Assembly: GCF_000426625.1 (NCBI RefSeq)
Contig: NZ_KE384547.1
Coordinates: forward strand, 480,986-544,985
Length of the DNA: 64,000 nucleotides
Origin: Psychrilyobacter atlanticus DSM 19335
GTDB lineage: Bacteria > Fusobacteriota > Fusobacteriia > Fusobacteriales > Fusobacteriaceae
Reading direction: 5' to 3'
The number at the start of each line of letters is the position of its first letter. Within the stretch, counting starts at the first letter, position 1. Position numbers and translations under genes: made by a program. This document shows positions 1-64,000 of this stretch, one piece after another. Under the pieces are notes generated by a model, which saw nothing but the letters and a program-made list of their open reading frames with translations, was not told where the DNA came from and did no database searches.

Positions 1-257
1 CATATTCTGAGGTAACAAATAAAAGTAATTTTAATGACAGAGCTCCCATTAGTGGATTTCCGCCTAAAAAAGGAGAACCTATAGGAAAGAACAATACCAT
101 TGAAGGATATGAGTCAGATTATATTACTGTTGCTACTTCCATTAGAGGCTATTATGAAATGAATGATAATTTTTCGTTTTATGGAGGTATTAATTATAAT
201 TTTGGAGAAAATGAAAAAATTATTTTGGGGAATTTAGGAATCAATTATATTTTTTAA
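1..257 (+). CDS. Outer-membrane beta-barrel protein, C-terminal fragment
   Basis: This open reading frame enters from the left edge and stops with TAA at 255-257, so only the last 84 residues are visible. The tail alternates polar and aromatic residues (YYEMNDNFSFYGGINYNF) and ends in the aromatic residue Phe (INYIF). This is the usual C-terminal signal for assembly of outer-membrane barrels by the BAM machinery. Another barrel-type protein follows 36 bases later with its own ribosome site, so the two may be co-transcribed. The family cannot be fixed from this fragment; a porin or autotransporter barrel end are both possible. Confidence 0.6.
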   Translation, partial: YSEVTNKSNFNDRAPISGFPPKKGEPIGKNNTIEGYESDYITVATSIRGYYEMNDNFSFYGGINYNFGENEKIILGNLGINYIF

Positions 258-292
258 TGAAAGTAATTGATAAAAATGAGGAGACAAAAAAC

Positions 293-1189
293 ATGAAAAA
301 ATTAGTTTTAAGTTTATTTATTTTGTTTACGACGACTTTGGTTGGGATGGATTTATCCACAGAAGTAAATAACGGATCGCTTGATATAGAAGCTCCTATA
401 GATAAAGCTTTTGATACGAATATAGATAATAAATATATTGAAAACAAAGAAGAAAGAGAGAGACTTTTCCCTCTATTTAGGGAAAACATAGAAGCTCAGA
501 ATATACAGTTACCCCTTCCATTTGGAGTTTCTGTTATGGGGAATGTTGCAAATGTTGAAACTGGTGGTCAAGGGTTAGATATAGACTTTGGAGGAGGAAA
601 GGAATTTACAGATATAGGGCTTAAAGTTGATGGAGATTTAACCGCTCAAGTTAGTGGATTGATGTTAGATTTTTATCCCTTACCATTTTTAAATGTTTTT
701 GGTTATGCCGCCTATATTAGGACTAGTGGTGACTTAAAAATAGGATTTGAAAACACCAAAATGACCAGTGTAAATTTTGGAGACGATGGACAGGCCTATG
801 GACTAGGGATGAACCTTGCAGGGGGTTATAAAAATTTCTTTACAGGGTTAAATGGGTCTTTATCATTCTCTAAAATGAATAAAACAGGAGCTTTAAAACA
901 AACCTTTATTATTACTCCGAGGATAGGGATAAAAAATGAAAGCAATACATTTCAGCTTTGGGCAGGACTTATGTATATGAATAAAAACAGTGAATTACAG
1001 GGTGATATGCCTGCAGGCACTGTTGGATCTCTTCCTGCTTTTTCATATTCTTTGAATTTAGAAGGGCCTGAAACTTCTCCTACTATAGGATTTAGATATG
1101 AGCCTGTCGAGCATTTTGAAATTATATGTGAAGCATTTTTAGCTAGTGATTTTAATGGTGTTAATATGAGATTAGCTTATAGGTTTTAA
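293..1189 (+). CDS. Predicted outer-membrane beta-barrel protein with signal peptide
   Basis: Start chosen at the ATG at 293, not the upstream in-frame ATG at 257, because GAGGAGA at 278-284 is correctly spaced and a signal peptide (MKKLVLSLFILFTTTLVG) follows at once. The mature protein is rich in Gly and aromatic residues in alternating strands (for example YPLPFLNVFGYAAYI) and ends in Arg-Phe, a typical outer-membrane C-terminus. At 298 residues it would suit a barrel of about 10-14 strands after an acidic N-terminal segment. The specific family is not recognised and no substrate can be inferred. It sits just downstream of another barrel gene. Confidence 0.6.
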   Translation: MKKLVLSLFILFTTTLVGMDLSTEVNNGSLDIEAPIDKAFDTNIDNKYIENKEERERLFPLFRENIEAQNIQLPLPFGVSVMGNVANVETGGQGLDIDFGGGKEFTDIGLKVDGDLTAQVSGLMLDFYPLPFLNVFGYAAYIRTSGDLKIGFENTKMTSVNFGDDGQAYGLGMNLAGGYKNFFTGLNGSLSFSKMNKTGALKQTFIITPRIGIKNESNTFQLWAGLMYMNKNSELQGDMPAGTVGSLPAFSYSLNLEGPETSPTIGFRYEPVEHFEIICEAFLASDFNGVNMRLAYRF

Positions 1190-1214
1190 TGAAGTTAGAT
1201 AAAAAGGTATTGAA

Positions 1215-1304
1215 TTACTCTAGATTTTCCTTATCATAATATCTAAGAGTTTCAACTGTTATATTATGTAGTCTGGCTTCCTCTCCAATTAAATATTTTT
1301 TCAT
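1215..1304 (-). pseudogene. Truncated MerR-family regulator (N-terminal helix-turn-helix only)
   Basis: Read on the minus strand, an ATG at 1304 preceded by AAGGA opens a 29-codon frame. Its product begins MKKYLIGEEARLHNITVETL and continues RYYDKENLE before a stop. This is the standard start of MerR-type regulators: helix-turn-helix, then the hallmark LRYYD at the start of the wing, normally followed by about 80-100 more residues. The dimerisation coiled coil and effector domain are missing, and no continuation is visible in the neighbouring frames. I infer a gene remnant; an expressed micro-protein is less likely. Confidence 0.6.
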
Positions 1305-1444
1305 TGTCGTCCTTCTAGGGGAAAAAAATATTAAATAAATAATATCATGAATATTGTTTAAAATTATTATTATTTTTAGTTATTTAATGGAAGGTATCAG
1401 CAGGTTAATTTCATCCTTCTAAACCAATAAAATATAGAGTGTAT

Positions 1445-1473
1445 TTGATAACTTATTCCAAATATGATAAAAT
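1445..1473 (+). promoter_or_regulatory. Promoter for yebC
   Basis: TTGATA at 1445-1450 and TAAAAT at 1468-1473 are separated by 17 bp, a good housekeeping-sigma promoter about 45 bp before the yebC start codon. Confidence 0.55.
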
Positions 1474-1516
1474 TGTTAGGTTATATAAAAGAAAATAATA
1501 AGCGGAGGTAATTGAG

Positions 1517-2269
1517 ATGGCAGGGCATAGTAAATGGTCTAATATTAAGCATAGAAAGGGAGCTCAAGATAAAAAGAGAGCTCAATTGTTTACAAAGTTA
1601 GCAAAAGAGGTAACAATAGCAGCAAAAGAGGGTGGGAAAGATATAAACTTTAACCCTAGATTAAGATTAGCATTAGAGAAGGCAAAAAAGCAGAGTATGC
1701 CAAAAGATAATATAGATAGAGCAATAAAAAAAGGTACTGGAGAACTAGCTGGTGTTGAATATATAGAGATCAGATATGAAGGGTATGGTCCAGGTGGAAC
1801 TGCATTTATCGTAGAAGTAGTTACTGAGAATAAGAATAGATCGGCATCATCTGTAAGATCAAATTTTGCTAAAAATGGTGGAAATATGGGGTCTGATGGT
1901 GCAGTAGCATGGATGTTTAATAAAGTAGGACAAATAATTATGAATTCTGAAGGATTAGACGCTGATGAATTTATGATGGAAGCACTAGAAATGGGTGCAG
2001 AAGATTTAGTAGTAGAAGGAGATACTTTTGAAATATTAACTGACCATACTGAATTACAAACTGTAGTAGAAGCTTTGACAGAAGCTGGATATAAGTATGA
2101 AGAAGCAGAGATAGTAATGCTTCCTGAAAATATGGTAAAAGTAGAAGATGAAGAGATGGCTGAAAAAGTTGTTAAATTATTTGAAGCATTGGAAGATAAT
2201 GAAGATGTAAATGATGTTTACGCTAACTTTGATATCTCGGATGAGTTAATGGAAAAAATAATGGGTTAA
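1517..2269 (+). CDS. yebC: YebC/PmpR-family protein (TACO1 family)
   Basis: A 250-residue protein beginning MAGHSKWSNIKHRKGAQDKK, the signature start of the YebC/PmpR/TACO1 family. GYGPGGTAF and the SSVRSNFAKNGGNMGSDGAV region are also characteristic. Family members have been described as transcription regulators and, for the YebC2/TACO1 branch, as ribosome-associated factors that relieve stalling at proline stretches; which role applies here is not decided. The ribosome site GGAGGT sits 8 bases before the ATG. The gene is single, with its own promoter, and ends in a hairpin terminator shared with the convergent rnr gene. Confidence 0.92.
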   Translation: MAGHSKWSNIKHRKGAQDKKRAQLFTKLAKEVTIAAKEGGKDINFNPRLRLALEKAKKQSMPKDNIDRAIKKGTGELAGVEYIEIRYEGYGPGGTAFIVEVVTENKNRSASSVRSNFAKNGGNMGSDGAVAWMFNKVGQIIMNSEGLDADEFMMEALEMGAEDLVVEGDTFEILTDHTELQTVVEALTEAGYKYEEAEIVMLPENMVKVEDEEMAEKVVKLFEALEDNEDVNDVYANFDISDELMEKIMG

Positions 2270-2275
2270 AAAAAG

Positions 2276-2301
2276 AGGATTCCTAATGGAATCCTTTTTT
2301 T
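2276..2301 (+). terminator. Rho-independent terminator after yebC
   Basis: AGGATTCC and GGAATCCT form an 8-bp stem around a TAAT loop, followed by seven Ts. It starts 7 bases after the yebC stop. Confidence 0.8.
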
Positions 2302-2322
2302 ATTTTTTAGATTGTGATTATT

Positions 2323-2342
2323 TGGATGCAATGTCGCATTGC
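2323..2342 (+). repeat. Dispersed 20-bp palindromic repeat, copy 1
   Basis: TGGATGCAATGTCGCATTGC. The core GCAATG-TCG-CATTGC is a 6-bp hairpin with a 3-base loop. It lies directly against the rnr stop codon (2344). Three more copies occur at 18233, 33908 and 48615, all in this orientation. The stem here differs from copy 4 at paired positions, so pairing is kept while sequence changes. Confidence 0.75.
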
Positions 2343-2343
2343 T

Positions 2344-4482
2344 TTAATATTTTTTTCTGAATTGTCTAGGTCCTCTATATTGATCTAAATACTGTGCCGG
2401 AACTACTTCTACCTCTAATTCACTGAGGTCAGCCCGAACGATAGATACTTCTACACTATCTCCTAATTTAAAGATCTCTCCTGTATCTTCATTTGTCATA
2501 GTATAGTTGACTTCATCAAAGACGAAGTAGTTAGGGGAATTAACTCCATCAAAGAAACACTCTACATGTTCCTCTGTTTCAAAGAATATCTTGGTTTTAT
2601 TAAATCCAATAATTCTACTCTTATATTCCTCACCTATTTTATCTAGCATATATTCTACAATCTTTATCTTTACACTTTCAGACTCTAACTTCATAGCTGT
2701 TCTCTCTGTTTTTGAGATATGCGACCCAATGGCAGACATCTCATCTTTAAACATTTTTATAGTTTTTTTACTTGGATAACCTGTCAGAGTTTCGTTGATA
2801 ACTCTATGAACCATAAGGTCAGCATATCTTCTGATTGGAGAAGTGAAATGTGCATAATAATTTGAAGATAATCCGAAATGTCCGATATTATCTACTGTAT
2901 ATCTGGCTTGTTTTAAACTCATCAAGATAAGTTTATGGATAATCTGGCTGTTGCCATCCTCTTTAGACTGCTCTATTATTTTTTGGAACTTTCCAGGATG
3001 TAACTCCTCATGTCCATGGAGATTATATCCAAACTTTTTAATAGAATCGTTTAGTGCTGTGATTCTGTCTGGATCAGGTTTTTCATGGGTTCTATATAGG
3101 AATGGCAGTTCCATCCAGAATATCTTTTCAGCAACAGTTTCGTTGGCTGCGATCATGAAATCCTCTATAATTCTTTCAGATTCTCCTCTTTCAATTACTT
3201 TAAGGTATTCTACTTTTTTATCTTCTCCCAAGACAGCTCTTACCTCTGGGATATCAAAATCAATACTTCCTCTAGAGTATTTTAACTCTCTGAGGATATG
3301 GGATAGTTCTAACATCTCAAAGACCATCTTATTTATATCTTTATATTCCTCTGTATAATCTTTATCTCCAGCTAAGATCTTGTTAACTCCCCCATAGGTC
3401 ATTCTATGAGCGGTAGAAATTACAGCCTTATAAGTTTCGTGGCTTATTACCTGTCCCTTGTTGTCGATCTCCATCTCACATGTAAATACAAATTTATTTT
3501 CATGGGGATTTAATGAACACAGTCCATTTGAGATCTCTCTAGGAAACATAGGTATAACTCTGTCTACTAAGTACACTGAGTTACCTCTTTTACGGGCTTC
3601 CATATCTAGAGCACTTCCGAATGGAACATAGTAAGAAACGTCAGCGATACAAACTATAAGTTTAAAATTCCCATTATCTAATTTTTCCACATAGACAGCG
3701 TCATCTAGATCCTTAGCGTCATCTCCATCGATGGTAATGATTGGAAGATCTCTAAGGTCACGCCTCTTTGCGATCTCCTCTTCTGAAAGCTGATCACTTA
3801 ATTCCTTTGCTTTCTTTATCAGTCTAGGCGAAAAGTCCATAGACAGTCCCTCTCTGATGATAAGAGCTTCAATCATATTATTGGTATCATAGGGATCTCC
3901 AATTCTTTCTATGATTTTACCCTCGGGTTTTTTATCTTTCTCTCCCCAAGATATGATCTCGCAGACTACTAGTTCACCATTGTGAGCTCCACCATTAAAT
4001 CTTTTTGGGACAAATATATCATTTCCAAATGAATGGGTAGGAACTACAAAACCAAATCTTTCATTTGCCTGGTAGATACCGATGATTGTATTTTTTTCCC
4101 TCTTTAAAATCTTTACTACTTCTCCATCTTTTTTAGCCCCGGTAGTTTCGCTAGAAAGCTGTACCATAACGAGGTCACCGTTGAATGCACCATTAAATTT
4201 AGATTTAGGTATAAATACACCAAAATCTTCTGTATCAACAAATGCAAACCTGTCTTTTACTACATCGAGATTTCCTGTAATATATCCTAAATTTTTAGGA
4301 GTGTTATACTTTCCCCTTTTGCTTAAGATAAGATCTCCTGATTCAACTAATTTATCTAAAAAATCTCTATTTTGTTTTTTTAATTTTGGAGACCAATCCA
4401 TATAAGATGTGATCTCGCTTAAAGTTTTGCCTTTTCCTTTTTTGAAAAGTTCTAAAACTTTTTTTTCATCGTTTTTATTCAT
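2344..4482 (-). CDS. rnr: Ribonuclease R
   Basis: A 712-residue 3'-5' exoribonuclease of the RNase II/R family, which degrades structured RNA and matures or turns over rRNA and mRNA. Order: N-terminal helix-turn-helix-like segment, cold-shock domains (for example GYITGNLDVVKDRFAFVDTED), the RNB catalytic domain starting near residue 240 with the acidic metal-binding motif ITIDGDDAKDLDDAV, and a C-terminal S1 domain from about residue 620. Length matches RNase R. ATG at 4482 has GGGAGA at good spacing. It lies 14 bases downstream of yqeK, so the two are probably one transcript. The stop codon abuts a dispersed palindrome. Confidence 0.95.
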   Translation of the reverse strand: MNKNDEKKVLELFKKGKGKTLSEITSYMDWSPKLKKQNRDFLDKLVESGDLILSKRGKYNTPKNLGYITGNLDVVKDRFAFVDTEDFGVFIPKSKFNGAFNGDLVMVQLSSETTGAKKDGEVVKILKREKNTIIGIYQANERFGFVVPTHSFGNDIFVPKRFNGGAHNGELVVCEIISWGEKDKKPEGKIIERIGDPYDTNNMIEALIIREGLSMDFSPRLIKKAKELSDQLSEEEIAKRRDLRDLPIITIDGDDAKDLDDAVYVEKLDNGNFKLIVCIADVSYYVPFGSALDMEARKRGNSVYLVDRVIPMFPREISNGLCSLNPHENKFVFTCEMEIDNKGQVISHETYKAVISTAHRMTYGGVNKILAGDKDYTEEYKDINKMVFEMLELSHILRELKYSRGSIDFDIPEVRAVLGEDKKVEYLKVIERGESERIIEDFMIAANETVAEKIFWMELPFLYRTHEKPDPDRITALNDSIKKFGYNLHGHEELHPGKFQKIIEQSKEDGNSQIIHKLILMSLKQARYTVDNIGHFGLSSNYYAHFTSPIRRYADLMVHRVINETLTGYPSKKTIKMFKDEMSAIGSHISKTERTAMKLESESVKIKIVEYMLDKIGEEYKSRIIGFNKTKIFFETEEHVECFFDGVNSPNYFVFDEVNYTMTNEDTGEIFKLGDSVEVSIVRADLSELEVEVVPAQYLDQYRGPRQFRKKY

Positions 4483-4496
4483 AACTTTTTCTCCCT

Positions 4497-5057
4497 TTAT
4501 TTTTTCAATTCTCCTAGGATACAGTTTCTCATATCCACAGTGTTTGGATGGATAGGAGCGTCGACCTTTAGGAGATACTTTAATTTTCTATCCACTTCAA
4601 ATAGGATAGCATCATTGATACAAGTTTTTGCCTTTTCCCTGATGAAATCAACATTAGGATAATCTCTATTAGGCTCTATAGCGTCGGCTATATAAATTAT
4701 TTTTTCGAGAGTTGTCATACCTCTCCTGCCGATAGTGTGGTATTTGATGGCACTTAGGATATCTTCATCAAGGATTCCTAACTCCTGCTTTGCATAAACA
4801 CTTCCTGCAAAACCATGGAGCAGTTCTCCCATAGTTCCATAATATTTCAAAGTCTCATCACATTCTACATAGGAATGCAGTTCCTCCAAAGTCATACATT
4901 TAGAAACATCGTGCAGAAGAGCTGCAATCTCAGCGCGGTGTTCATTGATATCATATTGTTTTGCCAGAGAGACAGCCACCTCTATGACTCCCAAGGTATG
5001 TTGATATCTTTTAGGGGGAAGAGACTTCTCAATGTGGTCATATAATTTATTTAACAT
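4497..5057 (-). CDS. yqeK: YqeK-type HD-domain diadenosine tetraphosphate hydrolase
   Basis: A 186-residue HD-superfamily protein. The metal ligands are visible as His20 (RYQHTLGV), His49-Asp50 (ALLHDVSK) and the later YHTIGRRGMT and IYIADAIEPNRDYP segments typical of YqeK. Characterised YqeK proteins split Ap4A symmetrically into two ADP. The ribosome site GGAGG is 7-8 bases before the ATG. It is co-directional with, and 14 bases upstream of, rnr. In Firmicutes yqeK usually neighbours nadD and rsfS; neither is seen here, so the context is different. Confidence 0.85.
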   Translation of the reverse strand: MLNKLYDHIEKSLPPKRYQHTLGVIEVAVSLAKQYDINEHRAEIAALLHDVSKCMTLEELHSYVECDETLKYYGTMGELLHGFAGSVYAKQELGILDEDILSAIKYHTIGRRGMTTLEKIIYIADAIEPNRDYPNVDFIREKAKTCINDAILFEVDRKLKYLLKVDAPIHPNTVDMRNCILGELKK

Positions 5058-5163
5058 AAAAACCTCCGTTATACTTTTAATTATCTGAAAAATTATTTAA
5101 TCTACTAAAGTATATAAAAATTTCAGATTCTAAATTAATCGGATCTAACGTAACCCTGTTTTT

Positions 5164-5733
5164 CTAAATATCTAAATTTTGAGTGTAAAAAGTTCTGAGG
5201 TTATACCATTTTAATTTTTTTACTTCTACATCATCAATAAGGATTTTTACCCTGTTGATTCCCTCTAAACTAGTATAGGTGTTTACCAAAGAGTAGATGA
5301 TTAGTAGTTCTTGTTCCTTGGTTTGGATATTATCGCTGACATTAGAGCTTATGTTAAGATACAGTTTATCGCCTACAAGGTAGGAGTTTAATAGATTTAT
5401 ACTAGGATCCATAAATGGATAGTAGTTTCCCTCTTCATCCTTTATCTGATAGTTACTCTGTTCATGGACTGCATTGAAGATAGATTTTACTTCAGAAGCA
5501 AAATCTTCCTTAACAATCTCAATATCCGATGAAACTAAGGTGTTTAAAGAATCATTGGGAGTATAAATTTTCACTATCTTAATATTGGTAATCGCTTGTG
5601 TATTTTTGTGGTTAGTAATCTTTTTTATAGGGATTTGGTCTCCCATAGTGACGTATTTATAGAAAAAAATACTACTTATCAAAAGGAAGGCAATGGATCC
5701 TCCTAAGACAATTAAACTTTTTTTATCTTTCAT
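5164..5733 (-). CDS. GerMN-domain protein with N-terminal membrane anchor
   Basis: A 189-residue protein with one N-terminal hydrophobic helix (SLIVLGGSIAFLLISSIFFY) and no lipobox, so it is probably anchored in the inner membrane with the rest outside. The C-terminal two thirds match the GerMN fold: the DPSINLLNSYLVGDKLYLNIS segment, then EQELLIIYSLVNTYTSLEGINRVKILIDD. GerMN domains occur in spore-germination proteins and in many non-sporulating bacteria next to cell-wall amidases. It lies 19 bases downstream of the AmiC-type amidase gene, which suggests a shared role in peptidoglycan remodelling; that role is inferred. Confidence 0.75.
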   Translation of the reverse strand: MKDKKSLIVLGGSIAFLLISSIFFYKYVTMGDQIPIKKITNHKNTQAITNIKIVKIYTPNDSLNTLVSSDIEIVKEDFASEVKSIFNAVHEQSNYQIKDEEGNYYPFMDPSINLLNSYLVGDKLYLNISSNVSDNIQTKEQELLIIYSLVNTYTSLEGINRVKILIDDVEVKKLKWYNLRTFYTQNLDI

Positions 5734-5752
5734 AGTTGATCTCCTTAATATT

Positions 5753-6784
5753 TTAATAGAAATGTTGTTTTATAGCCTTAGCAATCTCATCAGCAGCTAT
5801 TTTTTGATATTTACTTTGCTTTAATTTACTTATGTCTGAGCTGTTTGTGATAAATCCAGCTTCTACCAATATTCCAGGACCGTCAAACCCTCTAAGAACT
5901 GCAAAGTTAGCTCCATGAGCTCCCCTGTTTTTCATTCTTAGTCTTTTAGAATAAGAATTCACCAGATTCTGTGCTATCTTGGCAGAGACTTCTTTATTTT
6001 TTTTATAAAATAGCTGCCCCATAATAAGGGTTATATCGTCGGCGTTTTCACCAAATTTATTTCCTACACTATTTTCAAAGGCGGCTACTTTTTTAGCATA
6101 ATCAGATTCCGTTCTGGAGAAATAAAATATATCTGCTCCACTGGCCTGGGAGCTGTTATTAGCATTTAGATGGACACTTACAAAGAAATCAGCCTTAGCT
6201 TTATTTCCTATATTTGGCCGGCCGGATAAACTAACAAAGGAATCGTTGTTTCTAGTCATAATCACATTAAAATCTTTTTGAAGACTAGTTTTAAGATATT
6301 TGGCGATCTTTAGTGCAAGATCTTTTTCATGATATCTATTAAAACCAGTAGAACCAGGATCTTTTCCTCCATGACCTGCATCGACGATGATGGTATATTC
6401 CTTTTTAGCTTTATTTTTATCAAAATTCAATACAAACCTTGTAGGGTTAGACCAATAACGAGCACTATAATTTATATTATTTTTAAAAAATATAAAAACA
6501 CCAGTAGAGTTATTATACTTTCTCACTTTTACGCTTTTCACATAACTTCCGTTGATTATTCTATTTTTTAAATTTGAGGAAGCCCTTGTATTTAAAAATT
6601 CAACAAAGAGGTATCTATTGTGTTCATCATAACTAATATTATACTTAGGCTTAACATTTCCTTCTACATCGATAACCATCTGTGGAGGATTACCATTAAA
6701 CCTTAGGTTTTTCAATAAAATTTGGTTAGAAAATCCTATAGTAGTTAGGATAAAAAAAAGTAGGACTAAATTTATTTTTCTCAT
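5753..6784 (-). CDS. N-acetylmuramoyl-L-alanine amidase, AmiC type
   Basis: A 343-residue exported zinc amidase that cuts the amide bond between MurNAc and the peptide stem, as used in daughter-cell separation. A signal peptide (MRKINLVLLFFILTTIGFSN) is followed by an AMIN domain (about 20-125) and an Amidase_3 domain (about 130-340). Zinc ligands and catalytic residues are visible: His138 (VDAGHGGKDPG), Glu153 (HEKDL), His205 (VSVHLNAN) and Glu308 (LVEAGFITN). AAGGAG precedes the ATG. It heads a minus-strand group with the GerMN gene and perhaps yqeK-rnr. Confidence 0.92.
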   Translation of the reverse strand: MRKINLVLLFFILTTIGFSNQILLKNLRFNGNPPQMVIDVEGNVKPKYNISYDEHNRYLFVEFLNTRASSNLKNRIINGSYVKSVKVRKYNNSTGVFIFFKNNINYSARYWSNPTRFVLNFDKNKAKKEYTIIVDAGHGGKDPGSTGFNRYHEKDLALKIAKYLKTSLQKDFNVIMTRNNDSFVSLSGRPNIGNKAKADFFVSVHLNANNSSQASGADIFYFSRTESDYAKKVAAFENSVGNKFGENADDITLIMGQLFYKKNKEVSAKIAQNLVNSYSKRLRMKNRGAHGANFAVLRGFDGPGILVEAGFITNSSDISKLKQSKYQKIAADEIAKAIKQHFY

Positions 6785-6973
6785 TGTGCTCTCCTTATAT
6801 TATGTTAGGTTAAGGTTAAAACTATCAAGCTATATTTTATCATATATCATAATATAATGTGTAAGTTTTTGTCGGAAAAAGTTGATATTATAGATGGAAG
6901 TTTTATCTTGTTAAATTGCAGAATAAAAAGTAAAAAAAGGAAATCATGGATAAATTTGGTAGGTAAATATTAT

Positions 6974-6979
6974 TATAAT
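6974..6979 (+). promoter_or_regulatory. Candidate -10 element for the OmpA-family gene
   Basis: A perfect TATAAT lies 27 bp before the start codon. No convincing -35 hexamer is seen at 16-18 bp, so this rests on the -10 alone. The rest of the 221-base divergent region is A/T-rich without other clear signals. Confidence 0.35.
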
Positions 6980-7005
6980 AGTATGTGTTTTTAAGGGGGT
7001 AAGAG

Positions 7006-7974
7006 ATGAAAAAACTTTTATTTGGTATGGCAGCATTGGCGTTGGTGACTACAACCTATGCAGAGGGATTAGAGATCAAAGCCGGGTATGATGTTTGGAG
7101 AAATATATCTAAAGATTATATGGGTGACAGTGGGGGATCGATGGACCAAGGGTGGACCCTGGGAGCAGAATACCTATGGGGATCCGGAGGGAATTATTCC
7201 TATGGGCTGGGAACTGAATTTAGATCAAGAATAGAAGATGACAATAATGAATATAATGAGTCTATGCCTTTTTATTTAGTGGGTAAATACGATATGTTGG
7301 ACGAGATGTTCTATCTGGTTGGAAGAGGGGGATATAACGCAGCTTCTAATGTGACTGGGGGAAATACTAGAGGGGGACATTATGTAGGGTTCGGTATAGG
7401 AAGGGATATCGGGCTTTTTAACTTGGAAGTTTTATATGAAAATATGGGTTATGAATTTAAAAGAGAGGATCAAAAGGGATATCATGACAGTGTAGGGATA
7501 AAATTTGGAATGAAATTAGGAGAATTTTACGACATGATGATGCAGGATACGACTCCTAGTGAAGAAACTTTAGCTGTTATAGAAGAAAATAATAGTTCAA
7601 TGATGGCAGAAGAGGTGTCTGTTGTAGAAGAAAATGAAATGTTTCCAGTAGTAGAGGTAGAGCCTGTAATGAAATATACCTTAGTTAATTTTCAATTTAA
7701 TGATGGTGAATTAAATGATGAGGCTAAAGCTGATTTGGATAAGTTAAAACCAGAGGTGGAAGGAGCTAAAAAAATAACTGTGACAGGGCATACAGATACT
7801 CGTGGGTCTGCTGAATATAACCAAGTATTATCAGAGGAGAGAGCTCAGGCAGTGGTGGATTATTTGGAAATTTCAGAAGAAACAGAGGTAGAAGTTATCG
7901 GCAAGGGTGAAACGACGCCATTAGGAGAAGATCACGACGCTAATAGAAGAGTTGAAATAGATATAGAGAAATAA
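7006..7974 (+). CDS. OmpA-family outer-membrane protein
   Basis: A 322-residue protein that ties the outer membrane to peptidoglycan. A signal peptide ends at TTYA-EG (about residue 19). An 8-strand-type barrel covers about 20-175. An acidic linker rich in Glu and Val follows (about 180-225), and then an OmpA C-terminal peptidoglycan-binding domain with TGHTDTRGSAEYNQVLSEER and NRRVEI, the residues that hold diaminopimelate. The ribosome site AGGGGG lies 6-7 bases before the ATG. The barrel is poorly conserved, but the C-terminal domain makes the assignment firm. It is divergent from the amidase gene, which is also an envelope gene. Confidence 0.9.
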   Translation: MKKLLFGMAALALVTTTYAEGLEIKAGYDVWRNISKDYMGDSGGSMDQGWTLGAEYLWGSGGNYSYGLGTEFRSRIEDDNNEYNESMPFYLVGKYDMLDEMFYLVGRGGYNAASNVTGGNTRGGHYVGFGIGRDIGLFNLEVLYENMGYEFKREDQKGYHDSVGIKFGMKLGEFYDMMMQDTTPSEETLAVIEENNSSMMAEEVSVVEENEMFPVVEVEPVMKYTLVNFQFNDGELNDEAKADLDKLKPEVEGAKKITVTGHTDTRGSAEYNQVLSEERAQAVVDYLEISEETEVEVIGKGETTPLGEDHDANRRVEIDIEK

Positions 7975-8017
7975 ATTAATATTTGGAGGATTTTCTTTTT
8001 CTTTATAAAACATGTGA

Positions 8018-8023
8018 TATAAT
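8018..8023 (+). promoter_or_regulatory. Extended -10 promoter for the APC permease
   Basis: TGATATAAT contains TATAAT at 8018-8023 with TG one base upstream (extended -10). No good -35 is visible. The leader to the start codon is about 70 bases. Confidence 0.4.
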
Positions 8024-8101
8024 TATGTCGCTGTCATATGTTAATATGATGTTTTGAGATGTATTAACGGGTGACAATCTTGAGAGAAAAGGACTGATTT
8101 G

Positions 8102-9511
8102 ATGTTAAAAAAAGAAATTAAAAAGATGGATATATTATCTTTGGCAATTGGAGCAATTATAGGAACTGGAGCTTTTATCCTTCCAGGAACTATGTTTTTA
8201 AAAGCAGGGATGATAAATTCTATTATAGCTATCCTTATGGGTGGGCTTATAATGGTAGGAATAGAAAAAAATTATGGTTATCTACTCCATAAGTTTCCAG
8301 TAGCAGGGGGAGAGTATGCGTTTACTTACGATGCGTTTGGATGGAAGCATGCATTGACATGCGGATGGTTTCTAACGTTGGCATATTCAAGTTTAGTACC
8401 CTTTAATGCTACAGGACTGGCTTTTGTTGCAAAATTTATAATGCCGGGAGTGTTGAAGGTAGGATATCTATATACCATAGCAGGATCGAGTATATATTTG
8501 GGAGAAATTGGGATAGCAATATTTGCCCTGTGTTTTTTCGCTTATTTAAATATTAAAGGGGTGAAATTAGCCTCAAACTTTCAAAATATAATGGTGCTTT
8601 TATTGGTAGGAATAGTATTTTTATTTCTAAGTTTAGCCATAGCAAGAGCAGGTATAGACAATTCATATACAATGACTTTTCTTACCGGTCAAAAGATCAC
8701 TCTATCTAATATATTGAAAGTGTTATCTATTGCTCCAATGTTATTTGTAGGATTTGACTGTATTCCGCAAGTAGCAGAGGAACTAAATTTTGAAGCTAAA
8801 GAAGCTTCTAGATTAGCTGTATTTTCTATTATAATCGGAGCTTTAATCTATTGTTCGATCTTATTTTTTACAAGTTTCGGGATAACTCTGGAAGAGGTTG
8901 CTAGTGGGGATATAACATGGGCAACAGGACATACTGTTGAATATTATTTTGGTAAGATCGGACTATGGTCTCTGGGGATAGCTTTACTTTCGGCTATTGT
9001 AGCGGGGATAAATGGATTTTATATGGCTGCCAGTAGATTATTGTTTGCCATGTCTAGGGGAAAGATACTGCCGGAATTTTTTGGTGTATTAGATCCCAAA
9101 CATCATACTCCTAAAAATGCTATTTTGTTTATTCTAGGAATATCATTGATTGCACCATGGTTCGGTAGAAATGTATTGGGATGGATAGTAGGGACTTCCA
9201 GTGTAGGAGCATCCATCGGGTATCTCTATACCAGTCTATCTTCTTATAAGTTATACAAGGAAGAGTATAACAAGGTTTATCTGCCATCTATATTTGGTGC
9301 TATAGCCGGGATAATTTTCTTAATCTTATTATTGATGCCGGGATTGAACAGTTCTTTGTCCATGCCATCAGCAATTATAGTAATAGTTTGGGGAATTATA
9401 GGTCTGTCATTTTATAAATTTTATGATCTCAAGGTGGTGCATTATACCAAAGAAGAGTTGGATGAACTGATCTTAAACAGGGATTCCGATGGGAACTTTA
9501 AGGAAAAATAA
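8102..9511 (+). CDS. APC-superfamily amino-acid permease
   Basis: A 469-residue integral membrane protein with about 12 hydrophobic helices. It belongs to the amino acid/polyamine/organocation superfamily: SLAIGAIIGTGAFILPG in helix 1 is the family signature for the unwound substrate-binding helix, and helix 6 carries LFVGFDCIPQVAEE. The substrate cannot be read from sequence. ATG 8102 is preferred to the in-frame TTG at 8099 because AAAAGGA is better spaced to it. A cupin gene follows at 53 bases and may be co-transcribed. Confidence 0.85.
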   Translation: MLKKEIKKMDILSLAIGAIIGTGAFILPGTMFLKAGMINSIIAILMGGLIMVGIEKNYGYLLHKFPVAGGEYAFTYDAFGWKHALTCGWFLTLAYSSLVPFNATGLAFVAKFIMPGVLKVGYLYTIAGSSIYLGEIGIAIFALCFFAYLNIKGVKLASNFQNIMVLLLVGIVFLFLSLAIARAGIDNSYTMTFLTGQKITLSNILKVLSIAPMLFVGFDCIPQVAEELNFEAKEASRLAVFSIIIGALIYCSILFFTSFGITLEEVASGDITWATGHTVEYYFGKIGLWSLGIALLSAIVAGINGFYMAASRLLFAMSRGKILPEFFGVLDPKHHTPKNAILFILGISLIAPWFGRNVLGWIVGTSSVGASIGYLYTSLSSYKLYKEEYNKVYLPSIFGAIAGIIFLILLLMPGLNSSLSMPSAIIVIVWGIIGLSFYKFYDLKVVHYTKEELDELILNRDSDGNFKEK

Positions 9512-9563
9512 AAAGTATAATTGATTTTATAGATAGTATGTATACAAAATAGGGGGATATTTC

Positions 9564-9896
9564 ATGGTAGAAGAAGTATTTAAAATGTCAACTGGAGATA
9601 AAACAGTAGTAGAAAAATTAATCCTAGAGGATGATTTAAACTATATTCATATGGTATTTGAAAAAGGAAAGGGGTTGCCTTTGCACTATTCAAATGCAGT
9701 TGTACATATGACTGTTATTAGGGGAAAATTATCTATAACTTTAGGAGATGAAAAAACTAAAATATATGAAAAAGGGAATCTTTTGAGAATTCCATATGAC
9801 GTAAAGATGCATGTTAGAAACGAAGATGATGAAGTTTTAGAGCTTATAGTTATAAAAGCTCCAGGAGCCAAGCATCCTGTAAAATATGCAAGGTAG
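9564..9896 (+). CDS. Small cupin-domain protein
   Basis: A 110-residue single-domain cupin. The two conserved beta motifs are recognisable as LPLHYSNAVVHMTVIRGKLSI and YEKGNLLRIPYDVKMHVRNEDD, with His residues likely to bind a metal. Small cupins like this act as sensors, isomerases or dioxygenases and no reaction can be assigned. The ribosome site AGGGGGA is strong. It lies downstream of the APC permease and ends at a good terminator. Confidence 0.75.
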   Translation: MVEEVFKMSTGDKTVVEKLILEDDLNYIHMVFEKGKGLPLHYSNAVVHMTVIRGKLSITLGDEKTKIYEKGNLLRIPYDVKMHVRNEDDEVLELIVIKAPGAKHPVKYAR

Positions 9897-9902
9897 TTCT
9901 TT

Positions 9903-9928
9903 AGAGGGGTTGACGCCCCTCTTTTTTT
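9903..9928 (+). terminator. Rho-independent terminator after cupin gene
   Basis: AGAGGGG and CCCCTCT pair around a TTGACG loop, followed by seven Ts. Confidence 0.85.
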
Positions 9929-9984
9929 ATTATCGATTAAATTACCTTTTAAATTTTAAATTTAGAACTGAAGTTATCTAAATA

Positions 9985-10013
9985 TTGAAAAAGCTTAGAT
10001 TTTTTGATATAAT
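9985..10013 (+). promoter_or_regulatory. Promoter of the SNF2 helicase operon
   Basis: TTGAAA at 9985-9990 and TATAAT at 10008-10013 with a 17-bp spacer. This is one of the best promoters in the window, about 50 bp before the helicase start. Confidence 0.7.
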
Positions 10014-10062
10014 AGGCTTTAATGGATATTTAAATTAGAATTTTTTAAAAGTGGAGAGAATG

Positions 10063-12813
10063 ATGTACGATAAATTTATTAGTAAAAGTGAAGAACGGGT
10101 AGAAGTTTATTTTAAATTAAGGTTTTTTGAGAAGAAATCTTATGTAGAGGTAGTGGATAAAAAAGGAGATGAAATAAGTCTTCCAATGACACCTATCCAG
10201 ACAGATAAAAATACTTTAGAAATAATCTCTAATTTAGAGCTTATAAACGAGCATAACTATTTTAATATATCGTGGGAAAATGAAGATAATCTAATTTATT
10301 TAGAAGAAAACCCACATCTATTTGAACTCTTAAGAAAGAGTAAGTATTTTGTTACAGATGATTTTAAAGGGATTAGTATTAGGGAAAATAAAAGACAAAT
10401 AACTCTAAAACTGGAGAAATCTAAGGAAAAAATAGAAGTCAAATTAGTATTAGATGCTAAATATGAAGCTTTTGAATTTTTGACTGAAAATTATGTTATA
10501 AGAAAACATAAGATCTATCATATTGAGGATATAGGGGAAAATTATCTGAGTGCATTGGAATTGAATACTCAGATCGATCTAAAAGAGATGGAAAGATTTT
10601 TGACTATAACTAATTCTTATTTTGATAATTTAAATGTAGAATACGAGGATTACAGAATTGAAAAACTAAACAAGAAATCATTTGTACCTCGAATTATAAT
10701 AGAAAAGATTTCAAAAGACAGAAGTCTGTATCTTAAATTTGGTTTTGAGATATCTACTATGACCTATAATATGTTAAAGCAAGATGACATTAAAACTGTA
10801 GTGTTATTAAATTCTTTGGAAAAAGTAATATCAATCTGTGATATAGATATATCTACCATGTCTGAGAGTATGGAAGACGTGATAAAAATATTGGTGAAAT
10901 ATCAAAGGAAATTAAAATTAAAAGAAAGTTACTATGTGGAGGAGAATCTGATTATTCTTCATGAAAAATTAGCTAAAGAATTTATAAGCAAGGAACTCCT
11001 TAATCTGGTATCTAAATATAAATTCATAGGAACTGAAAAATTAAAAACATATAAGATAAAAACAGTTCAGCCAAAGTTGATAGCTAAATTATCTCATTCA
11101 ATTGATTTTTTAGAAGGAGATGCACACCTAGAGATAGAAGGAGAAAAATTTTCTATCTTAGATATAATTTCAAAATATAAAAAAGACTCATATGTTGTTT
11201 TAAGTGATGGAACTAATGCACTGATCAACAAAAAATATATAGAAAAATTAGAAAGACTATTTAAAAATAGTAAATCATCTAAAGATGTTAAGGTATCTTT
11301 CTTTGATCTGCCCATAATAGAAGAACTTATTGGAGAAAAAATATCTGGAGATGGATTGACCTATGGAAGGAAGATATTTGAAGGTTTAAATGAGATAGAG
11401 AACCTGGATATACCTGGTGCAATGGTCGATGCAACATTAAGAAATTATCAAGAATACGGGTATAAATGGCTGTATTATATAACTGAAAATAAATTAGGTG
11501 GATGTCTAGCTGATGATATGGGTCTGGGGAAAACTATTCAAACTATAAGTATCCTAGCTTATACATATTTGCATAAAAACTTGACGAAACCATCTCTGAT
11601 TATTATGCCTAAAAGTTTAGTTTTTAACTGGGAAAATGAAATAAAAAAATTCTGTAAAGACCTTACTGTAGGTATATATTATGGAAACAATAGAGATTTT
11701 AATGAAGTGAAAAGCAAGAACATTATTCTTACGACCTATGGAACAGTGAGAAATGATGTTAAGTTATTGACTAAGGAAAAATTTGAGATGATCATCTTAG
11801 ATGAATCCCAGAATATAAAAAATATTACATCCCAAATAACAAAAGCTGTGATGTTATTAAATTCTGAAAAAAGATTAGCTCTTAGTGGTACACCGGTAGA
11901 AAATAATCTGGGAGAACTTTATTCATTGTTTAGATTTTTAAATCCACAGATGTTTGGCGGAATTGAAGATTTCAATAATTATTATGCTAATCCGATTCAA
12001 AAAGACAATGATTTAGAGATAATAGAGGAGTTAAAGAAAAAAATATATCCATTTATCTTAAGAAGAATAAAAAAACAGGTGTTAAAAGATCTACCAGATA
12101 AGATTGAAAAAACTCTTTATGTGGAGATGAATGAACCTCAAAGAAAATTATATGAAGAGAGAAGAAACTTCTACTATACCCTTATCAATCAAAAATTAAC
12201 AGAACATGGGATAGGAAAGAGTCAAATATTTATTTTACAGGCATTGAATGAATTACGTCAAATAGCCAGCTGCCCAGAATCTAAAAGTGATGGGTTAGTA
12301 AGATCAGCTAAGTTAGAGATATTAGTAAATAATATCCTGGAAGCTGTAAAGAATGGACATAAGGTATTAGTTTTTACAAACTATATTAACTCTATAGATA
12401 ATATACGTGAAGAACTGGAAAACCATGGAATTAATCATATATCGATGACTGGAGCTACAAAAAATAGACAGGAATTAGTAGAAAAATTCCAGACTTCAAA
12501 GGAATGTAAGGTATTTATCATGACATTAAAAACAGGAGGAGTCGGACTGAATCTGACTGCTGCTGATAAGATATTTATCTATGACCCTTGGTGGAATAAG
12601 ACGGCAGAGGATCAAGCTGTAGACAGAAGTTACCGTATGGGACAGGACAGGACAGTATTTGCTTATAAACTTATTACAAAAGGAACGATAGAAGAAAAAA
12701 TGCTTAGTTTACAGATGGAAAAAAATAAATTATTTAACAGTCTTATAACTACAGATACTGTTGCAGTTAAAAGTCTAAGTGAATCTGATATTGAATATAT
12801 GTTAGGAGTGTAG
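10063..12813 (+). CDS. SNF2/Swi2-family helicase-like ATPase
   Basis: A 916-residue SF2 ATPase of the SNF2 group, which translocate on double-stranded DNA and remodel protein-DNA complexes rather than unwind strands. Residues 1 to about 450 have no domain I recognise. The ATPase core follows: Walker A LADDMGLGKTIQT (about 485), Walker B DESQNIKN (about 578; DESQ in place of the usual DEAH), motif III SGTPVENN, motif V TLKTGGVGLNLTAAD (about 820) and motif VI DQAVDRSYRMGQ. ATG 10063 is chosen over GTG 10051 because GGAGAG ends just before it. The next gene starts 5 bases after the stop, so the two are one operon. Confidence 0.88.
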   Translation: MYDKFISKSEERVEVYFKLRFFEKKSYVEVVDKKGDEISLPMTPIQTDKNTLEIISNLELINEHNYFNISWENEDNLIYLEENPHLFELLRKSKYFVTDDFKGISIRENKRQITLKLEKSKEKIEVKLVLDAKYEAFEFLTENYVIRKHKIYHIEDIGENYLSALELNTQIDLKEMERFLTITNSYFDNLNVEYEDYRIEKLNKKSFVPRIIIEKISKDRSLYLKFGFEISTMTYNMLKQDDIKTVVLLNSLEKVISICDIDISTMSESMEDVIKILVKYQRKLKLKESYYVEENLIILHEKLAKEFISKELLNLVSKYKFIGTEKLKTYKIKTVQPKLIAKLSHSIDFLEGDAHLEIEGEKFSILDIISKYKKDSYVVLSDGTNALINKKYIEKLERLFKNSKSSKDVKVSFFDLPIIEELIGEKISGDGLTYGRKIFEGLNEIENLDIPGAMVDATLRNYQEYGYKWLYYITENKLGGCLADDMGLGKTIQTISILAYTYLHKNLTKPSLIIMPKSLVFNWENEIKKFCKDLTVGIYYGNNRDFNEVKSKNIILTTYGTVRNDVKLLTKEKFEMIILDESQNIKNITSQITKAVMLLNSEKRLALSGTPVENNLGELYSLFRFLNPQMFGGIEDFNNYYANPIQKDNDLEIIEELKKKIYPFILRRIKKQVLKDLPDKIEKTLYVEMNEPQRKLYEERRNFYYTLINQKLTEHGIGKSQIFILQALNELRQIASCPESKSDGLVRSAKLEILVNNILEAVKNGHKVLVFTNYINSIDNIREELENHGINHISMTGATKNRQELVEKFQTSKECKVFIMTLKTGGVGLNLTAADKIFIYDPWWNKTAEDQAVDRSYRMGQDRTVFAYKLITKGTIEEKMLSLQMEKNKLFNSLITTDTVAVKSLSESDIEYMLGV

Positions 12814-12818
12814 CTAAA

Positions 12819-14597
12819 ATGGGAATAAGCAGAGATAAATTTAAAGGTTCAATTACAAATTTTTATACAAAGGATGGAATTTATAGTTTATATAAGGAGT
12901 ATTTTATAGACTGGATAGCAGATGGACACATCGGTCTCCATCTGGATATATTTGAAGTATCACTATTATCGGAGACGTCAAATAAATCAGTATTTGTAGA
13001 TTTACTAGAGGAAGCTTTTTATAAAAAAGAAACCTTTGTAGAGATATTTAACAGCCTAGAAGAGGAAGTTAAAGATATCTTTAGGAGTATTATATGGAGC
13101 GGAAAATATATCTTAGAAGAATCACAGATAGAGGAGTTATTTGAAAAAGAACATACCTATGAAACCAGTGAAAATTTAAAGGATAAATATAAATTTTTTC
13201 ACTATAAAAAAAATAAAATAGCTAAAGAAGGGCCTGGATATCTATATTTAGACAATGATATCATCAGAAAAATAAGACCTCATTGTCCTAATAAAGTTAG
13301 AGACTATTTTATCCATCCAATAGAGAATCCGATATATACCTATAAACATAACTCTGAAGAGGAGATATGCAAAAAATATAGTTTGTACTATAACTTTTAC
13401 AGCCAGGGGAATATAAAACTTTCTACTAGTTTGAAACTCCTCAAAGAGAGCAAAAGAGATATGCAGAAATACTGTGATATTTCAGAGTTTTATAGTGAAA
13501 ATAAAGATTTAGATTATTTAAAAACTGAAACTATGGGGCTATTATTTTATTTAATAAAAGATGAATATCTTGTCCCGGAAAACTTTAAGCTGGATAAATT
13601 TAAATATATTGTAAATGAATTCCTGAATGGGAAACTTACAAAAAACGATGGATATGAATATACAACTAAATATTTGAACTATCTAAAAGGTGTAAAAAAT
13701 ATAAAGAAAACAGAGAATTTGACTAGATCACTTCAGACTATAGTGAAATTAATTATGGAACTGCCTTCAGAAAAGACCATAAGTATCTCGAATATTATAA
13801 ATTATCTGGTTTATAGAGATGAATTTTTAGATATCATCGAATTAAAAGATGTATATGATTATGTATATATAAATGAATCAAACTATGGAAGAACCAGAAT
13901 ATCTCAATATGATGAATATCATAGGTATATTATTGAGCCATTTGTAAAATCGATATTCTTTCTTTTAGGAAGTTTAGGGTTATTTACTCTTTATTATGAT
14001 CTGCCAAGTGGTAATAATGGACTGTATTTAAAGAATAATTACCTGTCGAAGTATGATGGATTGAAGTATATAGAATTGACCAAATTAGGAGAATATGTCC
14101 TAGGGCGGGCAGATGATTATGCATTTACAGAAGAGAATGAAGACGCAGAGATAGTTTATGATGAAGATCTTCTTTTAATAACTATCATTGGATCTGCTCC
14201 TATAATGTCTATGTTTTTAGAAAAGGTATCTATCAAGATTGGTGAAAATAAATATAGAATGGATAAGGGAAGGTTCTTAAAAGGAATCACAACAACAAAA
14301 GAGTTAGAGGAAAGGATAAAGGAATTTAAAAATAAATTTTATAAAGACTTACCTCAAGTATGGGAGACATTCTTTGATGAATTGAGATCTAAAGTAAACT
14401 GTCTGACTCATGAATCTGATATAAAAGTATTTAAAGTTAAACAGGACAAAGAATTTTTTAAAATCCTGGCAACAGAAAGTAAGTTAAAAGAATATATTTT
14501 AAAAGCAGAAGGTTTTTATATACTTATAAAGGAAGAAAATGTATGTAAGGTAAAAACTATCCTGTCAAAATATGGTTATTTTAACGAAATAGAATAG
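12819..14597 (+). CDS. Uncharacterised 592-residue partner of the SNF2 ATPase
   Basis: I do not recognise this protein. It has 592 residues, is rich in Lys, Glu, Tyr and Ile, and has no signal peptide or membrane helices, so it is probably cytoplasmic and mostly helical. No catalytic motif (nuclease, methyltransferase, protease or NTPase) is evident. Its ribosome site AGGAGTG overlaps the end of the helicase gene, which points to coupled translation and a shared complex. The pair has its own promoter and terminator, so it is a self-contained two-gene unit. The N-terminal part (YFIDWIADGHIGLHLDIFEV) might be a partner-binding domain, but that is speculation. Confidence 0.75.
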   Translation: MGISRDKFKGSITNFYTKDGIYSLYKEYFIDWIADGHIGLHLDIFEVSLLSETSNKSVFVDLLEEAFYKKETFVEIFNSLEEEVKDIFRSIIWSGKYILEESQIEELFEKEHTYETSENLKDKYKFFHYKKNKIAKEGPGYLYLDNDIIRKIRPHCPNKVRDYFIHPIENPIYTYKHNSEEEICKKYSLYYNFYSQGNIKLSTSLKLLKESKRDMQKYCDISEFYSENKDLDYLKTETMGLLFYLIKDEYLVPENFKLDKFKYIVNEFLNGKLTKNDGYEYTTKYLNYLKGVKNIKKTENLTRSLQTIVKLIMELPSEKTISISNIINYLVYRDEFLDIIELKDVYDYVYINESNYGRTRISQYDEYHRYIIEPFVKSIFFLLGSLGLFTLYYDLPSGNNGLYLKNNYLSKYDGLKYIELTKLGEYVLGRADDYAFTEENEDAEIVYDEDLLLITIIGSAPIMSMFLEKVSIKIGENKYRMDKGRFLKGITTTKELEERIKEFKNKFYKDLPQVWETFFDELRSKVNCLTHESDIKVFKVKQDKEFFKILATESKLKEYILKAEGFYILIKEENVCKVKTILSKYGYFNEIE

Positions 14598-14600
14598 CAA

Positions 14601-14637
14601 AAAGGCCTGGAAGATATAGATCTCCAGGCCTTTTTTT
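14601..14637 (+). terminator. Rho-independent terminator closing the SNF2 operon
   Basis: AAAGGCCTGGA and TCCAGGCCTTT form a perfect 11-bp stem, followed by a T-run. Confidence 0.9.
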
Positions 14638-14730
14638 ATTAAAAATGTTAATTTAAATACAAACAATATTAATTTTAACTTTAAAAGTGTTTTATTTTAG
14701 AATTAAAGAGATATTTAAGAAACATTTAGG

Positions 14731-14759
14731 TTGACAAAAAATGCATAATTATTTATAAT
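14731..14759 (+). promoter_or_regulatory. Consensus promoter of the rhodanese-tcyP unit
   Basis: TTGACA at 14731-14736 and TATAAT at 14754-14759, spacer 17 bp: both hexamers are perfect. About 55 bases of leader follow before the ribosome site GGAGGGAG. Confidence 0.85.
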
Positions 14760-14821
14760 GCGGGTAAATAATAATAAATTATTATGACGATAATAATTAT
14801 TTAAAAAATAGGAGGGAGAAA

Positions 14822-15190
14822 ATGGCAGGAATTATTAGTGATCTATTTGGTTGGGACAAACACCTGGAAGTAGATAAAGATGGGGCATTAGATCTTATAG
14901 GAGATGATGCAATAGTAATCGATGTAAGGGATGAAAGAAAAAGAAATAAGGTTGAGGCTATCTTTGATGAAACTATCAACGTTGAATTCAATGAATTTGA
15001 AACAAAGATAAAGGATCTTTTAGAAAAAAAAGAGATAGCTAAAGATGATTCGTATGTAGTCTTCTGTACAACAGGAGCTAAAGGTCTAAAAGCTGTAAAG
15101 GTACTTAGAAAATATGGATTTGAAAAATCGTTTAATATGAAATATGGTACTAATGCATGGCATGCAAACGATGATGGATGCGGTACATGA
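14822..15190 (+). CDS. Rhodanese-like sulfurtransferase
   Basis: A 122-residue single rhodanese domain. Recognisable features are VIDVRDERKRN near the N-terminus and the active-site loop VVFCTTGAKGLKA with the catalytic Cys at about residue 81, followed by the conserved LRKYGFEK and YGTNAW. Such proteins carry sulfur as a Cys persulfide. The C-terminus ends in DGCGT, adding a second Cys that could relay sulfur. The gene sits behind a consensus promoter and upstream of a cystine symporter, so a role in handling sulfur from imported cystine is a reasonable inference. Confidence 0.82.
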   Translation: MAGIISDLFGWDKHLEVDKDGALDLIGDDAIVIDVRDERKRNKVEAIFDETINVEFNEFETKIKDLLEKKEIAKDDSYVVFCTTGAKGLKAVKVLRKYGFEKSFNMKYGTNAWHANDDGCGT

Positions 15191-15200
15191 TAAAAATAAA

Positions 15201-15217
15201 AAGTCTAGGTTAGACTT
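15201..15217 (+). other. Small intergenic hairpin between rhodanese and tcyP
   Basis: AAGTCTA and TAGACTT form a 7-bp stem with a GGT loop, but no T-run follows on the plus strand. It is therefore more likely an RNA processing or stability element than a terminator. No promoter is seen between the two genes. Confidence 0.3.
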
Positions 15218-15297
15218 AAAATAATAAAAGTAAGTGAAAAAAATAATAAATTAAAAAGATTTTAATCATATGAGAAATTTTAGGGAGGGTTATATAT

Positions 15298-16689
15298 ATG
15301 CAAATTTTAAATATACTTATTATGGCAATATTAGTATATGTGCTGGCTTGGATGCAGAAATCATATAAGTCATTTACAAATAGAGTATTTACTGGATTGG
15401 GATTAGGGATACTGTTTGGTGTATCTATGCAGGTTTTTTACGGACAGGGATCGGAGATAATCTCAAATACATTACAATGGACTAACATAATAGGTAGTGG
15501 GTATGTTTCATTATTAAAGATGATTGTTATTCCTCTAATAATGGTATCTATAGCTTCATCTGTTATCAATGCAGAGGAATCTGAAAATAGTTCTATAGCT
15601 AAGATGAGTACGACTATCATTGGGTTATTATTGGTAACTTGTGGTATAGCTGCTCTTATATCTATATTTACATCTTTAGTATTTAATCTAAGTGCAGAGG
15701 GATTAATCTCAGGAGCTAAAGAAGCTGCTAGAATGAGTTATTTAGAAGGGAAAGTTGGAGATGTTAGTAATGCTTCTTCATTGATCAATCAAATTGTTGG
15801 AATTATTCCAGATAATCCATTTAAAGCTATGACTGGTGCAGGAAATAACTCAACAATTGGTGTAGTTATCTTCTCAGCTTTAGTTGGTATGGCTACAAGA
15901 AAGATCAAAAAGAACGATAAGAAGACTTTTGAATTAATTCAAAATGGTGTAAACGCAGCTCAATCTGTAGTATTAAAATTAGTACAAATGGTATTAGGAC
16001 TTACTCCATATGGTGTATTAGCTCTAATGACTAAGGTCTGTGCTAGTTCTAACTTTGTAGAAATATCAAGATTAGGTAACTTTGTTGTAGCGACTTATGT
16101 TGCTTTAGCACTTATGTTTGGAGTTCACTTATTGATGATCATGTTATGTGGTGTATCACCAATAATTTTCTTGAAGAAAGCATGGACAGTATTGACGTTT
16201 GCATTTACATCTAGAACATCTGCTGGAAGTATCCCGATGAATATTGACTGCCAAACAAAAAAATTAGGAGTACCTAATTCTATTGCAAGTATGTCAGCTG
16301 GAATTGGAGCTACTGTTGGACAAAACGGTTGTGGTGGAGTGTATCCAGCCATGTTAGCTGTAATGATAGCGACTGCTACTGGTATAAATGTATTAGAGCC
16401 AGCATTCTTTGTAAAATTAGTTATAGTTGTAGTGATAGCTTCACTTGGAGGAGCTGGAATCGGTGGAGGAGCTACAATAGCAGCCTTAATTGTACTACCT
16501 ATCATGGGATTACCTATTGAATTGGTTGGATTATTAATAGCTATTGAGCCTATCTTAGATCAAGGTAGAACTGCTTTAAATGTATCAGGAGCTATGGCTA
16601 CTGGTGTTGTAACAGCAAAACTATTAGGATCTTTAGATAAAGAAATATATAATGACGGTGAAGGTAAGGCCGTATTAAATAGAGGATAA
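15298..16689 (+). CDS. tcyP: L-cystine:cation symporter, TcyP type
   Basis: A 463-residue member of the dicarboxylate/amino acid:cation symporter family. Length and several blocks match TcyP as I know it from Bacillus subtilis: a start with YxMQ then RVFTGLGLGILFG, IGSGYVSLLKMIVIPLIMVS, VLTFAFTSRTSAGSIPMNI, GQNGCGGVYPAMLAVM and DQGRTALNVSGAM. It has eight membrane helices and two re-entrant hairpins by family. The product imports cystine, which fits the upstream rhodanese gene. AGGGAGG lies about 9 bases before the ATG. Its terminator has been split by an insertion sequence. Confidence 0.88.
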   Translation: MQILNILIMAILVYVLAWMQKSYKSFTNRVFTGLGLGILFGVSMQVFYGQGSEIISNTLQWTNIIGSGYVSLLKMIVIPLIMVSIASSVINAEESENSSIAKMSTTIIGLLLVTCGIAALISIFTSLVFNLSAEGLISGAKEAARMSYLEGKVGDVSNASSLINQIVGIIPDNPFKAMTGAGNNSTIGVVIFSALVGMATRKIKKNDKKTFELIQNGVNAAQSVVLKLVQMVLGLTPYGVLALMTKVCASSNFVEISRLGNFVVATYVALALMFGVHLLMIMLCGVSPIIFLKKAWTVLTFAFTSRTSAGSIPMNIDCQTKKLGVPNSIASMSAGIGATVGQNGCGGVYPAMLAVMIATATGINVLEPAFFVKLVIVVVIASLGGAGIGGGATIAALIVLPIMGLPIELVGLLIAIEPILDQGRTALNVSGAMATGVVTAKLLGSLDKEIYNDGEGKAVLNRG

Positions 16690-16694
16690 ATTAA

Positions 16695-16712
16695 AAAAAG
16701 GAAGCAGAATAT
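16695..16712 (+). terminator. Left half of the tcyP terminator, interrupted by an insertion sequence
   Basis: AAAAAGGAAGCAGA at 16695-16708 is the left arm of a hairpin whose right arm TCTGCTTCCTTTTT is at 18168-18181. Removing the element at 16713-18165 and one copy of the 3-base target TAT rebuilds a perfect 14-bp stem with an ATA loop. The split arms are now 1.45 kb apart, so the terminator is presumably inactive. Confidence 0.8.
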
Positions 16713-16755
16713 TAAACTGTACCCTTTGTCAAGGACACTTTAAAAAAAGGTATGG

Positions 16756-17607
16756 TTAAGATACTGTTAAAAGATGATTTCTGTATTGCACAGGAGTCAT
16801 CTTTTTTAAGTTCCATTGATACCTATGGTTATTGTAATAATTCATATATTTAGATACTTCTTTCTTTACATCATCTAATGTTTTTAAGGGCTTTAAATTT
16901 ATTTCATCTTTCATATGTCCAAAGAATGACTCCATAGGAGCATTATCCCAACAGTTACCTTTTCGCGACATTGATTGGATAATTTTCTTTGATTTCACTA
17001 ATCTTTGAAACTTAGGATTAGTATAGTGAAAGCCTTGATCCGAATGAATAATGCACTCTGGATGGAGTTTAAACTTTCTTTTAACTAAGCGCTTAACCGT
17101 GTTTAAAGCAATATCAATACTAAGACTATGAGACACCTCATGAGCTAATACTTCATTAGTACTACCATCTTTTATTGTTGAAAGATAAGCTCTTTTTCCA
17201 ATTCCATAAGTTAGATAGCTGATATCAGTTAGGAGAACTTTTTTAGGAACTTCTTGTTTAAATTCTCTTTTCAATATATTAGGGACAGTCGAATGTTCCT
17301 TAGTTGCTTTAGCTATGTTTTTATAGGGGTTCGGTTTTCTGTGAGGACATATTATTTCGTATTTTTTCATAATTCTTCTTATTTTTTTCAAATTAAAAAT
17401 AGTATCAAATTCATTCTCTAAAATCATCCTGATACTTCGGGCGCCCTTCTTAAAACCTCTTCTATTAAAAGCTTTTAGAATTAATCTTTTGGAGTTTAAA
17501 TCTTTAGCTTCTTTATTATTTCTATTTTTTTCTGAATTAATATAGTTGTAAAAACCAGACCTGGAAACCCCCGCTTGAAAACATAGAAATTTAATTTTTG
17601 ATTTCAA
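16756..17607 (-). CDS. IS3-family transposase OrfB (DDE integrase domain)
   Basis: A 283-residue frame from a TTG at 17607. It holds an HTH_21-type segment (about 40-90) and an rve integrase core with the catalytic triad Asp128 (LLTDISYL), Asp190 (IIHSDQGFHY) and Glu226 (APMESFFG). The 35-residue Asp-Glu spacing is the IS3-family D,D(35)E rule. The frame stays open upstream as far as the end of orfA, so the active enzyme is probably an OrfAB fusion made by -1 frameshifting. There is no strong ribosome site at the TTG. Confidence 0.9.
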   Translation of the reverse strand: MKSKIKFLCFQAGVSRSGFYNYINSEKNRNNKEAKDLNSKRLILKAFNRRGFKKGARSIRMILENEFDTIFNLKKIRRIMKKYEIICPHRKPNPYKNIAKATKEHSTVPNILKREFKQEVPKKVLLTDISYLTYGIGKRAYLSTIKDGSTNEVLAHEVSHSLSIDIALNTVKRLVKRKFKLHPECIIHSDQGFHYTNPKFQRLVKSKKIIQSMSRKGNCWDNAPMESFFGHMKDEINLKPLKTLDDVKKEVSKYMNYYNNHRYQWNLKKMTPVQYRNHLLTVS

Positions 17608-17657
17608 CTTATATCTTTTAACTATTAATTTAATAGCTTCAAAAATCTCAGTTTTAT

Positions 17658-18068
17658 TTAAGCATCCCCCCTTTCGATCTCGTCTAACTTTTTTAAAAAT
17701 TCATTCTCTATTTTTAAATATTCAATCTGTGCTTCTAAACGTTTAATTTTTTCTAAATCTGTTAACTCTCTTTTCAGAGGTCTTCCAGAAGATGTTTTCC
17801 TGGAATCCATTAAACCCAGTTCACCATTATCTTTAAAAGCTCTCCTCCAACGTTTAGAGGAAGTTTCAACTCTTTTCATACCTAAAATATCCACATCAAA
17901 GCCAGCTTCCTCAAAAATTATACGCGGAGGCTTTCCCATTTTATATTCCTCAATAAATTTCTTTTTAAATTCAAAAGTATATGTAATAGCTTTATTTGAA
18001 ACTTTAGAAATATTTTTATTTTTAGATAATTTAGTAACTTCTATATCTGAAAATATTTTTTTAGACAT
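17658..18068 (-). CDS. IS3-family OrfA (helix-turn-helix protein)
   Basis: A 136-residue protein. The N-terminal part is basic, and residues about 45-95 hold a helix-turn-helix (FIEEYKMGKPPRIIFEEAGF, then SSKRWRRAFKDNGELGL). A C-terminal leucine-zipper coiled coil follows (LEKIKRLEAQIEYLKIENEF). The ribosome site AAAGGGGTGA precedes the ATG. Its 3' end contains AAAGGGGGG (plus strand 17666-17674), where -1 slippage would enter the orfB frame. It binds the element ends and pairs with OrfB by family. Confidence 0.88.
   Translation of the reverse strand: MSKKIFSDIEVTKLSKNKNISKVSNKAITYTFEFKKKFIEEYKMGKPPRIIFEEAGFDVDILGMKRVETSSKRWRRAFKDNGELGLMDSRKTSSGRPLKRELTDLEKIKRLEAQIEYLKIENEFLKKLDEIERGDA
17666..17674 (-). 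promoter_or_regulatory. Candidate -1 frameshift site of the IS element
   Basis: On the coding strand the run AAA-GGGGGG lies four codons before the orfA stop. The -1 frame from here runs without a stop into the OrfB frame. The heptamer is not the canonical A-AAA-AAG, and no stimulatory pseudoknot was identified by eye. Confidence 0.45.
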
Positions 18069-18165
18069 TTAATTCACCCCTTTAAACTCTTATTAAAAAA
18101 TTGTATCAAAAAAACCATGAAACTAACACTCTTTTTCAAGTGTCCAGTTTCATGGTTACAGTTTA

Positions 18166-18182
18166 TATCTGCTTCCTTTTTC
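18166..18182 (+). terminator. Right half of the interrupted tcyP terminator
   Basis: The TAT target duplicate is followed by CTGCTTCCTTTTT. With the left half before the insertion sequence this forms a perfect inverted repeat. Because the stem is flanked by A and T runs, the original hairpin would have worked for both tcyP and the convergent repressor gene. Confidence 0.75.
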
Positions 18183-18232
18183 TATTATCCAAGAAATTAT
18201 AAAAAATTATAAAACCATAGGTTACACTTATT

Positions 18233-18252
18233 TGGATGCAACATCACGTTGC
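18233..18252 (+). repeat. Dispersed 20-bp palindromic repeat, copy 2
   Basis: TGGATGCAACATCACGTTGC. It is one base off a full 6-bp stem (an A-C mismatch next to the loop). Its last base overlaps the stop codon of the LexA/CI-like gene (18252-18254), so like copy 1 it abuts the 3' end of a minus-strand gene. Confidence 0.75.
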
Positions 18253-18947
18253 TATATGTCGCTTAAAACTTTTACTACCTTTCCTACAACTTTGAGATCT
18301 TCTCCAGGACCTATAAAAATTGGCGGATAGTTGGGGTTATCACTGATAAGGGCTACATATGAATCTGTAACCTTTAGTCTTTTTACAAAGGCTTCATCAT
18401 TTATAAAAAAAGCTCCAATATCTCCATTTCTTACTTCAACTTCTTTTTTAGCAATAATTATAGAACCATCTTTAATGGTAGGCTCCATGGAATCACCCCA
18501 TACATTGACAGCAAAGATATTACCGTGATTTCTGATCCCAGGAAGGGTAATATATTCTGTAACCTCTTGATCTCCTAAAACCCCGATACCAGCACTGATT
18601 CTTTCAAAGACTGGAATCTGGTCATCGATGGAGATAGAATTATTTTCAGAGATAGATGAGTTTCCTCTAAGATAGCTGATCTCTTTATCTTTCCTATCCA
18701 ATTCGTCCTTTATTAGCTGAGGAGTTCTTTCGAAAGCTGCTAAAAATTTTAGGTATTCAATCTCCTCCTCATTTAACATCAGACCCATAGATATTTTTTC
18801 TAAAACTTCCACACTAGGTGGATTCTTTAATTCCCCTCTCTCTATATTATTAAAATAAGATTGAGTTATTCCAATGGATTTAGCAAATTTATTTTGACTT
18901 AGATTTAATTCTATTCTTTTATTTTTTATAAATTTATTAAAAGTCAT
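18252..18947 (-). CDS. LexA/CI-like self-cleaving repressor (XRE HTH + S24 peptidase)
   Basis: A 231-residue repressor. Residues 1-70 form an XRE/Cro-type helix-turn-helix (LSQNKFAKSIGITQSYFNNIERGEL). Residues about 110-230 form an S24 domain with the cleavage site Ala119-Gly120 (RISAGIGV), catalytic Ser153 (GDSMEPT) and Lys189 (FVKRLK). RecA-stimulated self-cleavage on DNA damage is the known behaviour of such proteins. The HTH is of CI type and not the winged type of true LexA, so this is a prophage-like or stress repressor. ATG at 18947 is preferred over TTG at 18959, although GGGAG is then 12 bases away. It is divergent from a glycosyltransferase gene across a region with two palindromes. 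Confidence 0.85.
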   Translation of the reverse strand: MTFNKFIKNKRIELNLSQNKFAKSIGITQSYFNNIERGELKNPPSVEVLEKISMGLMLNEEEIEYLKFLAAFERTPQLIKDELDRKDKEISYLRGNSSISENNSISIDDQIPVFERISAGIGVLGDQEVTEYITLPGIRNHGNIFAVNVWGDSMEPTIKDGSIIIAKKEVEVRNGDIGAFFINDEAFVKRLKVTDSYVALISDNPNYPPIFIGPGEDLKVVGKVVKVLSDI

Positions 18948-18972
18948 GATAGATATCAACTCCCTATATATT

Positions 18973-18990
18973 GTTATAGTTAATTATAAC
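18973..18990. promoter_or_regulatory. Candidate operator 1 (GTTATA-N6-TATAAC)
   Basis: A perfect 6-bp inverted repeat lies 25 bases before the LexA/CI-like start codon, in the divergent region. It is a candidate autoregulatory site; this is inference from position and symmetry. Confidence 0.45.
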
Positions 18991-18994
18991 CTCA

Positions 18995-19013
18995 ATTTGT
19001 AAATATTACAAAT
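18995..19013. promoter_or_regulatory. Candidate operator 2 (ATTTGTAA-ATA-TTACAAAT)
   Basis: A perfect 8-bp inverted repeat with a 3-base centre. It lies 22 bp centre-to-centre from the first palindrome, about two helical turns. The two may be bound cooperatively by the divergently encoded repressor. Confidence 0.5.
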
Positions 19014-19106
19014 AGTGATTTAAATTATTATTATGAATTCCTAATTATTTTTGCATAGGGAATATTTAAAATTAAATGTATATTATGTTAAACTAAAAGG
19101 GAGTTG

Positions 19107-20684
19107 ATGAATTTGGAAATTTTATTTTGGCACGGTTATCTTCTACACGGCAGCGGCAGTAATATTTTTGCATTGAATATAGTGGAAGAATTTTTGAAAA
19201 AAAATAATGTGTATTTATTTTCCCAAGAAAGAAACTGGGACGGTATAGAAGGAATTGGTTCTCATTGGATTATGGATGCTGATCAAAGTATATCTCTAAA
19301 GACAAAATTTAAAGAGGATGGATTTATAGGGGTAACCCCCTATATAGGAGATCTTCTTCCGGTGTTTGTCTATGATGATTATGACGGATTTAGAGTTAAA
19401 ACATTTGATAAATTAATAGACGAGGAATTAGAAAAATATATAGATTTAAATGTAAAGGCCATTATAAAATTTTTAGAAACAACCAAGATAGATATAATCT
19501 ATTGCAATCATTTTGCTATATCCCCCTATATCATGAAAAAAGTAAAGGAAAAAACAGGGGTTCCATATGTAGTTATAGGTCATGGAAGTTCATTAAATTA
19601 CATTATAAGTAAAGATAAAAGATATATGGACCTCTCCTATGAAGGGTTTTTGGATTCTAAAAATGTAGTTGTTCAGAGTGAATATATCAGAGGGAGGTCT
19701 TGTGAAATCTATGAGAAAACAGAATTTTTCAGAGATTCCAGGTTTCAAATAATTCCTTCAGGAGTTAATTTTGATAAATTTAATAGATTACTAAAAGATA
19801 AAGAAATTAAAAATATTATAGAGGATAAAGTTCATTTTTCAAATGGACCGTTAAAAAGAATATATGATGAAAATTATGAGAAAATTAAAAAGTTAGAAGA
19901 TATAGAGGAGATAAAAAAAATTATAAATGAGACAGAAGAAGATATAGAATATAGGGATATTGATAGAGATCTGATATCTAAGTTATCCTCAGGATTGAGA
20001 GGAAAAGATAATATTCTATATATAGGAAAATTAATAATTTCCAAAGGTGTTCATATTATGTTAATGAGTTTACCGTATATATTTCAAAAAAATCCGACGA
20101 CAAATATAACTATTGTGGGTTATGGAAAGTTTAGACCAGTTTTAGAGATCTTGTTGAGGGGATTAATAGAGGGGAATAAAAATTTAATAGAAGTTATTAT
20201 AGAAAAAGGATTTTATTTAGAAGGGGAAAAACATGGGCAGCTGGAATACCTATCAAAATTTTGGGATGGATTGAAAAGGGAGAATAAACTGGAAAGTTAT
20301 CTGGAATTGGCTAAAAAAATAGATTTGGACAGGGTAGTATTTTTAGGTAAATTAGACCATGATATCCTTCCTCATGTTATAAAAAAACATAGTGTAATTG
20401 TAGTTCCATCAGTTTTTCCAGAATCTTTTGGAATGGTAAGTATAGAGGGAATGTCTCAGGGGTTAATTCCTATAGTTTTTAATCATTCAGGATTAAAAGA
20501 AGTTATTCCTTTCAATGATAGTTTAGTAAATTTAGATGATAAAGTTGTAAATAACCTAGAAAAGGTAATAAATTTAAATTTAGAGAAGTTAGAGAAAATA
20601 CCAGATATAAATAAAAAATTTATACTGGAAAGTAAAAAATATTCTTTTGAATCGGTAGCTGAAAGGCTGCTTGACCTGAGATAA
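19107..20684 (+). CDS. GT-B glycosyltransferase (family 4 type)
   Basis: A 525-residue retaining glycosyltransferase of the GT4 type. The N-terminal domain opens with FWHGYLLHGSGSNIFALNI (acceptor side, Gly-rich loop). The C-terminal nucleotide-sugar domain carries NILYIGKLIISKGVHIML, ITIVGYGKF and the E-x7-E region PESFGMVSIEGMSQGLIP. A long charged insert lies at about 230-300. The sugar and acceptor are unknown; surface polysaccharide or glycolipid synthesis is likely by family. AAGGGAG lies close to the ATG, and an in-frame TTG at 19113 is an alternative start. A diguanylate cyclase follows 19 bases after the stop. Confidence 0.8.
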   Translation: MNLEILFWHGYLLHGSGSNIFALNIVEEFLKKNNVYLFSQERNWDGIEGIGSHWIMDADQSISLKTKFKEDGFIGVTPYIGDLLPVFVYDDYDGFRVKTFDKLIDEELEKYIDLNVKAIIKFLETTKIDIIYCNHFAISPYIMKKVKEKTGVPYVVIGHGSSLNYIISKDKRYMDLSYEGFLDSKNVVVQSEYIRGRSCEIYEKTEFFRDSRFQIIPSGVNFDKFNRLLKDKEIKNIIEDKVHFSNGPLKRIYDENYEKIKKLEDIEEIKKIINETEEDIEYRDIDRDLISKLSSGLRGKDNILYIGKLIISKGVHIMLMSLPYIFQKNPTTNITIVGYGKFRPVLEILLRGLIEGNKNLIEVIIEKGFYLEGEKHGQLEYLSKFWDGLKRENKLESYLELAKKIDLDRVVFLGKLDHDILPHVIKKHSVIVVPSVFPESFGMVSIEGMSQGLIPIVFNHSGLKEVIPFNDSLVNLDDKVVNNLEKVINLNLEKLEKIPDINKKFILESKKYSFESVAERLLDLR

Positions 20685-20703
20685 AAAAAGGAGGTGGGTT
20701 ATT

Positions 20704-22317
20704 ATGAATATACAAAAAAGTGTAATAAAAATTTCAGTGATTAGTTGTTTAATACCCATCTTTTTTCTTGGGATATACAGTTTTATTTTGACGCAAAATG
20801 AAACTAAAAGGAGGGAGCAGGAAAAAATTGAATTTATCTTTGCCTCGGAAAAAAAACAGTTAAAATTAATCAATGATAAGATGGAGGCCGTATTAGATCT
20901 TTTAGAATTTTTCGTAATTCACAGCATAGAAGAAGATTCTCACAAAGATAAATTTGAAGAGCTGATAGAGGGAATGATGGGCCGTATAGTGATTGATAAT
21001 AAAGAGGTTGAAAATATATTTTATGGGGATGAGAATGGGAAATTCTTCCTAGAGGGGTCAGGGTTTATACCAGAAAGATATGACCCAAGGAGCCGGCCGT
21101 GGTACGAAGGAGCAATAGAGGGAAGTCAAGATTATTACACTACAGATATCTATAGGTTTCCAAATGGAGAGAGTGGAATAACAATAGCGAAGACCGTATA
21201 TGCTCAAGATAAAGTTTTAGGTGTTGTAGGAGTGGATCTGAATTTTTCAGATTATCAATTAAAGATGTCTGACTTGTCCTTTGGGAAAACAGGAAAGATG
21301 TTTATTATGGATAAGAAGGGGTTACTTGTTGTAGATACCGGAGTAAAAGGTGTAAGTGATAAAAATATAACTTTGATAAAAAAATATATGGAATCAAACT
21401 TTGATAGTGAAAAGTCTTATTTAGATGAAATTGTGAGACTAAAAAAACCTATAAGATTTGATATAGATACTCATGATGGTGAAAAATATTTTAGATTAGA
21501 GCCTATTTTAGAATTAGGATTAATCATGGTAGGTGGAACATATAAAAATGAGTTGAAAGAACTGCCTTTTAGTATAATAAAGGCTGGGATTATCATTAGT
21601 TTAATAGGAACTATAATATCTCTGTTGATAATAAATTCATTTTCTAAAAGGTTAAAGGTTCATCTAAAAAATTTAAGTGTTTTAATAGAGGGAATTTCCA
21701 ATGGGAATTACAGTAAAAATATAGAAGAAATACTGATGTATATATCCGATGACTCTGAATTAAATGTAATAACAAAAGAAGTAAAAAATATTCAAAAGAA
21801 TGTCAAAAATAGAGAGACTGAGTTAAGGGAAATCGCCAAGCGAGATCCTCTTACCGGTGTATATAATAGGCAGAGTCTCACGACTTTTTTAGAGGATGAA
21901 ATAGTTAAAAATAAGATGTTTCAGTCAGGATTTTCCATAATTATGCTTGATTTAGATAATTTCAAAAATATAAATGATCTCTACGGCCATGTTTTTGGAG
22001 ATTTTGTATTAAAGGAAGTATGTAAAGTTTTTATGGAAGAAACCAGTAGGATGGATAAGGTGTGCAGGTATGGAGGGGAAGAATTTTTAATTATACTTCC
22101 TAGTACAAATAGAAAAAATGCTTTTAAAGTAGGAGAAAGGTTAAGGAAGGAAATAGAAAATCGTGAATTTTTGGATAACAAGAAGAAAATAAAGGTAACT
22201 ATGAGCGGCGGAATAATGGAGTATGAAGAAGGATTAAGTATCGAAGAGTTGATAGAGATAGTCGACAAGTCCTTATATAAGGCTAAAAGATCGGGAAAAA
22301 ACAAAATTTTATATTAA
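20704..22317 (+). CDS. Membrane diguanylate cyclase with Cache sensor (GGDEF)
   Basis: A 537-residue protein. Helix 1 (about 5-30) and a second helix near 295-320 bracket a periplasmic dCache domain with the typical DPRSRPWYEGA and DLNFSDYQL. A HAMP-like linker follows, then a GGDEF domain (about 375-537) with DPLTGVYNR, LDLDNFKNINDLYGH and the active site YGGEEF. It should make cyclic di-GMP from two GTP in response to an external ligand. GGEEF is an active variant by family. No EAL domain is attached. AGGAGGTG precedes the ATG. It probably shares a transcript with the upstream glycosyltransferase, which suggests cyclic-di-GMP control of a surface polysaccharide. Confidence 0.9.
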   Translation: MNIQKSVIKISVISCLIPIFFLGIYSFILTQNETKRREQEKIEFIFASEKKQLKLINDKMEAVLDLLEFFVIHSIEEDSHKDKFEELIEGMMGRIVIDNKEVENIFYGDENGKFFLEGSGFIPERYDPRSRPWYEGAIEGSQDYYTTDIYRFPNGESGITIAKTVYAQDKVLGVVGVDLNFSDYQLKMSDLSFGKTGKMFIMDKKGLLVVDTGVKGVSDKNITLIKKYMESNFDSEKSYLDEIVRLKKPIRFDIDTHDGEKYFRLEPILELGLIMVGGTYKNELKELPFSIIKAGIIISLIGTIISLLIINSFSKRLKVHLKNLSVLIEGISNGNYSKNIEEILMYISDDSELNVITKEVKNIQKNVKNRETELREIAKRDPLTGVYNRQSLTTFLEDEIVKNKMFQSGFSIIMLDLDNFKNINDLYGHVFGDFVLKEVCKVFMEETSRMDKVCRYGGEEFLIILPSTNRKNAFKVGERLRKEIENREFLDNKKKIKVTMSGGIMEYEEGLSIEELIEIVDKSLYKAKRSGKNKILY

Positions 22318-22347
22318 AAATTATAATTTGGAGATATGGTGGCAGCA

Positions 22348-22376
22348 TTGAAAATAAAGGAATTTCATGCTATAAT
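22348..22376 (+). promoter_or_regulatory. Promoter of the prfB-gltX operon
   Basis: TTGAAA at 22348-22353 and TATAAT at 22371-22376 with a 17-bp spacer, plus TGC directly before TATAAT (extended -10). The start codon of prfB lies about 90 bp downstream. Confidence 0.75.
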
Positions 22377-22467
22377 TTTCTGAATAAAAATAAAATAAAA
22401 TTGTAATTTAAAGGGAAAAATATAAGGCCATTATGGTTGAATAAAATAGAGAGTATAGGCGGTAAAT

Positions 22468-23566
22468 ATGGATATTTTAGAGATAAGAAGGGAAATGATA
22501 GAAGTTAAAGAGAAATTAACTGGAATTAGGGGGCATCTTTGACTTAGAAAAAAAAAGTGATGAGATAAAAGAACTAGAAGGTCAAACCCTAAAAGATGGA
22601 TTTTGGAACGACAAGAAACAAAGTTCTAAAATAATTAAAAATTTAAACTCTTTAAAAGCCGTTGTAGGAGAATACAATGATATATCTGATGGGATAGATG
22701 AATTGGATGTGCTCATTGAATTTGTAGAAGCTGGTGAAGAAGAATTTGCAGAGGAACTTCAAACTAAATTTTCTAAACTCTTAAAGGAGATAGAAGATTT
22801 TGATACCAGTCTGCTTTTAGATGGCGAATATGATGAAAATGGTGCTATCTTTACTATCCATGCAGGAGCAGGAGGAACAGAATCTTGTGACTGGGCAGAG
22901 ATGCTATATAGGATGTACAGCAGGTGGTTTAATTCTAAGGGATATAAGGTAGAGGAACTGGATTATCAGGCAGGTGACCAGGTAGGGATAAAATCCATCA
23001 CCCTTTTAGTAAGTGGCTCGAGAGCTTATGGATATTTAAAAGGCGAAAAAGGGGTTCATAGATTAGTTAGAATATCTCCCTTTGATGCCGCTAAAAAAAG
23101 ACACACATCTTTTGCCTCCATAGATGTATCTCCAGAAATTGATGATACTATTAATATTGAGATTGTTTCTAGTGATCTAAAGGTTGATACATTCAGAGCA
23201 GGAGGAGCAGGAGGGCAGCATGTAAATACTACCGATTCAGCGGTAAGGATTACTCATCTCCCAACGGGAGTAGTTGTTGGGTGTCAGAATGGTAGGTCAC
23301 AGCTTCAAAACAGAGAAACGGCTCTAAAGATGTTGAAATCTAAATTGTTAGAGATAGAGATGAAAAAAAGGGAAGATGAATTAAAAAAACTCCATGGAGA
23401 ACAGTCTGATAACAGTTGGGGAAACCAAATAAGATCCTATGTATTTCAGCCATATACCATGGTAAAGGATCACAGAACTAGTACAGAAAGTGGTAATGTA
23501 AAAGCAGTTATGGATGGAGAGATAGACAACTTTATAACTGGATATCTGAGATGGATAAAAAAATAA
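22468..23566 (+). CDS. prfB: Peptide chain release factor 2, with programmed +1 frameshift
   Basis: The product is made from two frames, 22468-22539 and 22541-23566, giving 365 residues, the usual RF2 length. The first 24 codons end at CTT followed by in-frame TGA (22540-22542); skipping one T continues with GAC. RF2 recognises UGA and UAA. The SPF tripeptide that reads the stop codon is visible in [11 protein letters not shown], and the catalytic GGQ in [11 protein letters not shown], which triggers peptidyl-tRNA hydrolysis. GGCGG lies before the ATG. gltX follows 19 bases after the stop. Confidence 0.95.
22528..22542 (+). promoter_or_regulatory. prfB autoregulatory recoding site
   Basis: AGGGGG (22528-22533) is an internal Shine-Dalgarno-like sequence exactly 3 bases before the slippery CTT-TGA (22537-22542). 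When RF2 is scarce the ribosome slips +1 on CTT and completes RF2; when RF2 is plentiful it stops at TGA. Confidence 0.95.
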
Positions 23567-23585
23567 ATTTAGGAGGAATATAGAT

Positions 23586-25097
23586 ATGTGTAAAGAAATT
23601 AGAACGAGAATAGCACCTTCTCCAACAGGAGATCCCCATGTGGGAACAGCTTATATAGCTTTATTTAATTTAGCTATGGCTAAGAAAAATGGAGGTTCAT
23701 TTTTACTTAGAATAGAGGATACAGATCAGACTAGAACAACTGCTGATTCAGAAAAGCAAATATTTGATACTTTAAATTGGTTAGATCTAGGTTGGGATGA
23801 AGGTCCAGACGTAGGTGGAAATTATGGTCCATACAGACAATCTGAGAGATTTGACTTATATGGGAAATATGCTGCTGAATTAGTGGAAAAAGGAGAAGCT
23901 TACTACTGTTTCTGTACGAGAGATAGATTAGATAAATTAAGAGAGAGACAAAAAGCCATGAAAAAGGCTCCTGGATATGATGGACATTGCAGATCACTAT
24001 CTAAGGAAGAGGTTGCAGCTAAATTAGAAGCTGGAGAGGAATATGTAATCAGACTTAAGATGCCATATGACGGTGAAACTGTGATAAAGGACGTTTTAAG
24101 AGGGGAAGTTAGATTTGAGAATAATAAGATTGACGATCAAATTTTGTTAAAAGGTGATGGATTCCCGACTTATCATTTAGCTAACGTAGTAGATGATCAT
24201 TTAATGGGGATAACTCATGTTATAAGAGCGGAAGAATGGATTGCTTCTACTCCTAAACATATCCAAATGTACAAAGCTTTCGGATGGGATATGCCTGAAT
24301 TCGTTCATATGCCATTACTTAGAAATGCAGATAGAACAAAGATATCTAAGAGAAAAAATCCTGTATCATTAAATTACTATCTTGAAGAGGGTTATTTAAA
24401 AGAGGGAATGATAAACTTCTTAGGTCTTATGGGATATTCTGTAGGAGAAAATAAAGAGATCTTTACTTTAGATGAATTCATAGAAACTTTTGATATCACA
24501 AGAGTATCATTAGGAGGACCAATCTTTGATTTAGAAAAATTAGGATGGGTAAATAACCAACATATGAGAATGAAAGACTTAACAGAATTAACTGAGATGT
24601 CTAAGAGATTCTTCGTTGAAAGAGGATTTGTATCTGAAAATGCAGATGAAAAAGAAATGAAAACTTTAGAGAGAGTAATCGATATATTAAGAGAACCTGC
24701 AACTACTATGAAGGGATTAGCAGCATTAGCTGACATCTACTATATAGATGAATTTAAGTTGCCTGAAACAACTGAAGAGATGAGCAATAAGCAGAAAAAA
24801 CCTATTCAGAGATTACATAACGCTATAAAGGGTGAAGACGAGATAAAGGCAATAAAGTATTTCGTAGAGAAATTAGAAGGTGCAAATGAAGTGTTAACTG
24901 TAGAAGAAGTAAAAGCTATGTTAAATGATACTTTAGAAGCTATGGGAACAGGACCTGGTAAAGTATTTATGCCGCTTAGAGCAGTAATTACTGGTCAAGG
25001 AAAGGGTGCTGAATTATACAATGTTATCTCTATCATAGGGAAAGCAAGAACTTTAGCTAGAATCAAAAATATGAACGAACAATATAAGATATACTAA
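23586..25097 (+). CDS. gltX: Glutamyl-tRNA synthetase
   Basis: A 503-residue class I aminoacyl-tRNA synthetase that charges tRNA-Glu. The HIGH-type motif is [13 protein letters not shown] near the start, and the KMSKS-type motif is KISKRKN (about residue 255-260). [11 protein letters not shown] and [10 protein letters not shown] are also characteristic. Whether it also charges tRNA-Gln, as in bacteria using GatCAB, cannot be decided from this window. AGGAGG is well spaced to the ATG. It is second in the operon with prfB and ends at a very strong terminator. Confidence 0.96.
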
Positions 25098-25101
25098 ATA
25101 T

Positions 25102-25137
25102 AAAAAGGGAACTAATCATATGATTAGTTCCCTTTTT
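25102..25137. terminator. Strong bidirectional terminator between gltX and nagE
   Basis: AAAAAGGGAACTAATCA and its perfect complement TGATTAGTTCCCTTTTT form a 17-bp palindrome centred on TA. It serves gltX; the nagE gene ends about 70 bp further on the opposite strand. Confidence 0.92.
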
Positions 25138-25209
25138 GCTTTATTCATTGTTAAAATAATGGTAATAAAAAAATAAGGTCAACCAAATGGTCAACCCTAT
25201 TTAAATATT

Positions 25210-26637
25210 TTATTTAGCTAATCTTTTTAATTCATCACAAACAAATTCTACATGTGGTCCGACGATCACTTGTACAGATGTTTTTCCTGGTGTTAATACT
25301 CCAGAAGTTATCTTTTTAATTTTTTCTTTTTGAACTAAGTTTTGGTCTTTAACCTCTAATCTAAGTCTAGTAGCACAGTTGTCTATATCGACTAAATTGT
25401 TGATACCACCAAGGTATTCTAATAATGCCTCAGCAGTGGCTGTGTGAGTTGTAGGAGAAGAAGTTTCTTCGTCTTCATCAACGTCTTCTCTACCTGGAGT
25501 TTTTAAGTCAAACTTAGTAATTACCGCAACAAATACGAAGTAGTAAATAGACATAAAGATTAAACCTTGAACGATAAGCATATAAGGTTTATTTGCTAAC
25601 TTAGTACCAGATGATAGGATGAAGTCAACTAATCCTCCTGAAAATGCAAATCCAGCAATCCAGTGCATACTAGCTGCAATAAATACTGATATTCCAGTAA
25701 GAACAGCATGTATCAAGTATAAACCAGGAGCTAAGAACATAAATGCAAACTCTAGAGGTTCAGTAACACCAGTAAAGAAAGTAGTGAATCCAGCAGCCAT
25801 CATTATAGAAGCAACTTTGTTTTTGTTTTCAGGTTTTGCAGTTTTAACAAATGCAGCAGCGGCTCCTACTAATCCAAACATCATGATAGGGAAGAATCCA
25901 GCCATATACATTCCTGTAACACCTTTAGTCCCTGTTCCAGCCCAGAAGTTTCCAAGGTCATTAATTCCAGCGATGTCAAACCAGAAAACTGCATTTAATG
26001 CATGGTGTAGTCCAACTGGGATTAATAATCTATTTAAGAAACCATAAATTCCGGCTCCAATAGGTCCCATAGCAGAAATAGCAGTTCCAAAAGAAACTAA
26101 TCCCCCAAAGACTACCGGCCAAACAAACATCAATACAAATGCAACCGGGATCATAATAGCAGCTGTCAAGATAGGTACTAATCTTCTACCTGAGAAGAAT
26201 GAAAATGCTTTATGTAACTCAACTTTACTAAACTTATTATATAGTGAAGATGAGATAACCCCTACTAAGATACCAATAAATGGATTATTGATCTTTCCAA
26301 ATGCAACAGAGATATCTTCAGGCTTGATATGTTGAATTTGAGCAACTGCTCCTGGAGATAATAGGGTTGTAATAACTTTAAAACCTACTAAACCAGCTAG
26401 TGCTGCAGCACCATTTTTGTCCTTAGACATACCATAAGCAATACCAACAGCAAATAAAATAGGGATATTATCGATAATCGAAGCACCAGCTTTGATTAAT
26501 ATTGCAGCAGTAGCACTGTTAGCTCCCCATCCAGAAGGGTCAATCCAATACCCGATACCCATTAATATTGCAGCTGCAGGCAGAACTGCTACAGGAACCA
26601 TAATGGCTTTACCAATTTTTTGTAAAAATTTAAACAT
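25210..26637 (-). CDS. nagE: PTS N-acetylglucosamine-specific EIICB component
   Basis: A 475-residue sugar-specific permease of the phosphotransferase system. The EIIC domain (about 1-370) has the glucose/GlcNAc-family start MVPVAVLPAAAILMGIGYWIDP and about 10 membrane helices. The EIIB domain (about 400-475) has the phosphorylated Cys421 in IDNCATRLRL. No EIIA domain is attached, unlike the fused E. coli NagE, so a separate EIIA must supply the phosphate. It is divergent from nagBA, which use the imported GlcNAc-6-phosphate. GGAGGAGT precedes the ATG. GlcNAc specificity is inferred mainly from this context. Confidence 0.88.
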   Translation of the reverse strand: MFKFLQKIGKAIMVPVAVLPAAAILMGIGYWIDPSGWGANSATAAILIKAGASIIDNIPILFAVGIAYGMSKDKNGAAALAGLVGFKVITTLLSPGAVAQIQHIKPEDISVAFGKINNPFIGILVGVISSSLYNKFSKVELHKAFSFFSGRRLVPILTAAIMIPVAFVLMFVWPVVFGGLVSFGTAISAMGPIGAGIYGFLNRLLIPVGLHHALNAVFWFDIAGINDLGNFWAGTGTKGVTGMYMAGFFPIMMFGLVGAAAAFVKTAKPENKNKVASIMMAAGFTTFFTGVTEPLEFAFMFLAPGLYLIHAVLTGISVFIAASMHWIAGFAFSGGLVDFILSSGTKLANKPYMLIVQGLIFMSIYYFVFVAVITKFDLKTPGREDVDEDEETSSPTTHTATAEALLEYLGGINNLVDIDNCATRLRLEVKDQNLVQKEKIKKITSGVLTPGKTSVQVIVGPHVEFVCDELKRLAK

Positions 26638-26783
26638 ATTACTCCTCCTTAAAATTAAATAATTATAAAACTTTTATACGGTTTAAAATTTCTTACATTA
26701 GATTAAGATACTCACTAACTCCTTAATCTCCTACTAAAGATTTTCTTAAATTTATACCTTTTTAAAAGGAAATAAATTGATGC

Positions 26784-26812
26784 GATATAATACAGTATAT
26801 ATTATTAAGCAA
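26784..26812 (-). promoter_or_regulatory. Probable nagE promoter
   Basis: On the minus strand, TTGCTT (26807-26812) and TATATC (26784-26789) are 17 bp apart. The first operator-like repeat overlaps the -10 element. Confidence 0.5.
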
Positions 26813-26838
26813 CACTCTTTAATAACATAATACAGTAT
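26787..26838. promoter_or_regulatory. Two direct 12-bp repeats, candidate Nag operators
   Basis: ATAATACAGTAT occurs identically at 26787-26798 and 26827-26838, start-to-start 40 bp, close to four helical turns. One copy covers the nagE -10 region and the other lies just upstream of its -35. This fits a repressor that binds both sites on one face of the DNA. The regulator is not encoded in the window. Confidence 0.55.
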
Positions 26839-26913
26839 GATTATATCAAAAATCAAGCTTTTTGTAAAAAAAATTCATTTTTTTTAAAAAAATGTGTTTT
26901 TTATTCAAAAAAA

Positions 26914-26942
26914 TTGACAACGGGAAAAAATAAAACTATAAT
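26914..26942 (+). promoter_or_regulatory. Consensus nagBA promoter
   Basis: TTGACA at 26914-26919 and TATAAT at 26937-26942 with a 17-bp spacer, 34 bp before the nagB start codon. Both hexamers are perfect. Confidence 0.85.
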
Positions 26943-26976
26943 TTGATAAATAAAATATAAATTCGGAGGGAAGATT

Positions 26977-27804
26977 ATGAGAGTTATAATTACTGAAAAA
27001 AATATTGGTGACTGGGCAGCATGTTATGTAGCGAATAAAATATTGGAGGCAAAACCTAGTGCAGACAAACCATTTGTATTGGGATTACCCACAGGGTCTA
27101 CACCTTTAGGAATGTATAAAAGGCTTATTCAGTTTAATAAAGACGGAATAATCAGTTTTGAAAATATAGTGACATTTAATATGGATGAATATGTAGGTTT
27201 AGACAAGGAACATCCACAGAGTTATCACTACTTTATGTATGAGAACTTTTTTAACCATATAGATATAAAGGAAGAAAATATCAATATTTTAGATGGGATG
27301 GCTTTAGATTATAAAGCTGAGTGTGCAAGATTTGAAGAGAAGATGAAAGCTATAGGAGGAGTGGATCTATTTTTAGGAGGAATTGGTCCAGATGGTCATA
27401 TTGCATTTAATGAACCAGGATCATCACTTACTTCTAGGACGAGGGATAAGGAATTGACAGCAGATACCATCATAGCTAACTCAAGATTCTTTGATGGAGA
27501 TATAAATAAGGTGCCGAAGCTGTCATTGACTGTAGGAGTAGGAACTATACTAGATGCTAAAGAAGTTTTGATCATGGTAAATGGTCATCATAAAGCTCGT
27601 GCACTGCGTCAGGCTGTAGAAGAAGGAATCAATCATATGTGGACAATTTCAGCTCTTCAGATGCATGAAAAAGGTATCATAGTATCAGATGAAGAGGCTA
27701 CAGTAGAATTAAAAGTAGGGACTTATAGATATTTTAAAGATATCGAAAGTGCAAATTTAGATTCGGAGAAATTAATTGAAGATTTATACAATAGAGTAAA
27801 ATAA
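26977..27804 (+). CDS. nagB: Glucosamine-6-phosphate deaminase
   Basis: A 275-residue enzyme converting glucosamine-6-phosphate to fructose-6-phosphate and ammonia. Family blocks are [16 protein letters not shown], the catalytic loop [24 protein letters not shown] and [17 protein letters not shown]. The length matches the hexameric E. coli-type enzyme. GGAGGG is well placed before the ATG. It is the first gene of nagBA; the product feeds glycolysis. Confidence 0.96.
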
Positions 27805-27831
27805 CATTAGTTTAAAAAGGAGATGAAATAT

Positions 27832-28968
27832 ATGTACGCATTGGTAGGAGGCAGAGTATTTACTGGAGAAAAAACTGTCTTTAACAGGGCAATTATTATA
27901 GACGAGAAAAAGATAAAAGAGATAGTTAAAACAGAGGATCTAGATACTTTATATCCAAATATAGAAAAAAAAGATATAGGTGGGAATCTTATAGCACCAG
28001 CATTTATAGATTTACAGCTTAATGGCTGTGGAGGAGTTCTTGTAAATGATAATTTATCGGCTGAAACATTTAAAATAATGAATGAAACCAATATAAAATA
28101 CGGGTGTACATTATATACTCCTACCCTTATTACCTGTGAGGATGAAAAGATAGAGAGTGCTCTTCAGGTTATGGAAGATATTGAAGATATTGAAAGTTTA
28201 GGAGTTTTAGGGCTTCATATAGAGGGGCCCTATATATCTGCAGATAAAAAAGGAACTCACAGGGAAGATTTGATTAGAGTCTTATCAGATAAAATCATAA
28301 AAAAGATCTCTAAATCAAAAACAACTATTCTTACTCTGGCACCTGAAAATGCTAAGGCAGAACATATAAAAACTCTTGTAAATGGGGGGATAAATGTGGC
28401 TTTAGGACATACCAATGGTACCTATGAGGAGGTAATAGAGAAGAAACCTTATGGAATAACTTTGGCAACTCATCTATATAACGCTATGAGTTCATTTACT
28501 CACAGGGAACCAGGAGCTATAGGAGCTGTGTTGGATTCTGAAGATATTCGAACAGGGATAATAGTAGATGGATTTCACTGTCACTATGCAAGTATAAGAA
28601 TAGCTAAAAAATTACTGGGAGAGAGATTATATCTTGTTACGGATGCAGCGTCTCCTGCTGGGACTGATATGCCTGAATTTATGTTTGAGGGGAAGAGATG
28701 TTTTCATAAAGATGGTCAGCTGAGAAATGAAGAGGGAAATCTGGCTGGTTCGGTACTGACTATGGATCAGGGTGTAAGGAATTTAGTAGAACATGTAGGA
28801 GTATCTTTAGAGGAAGCTCTGAGGATGGCATCTCTCTATCCTGCTAAAGCAGTGAAGATAGATGACAGGTATGGAAGAATAGCTGAGGGTTATACAGCTG
28901 ATTTAGTTATTTTAGATGAAAAACTAGAATTAACAGATGTAATAGTAAAAGGAAAAAGCAGAAGATAG
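27832..28968 (+). CDS. nagA: N-acetylglucosamine-6-phosphate deacetylase
   Basis: A 378-residue metal-dependent amidohydrolase that removes the acetyl group of GlcNAc-6-phosphate, the step before NagB. Motifs: HIEGPYIS with the metal-binding Glu, GHTNGTYEE, HLYNAMSSFTHREPG, DGFHCHY and the catalytic Asp in LVTDAASPAG. The ATG at 27832 is preferred over 27823 because AAGGAG is then 9 bases upstream instead of touching the codon. It lies 27 bases after nagB and is followed by a hairpin terminator. Confidence 0.95.
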   Translation: MYALVGGRVFTGEKTVFNRAIIIDEKKIKEIVKTEDLDTLYPNIEKKDIGGNLIAPAFIDLQLNGCGGVLVNDNLSAETFKIMNETNIKYGCTLYTPTLITCEDEKIESALQVMEDIEDIESLGVLGLHIEGPYISADKKGTHREDLIRVLSDKIIKKISKSKTTILTLAPENAKAEHIKTLVNGGINVALGHTNGTYEEVIEKKPYGITLATHLYNAMSSFTHREPGAIGAVLDSEDIRTGIIVDGFHCHYASIRIAKKLLGERLYLVTDAASPAGTDMPEFMFEGKRCFHKDGQLRNEEGNLAGSVLTMDQGVRNLVEHVGVSLEEALRMASLYPAKAVKIDDRYGRIAEGYTADLVILDEKLELTDVIVKGKSRR

Positions 28969-28974
28969 GTTAAA

Positions 28975-29014
28975 AAAACTTCTAATTGCATATTTGTAAT
29001 TAGAAGTTTTATTT
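28975..29014 (+). terminator. Terminator after nagBA
   Basis: AAAACTTCTAATT and AATTAGAAGTTTT form a perfect 13-bp stem (28975-28987 with 28998-29010), followed by a short T-rich tail. Confidence 0.8.
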
Positions 29015-29051
29015 ATTTTGTAGTAAAATAAATAAAAAGGAGTGTTAGCTT

Positions 29052-29303
29052 ATGAATGAATTAACAAAATGCCCAAATTGTGGTGGAGATATAATTAAAA
29101 ATAATGGAACAGGGGAACGTTATTGTGGAGACTGTAAAAAAAGGTTTGTAAAAAGAGCACTTTGTGAAGTGTGTGGAGAGGAGTTAGAAAAATTGTCTTC
29201 TTGCGGGGCACAACAGTTTTTTTGCAATAGATGTAAAGTTTTAAAGTCTAAAAAAGAGCTAGATTATTTTTTTAGAGAAGCAAAGGATGAAGAAAAAAAT
29301 TAA
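29052..29303 (+). CDS. YfgJ-like double zinc-ribbon protein
   Basis: An 83-residue protein with four CxxC zinc knuckles: CPNC, CGDC, CEVC and CNRC. It also has the conserved LSSCGAQQFFC. The arrangement and length resemble E. coli YfgJ, a zinc-ribbon protein of unclear function. It is cytoplasmic and has no other domain. AGGAGTG precedes the ATG. It stands alone between two terminators, so it is a monocistronic gene. Confidence 0.75.
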   Translation: MNELTKCPNCGGDIIKNNGTGERYCGDCKKRFVKRALCEVCGEELEKLSSCGAQQFFCNRCKVLKSKKELDYFFREAKDEEKN

Positions 29304-29307
29304 AATT

Positions 29308-29358
29308 AAACCTGGCTAATAATTAGAGGTAAGACCTCTAATTATTAGTTAGGTTTTT
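29308..29358. terminator. Long bidirectional terminator
   Basis: AAACCTGGCTAATAATTAGA and the paired segment ending TAGTTAGGTT form a stem of about 22 bp around an AAG loop (29331-29333), with Ts after it. It is shared by the zinc-ribbon gene and the convergent acetyltransferase gene. Confidence 0.85.
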
Positions 29359-29884
29359 ATTTATAGTACTCCTTTTTCAACATACTCATCAATATTTCAT
29401 CGTGATACTTCCCCTCTCTGAAAAGTTCCTCCCTTAGAACACCTTCCTGGGTAAAACCACATTTTTCATAACATTTAATGGCTCTTTCGTTGAAAGAGTA
29501 GACACAGAGAGCTATCTTATTGACATTCATCTCCTCAAAGACAAATTTAACCAAGGTATTTATTGCGTCACTTCCGTACCCCTTACTCCAATATTCCTTA
29601 TCTCCTATAAATATTCCAATCTCTACTTTACTATTTTTCCAGTCGATACTGTTTACCCCGCATCCACCAATATACTTCCCCTCCAAAGTCTCTAAAGCAA
29701 ATGTATAAGTGTCTTTTACAGCGCTGATACCGCTGTACCATTTCTCCTCATCTTCCAATGTATATGGATAAGGTATTGCAGGCTGCAAATTTTTCCTTAC
29801 CTCAAAGTCATTTAAAAATTCCTTAGCTTTTTCTATGTCTTCCTTTCGATATTCCCTCAATCGTACTAACTTACCTTGATACAT
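29357..29884 (-). CDS. GNAT N-acetyltransferase, RimJ/RimL type
   Basis: A 175-residue acetyl-CoA-dependent acetyltransferase. The start GKLVRLREYRKEDIEKAKEF and the YIGGCGVNSIDWKNSKVEIGI and EYWSKGYGSDAINTLVKFVF blocks are typical of the RimJ/RimL group; the last contains the acetyl-CoA-binding loop. The C-terminal YEKCGFTQEGVLREELFREGKYHD is also characteristic. Substrate unknown; protein N-termini, polyamines or amino acids are possible. GGGGGA precedes the ATG. Confidence 0.85.
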   Translation of the reverse strand: MYQGKLVRLREYRKEDIEKAKEFLNDFEVRKNLQPAIPYPYTLEDEEKWYSGISAVKDTYTFALETLEGKYIGGCGVNSIDWKNSKVEIGIFIGDKEYWSKGYGSDAINTLVKFVFEEMNVNKIALCVYSFNERAIKCYEKCGFTQEGVLREELFREGKYHDEILMSMLKKEYYK

Positions 29885-30076
29885 ATCTTCCCCCTATAAA
29901 ATTAATTTATAATAAGAGTTTAGCTTATAAGTTATAAAAAGTCTATTTTATAAATTAGGAGTATAGCGATAAAAAAAAGGAAAAATCAGGTGATTTTGGT
30001 AATAAATCAATTAGAAGCTTTTAAGTTATTAAAGAAGTTTCAGCATCATACCTCAATTAAATAAAGGGAGGAAAGT

Positions 30077-30409
30077 ATGAACTATTATTTTGATGTTTTT
30101 AAACGTTGGAGAGATTACGAAGGGTTTACAACGAGGAAAGGATATTGGATGTTTACCTTGATTAGTTGTATTATATTTTTAGCAATATCCGTTGTGGATA
30201 ATTTCCTGTATGGTGATCAACACTTTTTAAAGAGTCTATATATATTGTTTATTTGGACTCCTGTAATAGCACTTCATTGTAGAAGGTTACATGATGTCGG
30301 TAAAAGCGGTTGGTGGCAAGCTATAGGATTGATACCTATAGTGGGGCCTATATGGGTTTTGATACAATTGGCAAGACCTGGGTTTGTAGTAGGGGAATAT
30401 GAAGATTAA
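30077..30409 (+). CDS. DUF805 membrane protein, first of a tandem pair
   Basis: A 110-residue inner-membrane protein with three or four hydrophobic helices. The DUF805 hallmarks are a start of the type YYFDVFKRWRDYEGFTTRKGYW and the later RRLHDVGKSGWWQ loop. Its function is unknown. It lies 12 bases upstream of a paralogue, so the pair arose by duplication and is co-transcribed. AGGGAGGAA precedes the ATG. Confidence 0.85.
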   Translation: MNYYFDVFKRWRDYEGFTTRKGYWMFTLISCIIFLAISVVDNFLYGDQHFLKSLYILFIWTPVIALHCRRLHDVGKSGWWQAIGLIPIVGPIWVLIQLARPGFVVGEYED

Positions 30410-30421
30410 GGGAGGTTAAAA

Positions 30422-30778
30422 ATGAACTATTATTTAAAGGTATTGAGACAGTATAAAGATTTTTATGGCAGAGCTGACAGGAGGGAATACTGGATGTTCG
30501 TATTGGTCAATTTTGCAATAAATATAGCGTTGGCTACAGTGGAACAGGTGATAACTCCTGAAAGTGGAATTCTTTCGGGAATATATGCATTGTTTATATT
30601 TATCCCGGGAATTGCAGTGACTATAAGAAGATTGCATGACATAGGAAAGAGTGGGTGGATGCAGTTGGTTATACTGATCCCATTAGTGGGGTGGATCTGG
30701 TTCTTAATTTTAATGGCTAAAGAGGGAGAGGACAGTAGAAATCAATATGGAGAGAGCGTAAGGGAAACAAGGTTTTAA
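30422..30778 (+). CDS. DUF805 membrane protein, second of a tandem pair
   Basis: A 118-residue paralogue of the preceding protein. It has the same layout: YYLKVLRQYKDFYGRADRREYW, then RRLHDIGKSGWMQLVILIP, with three or four membrane helices. The two differ at many positions, so the duplication is not recent. The function is unknown. dgt follows 29 bases later, and a common transcript is possible. Confidence 0.85.
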   Translation: MNYYLKVLRQYKDFYGRADRREYWMFVLVNFAINIALATVEQVITPESGILSGIYALFIFIPGIAVTIRRLHDIGKSGWMQLVILIPLVGWIWFLILMAKEGEDSRNQYGESVRETRF

Positions 30779-30807
30779 TAAAATAGAAATTATAAAAGGG
30801 TGATACT

Positions 30808-32190
30808 ATGAAATGGGATAAATTACTGGATGTAGAATATTTTAGAGATAAAAATATAGAAAACCAATTGGAGGAATTAAAAAAAGATTCTTCTAAGATC
30901 ATCTTCAGTTCGGCTTTTAGAAGGCTGCAAAATAAGACTCAGATATACCCATTGGAGAGTAATGATTTTGTCAGAACAAGGCTGACACACTCCATAGAAG
31001 TATCTACGATAGCGCAAATAATAGGAAATAAAGTGGAGAAAAAGCTGATAGAGATGGAGGAGCTACCAAAAGAGAAGAAAGGGATGATTGAAAGTATTTT
31101 AAAGGCAGCATCCCTAATACACGACATAGGGAATCCTCCCTTTGGTCATTATGGAGAATTTATCATCCATGATTTCTATACTAAATATTTTGAAGAAAAA
31201 TTTGAAAATAATGTTGATTTTTATGGGTACCCCTGGTCGCTAGAGGAACGGTATGATTTTGAAAAATTCGAAGGAAATGCCCAGGCTTTTAGGCTCCTAA
31301 AAAAGCTACAATATCTAAGAGATGAAAATGGACTCAATCTTTCATTTCAGACTTTAGCTACAATAATAAAATATCCCAGATCTTCTACAGAGGGATGTAT
31401 AAAAAATGAAGATCCCAGCTATAAAAAGTTTGGATATTTTTCCAGTGAAAAGGAATCCTTTGAAAAAATATTTGATGCTCTGGAGATAAGAAATAAGGAG
31501 AACGAGATAGTACGATATCCGCTGGTTTATCTATTGGAAGCGGCAGATGACATTGCATATACAATAGCTGATATTGAGGATGGATGTAAAAAAGGTGTTT
31601 TAGGATTGGGGATTATCAAGGAGAAATTATTTAAATATTGTGACATAACGAGGGAAAAAGAAAAAGAGATATTGGAGAGTTTAGAGGTTATAGAGGTCGA
31701 TCTAGATTATCCCAAACCCTTTGAGATAGCGATCCAAGTGGCGAGAAAGAAATTGCAAAACTTTATGATGGATTCAGTTGTAGAGACTTTTATAGAGTAT
31801 TATGATGAGATTATGGAGGGGAACTATAAGGGTGAACTTTTAAAAAATTCAAAGGCATGCTGGGTAGAACATGCTTTTCGTGAACTTTTAGAAATCCTGA
31901 TCAGTGAAAAGGAAGTAATAAAGTTAGAGGTTGCAGGGGATGCAATAATTAGGGTTTTATTGAAGGAGTTTACAGATGCTGTGGCTTCTCCTAATAGGGA
32001 AATAGTGGGGACTAAGGAACAAAAACTATTTCGATTAATATCTAGTAATTATAGATTTTTAATGAAAAAATATCCAGATAGTGAGAATAAATTATATAAT
32101 GAGCTGCACCTGGTAACGGATTTTGTCTGTGGGATGACAGACAGTTATGCTCTAGATCTATATCAGGCTATTACAGCTATTAAATATTAA
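30808..32190 (+). CDS. dgt: Deoxyguanosinetriphosphate triphosphohydrolase-like protein
   Basis: A 460-residue HD-domain dNTPase that cleaves dNTP to deoxynucleoside and triphosphate. Motifs: FSSAFRRLQNKTQI near residue 35, the first metal His in TRLTHSIEVS, His-Asp in ASLIHDIGNPPFGHYGE and the later Asp in LLEAADDIAYTIADIEDG. The length matches the dGTPase type 1 family. It controls dNTP pools and in some bacteria limits phage. GGGTGA precedes the ATG. comEC follows 17 bases after the stop. Confidence 0.92.
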   Translation: MKWDKLLDVEYFRDKNIENQLEELKKDSSKIIFSSAFRRLQNKTQIYPLESNDFVRTRLTHSIEVSTIAQIIGNKVEKKLIEMEELPKEKKGMIESILKAASLIHDIGNPPFGHYGEFIIHDFYTKYFEEKFENNVDFYGYPWSLEERYDFEKFEGNAQAFRLLKKLQYLRDENGLNLSFQTLATIIKYPRSSTEGCIKNEDPSYKKFGYFSSEKESFEKIFDALEIRNKENEIVRYPLVYLLEAADDIAYTIADIEDGCKKGVLGLGIIKEKLFKYCDITREKEKEILESLEVIEVDLDYPKPFEIAIQVARKKLQNFMMDSVVETFIEYYDEIMEGNYKGELLKNSKACWVEHAFRELLEILISEKEVIKLEVAGDAIIRVLLKEFTDAVASPNREIVGTKEQKLFRLISSNYRFLMKKYPDSENKLYNELHLVTDFVCGMTDSYALDLYQAITAIKY

Positions 32191-32207
32191 AATAGGGAGG
32201 AGATCTT

Positions 32208-33860
32208 ATGGATATAAGTATGATATTTTTCTTAAACGCAATATTTGTATCTGTAGTCAATATTTTAGGAGGGAGGGAAGCATTGCTTTTTTCCCTTTTG
32301 TTTATCATAGGAATTTATTTTAAGAGAAAAGACAAGATCTTAGTATTAGTTTTGATGGGAATGACAATATTTCTATATGGGAATTACAGTCTAAGAACTA
32401 TGGAAAAATTAAGTGTAGGAAAAACCTATGAATTTCAGATGGAAACAATATCAGACAGAGCTAAGATAATAAAAGCGGATGAAAAGTATTTGAAAATTAA
32501 CTATTACCCTATTTTAGATAAATTTTTAGAAGAGGGCTCCTATAATGTCCTGGGAAGGATAGGTAAAATAGAAAACAATAGGGTAGAGATGGTTATTTTA
32601 AAAGAGGAAAAGATAGAGACTAAAATCAGAGACTTTTTAAACAATAAAGTAGATAAAGTTGGATCTGATTTTTCCTATGAATTTCAAAATTTTATAAAGG
32701 CAGTTTTATTGGGAAGGAAAGAGGGAATATCTGAAGAGATCAGAGAGAAATTTAACTATACAGGAACTTCACATATTCTTGTAATATCAGGTCTTCATAT
32801 AGGAATAATAATAGTTTCCATACTATTTTTGTTAAAACGGCTGCCATACCAGATAAGATATGGGCTGGCAGGGGTAATTCTGACAGCTTATTGTTATGGG
32901 GTAGGATTTACTCCCTCTGTTCAACGGGCCTTCATTATGGGAATCCTATATCTGGCTGCTAAATTTTTTTATGAGGAGAGGGAGATGATAAAAGCATTGA
33001 TGGTAGCTTTTATAGTCTCTAATTTTATTAATCCCTATGCTATTAGGAGTATCTCCTACCAAATGTCCTATCTGGCTCTTACAGGAATATTGTTTTTAGA
33101 TCCTAAAGTTAAGGAGTGTTTAGGAGAGATCTTACCTAAAAAACTAATGAAATATAAGGTTGTTAATTTTCTTATATTAAGTTTTTCCATCCAAATTATT
33201 TTGATACCTATATTTTTATATTACTTTAGAGTTTTGCCTTTATTTTCCTTTATACCAAATTTAATAGTTATTCCACTGGGTTCGGTCACGGTACTGATAT
33301 TGTTTATATCTCTCCTTCTATCCTTTATAGGATTGGAAAAAGTATTGATTCCAATTGGATATATGTCTTATAAAGCTTTGATTATTATAATAGGAATATT
33401 TTCTGAAATTCCATTTTTAACTTTGACATTTTATGGTAAAATCTCCTTATTATTATATATCTTCTTATATGTTATAATACTGTTATTCATCCTCTTTAAA
33501 AGGGAAAAAATAAGAAGATACTGGTATATATCTTTAGGGATAATCCCATTAATATTTCTAGTGCCATCACAGAGGATAGAAAAATTAGATTTGAAATGGA
33601 TGAACTATAGGAGTGTTCCCAATAAGATATTATTTTTGAATAAGAAACCAGAAAGAAGAGATCTTATTTTGCTGAAAGATAGTGGAATAAATAGGTTGGA
33701 CTATATAGTAACCTCCTATGAGATGAAAAATGATGAGTTAAGGAAAGCTTACCCTGGTGCAGAGAATACAATACTAAATAAGGGTGAGGGACTAAGGGTA
33801 GAAGATGAATATTTTACAAATGAAAAAGGAAAGATAAAGATAAAAGAGAGCAAAAGATAA
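32208..33860 (+). CDS. ComEC/Rec2-type DNA uptake channel lacking a full beta-lactamase domain
   Basis: A 550-residue polytopic membrane protein. It has two N-terminal helices, an OB-like DUF4131-type segment (about 60-130) and the ComEC competence domain (about 155-420) with TGTSHILVISGLHIGII, GFTPSVQRAFIMGILYLA and PNLIVIPLGS. This is the predicted channel for single-stranded DNA in transformation. Most ComEC proteins end in a metallo-beta-lactamase domain of about 250 residues with HxHxDH. Here only about 100 residues follow the last helices and no such motif is present. The gene directly follows dgt. Confidence 0.85.
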   Translation: MDISMIFFLNAIFVSVVNILGGREALLFSLLFIIGIYFKRKDKILVLVLMGMTIFLYGNYSLRTMEKLSVGKTYEFQMETISDRAKIIKADEKYLKINYYPILDKFLEEGSYNVLGRIGKIENNRVEMVILKEEKIETKIRDFLNNKVDKVGSDFSYEFQNFIKAVLLGRKEGISEEIREKFNYTGTSHILVISGLHIGIIIVSILFLLKRLPYQIRYGLAGVILTAYCYGVGFTPSVQRAFIMGILYLAAKFFYEEREMIKALMVAFIVSNFINPYAIRSISYQMSYLALTGILFLDPKVKECLGEILPKKLMKYKVVNFLILSFSIQIILIPIFLYYFRVLPLFSFIPNLIVIPLGSVTVLILFISLLLSFIGLEKVLIPIGYMSYKALIIIIGIFSEIPFLTLTFYGKISLLLYIFLYVIILLFILFKREKIRRYWYISLGIIPLIFLVPSQRIEKLDLKWMNYRSVPNKILFLNKKPERRDLILLKDSGINRLDYIVTSYEMKNDELRKAYPGAENTILNKGEGLRVEDEYFTNEKGKIKIKESKR

Positions 33861-33907
33861 AATTTATGGAAAGAATAAAAGAATATATAAACTAGAGTGT
33901 GCCTCTC

Positions 33908-33927
33908 TGGATGCAGCGTCACGTTGC
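33908..33927 (+). repeat. Dispersed 20-bp palindromic repeat, copy 3
   Basis: TGGATGCAGCGTCACGTTGC. The core stem GCAGCG/CGTTGC keeps pairing through a G-U pair. It is followed by six Ts, so here it might also act as a weak terminator for the dgt-comEC transcript. Confidence 0.75.
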
Positions 33928-33966
33928 TTTTTTAAGTGGTGTAAAGTGAAAAAAAGGAGTTAAAGT

Positions 33967-34707
33967 ATGAAAGAGTTTTTTGAAAATTTTAAATATGTAA
34001 ATAGAGATATGCCCAGATCTACTAAGATTATCTATGGAGGTTTGGCAGGTTTATTATTGGTGTTTATGACAGGGCGTTTGATAAAAACACCAACAATCCT
34101 TATTATGATTGGAATCCTCATGGTATCTATAATATTGCACGAGTTAGCTCATGGAGTGACAGCATATTTAAATGGAGATTCGACAGCTAAGGTGATGGGA
34201 CGTTTGACATTAAATCCCATAAAACATATAGATCCTTTGGGGATGTTACTTCCTATTGGACTTATCTTGATGGGTTCCTCCTTTGTTATAGGGTGGGCGA
34301 AACCAGTTCCAGTAAACTATCGAAATTTAAAAAAGGGAGAATTTAGTGTTTTCATGGTATCTATAGCTGGAGTAGTGGTGAATTTCACCTTGGCTTTTTT
34401 AGGTGCTACTATAATTAAAATTTTTCCAGAAATATATATGACGAATGATATAGTTCATACGGCTACAGTTTATTTAATCAGGATAAATTTAGTTTTAGGA
34501 ATATTTAATCTCCTGCCTATTCCGCCTTTAGATGGTTCAAAAATCCTATGGAGTCTAGGAGGGGACTGGATAAAAGATATGGTTGAGAATTTAGACAGAT
34601 ATGGATTTTTTATAATAATTGTACTAAGTTACCTAGGAATATTATGGAAGATAATCGATCCAATATTTGGATTTTTAGTGAATGTCTTAAATATGTATAT
34701 ACAGTAA
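33967..34707 (+). CDS. M50-family membrane metalloprotease (site-2 protease type)
   Basis: A 246-residue integral membrane protein with about six helices. The zinc site is HELAH (ILHELAHGVTAYLNGD), and the third ligand lies in NLLPIPPLDGSKI. This small, PDZ-less layout is the FpsRseP/YwhC group, whose substrates are mostly unknown. Intramembrane proteolysis of a signalling or small membrane protein is likely. AAGGAG precedes the ATG. It stands alone between a palindromic repeat and a long non-coding stretch. Confidence 0.88.
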   Translation: MKEFFENFKYVNRDMPRSTKIIYGGLAGLLLVFMTGRLIKTPTILIMIGILMVSIILHELAHGVTAYLNGDSTAKVMGRLTLNPIKHIDPLGMLLPIGLILMGSSFVIGWAKPVPVNYRNLKKGEFSVFMVSIAGVVVNFTLAFLGATIIKIFPEIYMTNDIVHTATVYLIRINLVLGIFNLLPIPPLDGSKILWSLGGDWIKDMVENLDRYGFFIIIVLSYLGILWKIIDPIFGFLVNVLNMYIQ

Positions 34708-35036
34708 AAGTTAGTTAAGAAGAGGTTCTTCACAAGGAATCAAAAACTGAGGAACCGTAAAAGACATAATGACTGAAAAAGCTAAAAAATGAAAGAAGAT
34801 AGAGGAAACATTTAAGTGAAAGAAATATCAAAAAATACTGTTAAGATTAATAAAAAAAATTTTCTAAAAACATACTAATAATATATTGAAAAAATGGGAC
34901 AAATATGATATTTTATACGGATAAGATGAAAAAAAGAAAAGATTTATAGGGAAAATATGGAATAAACGGGGCAATTCCTCTTTTTTATAATTTAACAATC
35001 TACATCTTAAATTATTATATTTTATTAGGAGGAAAA
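34708..35036. other. Long intergenic stretch before the TRIC-type gene
   Basis: 329 bases with no convincing reading frame. GGTTCTTCA and TGAGGAACC (34723-34757) can pair with one wobble, but no T-run follows. A possible promoter lies at 34886-34914. Otherwise I see nothing. Confidence 0.5.
34886..34914 (+). promoter_or_regulatory. Possible promoter for the TRIC-type channel gene
   Basis: TTGAAA at 34886 and TATTTT at 34909 are 17 bp apart, leaving a leader of about 115 bases. The -10 is weak. Confidence 0.35.
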
Positions 35037-35636
35037 ATGTTTCAAGTTATTTATATTTTAGGTGTAATGGCATCATCAATCTCAGGAGCATTAAAGGGTG
35101 GGAAACACAATTTAGATGTATTCGGAGTAGCAGTAATAGGTTTGACCACAGGACTAGGTGGAGGAGTGTTAAGAGACGTGATTATGAATCAGGTTCCCTT
35201 TGCAGTAAAAAATGAATGGATTGTATATGTTTCATTGGGAGTATCCGTTTTAGCATTTTATTTTTCAGACAAGGTAATATATTACTATAAGGTAGTAAAA
35301 ACATTGGATGCAGCAGGTCTTGCAGTCTTTGTAGTAATAGGTGCAGATAAAGGAATAGACAGTGGATTAGGTATATTGGGAATAGCTATAATGGCTACTC
35401 TCACAGGAGCTGTAGGAGGGTTATTAAGGGATATATTCGTAAGAGAAGTTCCTTATATATTTAAAGAAGATGTGTATGCGTCTCTTTGCATGGTATCTGG
35501 GGCAACCTATGGTATCTTAGTTCTTTATACAAATATAGATAGGATATTATTAAAAAACATAGCTGTCATAACTATATTTACCATAAGAGTAGTTACGATT
35601 AAATATAATATTCATTTATCTAAAAAAATACTATAA
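35037..35636 (+). CDS. TRIC-type (UPF0126) cation channel
   Basis: A 199-residue inner-membrane protein with about seven helices in two repeats. Each repeat carries the TRIC hallmark GGG-RD: TTGLGGGVLRDVIM and TGAVGGLLRDIFV. Bacterial TRIC proteins (E. coli YadS/YicG group) form trimeric monovalent-cation channels; in some bacteria a relation to glycine riboswitches has been noted, but none is seen here. AGGAGGA precedes the ATG. yigZ follows 11 bases later. Confidence 0.9.
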   Translation: MFQVIYILGVMASSISGALKGGKHNLDVFGVAVIGLTTGLGGGVLRDVIMNQVPFAVKNEWIVYVSLGVSVLAFYFSDKVIYYYKVVKTLDAAGLAVFVVIGADKGIDSGLGILGIAIMATLTGAVGGLLRDIFVREVPYIFKEDVYASLCMVSGATYGILVLYTNIDRILLKNIAVITIFTIRVVTIKYNIHLSKKIL

Positions 35637-35647
35637 GGTGAGATAAA

Positions 35648-36220
35648 ATGAAAACAATAGAAAGAGAATGTGTGATACAGTTTGAGATAAAAAAATCCAA
35701 ATTTATAGGATATATAAAACCAATTTTTACTAAAAATGAAGCTGAAGATTTTATAAAAAAGATAAAATCAAAACATTCAGATGCAAGGCATAATTGTAGT
35801 GCATACAAGGTTTTAGAAAATGGTCAGGAATACTACAAGGTAGATGATGACGGGGAGCCTAGTGGAACAGCAGGGAAACCGATGGGAGAGATCTTAAATA
35901 TACTGGGAGTCGATAATTTAGTAGTAGTAGCTACCAGATATTTTGGTGGTATAAAATTAGGAGCCGGAGGGCTTATTCGAAATTATGCTAAAACTGCAAA
36001 ATTAGCTGTGGAAGAAGCAGGAATAGTAGAATGGAATCCTAAAATAAATGTAGTAATAGAATTTTCTTATGACAGATCTACTCAGATAGATAAGTTATTG
36101 GAAGGGGAAGAGGAGTTTTCCAAGGAATATGGGGAACAAATTCTCTATAGGGGAAGAGTTTCAGAAGAGGTTCTCTTAAAGTTAAAGGAAATAAGAGGGA
36201 TTATATTGATAGAAAATTAA
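35648..36220 (+). CDS. YigZ/IMPACT-family protein
   Basis: A 190-residue protein of the UPF0029/IMPACT family. The signature block DDDGEPSGTAGKPMGEIL is present, followed by VVVATRYFGGIKLGAGGLIRNY, and a C-terminal DUF1949-like domain covers about 130-190. Bacterial YigZ proteins are linked to translation or proline dipeptide cleavage, but the function is unsettled. It lies 11 bases after the channel gene and ends in a terminator that overlaps its stop codon. Confidence 0.9.
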   Translation: MKTIERECVIQFEIKKSKFIGYIKPIFTKNEAEDFIKKIKSKHSDARHNCSAYKVLENGQEYYKVDDDGEPSGTAGKPMGEILNILGVDNLVVVATRYFGGIKLGAGGLIRNYAKTAKLAVEEAGIVEWNPKINVVIEFSYDRSTQIDKLLEGEEEFSKEYGEQILYRGRVSEEVLLKLKEIRGIILIEN

Positions 36221-36247
36221 GGCTGAATTATCAGCCTTTTTTTATTA
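36219..36247 (+). terminator. Terminator after yigZ
   Basis: AAGGCTGA and TCAGCCTT form an 8-bp stem with an ATTA loop, followed by Ts. The left arm begins inside the yigZ stop codon. Confidence 0.85.
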
Positions 36248-36739
36248 TTATAAACTTCGTGTCAAAGTCAAGTTCTAAGGGTTCCGCCCTTAACTGGGTT
36301 CATTTCTTTTCATGATCAAAAGAAACGAACCAAAGAAAAACTCACTTTTTCTAAATCATGTTATAGAGTGAGACCATGGATTCCCGTTTCTTAGTGGGAT
36401 GCCTGACGGGCATAGGTAGGTCCGACGAAACTCGTAAGACATCTACTGAGGAGTAGGGTAACATCTAGAAAAAGGAATTAAAATTAAGAAAAAACAAGGT
36501 TTTAACCTAAAAAAGATTTTCTTTGTGATGAAAGGTCTAGGGTTTAAAAATCTATATTGATCTGTGTAATCTGTGTCAAAAAATTCTTGTGGTTTAGTAG
36601 TAAAATTTTAAAATATGGCTTAAGGGGAGTGGAGGGTAAAACAGGTGGTGGGTAGATTTGGATCGAAAATCTTACTTGAAAAAAATATGGAAAAAAAGTA
36701 TTATCTATTAGAGGTAGAAATTAAAATTGGAGGGGAACT
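36248..36739. other. Non-coding stretch holding repeat copy A
   Basis: 492 bases before pgcA without a gene. Most is the modular repeat. Further on, at about 36551-36600, a degenerate segment contains ATCTGTGTAATCTGTGTC, and a similar CTCAGTGAATCTCTGTGT segment follows repeat copy C. No clear pgcA promoter could be picked. Confidence 0.6.
36272..36484 (+). repeat. Modular hairpin repeat, copy A (213 bp)
   Basis: It shares its two ends with copies B and C. The 5' end is GTTCTAAGGG-TTCCG-CCCTTA (a perfect 6-bp hairpin). The 3' end holds CCCGTTTCTTAGTGGGATGC, CTGACGGGCAT, CGACGAAACTCGTAAGA and GTAACATCTAGAAAAAGGAA. The centre is shorter than in B and C and contains GGTTCATTTCTTTT paired to AAAAGAAACGAACC. 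No coding potential is seen. Confidence 0.85.
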
Positions 36740-38467
36740 ATGAAAGATTATATGAAACAATATGAAATATGGTTAAATTCACCACATATAGATAAAGAGG
36801 ACAGGGAAGAATTAGCTTCTATAAAGGGAGATGAAAAGGAGATAGAGGAAAGATTCTATACTGAATTGGCATTTGGTACAGGAGGATTAAGAGGAGTTAG
36901 AGGAAACGGAATAAACAGAATGAACAAATATATGATTAGAAAAGCGACTCAAGGGTTTGCAAACTACCTATTAGAAGTAGATGCAGAAGCTGTAAGAAAA
37001 AAAGGTGTAGTGATAGCTTATGACTGTAGGATAGGATCTGTAGAATATTCATTGAATACAGCTTTGGTTTTAGCTGCTAATGGAATTCCTGCATATCTAT
37101 TTGAATCTCTTAGATCTACCCCAGAACTATCATTTGCAGTAAGGGAGTTAGGAACTCAGGCAGGAATAGTAGTAACTGCATCACATAATCCGGTAGAATA
37201 CAATGGATATAAAGTTTATTGGAATGACGGGGCTCAATGTGTAGAACCTCATGCCAGCGGAATAGTAAATGGTGTTACCAATGTTAAAGATTTAGGAGAT
37301 ATTAAACTTATCTCTGAAGAGGAAGCCAAATCTAAGGGATTATTGACTATGGTAGGGAAAGATTTAGATGATAAATATATGGAAGTTGTAAAAACAGAGC
37401 AGATTATAACTGATATCCCAAACAAAGCAGATTATAAGATTGTATATACTCCGTTACACGGAACAGGAAGAGTTCCTGTACAAAGAATATTGGATGAATG
37501 TGGATTTAAATCGGTATATACAGTACCGAGTCAGGAGATGCCTGATGGAACATTCCCTACAGTGGGATATGCAAACCCTGAAGACCCAGCAGTATTTAAA
37601 TTGGGAATTGAATTAGCTGAGGAAAAAGGTTCATCGATTGTAATGGCAAATGACCCTGATGCAGATAGATTGGGAATAGCAGTGAAAGATAAAAAAGGCA
37701 ACTGGTCATATCCAAATGGAAATCAGGTAGGATTATTACTGATGGAATATATATTGAAGTTTAAAAAGGATATCCCTTCTAATGGTGCAGTGATTTCTAC
37801 TGTAGTATCTACACCTATGCTGGATGAAGTAGCAAAAGCTCACGGGGTAAAGATGTATAGAACATTGACTGGATTTAAATTTATAGGGGAAAAAATTAAG
37901 CAATTTGAAGATGGAGTTTTAGATGGAACTTATGTATTCGGGTTTGAAGAATCTTACGGATATCTGATAGGTACCCATGCTAGAGATAAAGATGCCATCG
38001 TAACTACTATGATCTTATCTGAGATGGCAGCTTATTATGAGTCTATCGGGACAGATATCCCAGCAGAATTAGATAAGATGTATGATAAATATGGATGGTA
38101 TAGAGAAGGAATAACAGCAATAACTATGGGTGGGAAAGATGGAGCAGAACAAATTACTAACATCATGGAAACTCTAAGAGAAAATACTCCTAAACAACTA
38201 TTGGGTCAAGATGTAGTAATAGTAAGAGATTTCGAGTTACAGACAGAATGTGATAAGACATCTTGTACAGAGATCAAATTAGATCTGCCAAAATCTAATG
38301 TACTTCAATTTGTTTTAGCTGATGGGACATATATAACAGCTAGACCATCTGGAACTGAGCCGAAAATAAAGTATTATTTTGCTGTAAAATCAGATAGTAA
38401 AGTAAAAGTAGAAAGAAAACTAGAAGAGACTATGGTGGAATTCGGAGAATTTACAAAGGGGTTATAG
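36740..38467 (+). CDS. pgcA: Phosphoglucomutase/phosphomannomutase, PgcA type
   Basis: A 575-residue alpha-D-phosphohexomutase that interconverts glucose-1-phosphate and glucose-6-phosphate. The phosphoserine loop is TASHNPVEYNGYKVYW, the metal-binding loop is DPDADRLGIAV, the sugar-specificity loop is GFEESYGYLIG and the phosphate-binding loop is RPSGTEPKIK. The start and length match the Firmicute PgcA group. It makes precursors for polysaccharides. GGAGGGG precedes the ATG. A cruciform-type repeat starts directly at its stop codon. Confidence 0.93.
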   Translation: MKDYMKQYEIWLNSPHIDKEDREELASIKGDEKEIEERFYTELAFGTGGLRGVRGNGINRMNKYMIRKATQGFANYLLEVDAEAVRKKGVVIAYDCRIGSVEYSLNTALVLAANGIPAYLFESLRSTPELSFAVRELGTQAGIVVTASHNPVEYNGYKVYWNDGAQCVEPHASGIVNGVTNVKDLGDIKLISEEEAKSKGLLTMVGKDLDDKYMEVVKTEQIITDIPNKADYKIVYTPLHGTGRVPVQRILDECGFKSVYTVPSQEMPDGTFPTVGYANPEDPAVFKLGIELAEEKGSSIVMANDPDADRLGIAVKDKKGNWSYPNGNQVGLLLMEYILKFKKDIPSNGAVISTVVSTPMLDEVAKAHGVKMYRTLTGFKFIGEKIKQFEDGVLDGTYVFGFEESYGYLIGTHARDKDAIVTTMILSEMAAYYESIGTDIPAELDKMYDKYGWYREGITAITMGGKDGAEQITNIMETLRENTPKQLLGQDVVIVRDFELQTECDKTSCTEIKLDLPKSNVLQFVLADGTYITARPSGTEPKIKYYFAVKSDSKVKVERKLEETMVEFGEFTKGL

Positions 38468-38526
38468 ACCCTCTTCCCTTCTTAACGGTTTCTCTTATAT
38501 AGGGAGAAACCAAGGCAAAAGAGTTA
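38468..38526 (+). repeat. Post-stop cruciform repeat, copy 1
   Basis: Outer arms CTCTTCCCTT and AAGGCAAAAGAG enclose a hairpin GGTTTCTC/GGAGAAACC. It begins at the base after the pgcA stop codon. Related copies follow rfaE2 (61496) and tsaB (62716), sharing CTC-TCC-TCTTA-GGTTTCTC. Confidence 0.65.
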
Positions 38527-38556
38527 TAGTTTTAAAGAAGAAATATATAGTTCAGA

Positions 38557-38589
38557 AGAAAGGAGAATCGTAGATTCTCCTTTCTTTTT
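38557..38589 (+). terminator. Terminator upstream of the 38661 gene
   Basis: AGAAAGGAGAATC and GATTCTCCTTTCT form a perfect 13-bp stem with a GTA loop, followed by Ts. Confidence 0.88.
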
Positions 38590-38660
38590 GTATATTGATA
38601 AAATTTTAGTGAATCATATGGTAGAATGTAATATAAAAAATATTTAGGAGTTGAAAGATA

Positions 38661-39071
38661 ATGGAAAACGAAAATCACGTATTAAAGATAAAGGAAAAAG
38701 TAGCTGATCATATAGATGGAAGATTTATTTCAAATGTTATAGAGGGAGAATATATATATACTCTAAAATATTGTAAATTAGATAAAGCAAAATTTGGATA
38801 TAAATTTATGCTGATGTTATTTAAGACTAGCTATGATGGGGAAAAATTTGTAAATGAAGGATGTGTAGATAATATCTTAATAGGATTTGATAAGGTATAC
38901 ATGACAGATCTTAGAAATAAAAAAGTTAGAGAGATCTATTTATCATTGTTTGAAAAAATTAATAGAATGAAAAAAGAACTTGCAGAAGAAAAGAAAATCA
39001 TCTGGAAAGAGATAGTTCCTACTATTAAAGCAGACATTATAAATATGAAGCATGATTTAAAAAATATGTAG
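38661..39071 (+). CDS. Hypothetical protein, 136 residues
   Basis: I do not recognise this protein. It is soluble, Lys-rich (MENENHVLKIKEKVADHIDG) and has a mixed N-terminal alpha/beta part (YTLKYCKLDKAKFGYKFMLML). The C-terminus is a charged helix (about 95-136) that could be a coiled coil. No metal or nucleotide motif is seen. AGGAG precedes the ATG. It is a monocistronic gene between a strong terminator and repeat copy B. Confidence 0.7.
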   Translation: MENENHVLKIKEKVADHIDGRFISNVIEGEYIYTLKYCKLDKAKFGYKFMLMLFKTSYDGEKFVNEGCVDNILIGFDKVYMTDLRNKKVREIYLSLFEKINRMKKELAEEKKIIWKEIVPTIKADIINMKHDLKNM

Positions 39072-39420
39072 TTTATTTTTTAATTTGAGATAAAAATAGG
39101 TTCTAAGGGTGTCACCCTTAACTGACTCCATTTCAGATATGCGAATATTTTATTTTCTTCTAATAACATTAGAAAAAAATAAAAATGCAGTAAAAGAAAA
39201 GAAAGAAAAATCTTATACTTTCTCGTTATGGCTTCTCTCAAATAGAGAAGTCGAAACAATAACCATTTGATGTTATAGAGTTAATCCATGGATCCCCGTT
39301 TCTTATAGGGATGCCTGACGGGCATAGCTGGTACGACGAAACTCGCAAGATTTTTACTGAGTAGCAAGGTAACATCTAGAAAAAGAAATAAAATTAAAAA
39401 AAAGAGCGAAAGCTCTTTTT
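39072..39420. other. Non-coding stretch holding repeat copy B
   Basis: 349 bases with no gene. It is almost entirely occupied by the modular repeat and by the terminator shared with the following minus-strand gene. Confidence 0.7.
39100..39396 (+). repeat. Modular hairpin repeat, copy B (297 bp)
   Basis: The 5' hairpin here is TAAGGGT-GTC-ACCCTTA, so both arms changed relative to copy A while pairing is kept. The centre carries CAGATATGCGAATATTT and CTTCTCT-CAAAT-AGAGAAG, shared with copy C. The 3' end matches A and C (GGATGCCTGACGGGCATAG, GTAACATCTAGAAAAAG). It lies between two unrelated genes. Confidence 0.85.
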
Positions 39421-39424
39421 TTAA
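39401..39424. terminator. Terminator with GNRA loop
   Basis: AAAGAGC-GAAA-GCTCTTT, with runs of A before and T after. It works in both directions and overlaps the 3' end of the Crp/Fnr gene, whose TAA lies in the T-run. Confidence 0.8.
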
Positions 39425-40104
39425 TATAGTTCTATATAATACTCACTTAGTTTTTCATAATCTGTAATGATTATCCTTCTTTTATCTTTCTTTATTAGTC
39501 CCTGTTCAATGAATTTTTTCAAAACTCTATTGAGGTGCCTATAACTGGTTCCTAAAAGCTGAGACAGGTCGTTAAAACTTGTAGATTCTATCAAAATTTC
39601 ATCTCCTTTTTCCACAGCATGGTTGATGAGGTAGTTAGCTAAAACATGCTCAAAACTATAGGAGGAGGAGATAATATTTGAATTAACGGTAGTCTGTAAT
39701 TTATTCAGGGTAGAACTATACAGGTATTTCCAAAATATGGGATCATTGGCAATTAACTTTGAGAAGACGCTCATACCAATACCGATTACGGTAGTATCTT
39801 CAGTAGCAATAATATCATATTTTGAATATGGATTATTAATGATTTCCATCTCTCCTAACATCTCCAAAGGTTTACTGTAATCAATTAGAAGTGACTTTCC
39901 ATTTTCTAAATTTAAAACTATTTTTGTTCCTCCGGTAACCAATAGATAGAAATAATTCACCCTTTCAGAGGAGGTAAATAGGTGTTCATTCTTTTTAAAT
40001 TGGTAGAGGGTCATATATTTTTCAAGGTTATTTGAAAAAATAGAGTTGATATTATATAATTCAATATATTTTTTTAATAAATTGGGACTATTAATGATTT
40101 TCAT
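39421..40104 (-). CDS. Crp/Fnr-family transcription regulator 1
   Basis: A 227-residue regulator. Residues about 15-125 form a cyclic-nucleotide-binding-like beta roll (KKNEHLFTSSERVNYFYLLVTGGTKIVLN). A long dimerisation helix follows, then a winged helix (about 165-220) with DLSQLLGTSYRHLNRVLKKF. The phosphate-binding residues of cAMP receptors are not evident and there are no Fnr-type cysteines, so the effector is unknown. It is divergent from the riboswitch-controlled nucleoside-binding lipoprotein gene. A related protein is encoded at 43236. Confidence 0.85.
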   Translation of the reverse strand: MKIINSPNLLKKYIELYNINSIFSNNLEKYMTLYQFKKNEHLFTSSERVNYFYLLVTGGTKIVLNLENGKSLLIDYSKPLEMLGEMEIINNPYSKYDIIATEDTTVIGIGMSVFSKLIANDPIFWKYLYSSTLNKLQTTVNSNIISSSYSFEHVLANYLINHAVEKGDEILIESTSFNDLSQLLGTSYRHLNRVLKKFIEQGLIKKDKRRIIITDYEKLSEYYIELY

Positions 40105-40165
40105 CGACTACACCTCTCTTTTAAATTAATTTCATGGGTAAAAAAGGACATAGGACCTATTTTTA

Positions 40166-40197
40166 TTTATGGTATTATACTATCATATTACCATAAA
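40166..40197. promoter_or_regulatory. Perfect 9-bp inverted repeat in the divergent promoter region
   Basis: TTTATGGTA (40166-40174) and TACCATAAA (40189-40197) flank 14 bp. On the minus strand a TATAAT (40174-40179) and on the plus strand a TATACT (40176-40181) fall inside it, so it probably covers both divergent promoters. It is a candidate operator of the adjacent Crp/Fnr protein; that link is inferred. Confidence 0.55.
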
Positions 40198-40208
40198 AAA
40201 ATAAATCA

Positions 40209-40311
40209 ACTCATATAAATTTGTGATATGGACAAAAGTTTCTACGGCTAACCTAAATTAGCCACTATGAGTAAATTGCGAGCAGTTTACTTTTTGGTAA
40301 GCTGTTTTTAG
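40209..40311 (+). ncRNA. Purine riboswitch (guanine/hypoxanthine type) with terminator platform
   Basis: Aptamer 40209-40272. P1 is ACTCATA/TATGAGT, and P2 is TTTGT/ACAAA with loop GATATGG. The junction contains GTTTCTAC, and P3 is GGCTAA/TTAGCC with CCTAAA between the arms. The J3/1 segment reads ACTATGAGT, with C at the position that pairs with guanine or hypoxanthine (U in adenine sensors). Platform: terminator CAGTTTAC/GTAAGCTG (40283-40304) plus five Ts. The competing antiterminator is AGTAAA (40270-40275) with TTTACT (40286-40291), which uses the 3' strand of P1. Ligand should therefore switch the gene off. Confidence 0.92.
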
Positions 40312-40370
40312 TTTTATATATACAAATAAGATACTGTTGATGTTGTTTAAAAATTAGGAGGAATGAAAAG

Positions 40371-41378
40371 ATGAAAAGAGTAATATTATTTTTAATGGGT
40401 TTAAGCTTGATCTTATTGACTGCTTGTGGAAAGGGAGAGGATTCTAAGAGCGCAGGAAATGAAGGTGTAAAAAAAGTTGACTATAAAGTAGGAATAGTAC
40501 TTGGTTTAGGTGGATTAGGAGATAAATCTTTTAGTGATTCAGCTTATGAAGGACTTTTAAAAGCAGAAAAAGAATTAGGAGTAAAAGTTAAATATGTGGA
40601 ACCTACAACACTTTCAGAATTCGATCAATTTTTTACTGAATTTGCAGAAGCAAATTATGACCTTATAATTGGTGTAAGTTTTGATGCTGAAAAAGGTATT
40701 GAAAAGGTAGCTAAAGAGTATCCAGGAAGTAATTTTGTACTTATAGATTCAATTGTAGACCTTCCAAATGTAAAATCTATAATGTTTAATCAAAAAGAAG
40801 GTTCTTTCTTAGCGGGAGCTTTAGGACAAATGGTAAGTAAAACTAATTCAATTGGATTTGTAGGAGCAGTAGAAGCCCCAGTAATAAAGAGTTTTTATGA
40901 AGGGTATGAGCAAGGAGCTCACTATATGAATTCAAATACTGAAGTAAAAGATATATATGTTGGTGGAAGCAATCCATTCAATGACCCTGCTAGAGCAAAG
41001 GAATTAGCTATCTCAATGGCAGAAAACGATGTAGATGTTATATTTACAGTAGCAGGTGGATCTGGTAGAGGAGTTATGGAAGCTATAAAGGGAAGAGAAG
41101 ATCTATATGGAATTGGTGTAGATTCAAACCAAGACGGAGAAGTAGAAGGGAAAATCTTAACTTCAATCTTAAAAAGAGTAGACATATCTGTATTTAATGC
41201 AGCTTCAGAGGGCTTAGCTGGAAACTTTAAAGGTGGAACAGTTGTCTTAGGATTAAAAGAAAATGGAATGGGAACTACTAACTTTGAATTTTCTAAAGAG
41301 CTTATCGGAGAAGAAAATTTAGCTAAATTAGAACAAATAAAGAAAGACTTAATTTCAGGAAAGATTGAAATAAAATAA
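40371..41378 (+). CDS. BMP-family nucleoside-binding lipoprotein
   Basis: A 335-residue substrate-binding lipoprotein of the BMP/Med/PnrA family, which bind purine and other nucleosides for ABC import. The lipobox is LLTAC with the lipidated Cys at residue 19. Family blocks: GLGGLGDKSFSDSAYEGL near residue 50, FVLIDSIVD, FLAGALGQMVSKT and GIGVDSNQDGEVEGKILTSI. AGGAGG precedes the ATG. No permease or ATPase genes adjoin, so the partners must be elsewhere. Control by a purine riboswitch supports a purine nucleoside substrate. A second, decayed copy of its 3' end occurs at 42047. Confidence 0.9.
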   Translation: MKRVILFLMGLSLILLTACGKGEDSKSAGNEGVKKVDYKVGIVLGLGGLGDKSFSDSAYEGLLKAEKELGVKVKYVEPTTLSEFDQFFTEFAEANYDLIIGVSFDAEKGIEKVAKEYPGSNFVLIDSIVDLPNVKSIMFNQKEGSFLAGALGQMVSKTNSIGFVGAVEAPVIKSFYEGYEQGAHYMNSNTEVKDIYVGGSNPFNDPARAKELAISMAENDVDVIFTVAGGSGRGVMEAIKGREDLYGIGVDSNQDGEVEGKILTSILKRVDISVFNAASEGLAGNFKGGTVVLGLKENGMGTTNFEFSKELIGEENLAKLEQIKKDLISGKIEIK

Positions 41379-41383
41379 ATTTT

Positions 41384-41412
41384 AAACCCTTCAATTTTGG
41401 AGGGTTTTTTAT
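41384..41412 (+). terminator. Terminator after the BMP lipoprotein gene
   Basis: AAACCCTTC and GGAGGGTTT pair (one wobble) around AATTTT, followed by a T-run. Confidence 0.8.
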
Positions 41413-41427
41413 TACAAAAACTTTTTG

Positions 41428-41456
41428 TTGACGAAGAAACAAAAATAAGTTATTAT
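41428..41456 (+). promoter_or_regulatory. Promoter of the cyclase-family gene
   Basis: TTGACG at 41428-41433 and TATTAT at 41451-41456, spacer 17 bp, 29 bp before the start codon. Confidence 0.65.
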
Positions 41457-41485
41457 TTCCTTGTAAACAAAAAGGAGGTAGAGTT

Positions 41486-42037
41486 ATGAAATTAAATGTA
41501 AAAACTATTGAGATGCCGGAAAAACTTAGAGAGTGGGCTGAAAAGCAGGATGAACATCAAGCCAGACATATAGGAACGCATATAGACGTGTACAACTATT
41601 CTGATTTGGATCTTTCTTTAAAGCTATGCAGAGGAGTAGTAGTAGATGTTAGAGGTATAGATATCATAGATTGTGAAAGAGTAGAAAAAATTGAAGTTAG
41701 AAAAGGAGATTTTATTATTTTTAGAACTGGCTTTATGGAAAAATTTGGTTATGGGACTAAGGAATATTTGAATTTAGAAGGGGCTCCATTTTTGACAGAT
41801 GAAGCAGTAAATTCTCTCATAGATAGAGGTGTAAAATTTATAGGAATAGATCTTCACGGAATACAACATGGAAGAGATCATAGAAAGATAGACGAGTATA
41901 CAGAATCTAAAGGAACCTATGTAATTGAAAATATGACCAACTTAGATAAAATATCTGAGATAATCCAATTGAAATTAGAATGGGATCAAAAAGAAGGTGC
42001 TACAGCTATTCCGGTAGAAATAGAAGTTTTAGGGTAG
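41486..42037 (+). CDS. Cyclase-family metal-dependent hydrolase
   Basis: A 183-residue protein of the cyclase/kynurenine-formamidase family. The family metal motif HxGTHxD appears as ARHIGTHIDVYN, and the later RTGFMEKFG and GIDLHGIQHGRDHRKID blocks fit the fold. Such enzymes hydrolyse amide or ring bonds with zinc or manganese. The usual proline and His after HxGTHxD are replaced (VYNY), so the substrate may differ. AAGGAGGT precedes the ATG. A degenerate copy of its last 20 or so codons lies downstream. Confidence 0.78.
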   Translation: MKLNVKTIEMPEKLREWAEKQDEHQARHIGTHIDVYNYSDLDLSLKLCRGVVVDVRGIDIIDCERVEKIEVRKGDFIIFRTGFMEKFGYGTKEYLNLEGAPFLTDEAVNSLIDRGVKFIGIDLHGIQHGRDHRKIDEYTESKGTYVIENMTNLDKISEIIQLKLEWDQKEGATAIPVEIEVLG

Positions 42038-42046
42038 TGAAAGAGG

Positions 42047-42262
42047 TGATTTCAGGAAGATTGAAATTAGATACGTTTAAAATCCTCCAAAATTGGAGGA
42101 TTTTTTATTAGATACAAATATAATAATGAAAAAGAAATAAAAAATAAGTTACTATTTCTTTTTAGATAGAACATTTGATATAATTTAATGGAAATTAGAA
42201 TGGGGTCAAAAGAAGGTTTTGCAGCTATTTCAATAAAAAAAATAAGTTACTAGGATAGTGAA
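42047..42262 (+). pseudogene. Decayed duplicate of the BMP-terminator-cyclase segment
   Basis: Three blocks repeat the upstream unit in the same order. The 3' end of the BMP gene returns at 42047-42070 (GATTTCAGGAAGATTGAAAT). Its terminator returns at 42081-42106. The 3' end of the cyclase gene returns at about 42191-42262 (AAATTAGAATGGGGTCAAAA, then GGATAGTGAAGAGG), frameshifted by a missing A. The AATAAGTTACTATTTC promoter-region block also recurs. Most of both genes has been lost. Confidence 0.75.
42081..42106 (+). terminator. Terminator in the duplicated remnant
   Basis: AATCCTCC and GGAGGATT around AAAATT, then Ts. It is homologous to the BMP terminator, with several paired changes that keep the stem, so it probably now serves the cyclase gene. 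Confidence 0.8.
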
Positions 42263-42306
42263 GAGGATAACTTTTATAAGCTCTGATAGAGACAGGAGGA
42301 ATAAAT

Positions 42307-42780
42307 ATGGAAAAAAATAAAGAGGAACGTATATTTGAAAAAATATCTGAATTTCTGGAAAAAGCAGAGGTATACAACGATCTATCCAACAAAAATAAGA
42401 ACTGGGATCTTTCACTATCTGAGATCCACTGTATAGATAATATTGAAAAGCTAGAATCTCCAAATGTCACTTTATTGGCAAATACCATGAGAATGACTAG
42501 AGGTGGGATTACTAAGATTACAAGAAAATTAATAAAGAAAGAGTTTATAACCAGCTTTAAGGAAGAGGGAAATAAAAAAGAGGTATACTTTAGATTAACT
42601 TCGATAGGAATGGAAGTTTATTTGGACCATGAAAAGAGTCATGAAATAGCAAAAAACAGGGAGATGAGTTTTTATTCAACCTTTACTGGAGAGGAGAAAA
42701 ATACCATCTTAAAGTTTTTGGAAAGGTCAAATAACCACCTGCAAAAAGAGATGTATAAATTAAAAGAAATAAAAAAATAA
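42307..42780 (+). CDS. MarR-family transcription regulator
   Basis: A 157-residue winged-helix regulator. The MarR layout is visible: an N-terminal dimer helix, LSLSEIHCIDNIEKLESPNVTLLAN, the recognition region MRMTRGGITKITRKLIKKEFI and the wing KEEGNKKEVYFRLTSIG, then C-terminal dimer helices. The ligand and targets are unknown. GGAGGA lies 5-6 bases before the ATG. It is followed 78 bases later by a SHOCT membrane protein gene. Confidence 0.85.
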   Translation: MEKNKEERIFEKISEFLEKAEVYNDLSNKNKNWDLSLSEIHCIDNIEKLESPNVTLLANTMRMTRGGITKITRKLIKKEFITSFKEEGNKKEVYFRLTSIGMEVYLDHEKSHEIAKNREMSFYSTFTGEEKNTILKFLERSNNHLQKEMYKLKEIKK

Positions 42781-42858
42781 AAATTTTAAATGAGAACTTC
42801 ACTCAATTTTCACATAACTATAATACAATTTTAGGGTGAAAAGTAGGAGGAGAGAGTA

Positions 42859-43113
42859 ATGATAAATAGTTGTGGATTAGGTTTCAGTTTTGGAAATTCG
42901 ATGTTTTTTGGCCATGGAATATTCATGTTTATATTCTGGATATTGGTTGCTATGTCAATAGTATCGGTATTTAGGAGTTTTTCTTTTGGAAGAGTAGGCA
43001 GCTTTAGAGGAAATAAGGATAAGAATTATCTGGAAATACTAAAGAAAAGATATGTCAATGGTGAGATTACAAGGGAAGAATATCAGGAAATAAAACAAAA
43101 ATTAAGAGATTAA
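42859..43113 (+). CDS. Small SHOCT-domain membrane protein
   Basis: An 84-residue protein with a Gly/Phe-rich start, one membrane helix (about 18-42, IFMFIFWILVAMSIVSVF) and a C-terminal SHOCT motif (about 58-83, YLEILKKRYVNGEITREEYQ). SHOCT motifs mediate oligomerisation or membrane-associated contacts; the function is unknown. GGAGGAGAG precedes the ATG. It ends in a strong terminator. Association with the upstream MarR gene suggests an envelope-stress role, which is weak inference. Confidence 0.8.
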   Translation: MINSCGLGFSFGNSMFFGHGIFMFIFWILVAMSIVSVFRSFSFGRVGSFRGNKDKNYLEILKKRYVNGEITREEYQEIKQKLRD

Positions 43114-43118
43114 GATAT

Positions 43119-43157
43119 AAAAAAACTAGGAATAAAAAAATCCTAGTTTTTTTATTT
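43119..43157 (+). terminator. Terminator after the SHOCT gene
   Basis: AAAAAAACTAGGA and TCCTAGTTTTTTT form a perfect 13-bp stem around ATAAAAAAA. Confidence 0.88.
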
Positions 43158-43235
43158 TTTAGAAGTTAGGGAATTTAATACGTTAAAAACCCTATACTAG
43201 AATTAGTAACATTTGGATCTAAGGTGATCTTACTT

Positions 43236-43892
43236 CTATATCTCTTTAGAATATCTTTTTATAGCATCCTTATCCAAGCTAATGATACTTTTTCGATCTT
43301 TTTTTATTATCCCTGAATCTGTAAAAAACTTTATGATCCTAGTTAAATTACGATAACTGACATTTAATTCTTTGGATAGTTCGTTTAAAGATTTGAAATT
43401 TATAAGGTGATCATTTTTAACCAAGTGAAGGGCTAAGATATTTTTTAGGTTAAATCCTTCTTTTAGAAGGATAGCTCTGTTTGTTTTTAATAATTTCCGG
43501 GTAGAAGCTACTCCTAAAAACCTCCAGAGTTGGGAATTATTACTCAAATTAGCCTCAATGGCTTTAAATGAGATACTCATAATAATGGTATTGTTAGAGT
43601 TGGCTGCTACATCAAATAACATGGTAGTTTCTCCTAAATACTCGACATCTCCAAATATTTCTGGGGGAGATAATTTGTTGATGAAGATACTCCTGCCACT
43701 GGCTAAAAAAGAGTGGATATCAACTCCTCCAGATACGATAAAATATATGTGTTTTACTTCATCTTTGGCATTGATTATATTTTCCCCTTTGGAATATTTT
43801 TTCAATTTGAATAAATTAGTATTTTCTTTAGAAAACAAGTTGTTCAATTTATATGTATCAATAAAATTTTCTATAATTAGATTGCTTTTCAT
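43236..43892 (-). CDS. Crp/Fnr-family transcription regulator 2
   Basis: A 218-residue regulator with the same layout as the one at 39421: a beta-roll sensor (KKYSKGENIINAKDEVKHIYFIVSGG), a dimer helix and a C-terminal HTH (SLNELSKELNVSYRNLTRIIKFF). The two share the start type (NLLKKYIELYN versus NLIIENFIDTYK) and the VTGG/VSGG turn, and are clearly paralogues. There are no iron-sulfur cysteines. It is divergent from the pdp-deoC nucleoside genes, a likely target by position. Confidence 0.85.
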   Translation of the reverse strand: MKSNLIIENFIDTYKLNNLFSKENTNLFKLKKYSKGENIINAKDEVKHIYFIVSGGVDIHSFLASGRSIFINKLSPPEIFGDVEYLGETTMLFDVAANSNNTIIMSISFKAIEANLSNNSQLWRFLGVASTRKLLKTNRAILLKEGFNLKNILALHLVKNDHLINFKSLNELSKELNVSYRNLTRIIKFFTDSGIIKKDRKSIISLDKDAIKRYSKEI

Positions 43893-44052
43893 CTATTTCC
43901 CTCCATTTCTGCCACCTGTCCTATAATTAACTTATAAAATTTTATATCATATTTTTAGAAGAAAATCAAAATAATAATAATAGTTTAAGAGGAAATAATA
44001 AAATATAAGTTATAATATATAGGTATAGTTGTATTATATGGGGAGGCTAAAA

Positions 44053-45354
44053 ATGAGAATAGTTGACATTATCCAAAAGAAAAGGGAAAAAGAAATTTTA
44101 ACCGATGAGGAGATAAGATTTTTATTAGAAAATTATCAGGCAGGAGAAGTTCCTGATTATCAAATTGCATCTTTTTTAATGGCTGTTTATTTTAATGGAA
44201 TGACTACAGAGGAATTAAAAGTATTTACAGAAACTATGATAGATTCAGGAGATACAATAGATTTTCCTGGTGTAGAGAAATTCTTGATAGATAAACATTC
44301 TACAGGAGGGGTAGGAGATAAAACAACTATCGCTTTAGCTCCTATATTTGGTGCTTTAGGAATGGGAACGGCAAAATTATCTGGTAAGGGGCTAGGACAT
44401 ACTGGTGGAACTATAGATAAATTTGAATCGATCAAAGGGTTTAAATTCAGCAATTCAAAGGAAGAGTTGATAAAGATAGTAAACGAAACTGGAACAGGAC
44501 TGATGGGACAGGCAGACACAATAGTTCCTTTGGATAAAAAGCTTTATGCACTTAGAGATGTTACAGCTACTGTATCGAGTATTCCGCTTATTGCCAGCTC
44601 TATAATGAGTAAAAAATTGGCAGTTCATGCAGATGCAATAATTTTAGATGTAAAGGTAGGATCTGGAGCATTTATGAAGGACCTAACAGAGGCACGTAAA
44701 TTAGCTCAAACAATGTACGATTTGGGGAAGGCGTTTGATAGAAATATCGTATGCATGCTGACTAATATGGATGAACCATTAGGGAATGCTGTAGGTAACT
44801 CACTAGAAATAGTAGAAGCTGTGGAAACTCTAAAAGGAAATGGTCCAGAGGACTTTACTCACCTAGTAGAAGTATTAGGAGCTCAGGCACTTATCTTAAA
44901 AGGTGATGTAAAAACATTGGAAGAAGGGATTGAAAAGGTAAAAGAAGTTATAAAGAATGGAAAAGCTCTTGAGATGCTGAAAAAATTCGTAAAAGGAAGC
45001 GGTGGAAATCCAGATATCTGTGATGACTACTCGTTACTTAATATAGCTACTGAAACTTTTGAATTTAATGTGGATGAAAGTGGATATATAAAACATATTG
45101 ATGCTGAAAAAATAGGTAAGGCTGCAATGATGTTAGGAGCAGGAAGAGCTACAAAGGAAGATATAATCGATCATTCAGTTGGGTTGATAATGCATAAAAA
45201 AGTAGGAGATCAGTTTGAGTCAGGAGAAGCTATTTTAACTCTATATCATCAAAACAATATGAGAGATGAGATCATAGAAACTTTAAGAGGAGCTTTTGTA
45301 TTCTCTAAAGAAAAAGTAGAAAAAATTCCTACAATATTAGACATGATCGGATAA
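44053..45354 (+). CDS. pdp: Pyrimidine-nucleoside phosphorylase
   Basis: A 433-residue enzyme that splits thymidine, deoxyuridine or uridine with phosphate. ATG 44053 is chosen over the upstream start at 44029 because GGGGAGG precedes it and it restores the family start MRIVDIIQKKR and exact family length. Motifs: the phosphate-binding DKHSTGGVGDKTTIALAP and KLSGKGLGHTGGTIDKFE. Whether it prefers thymidine (DeoA) or several pyrimidines (Pdp) cannot be set from sequence. deoC follows and uses the resulting deoxyribose phosphate. Confidence 0.93.
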   Translation: MRIVDIIQKKREKEILTDEEIRFLLENYQAGEVPDYQIASFLMAVYFNGMTTEELKVFTETMIDSGDTIDFPGVEKFLIDKHSTGGVGDKTTIALAPIFGALGMGTAKLSGKGLGHTGGTIDKFESIKGFKFSNSKEELIKIVNETGTGLMGQADTIVPLDKKLYALRDVTATVSSIPLIASSIMSKKLAVHADAIILDVKVGSGAFMKDLTEARKLAQTMYDLGKAFDRNIVCMLTNMDEPLGNAVGNSLEIVEAVETLKGNGPEDFTHLVEVLGAQALILKGDVKTLEEGIEKVKEVIKNGKALEMLKKFVKGSGGNPDICDDYSLLNIATETFEFNVDESGYIKHIDAEKIGKAAMMLGAGRATKEDIIDHSVGLIMHKKVGDQFESGEAILTLYHQNNMRDEIIETLRGAFVFSKEKVEKIPTILDMIG

Positions 45355-45462
45355 GCATTAGATATAAATAAAAAGGTTGAAAAGAAAAACGAAAAAGGGT
45401 AAAATTTTGGACAGAAAGAACATAAAGTAGATGAAATAAATTTTAAAAGGAGATAAAAAAAT

Positions 45463-46128
45463 ATGGAAATAAACAAGTATATAGATCATACAGTATTAAA
45501 GGCAACGACTACAGAGGCAGATATAATTAAATTATGTAAGGAAGCTCGTGAATATAACTTCTTTTCAGTATGTGTAAACGGATCTTATGTACCTTTAGCT
45601 AAGAAAGAGTTAGAGGGATCAGATGTAAAAATTGCAGCAGTAATAGGATTCCCTTTAGGAGCTATGTCTAAAGATGCAAAAATATTTGAAACTAAAAAAT
45701 GTATCGAAGATGGAGCAGATGAGATCGACATGGTATTAAATGTTGGATTCTTAAAAGACGGTAAATTTGATGAGGTAGAATCTGAAATCAGAGGAATAAA
45801 GGAAGCTATGGGAACTCATGTATTGAAAGTTATCCATGAAAACTGTTATTTAACAGATGCAGAAAAAAGAAAAGCTTGTGAGCTTTCTGTAAGTGCAGGG
45901 GCAGACTTCGTAAAAACTTCTACAGGATTTGGAACAGGAGGATCTACATTTGAAGATGTAGCTCTTATGAAAGAAGTAGTAGGGGATAAAGCACAGATAA
46001 AGGCCGCTGGAGGAGTAAGAGACATAGAAACTGCTATGAGATATATCGAGATGGGAGTAACTAGATTAGGAACATCTTCTGGTGTGAGTTTAGTAAGTAC
46101 AGGGAAAGCAAAAGAAGGAGAATACTAA
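45463..46128 (+). CDS. deoC: Deoxyribose-phosphate aldolase
   Basis: A 221-residue class I aldolase that cleaves 2-deoxyribose-5-phosphate to acetaldehyde and glyceraldehyde-3-phosphate. Features: start YIDHTVLKATTTEADI, VIGFPLGAM, EIDMVLNVGFLKDG and the Schiff-base Lys in ADFVKTSTGFGTGGS, then IKAAGGVRDIETA. AAAGGAG precedes the ATG. It is the second gene after pdp (gap 108). A phosphopentomutase gene, needed to link the two reactions, is not in the window. Confidence 0.95.
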   Translation: MEINKYIDHTVLKATTTEADIIKLCKEAREYNFFSVCVNGSYVPLAKKELEGSDVKIAAVIGFPLGAMSKDAKIFETKKCIEDGADEIDMVLNVGFLKDGKFDEVESEIRGIKEAMGTHVLKVIHENCYLTDAEKRKACELSVSAGADFVKTSTGFGTGGSTFEDVALMKEVVGDKAQIKAAGGVRDIETAMRYIEMGVTRLGTSSGVSLVSTGKAKEGEY

Positions 46129-46162
46129 ACTATTTTAGTTATATAGTGAATATATAAGGATA

Positions 46163-46204
46163 AATCCAAAAAAGAATACTGTTTACAGTATTCTTTTTTG
46201 GATT
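46163..46204 (+). terminator. Terminator after deoC
   Basis: AATCCAAAAAAGAATACTG and its perfect complement form a 19-bp stem with a TTTA loop, including its own T-run. Confidence 0.9.
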
Positions 46205-46282
46205 ATAATATCTTTCAATATAGAGATCAAATAAATATGTTAAAATGAAATATAAAAAAAATTATTTGTGGGAGTGTTGGAG

Positions 46283-46927
46283 ATGAATAGAAAACTAATT
46301 ATAGAGAAAACCAAAGAATTTGTTAAGATGAAATTAGAAGGAGAAGGAACAGGACATGATTGGTGGCATATTGTAAGAGTTTTCAATAATGCAATGGATA
46401 TAACCAAGAAGGAAAAGCTCATTCATGAGGGGAATATAGATATATTTGTGGTTGAACTAGGAGCTCTCCTACACGATATAGCAGATCATAAGTTTGGATA
46501 CACCGATGAGGACAGAAAAAACATCATAACTGATTTTCTATTAGAATTAGGAGTACAAAATGAAATAATAGATCATGTAGTTTATATAGTGAATAATATT
46601 TCATTTAAAGGTGGGGAAAATAAACACAAGATGGAAACTATCGAGGGTGAGATAGTCCAAGATGCAGACAGGTTGGATGCTATAGGAGCCATAGGGATAG
46701 GGAGAACTTTTGCATATGGAGGATATAAAAAAAGAGTTATGTATGATCCAGATTGTGAGCTCGATATAAAAGATAAGGAAGATACAATAAGTCATTTCTA
46801 TGAGAAACTGTTGCTCTTAAAGGACAAGATGAATACTAAAGCAGGATATGAAAAAGCTCAAAACAGACATAGAGTCATGGAAGAATTTTTGGAAAATTTT
46901 CATTCTGAATGGAAAGGAGAGAAATAA
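46283..46927 (+). CDS. HD-domain phosphohydrolase, YedJ-like
   Basis: A 214-residue HD-superfamily protein. Metal ligands are visible in GHDWWHIVRV (His), ALLHDIADHKFG (His-Asp) and IVQDADRLDAIGAIGIGR (Asp). The GHDWWH start and the DADRLDAIGAIGI block are typical of the YedJ/YpgQ group, some of which hydrolyse nucleotides. ATG 46283 is chosen over GTG 46268 because GGGAG is then 8 bases upstream. It is monocistronic, followed by a structured T-tailed region. Confidence 0.85.
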   Translation: MNRKLIIEKTKEFVKMKLEGEGTGHDWWHIVRVFNNAMDITKKEKLIHEGNIDIFVVELGALLHDIADHKFGYTDEDRKNIITDFLLELGVQNEIIDHVVYIVNNISFKGGENKHKMETIEGEIVQDADRLDAIGAIGIGRTFAYGGYKKRVMYDPDCELDIKDKEDTISHFYEKLLLLKDKMNTKAGYEKAQNRHRVMEEFLENFHSEWKGEK

Positions 46928-46978
46928 TAACAATAATATCTTTATGCCTAAATTTTGTTATTTTTAAAAATTGGGATT

Positions 46979-47044
46979 CATAGATATTTCTTTTAATGTC
47001 TAGTGGTATTACACTATACCGAGGGGATATCTATGGGTCTTTTT
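46979..47044 (+). terminator. Extended hairpin with T-tail between HD gene and mog
   Basis: CATAGATAT (46979-46987) pairs perfectly with ATATCTATG (47027-47035), enclosing a second hairpin GGTAT/ATACC. TCTTTTTG follows. It is probably an elaborate terminator of the HD gene; a regulatory RNA is possible, but it lies upstream of the mog promoter. Confidence 0.45.
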
Positions 47045-47079
47045 GTTGTAGTATTTTATTGTATGTTTTAGAAAAAAAC

Positions 47080-47108
47080 TTGATTTATATAAAAATGAGG
47101 TATATTAT
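47080..47108 (+). promoter_or_regulatory. Promoter of the mog-moa-tup-moe operon
   Basis: TTGATT at 47080-47085 and TATTAT at 47103-47108 with a 17-bp spacer, about 58 bp before the mog start codon. Confidence 0.6.
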
Positions 47109-47165
47109 TCTTTGTATAACAAAGTAGATCAATGTACTATTTATTTAAGAATAAGAGGTGAAATT

Positions 47166-47654
47166 ATGAGGGTTGGAATAATTTGTATGAGTGACAAGGG
47201 ATCTAAAGGTGAGAGGGAAGATCTAAGTACAAAAGTGATTATAGAGTGTGTAGAAAATTTTGGATATGAAGTTATTGCAACAGATCTCATTCCAGATGAA
47301 GAACAAATTATAGAGAATAAACTTTTAGAGGTCGTAGAAAGAGGAGATATAGATTTAATTTTAACCACAGGAGGGACAGGGTTTTCTCCAAGGGATGTGA
47401 CACCAGAAGCAACTCTGAGGGTGATAGAGAGGCTCACACCTGGGATACCAGAAGCTATGAGAGCTTTCAGTATGAAGATAACTAATCGTGGGATGCTCTC
47501 TAGAGGTGTTGCAGGAATTAGAAAGAATACGTTGATAATTAATCTTCCCGGAAGTCCGAAAGCTGTAAGGGAGATATTAGAATATATGTTAGAACCGATA
47601 GATCACGGTCTAGAAATTTTATTAAAAAAAACAGGAGATTGTGCCAGAAAATAG
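47166..47654 (+). CDS. mog: Molybdopterin adenylyltransferase (MogA/MoaB family)
   Basis: A 162-residue protein that adenylates molybdopterin before metal insertion. ATG 47166 is chosen over an upstream start at 47112 because AGAGGTG precedes it and the family start MRVGIICMSDKGSKGERED follows. Motifs: TTGGTGFSPRDVTPEATL (substrate and ATP) and IINLPGSPKAVREIL. It is the first gene of a long operon for molybdenum or tungsten cofactor. moaA follows 11 bases later. MogA and MoaB cannot be separated by eye; MoaB is the form in many tungsten-users. Confidence 0.9.
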   Translation: MRVGIICMSDKGSKGEREDLSTKVIIECVENFGYEVIATDLIPDEEQIIENKLLEVVERGDIDLILTTGGTGFSPRDVTPEATLRVIERLTPGIPEAMRAFSMKITNRGMLSRGVAGIRKNTLIINLPGSPKAVREILEYMLEPIDHGLEILLKKTGDCARK

Positions 47655-47665
47655 AGGGGTGAAAT

Positions 47666-48604
47666 ATGTTAGATTCATATAGTAGAGATATAGACTACTT
47701 AAGAATTTCATTGACAGATAGTTGTAATTTTAAGTGTAAATATTGTAGTCCCTATGAGAATATACATCGTTTTGAAAAAAACATGTCTCAGCATCAGATC
47801 GTTGATTTGGTAAAATTATTTTCAAAAATGGGGATAAAAAAAATAAGGTTAACAGGAGGGGAACCTCTATTAAGAAAAGATTTGGTGGAAATAGTAAGGG
47901 GAATAAAGGATATAGACGGGATAGAAGAGATTGCCATGACCACCAATGGACTGTTGCTATCGGATAAATTAGAAGAACTAAAAGAAGCCGGGTTAGACAG
48001 GGTAAATCTGAGCCTTGATACCTTTAAAAGGGAAAAGTTTAAAGGTATAACAGGGGTAGATGGTTTAGCTAAAATTTTGTTATCTATAGATAAATTAGAA
48101 GAATTAAATATGATCCCTATAAAGATAAATTGTGTTTTAATAAATGACTTTAACAATGATGAAATAGGAGAGTTTATAAAATTTACTAAAGATCGAAAAG
48201 TACAGGTAAGGTTTATTGAATTAATGGCAATGGGAGATAATGTAGAATGGGGTAAAGGAAAACACTATTCAGCAGTAGAGGTCTTAAAAAAGCATAGAGA
48301 GTTGAAATTTTATAGGGAAGAAAATATAGCTAAAATTTATAAAGTGCCAAATTCAGAGGGAGAGGTTGGATTTATATCTCCTAATTCAAATAAATTTTGT
48401 GCTTCCTGCAATAGAATAAGGATAACTTCTGAAGGGAAATTAAAGCTGTGTTTACACTCTGATACAGAGTATGACCTATTAGAAGTCTTGGCGGAGAAAG
48501 ATCCATTGGGAACCCTAAAAGAAATTATGGGAGAAAAACCCAAAGAACATAAGTTGGATGAAAAAAAATATATAAAGAAAAACATGGTAAGCATAGGTGG
48601 ATAA
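47666..48604 (+). CDS. moaA: GTP 3',8-cyclase
   Basis: A 312-residue radical-SAM enzyme for the first step of molybdopterin synthesis. The N-terminal cluster is CNFKCKYC, the C-terminal second cluster is CASCNRIRITSEGKLKLC, and the protein ends in the conserved GG tail (SIGG). RLTGGEPLLRKDL is the SAM-binding GGE motif. It needs MoaC to finish cPMP; moaC is not in this window. GGGGTG precedes the ATG. A palindromic repeat sits between it and tupB. Confidence 0.95.
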   Translation: MLDSYSRDIDYLRISLTDSCNFKCKYCSPYENIHRFEKNMSQHQIVDLVKLFSKMGIKKIRLTGGEPLLRKDLVEIVRGIKDIDGIEEIAMTTNGLLLSDKLEELKEAGLDRVNLSLDTFKREKFKGITGVDGLAKILLSIDKLEELNMIPIKINCVLINDFNNDEIGEFIKFTKDRKVQVRFIELMAMGDNVEWGKGKHYSAVEVLKKHRELKFYREENIAKIYKVPNSEGEVGFISPNSNKFCASCNRIRITSEGKLKLCLHSDTEYDLLEVLAEKDPLGTLKEIMGEKPKEHKLDEKKYIKKNMVSIGG

Positions 48605-48614
48605 TCTGACAAAT

Positions 48615-48634
48615 TGGATGCAACGTCACGTTGC
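48615..48634 (+). repeat. Dispersed 20-bp palindromic repeat, copy 4
   Basis: TGGATGCAACGTCACGTTGC. Here the core GCAACGT-C-ACGTTGC is fully self-complementary. It lies 11 bases after the moaA stop and inside the operon, so it is unlikely to be a simple terminator. Confidence 0.75.
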
Positions 48635-48670
48635 TTATTTATTGCGGAATAAACTTAAAAAGGAAAAAAT

Positions 48671-49366
48671 ATGGATTATATATTAAATGGATTTATAAGG
48701 GCATTTCAACTAATAATTTCTTTGAATAAGGAGTTATATGAAGTTATTTTCCTTTCAATAGGGGTTGCCTTTATTTCAACAACGATAATTTCAGTTGTAT
48801 TCATACCTATAGGATTAAAGTTGGGGCTGAAAAAATTTAAGGGAGAAGTTTTTTTTGCCAGAACAATATTCTCTTTGATGGGTGTTCCATCAGTAGTAGT
48901 AGGGCTGGTAGTAGCTTTAGTTTTATCTAGAAACTCAGTATTTGGCTTTTTAGAGTTACTTTATACACCTACAGCCATTATTATAGCTCAATCACTATTG
49001 ATCTTACCTCTATGCCTGAGCTTGACCTATACACTGAGCCGGTCTAAGGCACGAAAAATAAATAGAGTAGGGAAGATACTGGGTGGAAAGAGAAAAGACA
49101 GATTGTTTTTAATCCTGTTTGAATTAAAAGATGAACTGCTGATCATAGTTATAACTTGTTTTTCTCGAGCTATAACAGAGGTAGGGGCAGTGATGATCGT
49201 AGGTGGTAACCTAAAGGGCTCTACCAGGGTAATGACAACGTCTATCTCTATGTTAAACTCGATGGGAGACTATTCTACAGGGATAGCTCTAGGGATAATA
49301 TTATTGGGAATCACATTTTTAATTAATAATTTTATATATGTTCATAAGATCGAGGTGAATGACTAA
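48671..49366 (+). CDS. tupB: Tungstate/molybdate ABC permease, TupB type
   Basis: A 231-residue inner-membrane permease with about five helices. The ABC-contact loop (EAA motif) is visible at about 165-190 as CFSRAITEVGAVMIVGGN, typical of TupB. Others in the family have the same short size and the SLGVAF-type helix starts. It imports tungstate, or molybdate, with TupC and a TupA binding protein. No tupA adjoins. The start has a modest AAAAAGGAAA ribosome site. It stops 2 bases before tupC. Confidence 0.85.
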   Translation: MDYILNGFIRAFQLIISLNKELYEVIFLSIGVAFISTTIISVVFIPIGLKLGLKKFKGEVFFARTIFSLMGVPSVVVGLVVALVLSRNSVFGFLELLYTPTAIIIAQSLLILPLCLSLTYTLSRSKARKINRVGKILGGKRKDRLFLILFELKDELLIIVITCFSRAITEVGAVMIVGGNLKGSTRVMTTSISMLNSMGDYSTGIALGIILLGITFLINNFIYVHKIEVND

Positions 49367-49368
49367 TT

Positions 49369-49989
49369 ATGAAAAAGGATATAAAAATTAGAGATTTAAA
49401 AAAAGAATTTAATAGAAAAGGTATTTTAAATATTCCGGAACTCACTTTTAGAAAAGGCGGGATCAGTTATCTACTTGGAGAAAATGGAGCAGGGAAATCG
49501 ACCCTGTTAAATATTTTGGCTAAGGTAGATAAGGAGTATCAAGGCAGGATAGATGACTCTTTTAGAGAAGATGAGATCTCATTGGTAGATGCCAATCCAT
49601 ATATGCTCAAAGGAAATGTATATAAAAATATTGCATACCCATTGAAAATTAGAAAAAGAGAGAATATAGATAAGAGTATGACAGCTCTTTTGGATATATT
49701 TAATTTAAAGACATTGAAAAATAAGGAAGCTTCTAAACTATCTAGTGGAGAAACTCAGAAAGTTGCAATAGTAAGGGCACTTTCATTTTCTCCTAAACTA
49801 CTCATGCTAGATGAACCTACAGCAAACCTGGATAAATCAGCAAAACTTGAGCTTATAGATATTTTAGGGAAATATAATCAGCAAGGGAATACTATAATTG
49901 TTGTAACTCATGATCATAGTTTTTTTGAGAATTTAGAGGGAGAAAAAATAGTTTTGGAGAAATTAGGAATAGAACAGAAGAGGAGTTAA
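49369..49989 (+). CDS. tupC: Tungstate/molybdate ABC ATPase, TupC type
   Basis: A 206-residue ABC ATPase. Walker A is LLGENGAGKSTLL, the Q-loop region is LVDANPYML, the signature is KLSSGETQKVAIVRAL, Walker B is LLMLDEPTANLD and the H-loop is VVTHDHS. It is short, with no C-terminal Mop domain, unlike ModC. It starts 2 bases after tupB and ends 3 bases before moeA, so all are translationally coupled. Specificity for tungstate is inferred from TupB and the downstream tungsten-type oxidoreductase. Confidence 0.88.
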   Translation: MKKDIKIRDLKKEFNRKGILNIPELTFRKGGISYLLGENGAGKSTLLNILAKVDKEYQGRIDDSFREDEISLVDANPYMLKGNVYKNIAYPLKIRKRENIDKSMTALLDIFNLKTLKNKEASKLSSGETQKVAIVRALSFSPKLLMLDEPTANLDKSAKLELIDILGKYNQQGNTIIVVTHDHSFFENLEGEKIVLEKLGIEQKRS

Positions 49990-49992
49990 AAT

Positions 49993-51213
49993 ATGAATTT
50001 TTTGAAGGTAACGGATATAGATGAGATAGAGGAATTAATTTTAAAAAAAATACCCTCACTTAAAGGAAAGAAAGAGACATGTAAACTGGAAGAATCATTG
50101 GGCAGAGTACTATGTGAAAACATTGTAGCTAGTGTCAATGTTCCTGAATTTAATAGGTCTACAGTGGATGGGTATGCTATAAAGTCCAAAGAATCATTGG
50201 GAGCTTCCCAAGGTATACCTGCATTTTTCACCATAAAAGGTGAAGTTTTAATGGGGGAAAATACCTCTAAAAAATTAGAAAGCGGAGAGGCAATATATGT
50301 TCCCACAGGTGCTATGATCCCGACAGGTGCAGATTCTATGATAATGATAGAGTATTGTGAGATATTAGAGGATACTTTACTAGTGCATAAACCGGTGAGT
50401 AGTTTTGAAAATATAATGCTCATGGGAGAAGATGTAAAGGAAGATGATGTTATTCTAAAAAAAGGATCAACTATAACTCCTGAAAATATAGGAGCCTTAG
50501 CGTCTCTTGGGATATATGACCTGCCTGTATTTAAAAAGTTTAAATTTTCTATAATTTCCACAGGAGATGAGATCATAGGGGAAGATGAAGAGTACAAGAT
50601 GGGGAAAATTAGGGATGTGAACTCCTACACCCTTTCTTTAGCTATCCAGAAATTCGGAGTTGTGGTAGAGAAAAAAATAGTAAAAGATAATTTTGATACT
50701 ATACTAGAAGAGGTAAAAAAATCCACTGAAAAATCAGATATAGTTCTCATATCAGGGGGAAGTTCTGCCGGAAACTATGACTACACAAGTAAGGTTATAT
50801 CTCTACTGGATGAAGGAGAGGTTTTCATTCATGGGATCTCGATAAAACCTGGAAAACCTACCATTATTGGGAAATCTAACGATAAACTGATATTTGGATT
50901 ACCTGGGCATCCGATTTCTTCCATGGTTGTTTTTAATATTGTTGTAAAAAAACTTATTGAAAACCTATATTTTTGTGAGGATAAAGATGATTATTACTAT
51001 GGAACTTTATCTCACAATCTTCACTCGACTCCTGGACGGACAACATATCAGATGATCAACAAAACTATTGAAAATGATGATATAGTTATTAATCCTATTT
51101 TCGGAAAATCAGGGATGACCACTCTTATGACTAAATCCAATGGATATATAATATTGGAAAGTAATATAGAGGGACTAGAAAAAGGAAGCAGGGTAAAGGT
51201 ATATAGATTTTAG
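49993..51213 (+). CDS. moeA: Molybdopterin molybdenumtransferase MoeA
   Basis: A 406-residue enzyme that inserts molybdate or tungstate into adenylated molybdopterin. Blocks: VPEFNRSTVDGYAIKS, IYVPTGAMIPTGADSMIMIE, ISTGDEIIGEDEEYKMGKIRDVNSY and SGGSSAGNYDYTSKV, then [15 protein letters not shown] and FGLPGHPISSMVVF. The length is standard. It is immediately followed by a second, fused MoeA, the two-MoeA arrangement seen in organisms that use tungsten as well as molybdenum. Confidence 0.93.
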   Translation: MNFLKVTDIDEIEELILKKIPSLKGKKETCKLEESLGRVLCENIVASVNVPEFNRSTVDGYAIKSKESLGASQGIPAFFTIKGEVLMGENTSKKLESGEAIYVPTGAMIPTGADSMIMIEYCEILEDTLLVHKPVSSFENIMLMGEDVKEDDVILKKGSTITPENIGALASLGIYDLPVFKKFKFSIISTGDEIIGEDEEYKMGKIRDVNSYTLSLAIQKFGVVVEKKIVKDNFDTILEEVKKSTEKSDIVLISGGSSAGNYDYTSKVISLLDEGEVFIHGISIKPGKPTIIGKSNDKLIFGLPGHPISSMVVFNIVVKKLIENLYFCEDKDDYYYGTLSHNLHSTPGRTTYQMINKTIENDDIVINPIFGKSGMTTLMTKSNGYIILESNIEGLEKGSRVKVYRF

Positions 51214-51221
51214 GAGGCAGA

Positions 51222-53102
51222 ATGAGAAATACATTTATAAATAATATCAGCTTAGAAGAAACTAAACCACTGTTTTTTAACAGGATAGAAAAATATAGTA
51301 AAAAGGAGATCATCTCTACTGAGAAATCTTTGGGAAGAGTGACATCGTCACCTGTTTTTGCCAATGTGTCATCTCCTAATTTTAATGCATCAGCTATGGA
51401 TGGAATATTAGTAAGATCTAAAGATACAGAGATGGCCAGTGAAACCAATCCTGTAATACTAAAAAAAGAAAGTGATTTTCTCTATGTGAATACAGGGAAT
51501 CCTATTAAGAATAAATTTGACGCTGTTATCATGATAGAAGAAGTGGTGGAGTTAGAAAATGGAGATGTCAGAATAATAAAATCAGCACACCCATATCAGC
51601 ATATTAGAAATGTCGGGGAAGATATTATAAAAAACGATATGATCTTACCTTCATTTCATGAGATCAGACCAGAGGATATAGGAGCTTTATTTGCTGGAGG
51701 AATATTTGAGATAGAGGTAATTAAAAAGCCAGAAGTTGCGATCATTCCAACTGGAAGTGAGATAGTAGAAGATTATAGAAATTTAAAGGTAGGAGATATC
51801 ATAGATTCTAACTCTAGGATGTTTGAGGCTATGATTACCGTATCAGGAGGAGAGCCATATAGGTATTCACCTGTTAGGGATGAAAAGGAACTCCTAAAGA
51901 AAAATATATTAGATGCAGTGGAAAAAAATGATGTGGTAATTATCAATGCAGGATCATCAGCAGGAACCCATGATTATACTAAATCTCTCATAGAAGAATT
52001 AGGAGAGGTAATAATCCATGGTATAGCTATAAAACCAGGAAAACCGACTATCCTTGGGTTTATTAAGGGTAAACCTGTAATAGGAATACCAGGATACCCG
52101 GTATCAGCGTATTTTGTTTACCAGCAGTTTGTAAAATCACTCCTTGAGAAGATGTTATGTAGGGATGATGAAAAGGAAATCATAGTAAAAGCCAGCTTAT
52201 CTAAGAGAATCCACTCATCGTTAAAACATAAGGAGTTTGTCCGTATGACTTTAGGTTATGTAGGAGGAAAATTAGTTGCCACTCCATTAGACAGGGGAGC
52301 AGGAGTCAGTATGAGTTTGGTAAAAGCCGATGGAATCCTTGTGATAGCTAGAAACAATGAGGGACATGATCTAGGGGAAGAGGTAGAAATAAAACTCCTA
52401 AAACCGCTTTCGACTATAAAAAAATCCATAGTAGTGATTGGAAGTAACGATCCTATAATGGATAGGATTTCTGATAAGGTGAGACTATCACTATCCCACG
52501 TAGGAAGTTTTGGAGGGGTGTTAGCACTAAAGAAAAAGGAGACTACCATAGCTCCTATCCATATGTTGGATAGTAAAAGCGGGGATTATAATATAGATGT
52601 TTTAAATAAATATTTCCCATCAAGAGATGCAGCATTGATAAAAGGAATAAAGAGGGAACAGGGGCTGATGATTCCTAAAGGAAATCCAAAAAACATAAAA
52701 GGGATAGAAGATCTGACTCGAAATGATCTGGTATTTATGAACAGACAGAGGGGAGCAGGGACTCGTATTCTCTTGGATTATAACCTGGAAAAATTAGGTA
52801 TGGATAATAATGATATAAAGGGATATGAGAGGGAAGCTACAACTCATCTGGCAGCAGCAATGTCGGTGAAATCTTCAACCTGTGACCTGGCTTTAGGAGT
52901 TAAATCCGCAGCAGATATATTGGATCTGGATTTCATATCTGTAGACTATGAGGATTATGATTTTGCAGTTTTAAAGGACAGTTTGGAAGATGAAAGAGTT
53001 TTAAAATTTATTGAATATATAAAATCGGAAGAGTTTTTTAAAGAAGTGGAAAATATACCGGGATATAAGTTAGAAAATCCAGGGGAGATAATAGAATTTT
53101 AG
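51222..53102 (+). CDS. MoeA fused to a periplasmic-binding-protein-like domain
   Basis: A 626-residue two-domain protein. Residues about 1-400 are a second MoeA ([65 protein letters not shown]). Residues about 410-626 form a PBP-like domain ([58 protein letters not shown]) like the ligand-binding core of ModA/TupA-type proteins. It has no signal peptide, so the domain is cytoplasmic. It could hold oxyanion for delivery to the MoeA active site or sense it; both are inference. GGAGG precedes the ATG. Confidence 0.9.
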
Positions 53103-53591
53103 GTAGACCTCACGTTTTTTTATTCTAAATAAATTGTGATAAAAGATTAAGTTCCAAAGGTTCCGCCTTTGATACGGGTTCATTTCAGATATGCGAATAT
53201 TTCATTTTTCTCCAATAACATTAGAAAAAAATAAAAATGCAGCAAAAGAAATGAACCAAAGAAAAGCAAAAATCTTATACTTCCTCATTATGACTTCTCT
53301 CAAATAGAGAAGTTGAAGCAATAACCATTTGATGTTAGGGGTAAAGACCACGGATCCCCGTTTCTTAGTGGGATGCCTGACGGGCATAGTGGGTACGACG
53401 AAACTTGTAAGAGTTATACTGGGAAGTGGGGTAACATCTAGAAAAAGGAATTTAAAAGAAAAATTATCTAGAGAAAAATCTCAGTGAAACTCTAACTTCA
53501 AACTCAGTGAATCTCTGTGTTCAAGGGTTTTTAAGAGTAAAAAAAATAAAATTAAACATAAATTAAATAATTATAAAATAAGGAGAAAATC
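53103..53591. other. Non-coding stretch holding repeat copy C
   Basis: 489 bases without a gene between the moe genes and the MOSC gene. Repeat copy C fills most of it. At about 53480-53530 a degenerate direct repeat (CTCAGTGAA-ACTCTAACTTCAAA-CTCAGTGAATCTCTGTG) follows, like the segment after copy A. No clear promoter was picked for the MOSC gene. Confidence 0.65.
53151..53455 (+). repeat. Modular hairpin repeat, copy C (305 bp)
   Basis: The 5' hairpin is AAAGG-TTCCG-CCTTT, again with both arms changed relative to A and B. GGTTCATTTC and GAAATGAACC form a second stem, here separated by about 60 bases that are missing in copy A. CTTCTCT-CAAAT-AGAGAAG forms a third. The 3' part (GATCCCCGTTTCTTAGTGGG, CTGACGGGCATAG, GTAACATCTAGAAAAAGGAA) is nearly identical to A. 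Confidence 0.85.
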
Positions 53592-54041
53592 ATGAGTAAT
53601 ATAAAAGGAAAAATACTTGCAGTAAATATAAGTGAAACAAAGGGTGTAGTTAAACAGCCTATAAAAAGCGGGATGTTTAAGGTGGATCATGGTTTAGTAG
53701 GAGATGCTCATGCTGGTAACTGGCATAGACAGGTTAGTTTATTAGATAATACTAGTATCAAGAAATTAAAGGATTTAGACGGAGTAGGATTTTGTACAGG
53801 TAAATTTGCTGAGAACCTAACAACAGAAGGAATGGTTTTATATGAATTACCAGTTGGAACAAAGTTAAAAATTGGTGAAACTCTTCAAGAAGTAACTCAA
53901 ATAGGAAAAAAATGTCATGTAGGCTGTGAGATAAAAAAATTAGTAGGAGACTGCGTTATGCCTAGAGAGGGTATATTTACGAAGATCTTAAAAGAGGGAG
54001 AGATAAAACCAGGAGATTTAATAGAAGTTTTAGAAGATTAG
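53592..54041 (+). CDS. MOSC-domain protein
   Basis: A 149-residue single MOSC domain, the C-terminal sulfur-carrier domain of molybdenum cofactor sulfurases. Visible blocks: MFKVDHGLVGDAHAGNWHRQVSLLD, GKFAENLTTEGMVL and KKCHVGCEIKKLVGDCVMPREGIF with the likely sulfur-carrying Cys. Standalone MOSC proteins act in sulfur transfer to metal cofactors or other targets. Its place between moe genes and the oxidoreductase supports a cofactor role. AAGGAGA precedes the ATG. Confidence 0.9.
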   Translation: MSNIKGKILAVNISETKGVVKQPIKSGMFKVDHGLVGDAHAGNWHRQVSLLDNTSIKKLKDLDGVGFCTGKFAENLTTEGMVLYELPVGTKLKIGETLQEVTQIGKKCHVGCEIKKLVGDCVMPREGIFTKILKEGEIKPGDLIEVLED

Positions 54042-54103
54042 ATCTTTAATAAAGTTTGGCAACGTCAGCTAAAATTATTTATTACTGAAAAATAGGTGGG
54101 ATA

Positions 54104-54988
54104 ATGAATTACTTGGAGTTATATAAAATACAGTTAGGATCAGATAAAATTGAAAAAGAGAAATACTACTCATCAGCAATATTTACAGAATACTGTGGCT
54201 TAAATTGTTTCCTAAATGATATTAATAGAAGCAATAAAGAAATTAAAGAGAGTATTGAAATGTACGTCGATGGCATTGAAAAACCCAGGATAGAAAGTAT
54301 AGAGGATAGTGTATCACTATTGAAATCGACTATTGAAGATTATGAGAAATCAAATCATCCTTTATTTTCGAAGTATAACATAGATGGTGTTATATTTTTG
54401 TTGGGTGATACGACAGTAGATTCACAAGGGATAATACTTAAAGATAAATCATATATGATCGTAGATTTGTTAGCTTATGACAATGCAAAAGAGAAATATA
54501 ATCCCAAATCTTTTGTAATTCATGAAATTGTTCATCCAATTCATTATAAATTAAATCCAGAGATGTATTTTAGGAATTATAAAGGCAGAATGGATACAAC
54601 GGTTAAAAGGATTTTTATTGAAGGGTTAGCTACATATCTGACAAAATATTATACCGATGAAAGTGATACAGACATATTTTGGTTAGGTTATTTGGATGAA
54701 CAAGGCGTAGACAAATGGATAGATTATTCTGATAAAAGAAGGCATGAAAATGGAGTAGCTTTAGAAAATATATTAAAAATTCAAAATTGGGAAAGGAAAT
54801 CACAAATAGAATTATTTAGTATATCAAATTCTATGAATCGTTGGGAAGGTAGAGTTGCATATTATTATGGTTATGAAATTACAAAAGAATTAATGACGGT
54901 ATACACAGTTAATGAGATACTGAATTTGAAATACAATGATTTGAAACCTTATGTACAGAAATACTTTAAGGTAAGTAATGTCGGTTAA
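54104..54988 (+). CDS. Putative zinc metallopeptidase (HEIVH protein)
   Basis: A 294-residue soluble protein with the gluzincin-type motif HExxH as FVIHEIVHPIHYK near residue 145, and a downstream Glu in FIEGLATYLTKYY at about 28 residues. This resembles DUF2268-type predicted zinc proteases. There is no signal peptide or membrane helix. The substrate is unknown. AGGTGGG precedes the ATG. It, the DUF952 gene and the GNAT gene form a small unrelated group inside the tungsten region. Confidence 0.6.
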   Translation: MNYLELYKIQLGSDKIEKEKYYSSAIFTEYCGLNCFLNDINRSNKEIKESIEMYVDGIEKPRIESIEDSVSLLKSTIEDYEKSNHPLFSKYNIDGVIFLLGDTTVDSQGIILKDKSYMIVDLLAYDNAKEKYNPKSFVIHEIVHPIHYKLNPEMYFRNYKGRMDTTVKRIFIEGLATYLTKYYTDESDTDIFWLGYLDEQGVDKWIDYSDKRRHENGVALENILKIQNWERKSQIELFSISNSMNRWEGRVAYYYGYEITKELMTVYTVNEILNLKYNDLKPYVQKYFKVSNVG

Positions 54989-55038
54989 TACAACACCTGT
55001 ATAATGGCTTACATGATTTACATATATTGAGCAATCAA

Positions 55039-55377
55039 TTATATTAGATCATTTGGAATACGAAAGTAGCCTTCTTCGTTAGGTTCAAATTCATGAATCG
55101 AAACTACTGCGTCTATATTTAGAGGACCATAAATATGTGGATAGTCATAATTTAAATTATAAAGATCTTCCCATTTAATGTTAGCACAAACCTTATTTTC
55201 ATCAATATAAAGGATAATTAGATTGTGGATACCTTTATATATTTGGTTTGCGACTTGGGTAACTTTTTGAATATCGGAGCAGTGAATAAAGCCTTCTGAA
55301 TCTAGATCTCTTGTAAGGTACTCGCCACTAGGAACTTGGTTTAGCCAATAATCTTTATCTACTATATGAAATATCAT
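55039..55377 (-). CDS. DUF952-family protein
   Basis: A 112-residue protein. The DUF952 hallmarks are FHIVDKDYWLNQ near the start, DLDSEGFIHCSD with conserved His-Cys, and PHIYGPLNIDAVVSIHEF near the end. DUF952 has a fold related to ADP-ribosyltransferases and no proven function. GGAGG precedes the ATG. It is the only minus-strand gene between 43.9 kb and the right edge. Confidence 0.85.
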   Translation of the reverse strand: MIFHIVDKDYWLNQVPSGEYLTRDLDSEGFIHCSDIQKVTQVANQIYKGIHNLIILYIDENKVCANIKWEDLYNLNYDYPHIYGPLNIDAVVSIHEFEPNEEGYFRIPNDLI

Positions 55378-55492
55378 TTTGAACCTCCGTTTTTAATTGA
55401 TAGATGTAGTATAGCATAAACCTATAGATGAATTTATGGTTAACTGTTATATATATAATTAATTTTTATATGCATGGAGAGTGAATAAAATT

Positions 55493-56437
55493 ATGATAAA
55501 AATAATATCTTCATCGGAAATATACGAAGAATTCATCAAAAATCTTATTGATAGGACTATCTTAGAAGAAAGGAAAATTCCCTTCAAGAATAAAGAAATC
55601 TATGTGAAAGGTAGATATATTGATTCAGTGTATATAGCTTTACTTGATGAAAAACCTGTTGGTTTTTTCAGTATTTCGATAAACAATTTTCATCCAAGCA
55701 GTCTTTATTTTAATATGATTGTGGATAAAGAATATAGAAGAAATAAAATTGGAACCAATATGTATAAATATATTAAAAGTTTGAGCAGTGGTTTTTCATA
55801 TTTACAGAGTTCATTTTGTGAAACATCTTTAACTAGTTCATACTTCTTAGAATCTCTAGGTTTCAAGCTGTACAGATCTACTCATGAACCTCAAATAGAT
55901 ATTTCTAAAATTGAAATTGATAAACAGAGGATGAGAGACTATATAGATAAACATGATTTAGAAGTTTTAGCACTATCAGATATAAAATCTGACAATGAGT
56001 TGAAAGAAGTTTTTGAATTAGCAAAAGATAGCTATACTCAGTCACATCTTGATAATCCAGTTAAAGAAGCTGATATAGGGGTATGGGGAGATATAATTAA
56101 AGAAGATTTTATTGCACAAGGTTCATTTATTTTAAAGAAAGAAAAAAAAGTAATTGCTTTCGCTTTAATGCATGAAAATGACGAATTAGGAATGGATTTA
56201 GGGTGGAGAGGTGTAGCCGAAAAATACGATTCTATAAGACATGAGAGTATAGAAATTTTAACCAATTTACAGATTGAGTATACAAAGGAGAGTAAGAAAA
56301 GAATATTGTATTTAGAGATCGATAGTACGGATAAATGGTCGTTAGAAATGATGAATTTTTTAAAGTTAAAAAAGACTAATAGATGGCTATCGTATCAGCG
56401 AAAAACTGAAAATGGTATGAGATTTTTACTAATTTGA
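55493..56437 (+). CDS. GNAT-family N-acetyltransferase
   Basis: A 314-residue protein. The N-terminal half (about 1-150) has a GNAT fold with the acetyl-CoA loop region MIVDKEYRRNKIGTNMYKYIK and the LESLGFKLYRSTHE end. The C-terminal half (about 160-314) looks like a second, degenerate GNAT domain (KKVIAFALMHENDELGMD). The substrate is unknown. ATG 55493 is chosen over GTG 55481 because GGAGAG is then 10 bases upstream. It is part of the small accessory group. Confidence 0.72.
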   Translation: MIKIISSSEIYEEFIKNLIDRTILEERKIPFKNKEIYVKGRYIDSVYIALLDEKPVGFFSISINNFHPSSLYFNMIVDKEYRRNKIGTNMYKYIKSLSSGFSYLQSSFCETSLTSSYFLESLGFKLYRSTHEPQIDISKIEIDKQRMRDYIDKHDLEVLALSDIKSDNELKEVFELAKDSYTQSHLDNPVKEADIGVWGDIIKEDFIAQGSFILKKEKKVIAFALMHENDELGMDLGWRGVAEKYDSIRHESIEILTNLQIEYTKESKKRILYLEIDSTDKWSLEMMNFLKLKKTNRWLSYQRKTENGMRFLLI

Positions 56438-56477
56438 TAGAGAGGAATATTTAACTAAGAACTTACAAGGAGAGAGA

Positions 56478-56954
56478 ATGAATTTTACTTTATATATTAT
56501 TACCATATTTCTTTTAATATTATCTTACTTTAAAGACAAAAAGAAGACCATGAAGGCACTGAAAAAAGCTTTGAAAGCATTTGAAAATATACTGCCCCAA
56601 TTTCTGGGAGTAATTGTTCTTGTTGGAATACTTTTAGCTGTTTTTAATCCGGAGATAATATCTGGGATTATAGGGAACAGATCTGGATGGTTAGGAGTCT
56701 TAATTTCGGGAATTATAGGAGCAATAACTTTAATACCGGGTTTTGTGGCTTTTCCCACAGCGGCAATGCTGTTGGAAAATGGTGCAGGATATATGCAGAT
56801 TGCAGCTTTTATATCTACTCTGATGATGGTAGGAGTTATAACACTTCCTATCGAAATGAAATATTTTGGGAAGCGTTTTGCTATTGTAAGAAATTCAATA
56901 GCATTTGTGTTTTCTTTTGTTGTAGCTTATATAATAGGGATTTTGGTGGTATAA
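56478..56954 (+). CDS. Permease-like membrane protein, first half of a split pair
   Basis: A 158-residue protein with about four membrane helices. It resembles one half of the DUF318/ArsP-type permeases (LPQFLGVIVLVGILLAVFNP, then GITLxPGFxAFP-like AITLIPGFVAFPTAAMLLENGAG). The second half is encoded by the next gene one base later. The transported substrate is unknown. GGAGAG precedes the ATG. As the following genes belong to tungsten metabolism, metal or oxyanion export is possible but unproven. Confidence 0.7.
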   Translation: MNFTLYIITIFLLILSYFKDKKKTMKALKKALKAFENILPQFLGVIVLVGILLAVFNPEIISGIIGNRSGWLGVLISGIIGAITLIPGFVAFPTAAMLLENGAGYMQIAAFISTLMMVGVITLPIEMKYFGKRFAIVRNSIAFVFSFVVAYIIGILVV

Positions 56955-56955
56955 G

Positions 56956-57486
56956 ATGAGATTTATAAAAAGATATAAATTTTTAATGACAACACTTATA
57001 ATTTTGACTATTCTATTTGTAGTAAATTATGAATTAGGAATAAAAGCCGTGGATATTACTGTTTATTCTCTAAAAGAGATGGTTTTTGTAATCCCTCCTG
57101 TATTTGTATTACTGGGGCTCCTCGATGTGTGGGTACCTAAGGAAACCATGGTGAAATATATGGGAGAAAGATCAGGGATAAAGGGAATTTTACTGTCGAT
57201 ATTTATTGGTTCGGCAGCTGCAGGGCCTCTCTATGGAGCTTTTCCGGTGGCCGCTGTATTTATGAAAAAGGGAGTTAAGTTCAGCAACATCATTATATTT
57301 TTAGGGGCTTGGTCCACAACTAAGATCCCCATGTTTCTCTTTGAGATGGCATCACTTGGGACGAAGTTTGCTCTAAGCCGTCTAATAATAGATATCTTCG
57401 GAATAATCATTATTTCAGGGATAATCAGCAGGATAATTCCTAAAGAGGAGATAGAGAAGATATATATTAATGCAGAGAAATTTTAG
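56956..57486 (+). CDS. Permease-like membrane protein, second half of a split pair
   Basis: A 176-residue protein with about four or five membrane helices. It carries the matching half of the ArsP-type fold: VFVLLGLLDVWVPKETMVKYMGERSG, then GSAAAGPLYGAFPVAAVFMKKG, which mirrors the AFPTAAMLL repeat of the preceding protein. It starts one base after the previous stop, so the two must be translated together and probably form a heterodimer. No Cys pair typical of arsenic permeases is evident. Confidence 0.7.
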   Translation: MRFIKRYKFLMTTLIILTILFVVNYELGIKAVDITVYSLKEMVFVIPPVFVLLGLLDVWVPKETMVKYMGERSGIKGILLSIFIGSAAAGPLYGAFPVAAVFMKKGVKFSNIIIFLGAWSTTKIPMFLFEMASLGTKFALSRLIIDIFGIIIISGIISRIIPKEEIEKIYINAEKF

Positions 57487-57512
57487 AGGGTTAAAGCTAT
57501 AGTGAAAGAAAT

Positions 57513-57540
57513 TTGAAATAAAAAATATATATTGTATACT
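57513..57540 (+). promoter_or_regulatory. Promoter of the aldehyde oxidoreductase gene
   Basis: TTGAAA at 57513-57518 and TATACT at 57535-57540 with a 16-bp spacer. Transcription would start near 57547, just before the structured leader. Confidence 0.6.
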
Positions 57541-57565
57541 TTAATGTAAGGTTATTATATTAATG

Positions 57566-57670
57566 TTATCTCCGAGTGGAAATTTCTAAGGATCTTTGAT
57601 ATCTATGAAATGACACCAATGGGTCTTTTAGGAAACTGAATTTCCTCCCGCATTTGGAAAGGAGTAGACC
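57566..57670 (+). ncRNA. Molybdenum/tungsten cofactor riboswitch-like leader
   Basis: The leader contains TTTCCTCCCGCATTTGGAAA followed by GGAG, which matches the conserved 3' core of the Moco RNA motif (CCUCCCG-AU-UGGAAAGG in the E. coli moaA leader as I recall it). GGAAA-CTGAA-TTTCC forms the hairpin before it, and CTCC at 57570 can pair with GGAG at 57661. ATTTC/GAAAT may form a side arm, so I cannot say whether it is a Moco or a Tuco version. The gene behind it is a tungsten-type enzyme. The start codon lies 21 bases after the motif. Confidence 0.8.
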
Positions 57671-57690
57671 AAAATAAGGAGGAACACATT

Positions 57691-59418
57691 ATGAAAATTT
57701 GTAGAATTGACATGAGTACCAAGACCATTAGTTTTGAAGAGGTAAAAGAGGAATATGTAGGATTAGGTGGAAGAGGACTGACATCTCGGATTATATCTGA
57801 TGAAGTTGATGCAACATCACATCCATTAGGAAAGAACAATAAGTTAGTAATAGCTCCAGGTCTTTTTGCAGGAACTTTAGCACCAAGTTCGGGAAGACTT
57901 AGTGTAGGAACTAAGAGTCCATTGACTGGTGGAATAAAGGAATCAAATGCAGGGGGAACAGCAGCTCAGAGTTTGGCAAAATTAGGGTATAAGGCAGTTA
58001 TTATAGAGAATAAACCTAAAAACCAGGAATTAAACCTTATAAAAATAACTCCTGAAGGAATTACAATAGAGGATGCCGGTTACTTAAAGATGAAAGGTAA
58101 CTACGAGGTAGGAAATATCTTGAGGGAAAAACATGGAGAAAAAGTAACTGTGATGTCCCTTGGACAGGCAGGAGAAATGAGATTAACTGCAGCATCAATT
58201 GCAGTTACAGACCCTGAGGGAAGACCTACAAGACATTGTGGAAGAGGTGGAACTGGGGCAGTTTTAGGATCTAAAGGAATAAAAGCGATAGTTATTGATC
58301 CCGGAAAAGAAAATAAAGTTGAGTACCATAATATAGATAATTTTAGAACAGCGGCTAGAAGCTTCTCAAAATCAGTCTTAGCTCATCCTGTATCTGGACA
58401 AGGTCTGCCAGCCTATGGAACGGCAGTTCTTGTAAATGTTTTAAATGAAGCTGGAGGATTACCTACAGATAACTTTAGAGACGGCAGATTTGAATTTGCA
58501 GAAAATATTAGTGGAGAAACGATGTTTGAAACTATTGAAAAAAGAAAGGGTCAGACAACTCATGCCTGTCATCCTGGATGTATCATGAGATGTTCTCAAG
58601 TATACAATGATAAAAAAGGAGACTATCTTACAGGTGGATTTGAGTATGAGACTATATGGGCATTTGGAGCTCATTGTCACATAAAAGATCTGGATTCAAT
58701 AGCTCAAATGGATAAGATGTGTGATGATTTTGGAGTAGACACTATAGATACCGGAGTTGCAGTAGGAGTAGCAATGGAAGGTGGATATTTAGAGTTTGGT
58801 GATGATAAAGGTGCGATAAAACTATTGGAAGAGATCGGTAAAGGATCACCTATTGGAAGAATCATAGGTAATGGAGCTGCATTTACAGGGCAGGCATTTG
58901 GAACAGAGAGGGTGCCAGTAGTAAAAAGGCAGGCACTTCCAGCTTATGACCCAAGATCGGTAAAGGGGCAGGGAGTAACCTATGCAACGACTCCAATGGG
59001 GGCAGACCATACGGCAGGATACGCAGTTACATCGAATATCCTAGGTGTAGGAGGAGTTGTCGATCCATTAAAGAAAGATGGACAAGTGGAATTATCTAGA
59101 AACCTTCAGATAGCAACGGCAGTTTTAGATAGTTTAGGTTTCTGTATATTTGTAGCTTTCCCTATCTTAGATGATGAAACAGCGTTCCCTGAAGTAGCTA
59201 ATATGATAAATTCAAAATATAATACTAATTTTGATATTAATGAGATCCTTGCAAGTGGACAGGAAGTATTAAAGCTGGAAAAAGCATTTAATCAAAGAGC
59301 AGGAATAACAAAGGCTCAAGATAGACTACCTGAATTTTTTAAAGAGGAAGCTGTTGGTCCTCATAATGTAACCTTTGATTTTACAGATGAAGAATTAGAC
59401 GAAACATTGGAATTTTAG
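57691..59418 (+). CDS. aor: Aldehyde ferredoxin oxidoreductase, tungsten type
   Basis: A 575-residue enzyme of the AOR family that oxidises aldehydes to acids, or runs in reverse, with ferredoxin, using a bis-pyranopterin tungsten cofactor and one Fe4S4 cluster. The N-terminal domain (GGRGLTSRII, SPLTGGIKESNAGG) holds the pterin. The cluster cysteines are Cys293, Cys297 and Cys301 (CHPGCIMRC) and probably Cys485 (LGFCIF). The first spacing is x3, where the Pyrococcus enzyme has x2. AAGGAGGA precedes the ATG. A MoaD-like gene follows 10 bases later. Confidence 0.93.
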   Translation: MKICRIDMSTKTISFEEVKEEYVGLGGRGLTSRIISDEVDATSHPLGKNNKLVIAPGLFAGTLAPSSGRLSVGTKSPLTGGIKESNAGGTAAQSLAKLGYKAVIIENKPKNQELNLIKITPEGITIEDAGYLKMKGNYEVGNILREKHGEKVTVMSLGQAGEMRLTAASIAVTDPEGRPTRHCGRGGTGAVLGSKGIKAIVIDPGKENKVEYHNIDNFRTAARSFSKSVLAHPVSGQGLPAYGTAVLVNVLNEAGGLPTDNFRDGRFEFAENISGETMFETIEKRKGQTTHACHPGCIMRCSQVYNDKKGDYLTGGFEYETIWAFGAHCHIKDLDSIAQMDKMCDDFGVDTIDTGVAVGVAMEGGYLEFGDDKGAIKLLEEIGKGSPIGRIIGNGAAFTGQAFGTERVPVVKRQALPAYDPRSVKGQGVTYATTPMGADHTAGYAVTSNILGVGGVVDPLKKDGQVELSRNLQIATAVLDSLGFCIFVAFPILDDETAFPEVANMINSKYNTNFDINEILASGQEVLKLEKAFNQRAGITKAQDRLPEFFKEEAVGPHNVTFDFTDEELDETLEF

Positions 59419-59428
59419 GAGTATTTAG

Positions 59429-59677
59429 ATGGGAAATATCCAGATAGAGGTGAGACTCTTTGCTTATTTGAGGGAATTATTCCCTCCGGAAAGCAGGGGA
59501 GTAAAAAAGGTAGAAGTAAAGGAATGTCTGACAATAGATAACTTGATGGATGAGATTGGAATCGTAGAAAAGGAAATTATGATAGTTATGATCAATGGGG
59601 TAAGGAAATTAGATTATAATGAATCTTTGAAAGAAGGAGATCGAGTATCCATCTTCCCCCCTGTAGGAGGAGGATAA
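59429..59677 (+). CDS. MoaD/ThiS-family sulfur carrier
   Basis: An 82-residue ubiquitin-fold protein ending in the Gly-Gly tail that is adenylated and thiocarboxylated (SIFPPVGGG). IQIEVRLFAYLRELFP at the start is typical of MoaD. It donates sulfur for the dithiolene of molybdopterin; proteins in this position next to AOR genes are often called the AOR-linked MoaD. It lies between aor and the ThiF/HesA-type activator, one base from the latter. The tail has three Gly, one more than needed. Confidence 0.9.
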   Translation: MGNIQIEVRLFAYLRELFPPESRGVKKVEVKECLTIDNLMDEIGIVEKEIMIVMINGVRKLDYNESLKEGDRVSIFPPVGGG

Positions 59678-59678
59678 G

Positions 59679-60347
59679 ATGGATAGATATTCCAGAAATA
59701 AAAAAATGATATCGACCGATGAACAAAAGAAATTATCTGAATCTACAGTAGTGATCTTAGGTGTAGGAGGCTTAGGTGGATATGCACTTGAGATGCTTGC
59801 AAGGGTAGGAGTGGGAAAACTTCTCCTTGTAGATTTTGATAAATTTGAGGTGTCTAATTTAAACAGGCAGATAATTTCTACAGAGGGTAATTTAGGTTTA
59901 TTAAAAGTAGAGGAAGCCAGGAAGAGGGTGGAAGCTATAAACCCGGAGATAGAAGTTGTGGCAATCAATAAAAAGATATCTGATCATAATATCGATGCAG
60001 TCATAAAAGGTGCAGATATAGTAGTGGATGCACTAGACTCATCTACGTTAAAAAAGGTTGTGGAGAAATCTTGTGCGAGAAATAAGATTCCCATGGTTCA
60101 TGGAGCTATAGGAGGATGGATAGCACAGGTAGCAGTGATCATGCCGGGGGATTTTATTTTGGATAAAATTTATAGTGAGGATGATCTGGAAAATAAGATG
60201 GGAAATCCCAGCTTCACCCCTGCATTGGCAGCTTCAATACAGGTAGGAGAAGTAATTAAGTTTTTATTGAATAAAGGAGAACTATTAAACAACGAGGTCT
60301 TATATATTGACCTTGAGTACAATAGTTTTACGAGGTTGAAAGTGTAG
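59679..60347 (+). CDS. ThiF/MoeB/HesA-family adenylyltransferase
   Basis: A 222-residue E1-like enzyme. The nucleotide-binding motif is VVILGVGGLGGYALEMLARVG, followed by the conserved VDFDKFEVSNLNRQI with the Arg finger and DALDSSTLKK. The end carries NPSFTPALAASIQVGEVIK. The paired CxxC zinc motifs of MoeB and ThiF are absent, as in HesA-type members. It should activate the Gly-Gly tail of the MoaD-like protein encoded one base upstream. The three genes aor, moaD-like and hesA-like form one transcript ended by a terminator. Confidence 0.9.
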   Translation: MDRYSRNKKMISTDEQKKLSESTVVILGVGGLGGYALEMLARVGVGKLLLVDFDKFEVSNLNRQIISTEGNLGLLKVEEARKRVEAINPEIEVVAINKKISDHNIDAVIKGADIVVDALDSSTLKKVVEKSCARNKIPMVHGAIGGWIAQVAVIMPGDFILDKIYSEDDLENKMGNPSFTPALAASIQVGEVIKFLLNKGELLNNEVLYIDLEYNSFTRLKV

Positions 60348-60357
60348 TAATTAATGT

Positions 60358-60394
60358 AGAGGGGGATAATCCTAGGGTTATCCCTCTCTATTTT
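60358..60394 (+). terminator. Terminator after the aor operon
   Basis: AGAGGGGGATAA and TTATCCCTCTCT pair over 12 bp with one wobble, followed by ATTTT. Confidence 0.8.
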
Positions 60395-60501
60395 AGTGAT
60401 TAAGCTAGAATTTTACATAAGTATAGTTATAATGATTTATTAACTAATAGAATCGTGTTAAAATTATTGTATAAAATATATTAGGAAAAGGAGAATAGAA
60501 G

Positions 60502-60837
60502 ATGTTTTTTGTATTGAAGAGCAGGTATAGAAGGGAAAAAATAGAGTTATTAGGTAAAATAGATAAATTGAGAGGGAGACTGGAAAAATTAGGCAGGGAT
60601 AAATTAGAGATTCAGAATGAAACTAAAAAAATAGAGGAAGAAAACACAACCTTAAAACAGAAATTAAAAGTTAGAAACGAAGAATTAAGGGAACTAAAGG
60701 CAAAATTAGGTGATGTTGACGGAAGACTGAAAGTAAAGGTGGAAGAAAAAACAAGGGAGTATGAGGAAAAGATGAAAAGGATGCAGTCTTCATACGATAG
60801 ATTGATTTTTGAATTGGATGAGATGAGGCATAGGTAG
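60502..60837 (+). CDS. Small coiled-coil protein
   Basis: I do not recognise this 111-residue protein. After a short basic start (MFFVLKSRYRREK) almost the whole length is heptad-patterned and charged (about 12-105: IDKLRGRLEKLGRDKLEIQ, KQKLKVRNEELRELKAKL), a long coiled coil. There is no signal peptide; the first residues are hydrophobic but too few for a membrane helix. AAAAGGAG precedes the ATG. It is monocistronic. Small coiled-coil proteins of this kind can be cell-division or scaffolding factors, but nothing here shows that. Confidence 0.65.
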   Translation: MFFVLKSRYRREKIELLGKIDKLRGRLEKLGRDKLEIQNETKKIEEENTTLKQKLKVRNEELRELKAKLGDVDGRLKVKVEEKTREYEEKMKRMQSSYDRLIFELDEMRHR

Positions 60838-61025
60838 ATACTTACTCTTTCCTCTTTGGCGTTTTCACGTGGTCAGGAATATTAAAAAATTCTTATATTA
60901 AAAAATAATTTTTTAAATATGACAATAGAGAAAACTATAGACACATTTGAGAGTGAGGACTTTTAAAAGAATTGAAATTAAGGTATAATTTATAGAAATA
61001 AAAAGAAAAAAATTAGGAGGAACTA

Positions 61026-61496
61026 ATGAGTATATTAACAAGAGAAGAGGCCGGTAAATTAGTTGAAAAACTAAAAGAAAGTGGAAAAAAAGTGGTCTTT
61101 ACAAATGGATGTTTTGATATCTTGCATGTGGGACATCTAAGATACTTAAATGAAGCCCGTGAATGTGGGGATATATTGATCGTAGGAGTTAACTCTGATG
61201 ATTCTGTAAGAAGGTTAAAAGGACCTACAAGACCTATAAATGGTGAGATGGATAGAGCAGAATTATTATGCGGGTTAAAAGCTGTAGATTATTCTGTAAT
61301 ATTTCCAGAGGATACTCCTGTAGAAATAATAGAGGCATTGAAGCCGTCTATCCATGTAAAGGGAGGAGATTATAAGAAAGAAGATCTTCCTGAAACTGTT
61401 GTCGTAGAGAGAAACGGAGGAGAAGTAAGGATCCTTACTTTGGTAGATGGGAAATCTACAAGTAATGTAGTGAAAAAGATAGCGGGAAATAACTAA
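61026..61496 (+). CDS. rfaE2: Heptose-1-phosphate adenylyltransferase (RfaE2/HldE C-terminal type)
   Basis: A 156-residue nucleotidyltransferase. It carries FTNGCFDILHVGHLRYL, with the HxGH nucleotide-binding motif, then VGVNSDDSVRRLKGPTRPIN and HVKGGDYKKEDLPE. It makes ADP-glycero-manno-heptose from heptose-1-phosphate, a lipopolysaccharide inner-core precursor. In E. coli this is the C-terminal half of HldE; here it is a separate protein. AGGAGG precedes the ATG. It supports an LPS-bearing outer membrane. Confidence 0.92.
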   Translation: MSILTREEAGKLVEKLKESGKKVVFTNGCFDILHVGHLRYLNEARECGDILIVGVNSDDSVRRLKGPTRPINGEMDRAELLCGLKAVDYSVIFPEDTPVEIIEALKPSIHVKGGDYKKEDLPETVVVERNGGEVRILTLVDGKSTSNVVKKIAGNN

Positions 61497-61550
61497 CTCT
61501 TCCTTCTTATGGTTTCTCAATTCACGGGAAAACAACAACAAGGAAAGAGT
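61496..61550 (+). repeat. Post-stop cruciform repeat, copy 2
   Basis: ACTCTTCCTT (61496-61505) pairs with AAGGAAAGAGT (61540-61550) with a one-base bulge. Inside it lies TCTTATGGTTTCTC. It overlaps the last base of the rfaE2 stop codon and ends just before the tsaE ribosome site. Confidence 0.65.
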
Positions 61551-61569
61551 AAAAAAGGAGAATGAAAAA

Positions 61570-62022
61570 ATGAAAAAAATATTATCATTTGAGGAGTTAA
61601 CAGAATTAGCAGTTAAATTAGCAGAATTTGTAATTCCAAATGACGTAATAGCACTGGTAGGAGACTTAGGAACAGGGAAAACGACTCTGACTAAAACAAT
61701 GGCTAAAGAATTAGGAATCACTGGGAATATAAAAAGTCCTACATTTAACTATGTATTAGAACATCTAGGGGGAAAGATGCCCTTATATCATTTTGATGTT
61801 TACAGACTGTGTGATCCTGAGGAAGTATATGAAATTGGATATGAAGATTATCTACATAATGATGGACTGACAATAATAGAATGGGCTAACATAATAGATA
61901 CGGAGTTACCCAAGGAATATATAGAGATAAAAATGTATCACAGAGATGAAAATTCTCGTGAAGTTGAGATGAAATTTGTTGGAAATGAAAAGAGAGAGAA
62001 GGAGTTAAATAAATTATGGTAG
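61570..62022 (+). CDS. tsaE: tRNA threonylcarbamoyladenosine synthesis ATPase TsaE
   Basis: A 150-residue P-loop protein of the t6A tRNA-modification complex (TsaB-TsaD-TsaE). Walker A is ALVGDLGTGKTTLTKTMA, followed by KSPTFNYVLEHL and the YHFDVYRLCDPEEVYEIGYEDYL block. Its ATPase resets the complex. AAGGAG precedes the ATG. Its stop overlaps the tsaB start by 7 bases, so the two are translationally coupled. Confidence 0.95.
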   Translation: MKKILSFEELTELAVKLAEFVIPNDVIALVGDLGTGKTTLTKTMAKELGITGNIKSPTFNYVLEHLGGKMPLYHFDVYRLCDPEEVYEIGYEDYLHNDGLTIIEWANIIDTELPKEYIEIKMYHRDENSREVEMKFVGNEKREKELNKLW

Positions 62023-62708
62023 TATTAGGAATCGATGCTTCTACTAAAACAGGTAGTGTAGCATTATATGATAGTGAGATAGGCATTTTATCAGAAATAA
62101 ATGCAAATATAAGATTGAATCATTCAGATTCGTTGATGTCAATAGTAGACATGGTATTTGATCTGGCAAAACTTAAGCCAAAGGATATAGACAGAGTGGC
62201 TGTCAGTATAGGGCCTGGGTCATTTACAGGGATAAGAGTAGGAGTAGGAACAGCCAAAGGATTAGCTTATAGTATCGGCTGCGATATTGTAGGAGTAAAT
62301 GAATTGGATATCCTTGCACGTACAATATCACAAACTTCTAATAAAATTATGTCCCTTATAGATGCTAGAAAGGGAAGGGTATACTATTCTGTCTATGAAT
62401 ATAATGGGGATAAAATAGAAAATGTATCTCACTATGGAGCTGAGGAATTAAAATTAATATTAGAAGGTTATAAAGATGAAAAAATAACCTTTACAGGTGA
62501 TGGAAGTATCGTTTATAAGGAAATAATAGATGAAGTTATGGGAGAAAATGCCATATATAATTTAAAATCTAACTCAATGGTAAGAGCAGGAATAATGGCT
62601 GAGATGGCAGTAGAAAAAGATGCAGATAATCTGTATACATTGGAGCCATATTATATCTCAAAAACTCAGGCAGAGAGGGAAAAAGAAGCCAGAGAAAAGA
62701 AAAAATAA
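62016..62708 (+). CDS. tsaB: tRNA threonylcarbamoyladenosine synthesis protein TsaB
   Basis: A 230-residue ASKHA-fold protein that partners TsaD in t6A formation at position 37 of ANN-decoding tRNAs. Start VLGIDASTKTGSVALYDSE and the SIGPGSFTGIRVGVGTAKGLAYS block are diagnostic; LMSLIDARKGRVYYSVYE follows. It overlaps tsaE by 7 bases with GGAGTT before the ATG inside tsaE. A cruciform-type repeat follows its stop. Confidence 0.95.
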   Translation: MVVLGIDASTKTGSVALYDSEIGILSEINANIRLNHSDSLMSIVDMVFDLAKLKPKDIDRVAVSIGPGSFTGIRVGVGTAKGLAYSIGCDIVGVNELDILARTISQTSNKIMSLIDARKGRVYYSVYEYNGDKIENVSHYGAEELKLILEGYKDEKITFTGDGSIVYKEIIDEVMGENAIYNLKSNSMVRAGIMAEMAVEKDADNLYTLEPYYISKTQAEREKEAREKKK

Positions 62709-62715
62709 ATTTTTG

Positions 62716-62777
62716 ACCCTCATCCTCTTAGGTTTCTCCCTAGTTAGGGAGAGAGTGGCCAAAGGCCGAGAGAGGGT
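62716..62777 (+). repeat. Post-stop cruciform repeat, copy 3
   Basis: ACCCTC (62716-62721) pairs with GAGGGT (62772-62777). Inside are TCTCCCTA-GT-TAGGGAGA and GGCC-AAA-GGCC. It starts 7 bases after the tsaB stop and shares CTC-TCC-TCTTA-GGTTTCTC with the copies after pgcA and rfaE2. Confidence 0.65.
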
Positions 62778-62826
62778 GTAATTCTAATTATAAATTATTA
62801 GTTTCATAGGCAATAAAGGAGGATTT

Positions 62827-64000
62827 ATGAGGATAGTTATTATAGGTGGAGTAGCAGCAGGAATGAGTGCAGCAGCAAAGGCTAAAAGGATGGCTAAAAA
62901 TTCAGAGGTTATAGTATATGAAAAGGGAAGCATCGTATCTTTTGGAGCCTGTGGGTTGCCCTACTATGTAGGAGATTTCTTTGATAACCCCCAAGGGATG
63001 ATTGCCAGGACTCCAGAGCAGTTTAGGGAATCTGGTGTAGAAGTAAATATAAATCATGAGGTTTTAAAGGTAGACCCAGAGAAAAAAATAGTAATAGTTA
63101 AAAATTTAGAAACAGATGAAATTTTTGAAAGTTCATACGATAAATTGATGGTAGCTACAGGTGCTAATGCTGTTTTACCACCAGTTGAAGGGATAAAAAT
63201 GTTAAAAAACATTTTCACATTAAAATCTATAGATGATGGAATAGATTTAAAGAAAGCCATGATGAAAGAGGAAAATAAAGAGATTTTGGTAATTGGTGCT
63301 GGGTATATAGGGATAGAGGTTGTAGAAGCAGCAAAACAATTAGGAAAAAATGTCAGAGTTATCCAACGTGGGAAAAGGGTAATGTCAGCTTCTTTTGATA
63401 GTGAGATAACAGATCTTATGGAAGAAGAGATCAGATCACATGGTGTAGATCTTCATTTAGAAGAGGTTGTAAAAAAAATAGAAGGTAATGTCAGGGTAGA
63501 AAGAGTTATTACCGACAAGGGTGAATATAGGGCTGATATAGTAGTAATAGCAACTGGAGTAAGACCTGCAACAGGATTCCTGAAGGATACAGGGATTGAG
63601 ATGGATAGGGGAGCTATCATAATAGATGAAGAGGGAAAAACATCTGTAGATGGTATCTATTCCGCTGGAGACTGTGCAATGGTATATCATAAAGTCAGAA
63701 AGAAAAATGTGTATATTCCACTGGCTACTACAGCTAATAAAATTGGAAGAGTTGTAGGAGAAAATTTAGCTGGAGCTAAAAATAAATTTAGTGGTACTCT
63801 GGGATCTGCCTGTATCAAGGTAATGGATTTAGAAGCTGGAAGAACAGGAATAACAGAAACAGATGCTAAGTTAGATGGGATAAACTATAAAACTATCTTA
63901 GTAAAGGACAAAAATCAAACTAATTATTATCCGGGACAGGAGAATATTTTCGTAAAATTAATATATGATGCCGAAACTAAGGTTATTTTAGGAGGGCAGA
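62827..64000 (+). CDS. CoA-disulfide reductase / NADH oxidase-like flavoprotein (partial)
   Basis: The first 391 codons of a pyridine nucleotide-disulfide oxidoreductase; it runs off the right edge without a stop. The FAD motif is IVIIGGVAAGMSAAAKAKR. The redox-active Cys42 lies in SFGACGLPYYVG, the single-Cys motif of CoA-disulfide reductases and NADH oxidases. The NAD motif is ILVIGAGYIGIEVVEAAKQLG, and GIYSAGDCA is the second FAD contact. A C-terminal rhodanese domain, found in some members, would lie outside the window. AAAGGAGG precedes the ATG. Confidence 0.9.
   Translation, partial: MRIVIIGGVAAGMSAAAKAKRMAKNSEVIVYEKGSIVSFGACGLPYYVGDFFDNPQGMIARTPEQFRESGVEVNINHEVLKVDPEKKIVIVKNLETDEIFESSYDKLMVATGANAVLPPVEGIKMLKNIFTLKSIDDGIDLKKAMMKEENKEILVIGAGYIGIEVVEAAKQLGKNVRVIQRGKRVMSASFDSEITDLMEEEIRSHGVDLHLEEVVKKIEGNVRVERVITDKGEYRADIVVIATGVRPATGFLKDTGIEMDRGAIIIDEEGKTSVDGIYSAGDCAMVYHKVRKKNVYIPLATTANKIGRVVGENLAGAKNKFSGTLGSACIKVMDLEAGRTGITETDAKLDGINYKTILVKDKNQTNYYPGQENIFVKLIYDAETKVILGGQ

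Follow-up and report, generated by a model that had tools for sequence, protein, structure and literature searches.

The leader of aor, a gene for a cofactor-dependent enzyme in Psychrilyobacter atlanticus DSM 19335, contains a Moco/Tuco RNA of the P3-less type, which Regulski et al. (2008) linked to the tungsten cofactor (Tuco). The end of P1 lies 26 nt before the start codon of aor, and the aptamer would plausibly couple synthesis of the apoenzyme to cofactor supply. The RNA may be a Tuco-sensing translational ON switch; taken as a whole, this reading, which draws on folding predictions, has in our estimate an even chance of being right. The window that was analysed is a stretch of 64,000 nucleotides of the genome, and its relevant features are listed in Table 1.

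The RNA and its gene

The segment 57558-57680 of the forward strand matches the Rfam model RF01055 (Moco RNA) over its full length (model positions 1-135), with a score of 59.8 bits, compared with a gathering score of 36 bits, and an E-value of 7.5e-12 for the whole window. It is the single match in the 3.54-Mb genome, and a phylum-specific model recovered it again. We regard membership of the RF01055 family as almost certain. The sequence-only reading had recognized a Moco-family core in the leader of an AOR gene and had named the covariance model as the test of it; the score above threshold and the AFOR_N and AFOR_C domains of the downstream gene bear this out. A chance resemblance to the Moco core has a negligible probability and is refuted by the E-value, by the structure-bearing match over the full model, and by conservation of the RNA in relatives. 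The conserved 3' core CCUCCCGCAUUUGGAAAGGAG occupies positions 57644-57664, and the start codon of aor (57691) follows 26 nt further on, roughly the 20 bases first estimated.

The P3 hairpin was looked for in the window RNA, both in the Rfam alignment and in the fold of the P2-P4 segment, and is absent: this part of the model is deleted, and P2 and P4 are separated by just 4 nt (C57617-A-A-U57620). The possible side arm of the earlier reading was thus not borne out, and because P3 is absent, the RNA is grouped with the proposed Tuco-sensing type. The remaining helices are supported by an alignment of nine Fusobacteriota leaders, in which 90% of the alignment cells pair and five pairs are changed on both sides, more than in a slid-partner control. 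Four of these changes fall in P4, the middle of which is unpaired in the genus of the window, and one compensatory pair is in P2. P5 is formed by CC 57647-57648 and GG 57656-57657. A plain fold of the leader is no more stable than shuffled sequences (z -0.5), and therefore thermodynamics alone fails to reveal the aptamer.

Table 1. Features of the aor leader and the surrounding window
Feature	Position	Strand	Basis or remark
Sigma-70-like promoter TTGAAA-16-TATACT	57513-57540	+	10/12 matches
P1, 5' strand CUCC	57570-57573	+	Pairs with 57661-57664; invariant in nine Fusobacteriota leaders
P2 with tetraloop-receptor-like CUAAG (57586-57590) / UAUG (57604-57607)	57576-57616	+	
4-nt link CAAU in place of P3	57617-57620	+	Gap in Rfam alignment; fold of P2-P4 segment
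P4 with GAAA tetraloop (57632-57635)	57621-57646	+	Rfam and nine-leader alignments
Putative anti-Shine-Dalgarno UUCCUCC inside aptamer	57642-57648	+	Pairs with GGAGGAA 57678-57684 in predicted ligand-free fold (MFE, ensemble)
P5 and conserved core CC...GG	57647-57657	+	Rfam and nine-leader alignments
P1, 3' strand GGAG	57661-57664	+	Rfam and nine-leader alignments
Shine-Dalgarno AAGGAGG	57676-57682	+	8 nt before start codon, outside P1
aor, AOR-family (tungsten) aldehyde oxidoreductase, 575 aa	57691-59418	+	AFOR_N, AFOR_C
MoaD/ThiS-like sulfur carrier, 3' of aor	59429-59677	+	
MoeB/ThiF-like adenylyltransferase	59679-60347	+	
tupB-tupC-like tungstate ABC transporter permease and ATPase	48671-49989	+	Below curated equivalog cut-offs
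moeA and moeA-PBP fusion	49993-53102	+	

The claim that the leader has its own promoter stands in part. The promoter-like sequence has similar TTGAAA...TATACT counterparts at the equivalent place in other leaders of the genus, but such sites are not more frequent in the region than in shuffled sequence (two found, 2.1 expected). Directly 5' of the leader are two adjacent genes (56478-57486, forward strand), each similar to one half of an ArsP_1-type permease. A purine riboswitch (RF00167, 62.5 bits) at 40191-40287 of the forward strand precedes a lipoprotein gene, by its appearance a BMP-family nucleoside-binding protein.

The aor product, whose best solved relatives are 9mqx and 1aor, is encoded by the single AFOR_C gene of the genome. 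On the same strand 5' of the leader, the window contains moaB-, moaA- and tupB/tupC-like genes, moeA, and moeA-PBP. The tupA gene is not with tupBC and adjoins a formate dehydrogenase gene with an in-frame TGA (L209, G000:C3:129768-130535, and L024). The TGA probably encodes selenocysteine, and the position of tupA beside this gene hints that the enzyme may use tungsten. The genome encodes two formate dehydrogenases with in-frame TGA and two xanthine-dehydrogenase-type (XDH) molybdenum hydroxylases. Because of the latter, both metals are probably used, and the selectivity of the aptamer for its ligand matters here. MoaE (PF02391) was not found in the window's genome (G000) or in any of the 98 Fusobacteriota genomes searched, with positive controls in 11 of 14 cases, although G000 has MoaA, MoaC, a MoaD-like protein, MoeA, and several Mo/W enzymes. 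MoaE is also missing or weakly matched in several AOR-bearing Firmicutes. The gap would reflect either a very divergent MoaE or else another molybdopterin synthase.

Distribution, P3 status and expression platforms

The aptamer is shown to be tied in evolution to the AOR clade of the window. RF01055 occurs in 11 of the 98 Fusobacteriota genomes and AFOR_C in 20. In all nine genomes with the AOR type of the window, the RNA immediately precedes the AOR gene in the same orientation, and RF01055 is absent from all nine Fusobacteriota genomes with other AOR types only. Two g25 genomes have both RNA and AOR, far apart in G090 and on separate contigs in G088. The closest named loci belong to Fusobacteriaceae MAGs (UBA2433, 4572_74) and Propionigenium maris. 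The leader heads the gene order aor-moaD-moeB-tupA-tupB-tupC-moeA-moeA in genus g9, and aor-moaD-moeB-moeA-moeA in P. maris. The two g25 genomes share a P3-less RNA away from the AOR genes (L020, 5171-5330, in G090; L010/L021 in G088). An intrinsic terminator comes immediately after this conserved RNA, and the next 350 nt or so contain no obvious gene. The RNA is a candidate orphan or trans-acting riboswitch.

P3 status was surveyed in 41 genomes, all picked because they contain a relative of the window's AOR, and 29 of them hold RF01055. A phylum-specific model yielded about 98 distinct RNAs, the Fusobacteriota ones included, which were classified by folding the P2-P4 segment; L110 was called P3-containing and L152 unclear by eye, L183 was left out, and downstream genes were assigned by tblastn. 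The AOR-linked RNAs, from nine lineages, comprised 15 without P3 and none with it, and the FDH-type-linked RNAs seven and none. Those linked to tup genes were P3-less in ten cases, P3-containing in one, and unclear in one. The RNAs of cofactor-synthesis genes included 25 with P3 and four without. When the AOR leaders were collapsed to the nine lineages, which are not fully independent, the difference from cofactor genes had a p of about 4e-6. The survey, whose genomes were selected without regard to P3, reproduces the 2008 correlation between P3 and gene class. The sequence-only reading had described the family for genes of synthesis and transport as well as enzymes, in agreement with the founding paper (PMC2408646). 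Tandem P3-less RNAs, two or three in a row, were observed at L156, L159/L161, L145, and L164/L165/L171 (G106, G133), and they resemble a reported array of three in Syntrophomonas wolfei.

P3 status and expression platform both differ between enzyme, transport and synthesis gene classes. The two known OFF layouts are a terminator after the aptamer and a Shine-Dalgarno sequence within P1 (PMC2408646). The window leader has neither: terminator scans detected no intrinsic terminator after the aptamer on the forward strand, and the Shine-Dalgarno sequence begins 12 nt past the 3' strand of P1. Fourteen of the 15 AOR leaders have no terminator and a Shine-Dalgarno sequence outside P1. A terminator downstream of the aptamer was found in none of the 15 AOR leaders versus 35 of the 41 tup/moa/moe leaders, the latter a lower bound, since the scan missed terminators visible by eye (L108-L110). 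In L150, L123 and L125, which precede cofactor-related genes, P1 lies so near the start codon that its 3' strand serves as the Shine-Dalgarno sequence. The window, its Fusobacteriota relatives, Halonatronum, Halanaerobacter, and a Peptostreptococcaceae MAG share a start codon 16-22 nt past the 3' end of the model and a strong Shine-Dalgarno sequence outside P1. The spacing is similar in L148, where the aor operon begins with a ferredoxin-like gene, and is 43 nt in L122. Halonatronum (L029) combines both kinds in one locus, with a free Shine-Dalgarno sequence before aor and a terminator before tupABC.

The aor leader of Thermincola (L181) has a terminator, GCAAAGGAAGGUAAC...UUUCCUUUGC, detected only when the scan was begun inside the aptamer. 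The 3' strand of P1 lies entirely within the 5' arm of this terminator; a formed aptamer would therefore block termination and favour read-through, which would make this an ON layout before an AOR gene. The terminator overlaps P1 in the same way in L178, which precedes an iron-sulfur subunit operon, and in L192 and L194. The scan for such overlaps wrongly flagged L108, L109 and L126, mistook an anti-Shine-Dalgarno hairpin for a terminator in L002, L005 and L128, and gave a weak flag for L122 that looks spurious. L178, L181, L192 and L194 are short, divergent P3-less variants with the core CCUGCC and GCRAAGG and with P5 extended by a G-C pair.

Predicted switching and regulatory sign

In the proposed mechanism, the UUCCUCC segment of the ligand-free aptamer core would pair with the Shine-Dalgarno region of aor and block initiation. 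Binding of Tuco would lock the same bases in P4 and P5, with P1 closing 26 nt ahead of the start codon; the Shine-Dalgarno sequence would then be accessible, and synthesis of the apoenzyme would be limited to conditions in which the cofactor is available. The predicted hairpin also pairs UUUGG (57653-57657) with CCAAA (57669-57673). The Shine-Dalgarno core is unpaired with a predicted probability of 0.015 in the free ensemble, where it pairs almost wholly with the aptamer core, and of 0.84 when the aptamer is enforced. The Shine-Dalgarno sequence is thus predicted to be hidden in the free state and exposed with the aptamer, which suggests translational ON control. The aptamer is predicted to free the Shine-Dalgarno sequence in all AOR leaders tested, although slightly in some, and the change in exposure is small in L002-L005 (genus g9). 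In a model that ignores tertiary contacts and the ligand, the enforced aptamer is less stable than the alternative fold by about 11 kcal/mol. In L011, the linker hairpin is kept through a paired change of UUUGG/CCAAA to UUUGA/UCAAA, which lends mild support to the putative hairpin between the Shine-Dalgarno sequence and the core.

Special evolution of this pairing in aor leaders was not supported by comparison with shuffled linkers and with the Shine-Dalgarno sequences of other genes. When strong Shine-Dalgarno sequences of other genes of the genome are put at the aor position, their pairing with the core is comparable. The complementarity of the aor Shine-Dalgarno sequence to the core is not exceptional, with 17 of 58 genes as good, and shuffled linkers come close (49 of 300). 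The pairing may be a by-product of the resemblance of the core to the anti-Shine-Dalgarno sequence of 16S rRNA. Since ordinary Shine-Dalgarno sequences pair similarly, the pairing is no independent proof of an ON switch; the switch may simply exploit the anti-Shine-Dalgarno-like core, or the pairing may be irrelevant. Two P3-less RNAs that precede FDH-type operons, L120 (1506-1660) and L146, show an exceptional complementarity between core and Shine-Dalgarno sequence (GCCUCCC / GGGAGGC-like): none of 20 and none of 14 genes, respectively, are as good.

The same Tuco-responsive RNA might instead work as an OFF switch, in which the ligand-bound aptamer lowers translation of aor, for instance by steric hindrance near the Shine-Dalgarno sequence or by mRNA decay. 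The sole Moco RNA for which we found functional data, that of E. coli moaA, is indeed OFF (PMC2408646). We nevertheless consider an OFF switch unlikely, since the window leader has its Shine-Dalgarno sequence beyond P1 and has no terminator, the surveyed leaders with the Shine-Dalgarno sequence in P1 occur before cofactor-related genes, and repression by the cofactor of its own dependent enzyme is hard to rationalise. It is rather improbable that the ligand is Moco, or that the aptamer responds equally to Moco and Tuco, instead of being specific for Tuco. The Mo hydroxylases and formate dehydrogenases of the genome suggest that Moco is probably present too, the assignment of P3-less RNAs to Tuco is correlational, and the E. 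coli RNA lost regulation, rather than switching ligand, when P3 was deleted; against this, RNAs without P3 go with AOR and tungstate transporter genes in our independent genome set as they did in 2008. A conserved leader that does not switch, such as an mRNA stability element or a decayed riboswitch, would accord with orphan copies that have no nearby gene (L008/L010). The covariation in P2 and P4, a core that is strictly kept in nine genomes, and the constant place before the same gene make this very unlikely.

A point against the preferred Tuco-sensing ON switch arises where aor shares an operon with tup and moeA: ON logic would there amount to positive feedback unless it is confined to translation of aor. 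We tentatively propose, as a possibility somewhat short of even, that the regulatory sign follows gene class, so that P3-less RNAs would be ON before tungsten-enzyme genes and OFF before genes of tungstate transport or cofactor synthesis. The ON sign would be obtained through a Shine-Dalgarno sequence freed by the aptamer or through a terminator competing with P1, and opposite signs would sometimes occur in one locus, as in that of Halonatronum. The window leader would use the aptamer's own CCUCC core as the anti-Shine-Dalgarno sequence.

Comparison with known systems

That P3-less Moco RNAs sense Tuco rather than Moco is a proposal dating from 2008. Among 176 cases, Regulski et al. counted 58 RNAs without P3 and linked these to Tuco by correlation; their paper demonstrated no direct ligand binding (PMC2408646). 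The genome of the window offers a clean test, with one aptamer, one AOR, no P3, and probable users of both cofactors in one cell. The gene context of the window RNA fits the known Tuco proposal, and Fusobacteriota go unnamed in PMC2408646 and in both later surveys that we searched. What is new here is the platform contrast between aor and tup/moe leaders, which is a prediction, not a demonstration, of opposite regulatory signs for the same aptamer.

The window RNA shares P1, P2, P4, P5, the GAAA tetraloop and its receptor, the core, the lack of P3, and the tungsten context with the 'Tuco' type of PMC2408646, but its Shine-Dalgarno sequence outside P1 and its lack of a terminator correspond to neither platform described there. 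The Moco riboswitch of E. coli moaA, which represses on Moco and loses regulation upon P3 deletion (PMC2408646), has the same aptamer architecture and core; however, it has P3, precedes a biosynthesis operon, and contains the ribosome-binding site in P1, whereas the window RNA has no P3, precedes an enzyme gene, and leaves the ribosome-binding site beyond P1. The P3-less RNAs before tupABC (for example the second copy in L029, and also L139 and L172) have the same aptamer, and some of them share a locus with an aor-linked copy, but they differ in the intrinsic terminator downstream of P1, which is an OFF layout. The Thermincola leader, like that of the window, has a P3-less aptamer before an AOR, 59% identical, with moaD next; unlike it, it has a putative transcriptional ON layout, in which the terminator competes with P1, and a short divergent aptamer with the core CCUGCC.
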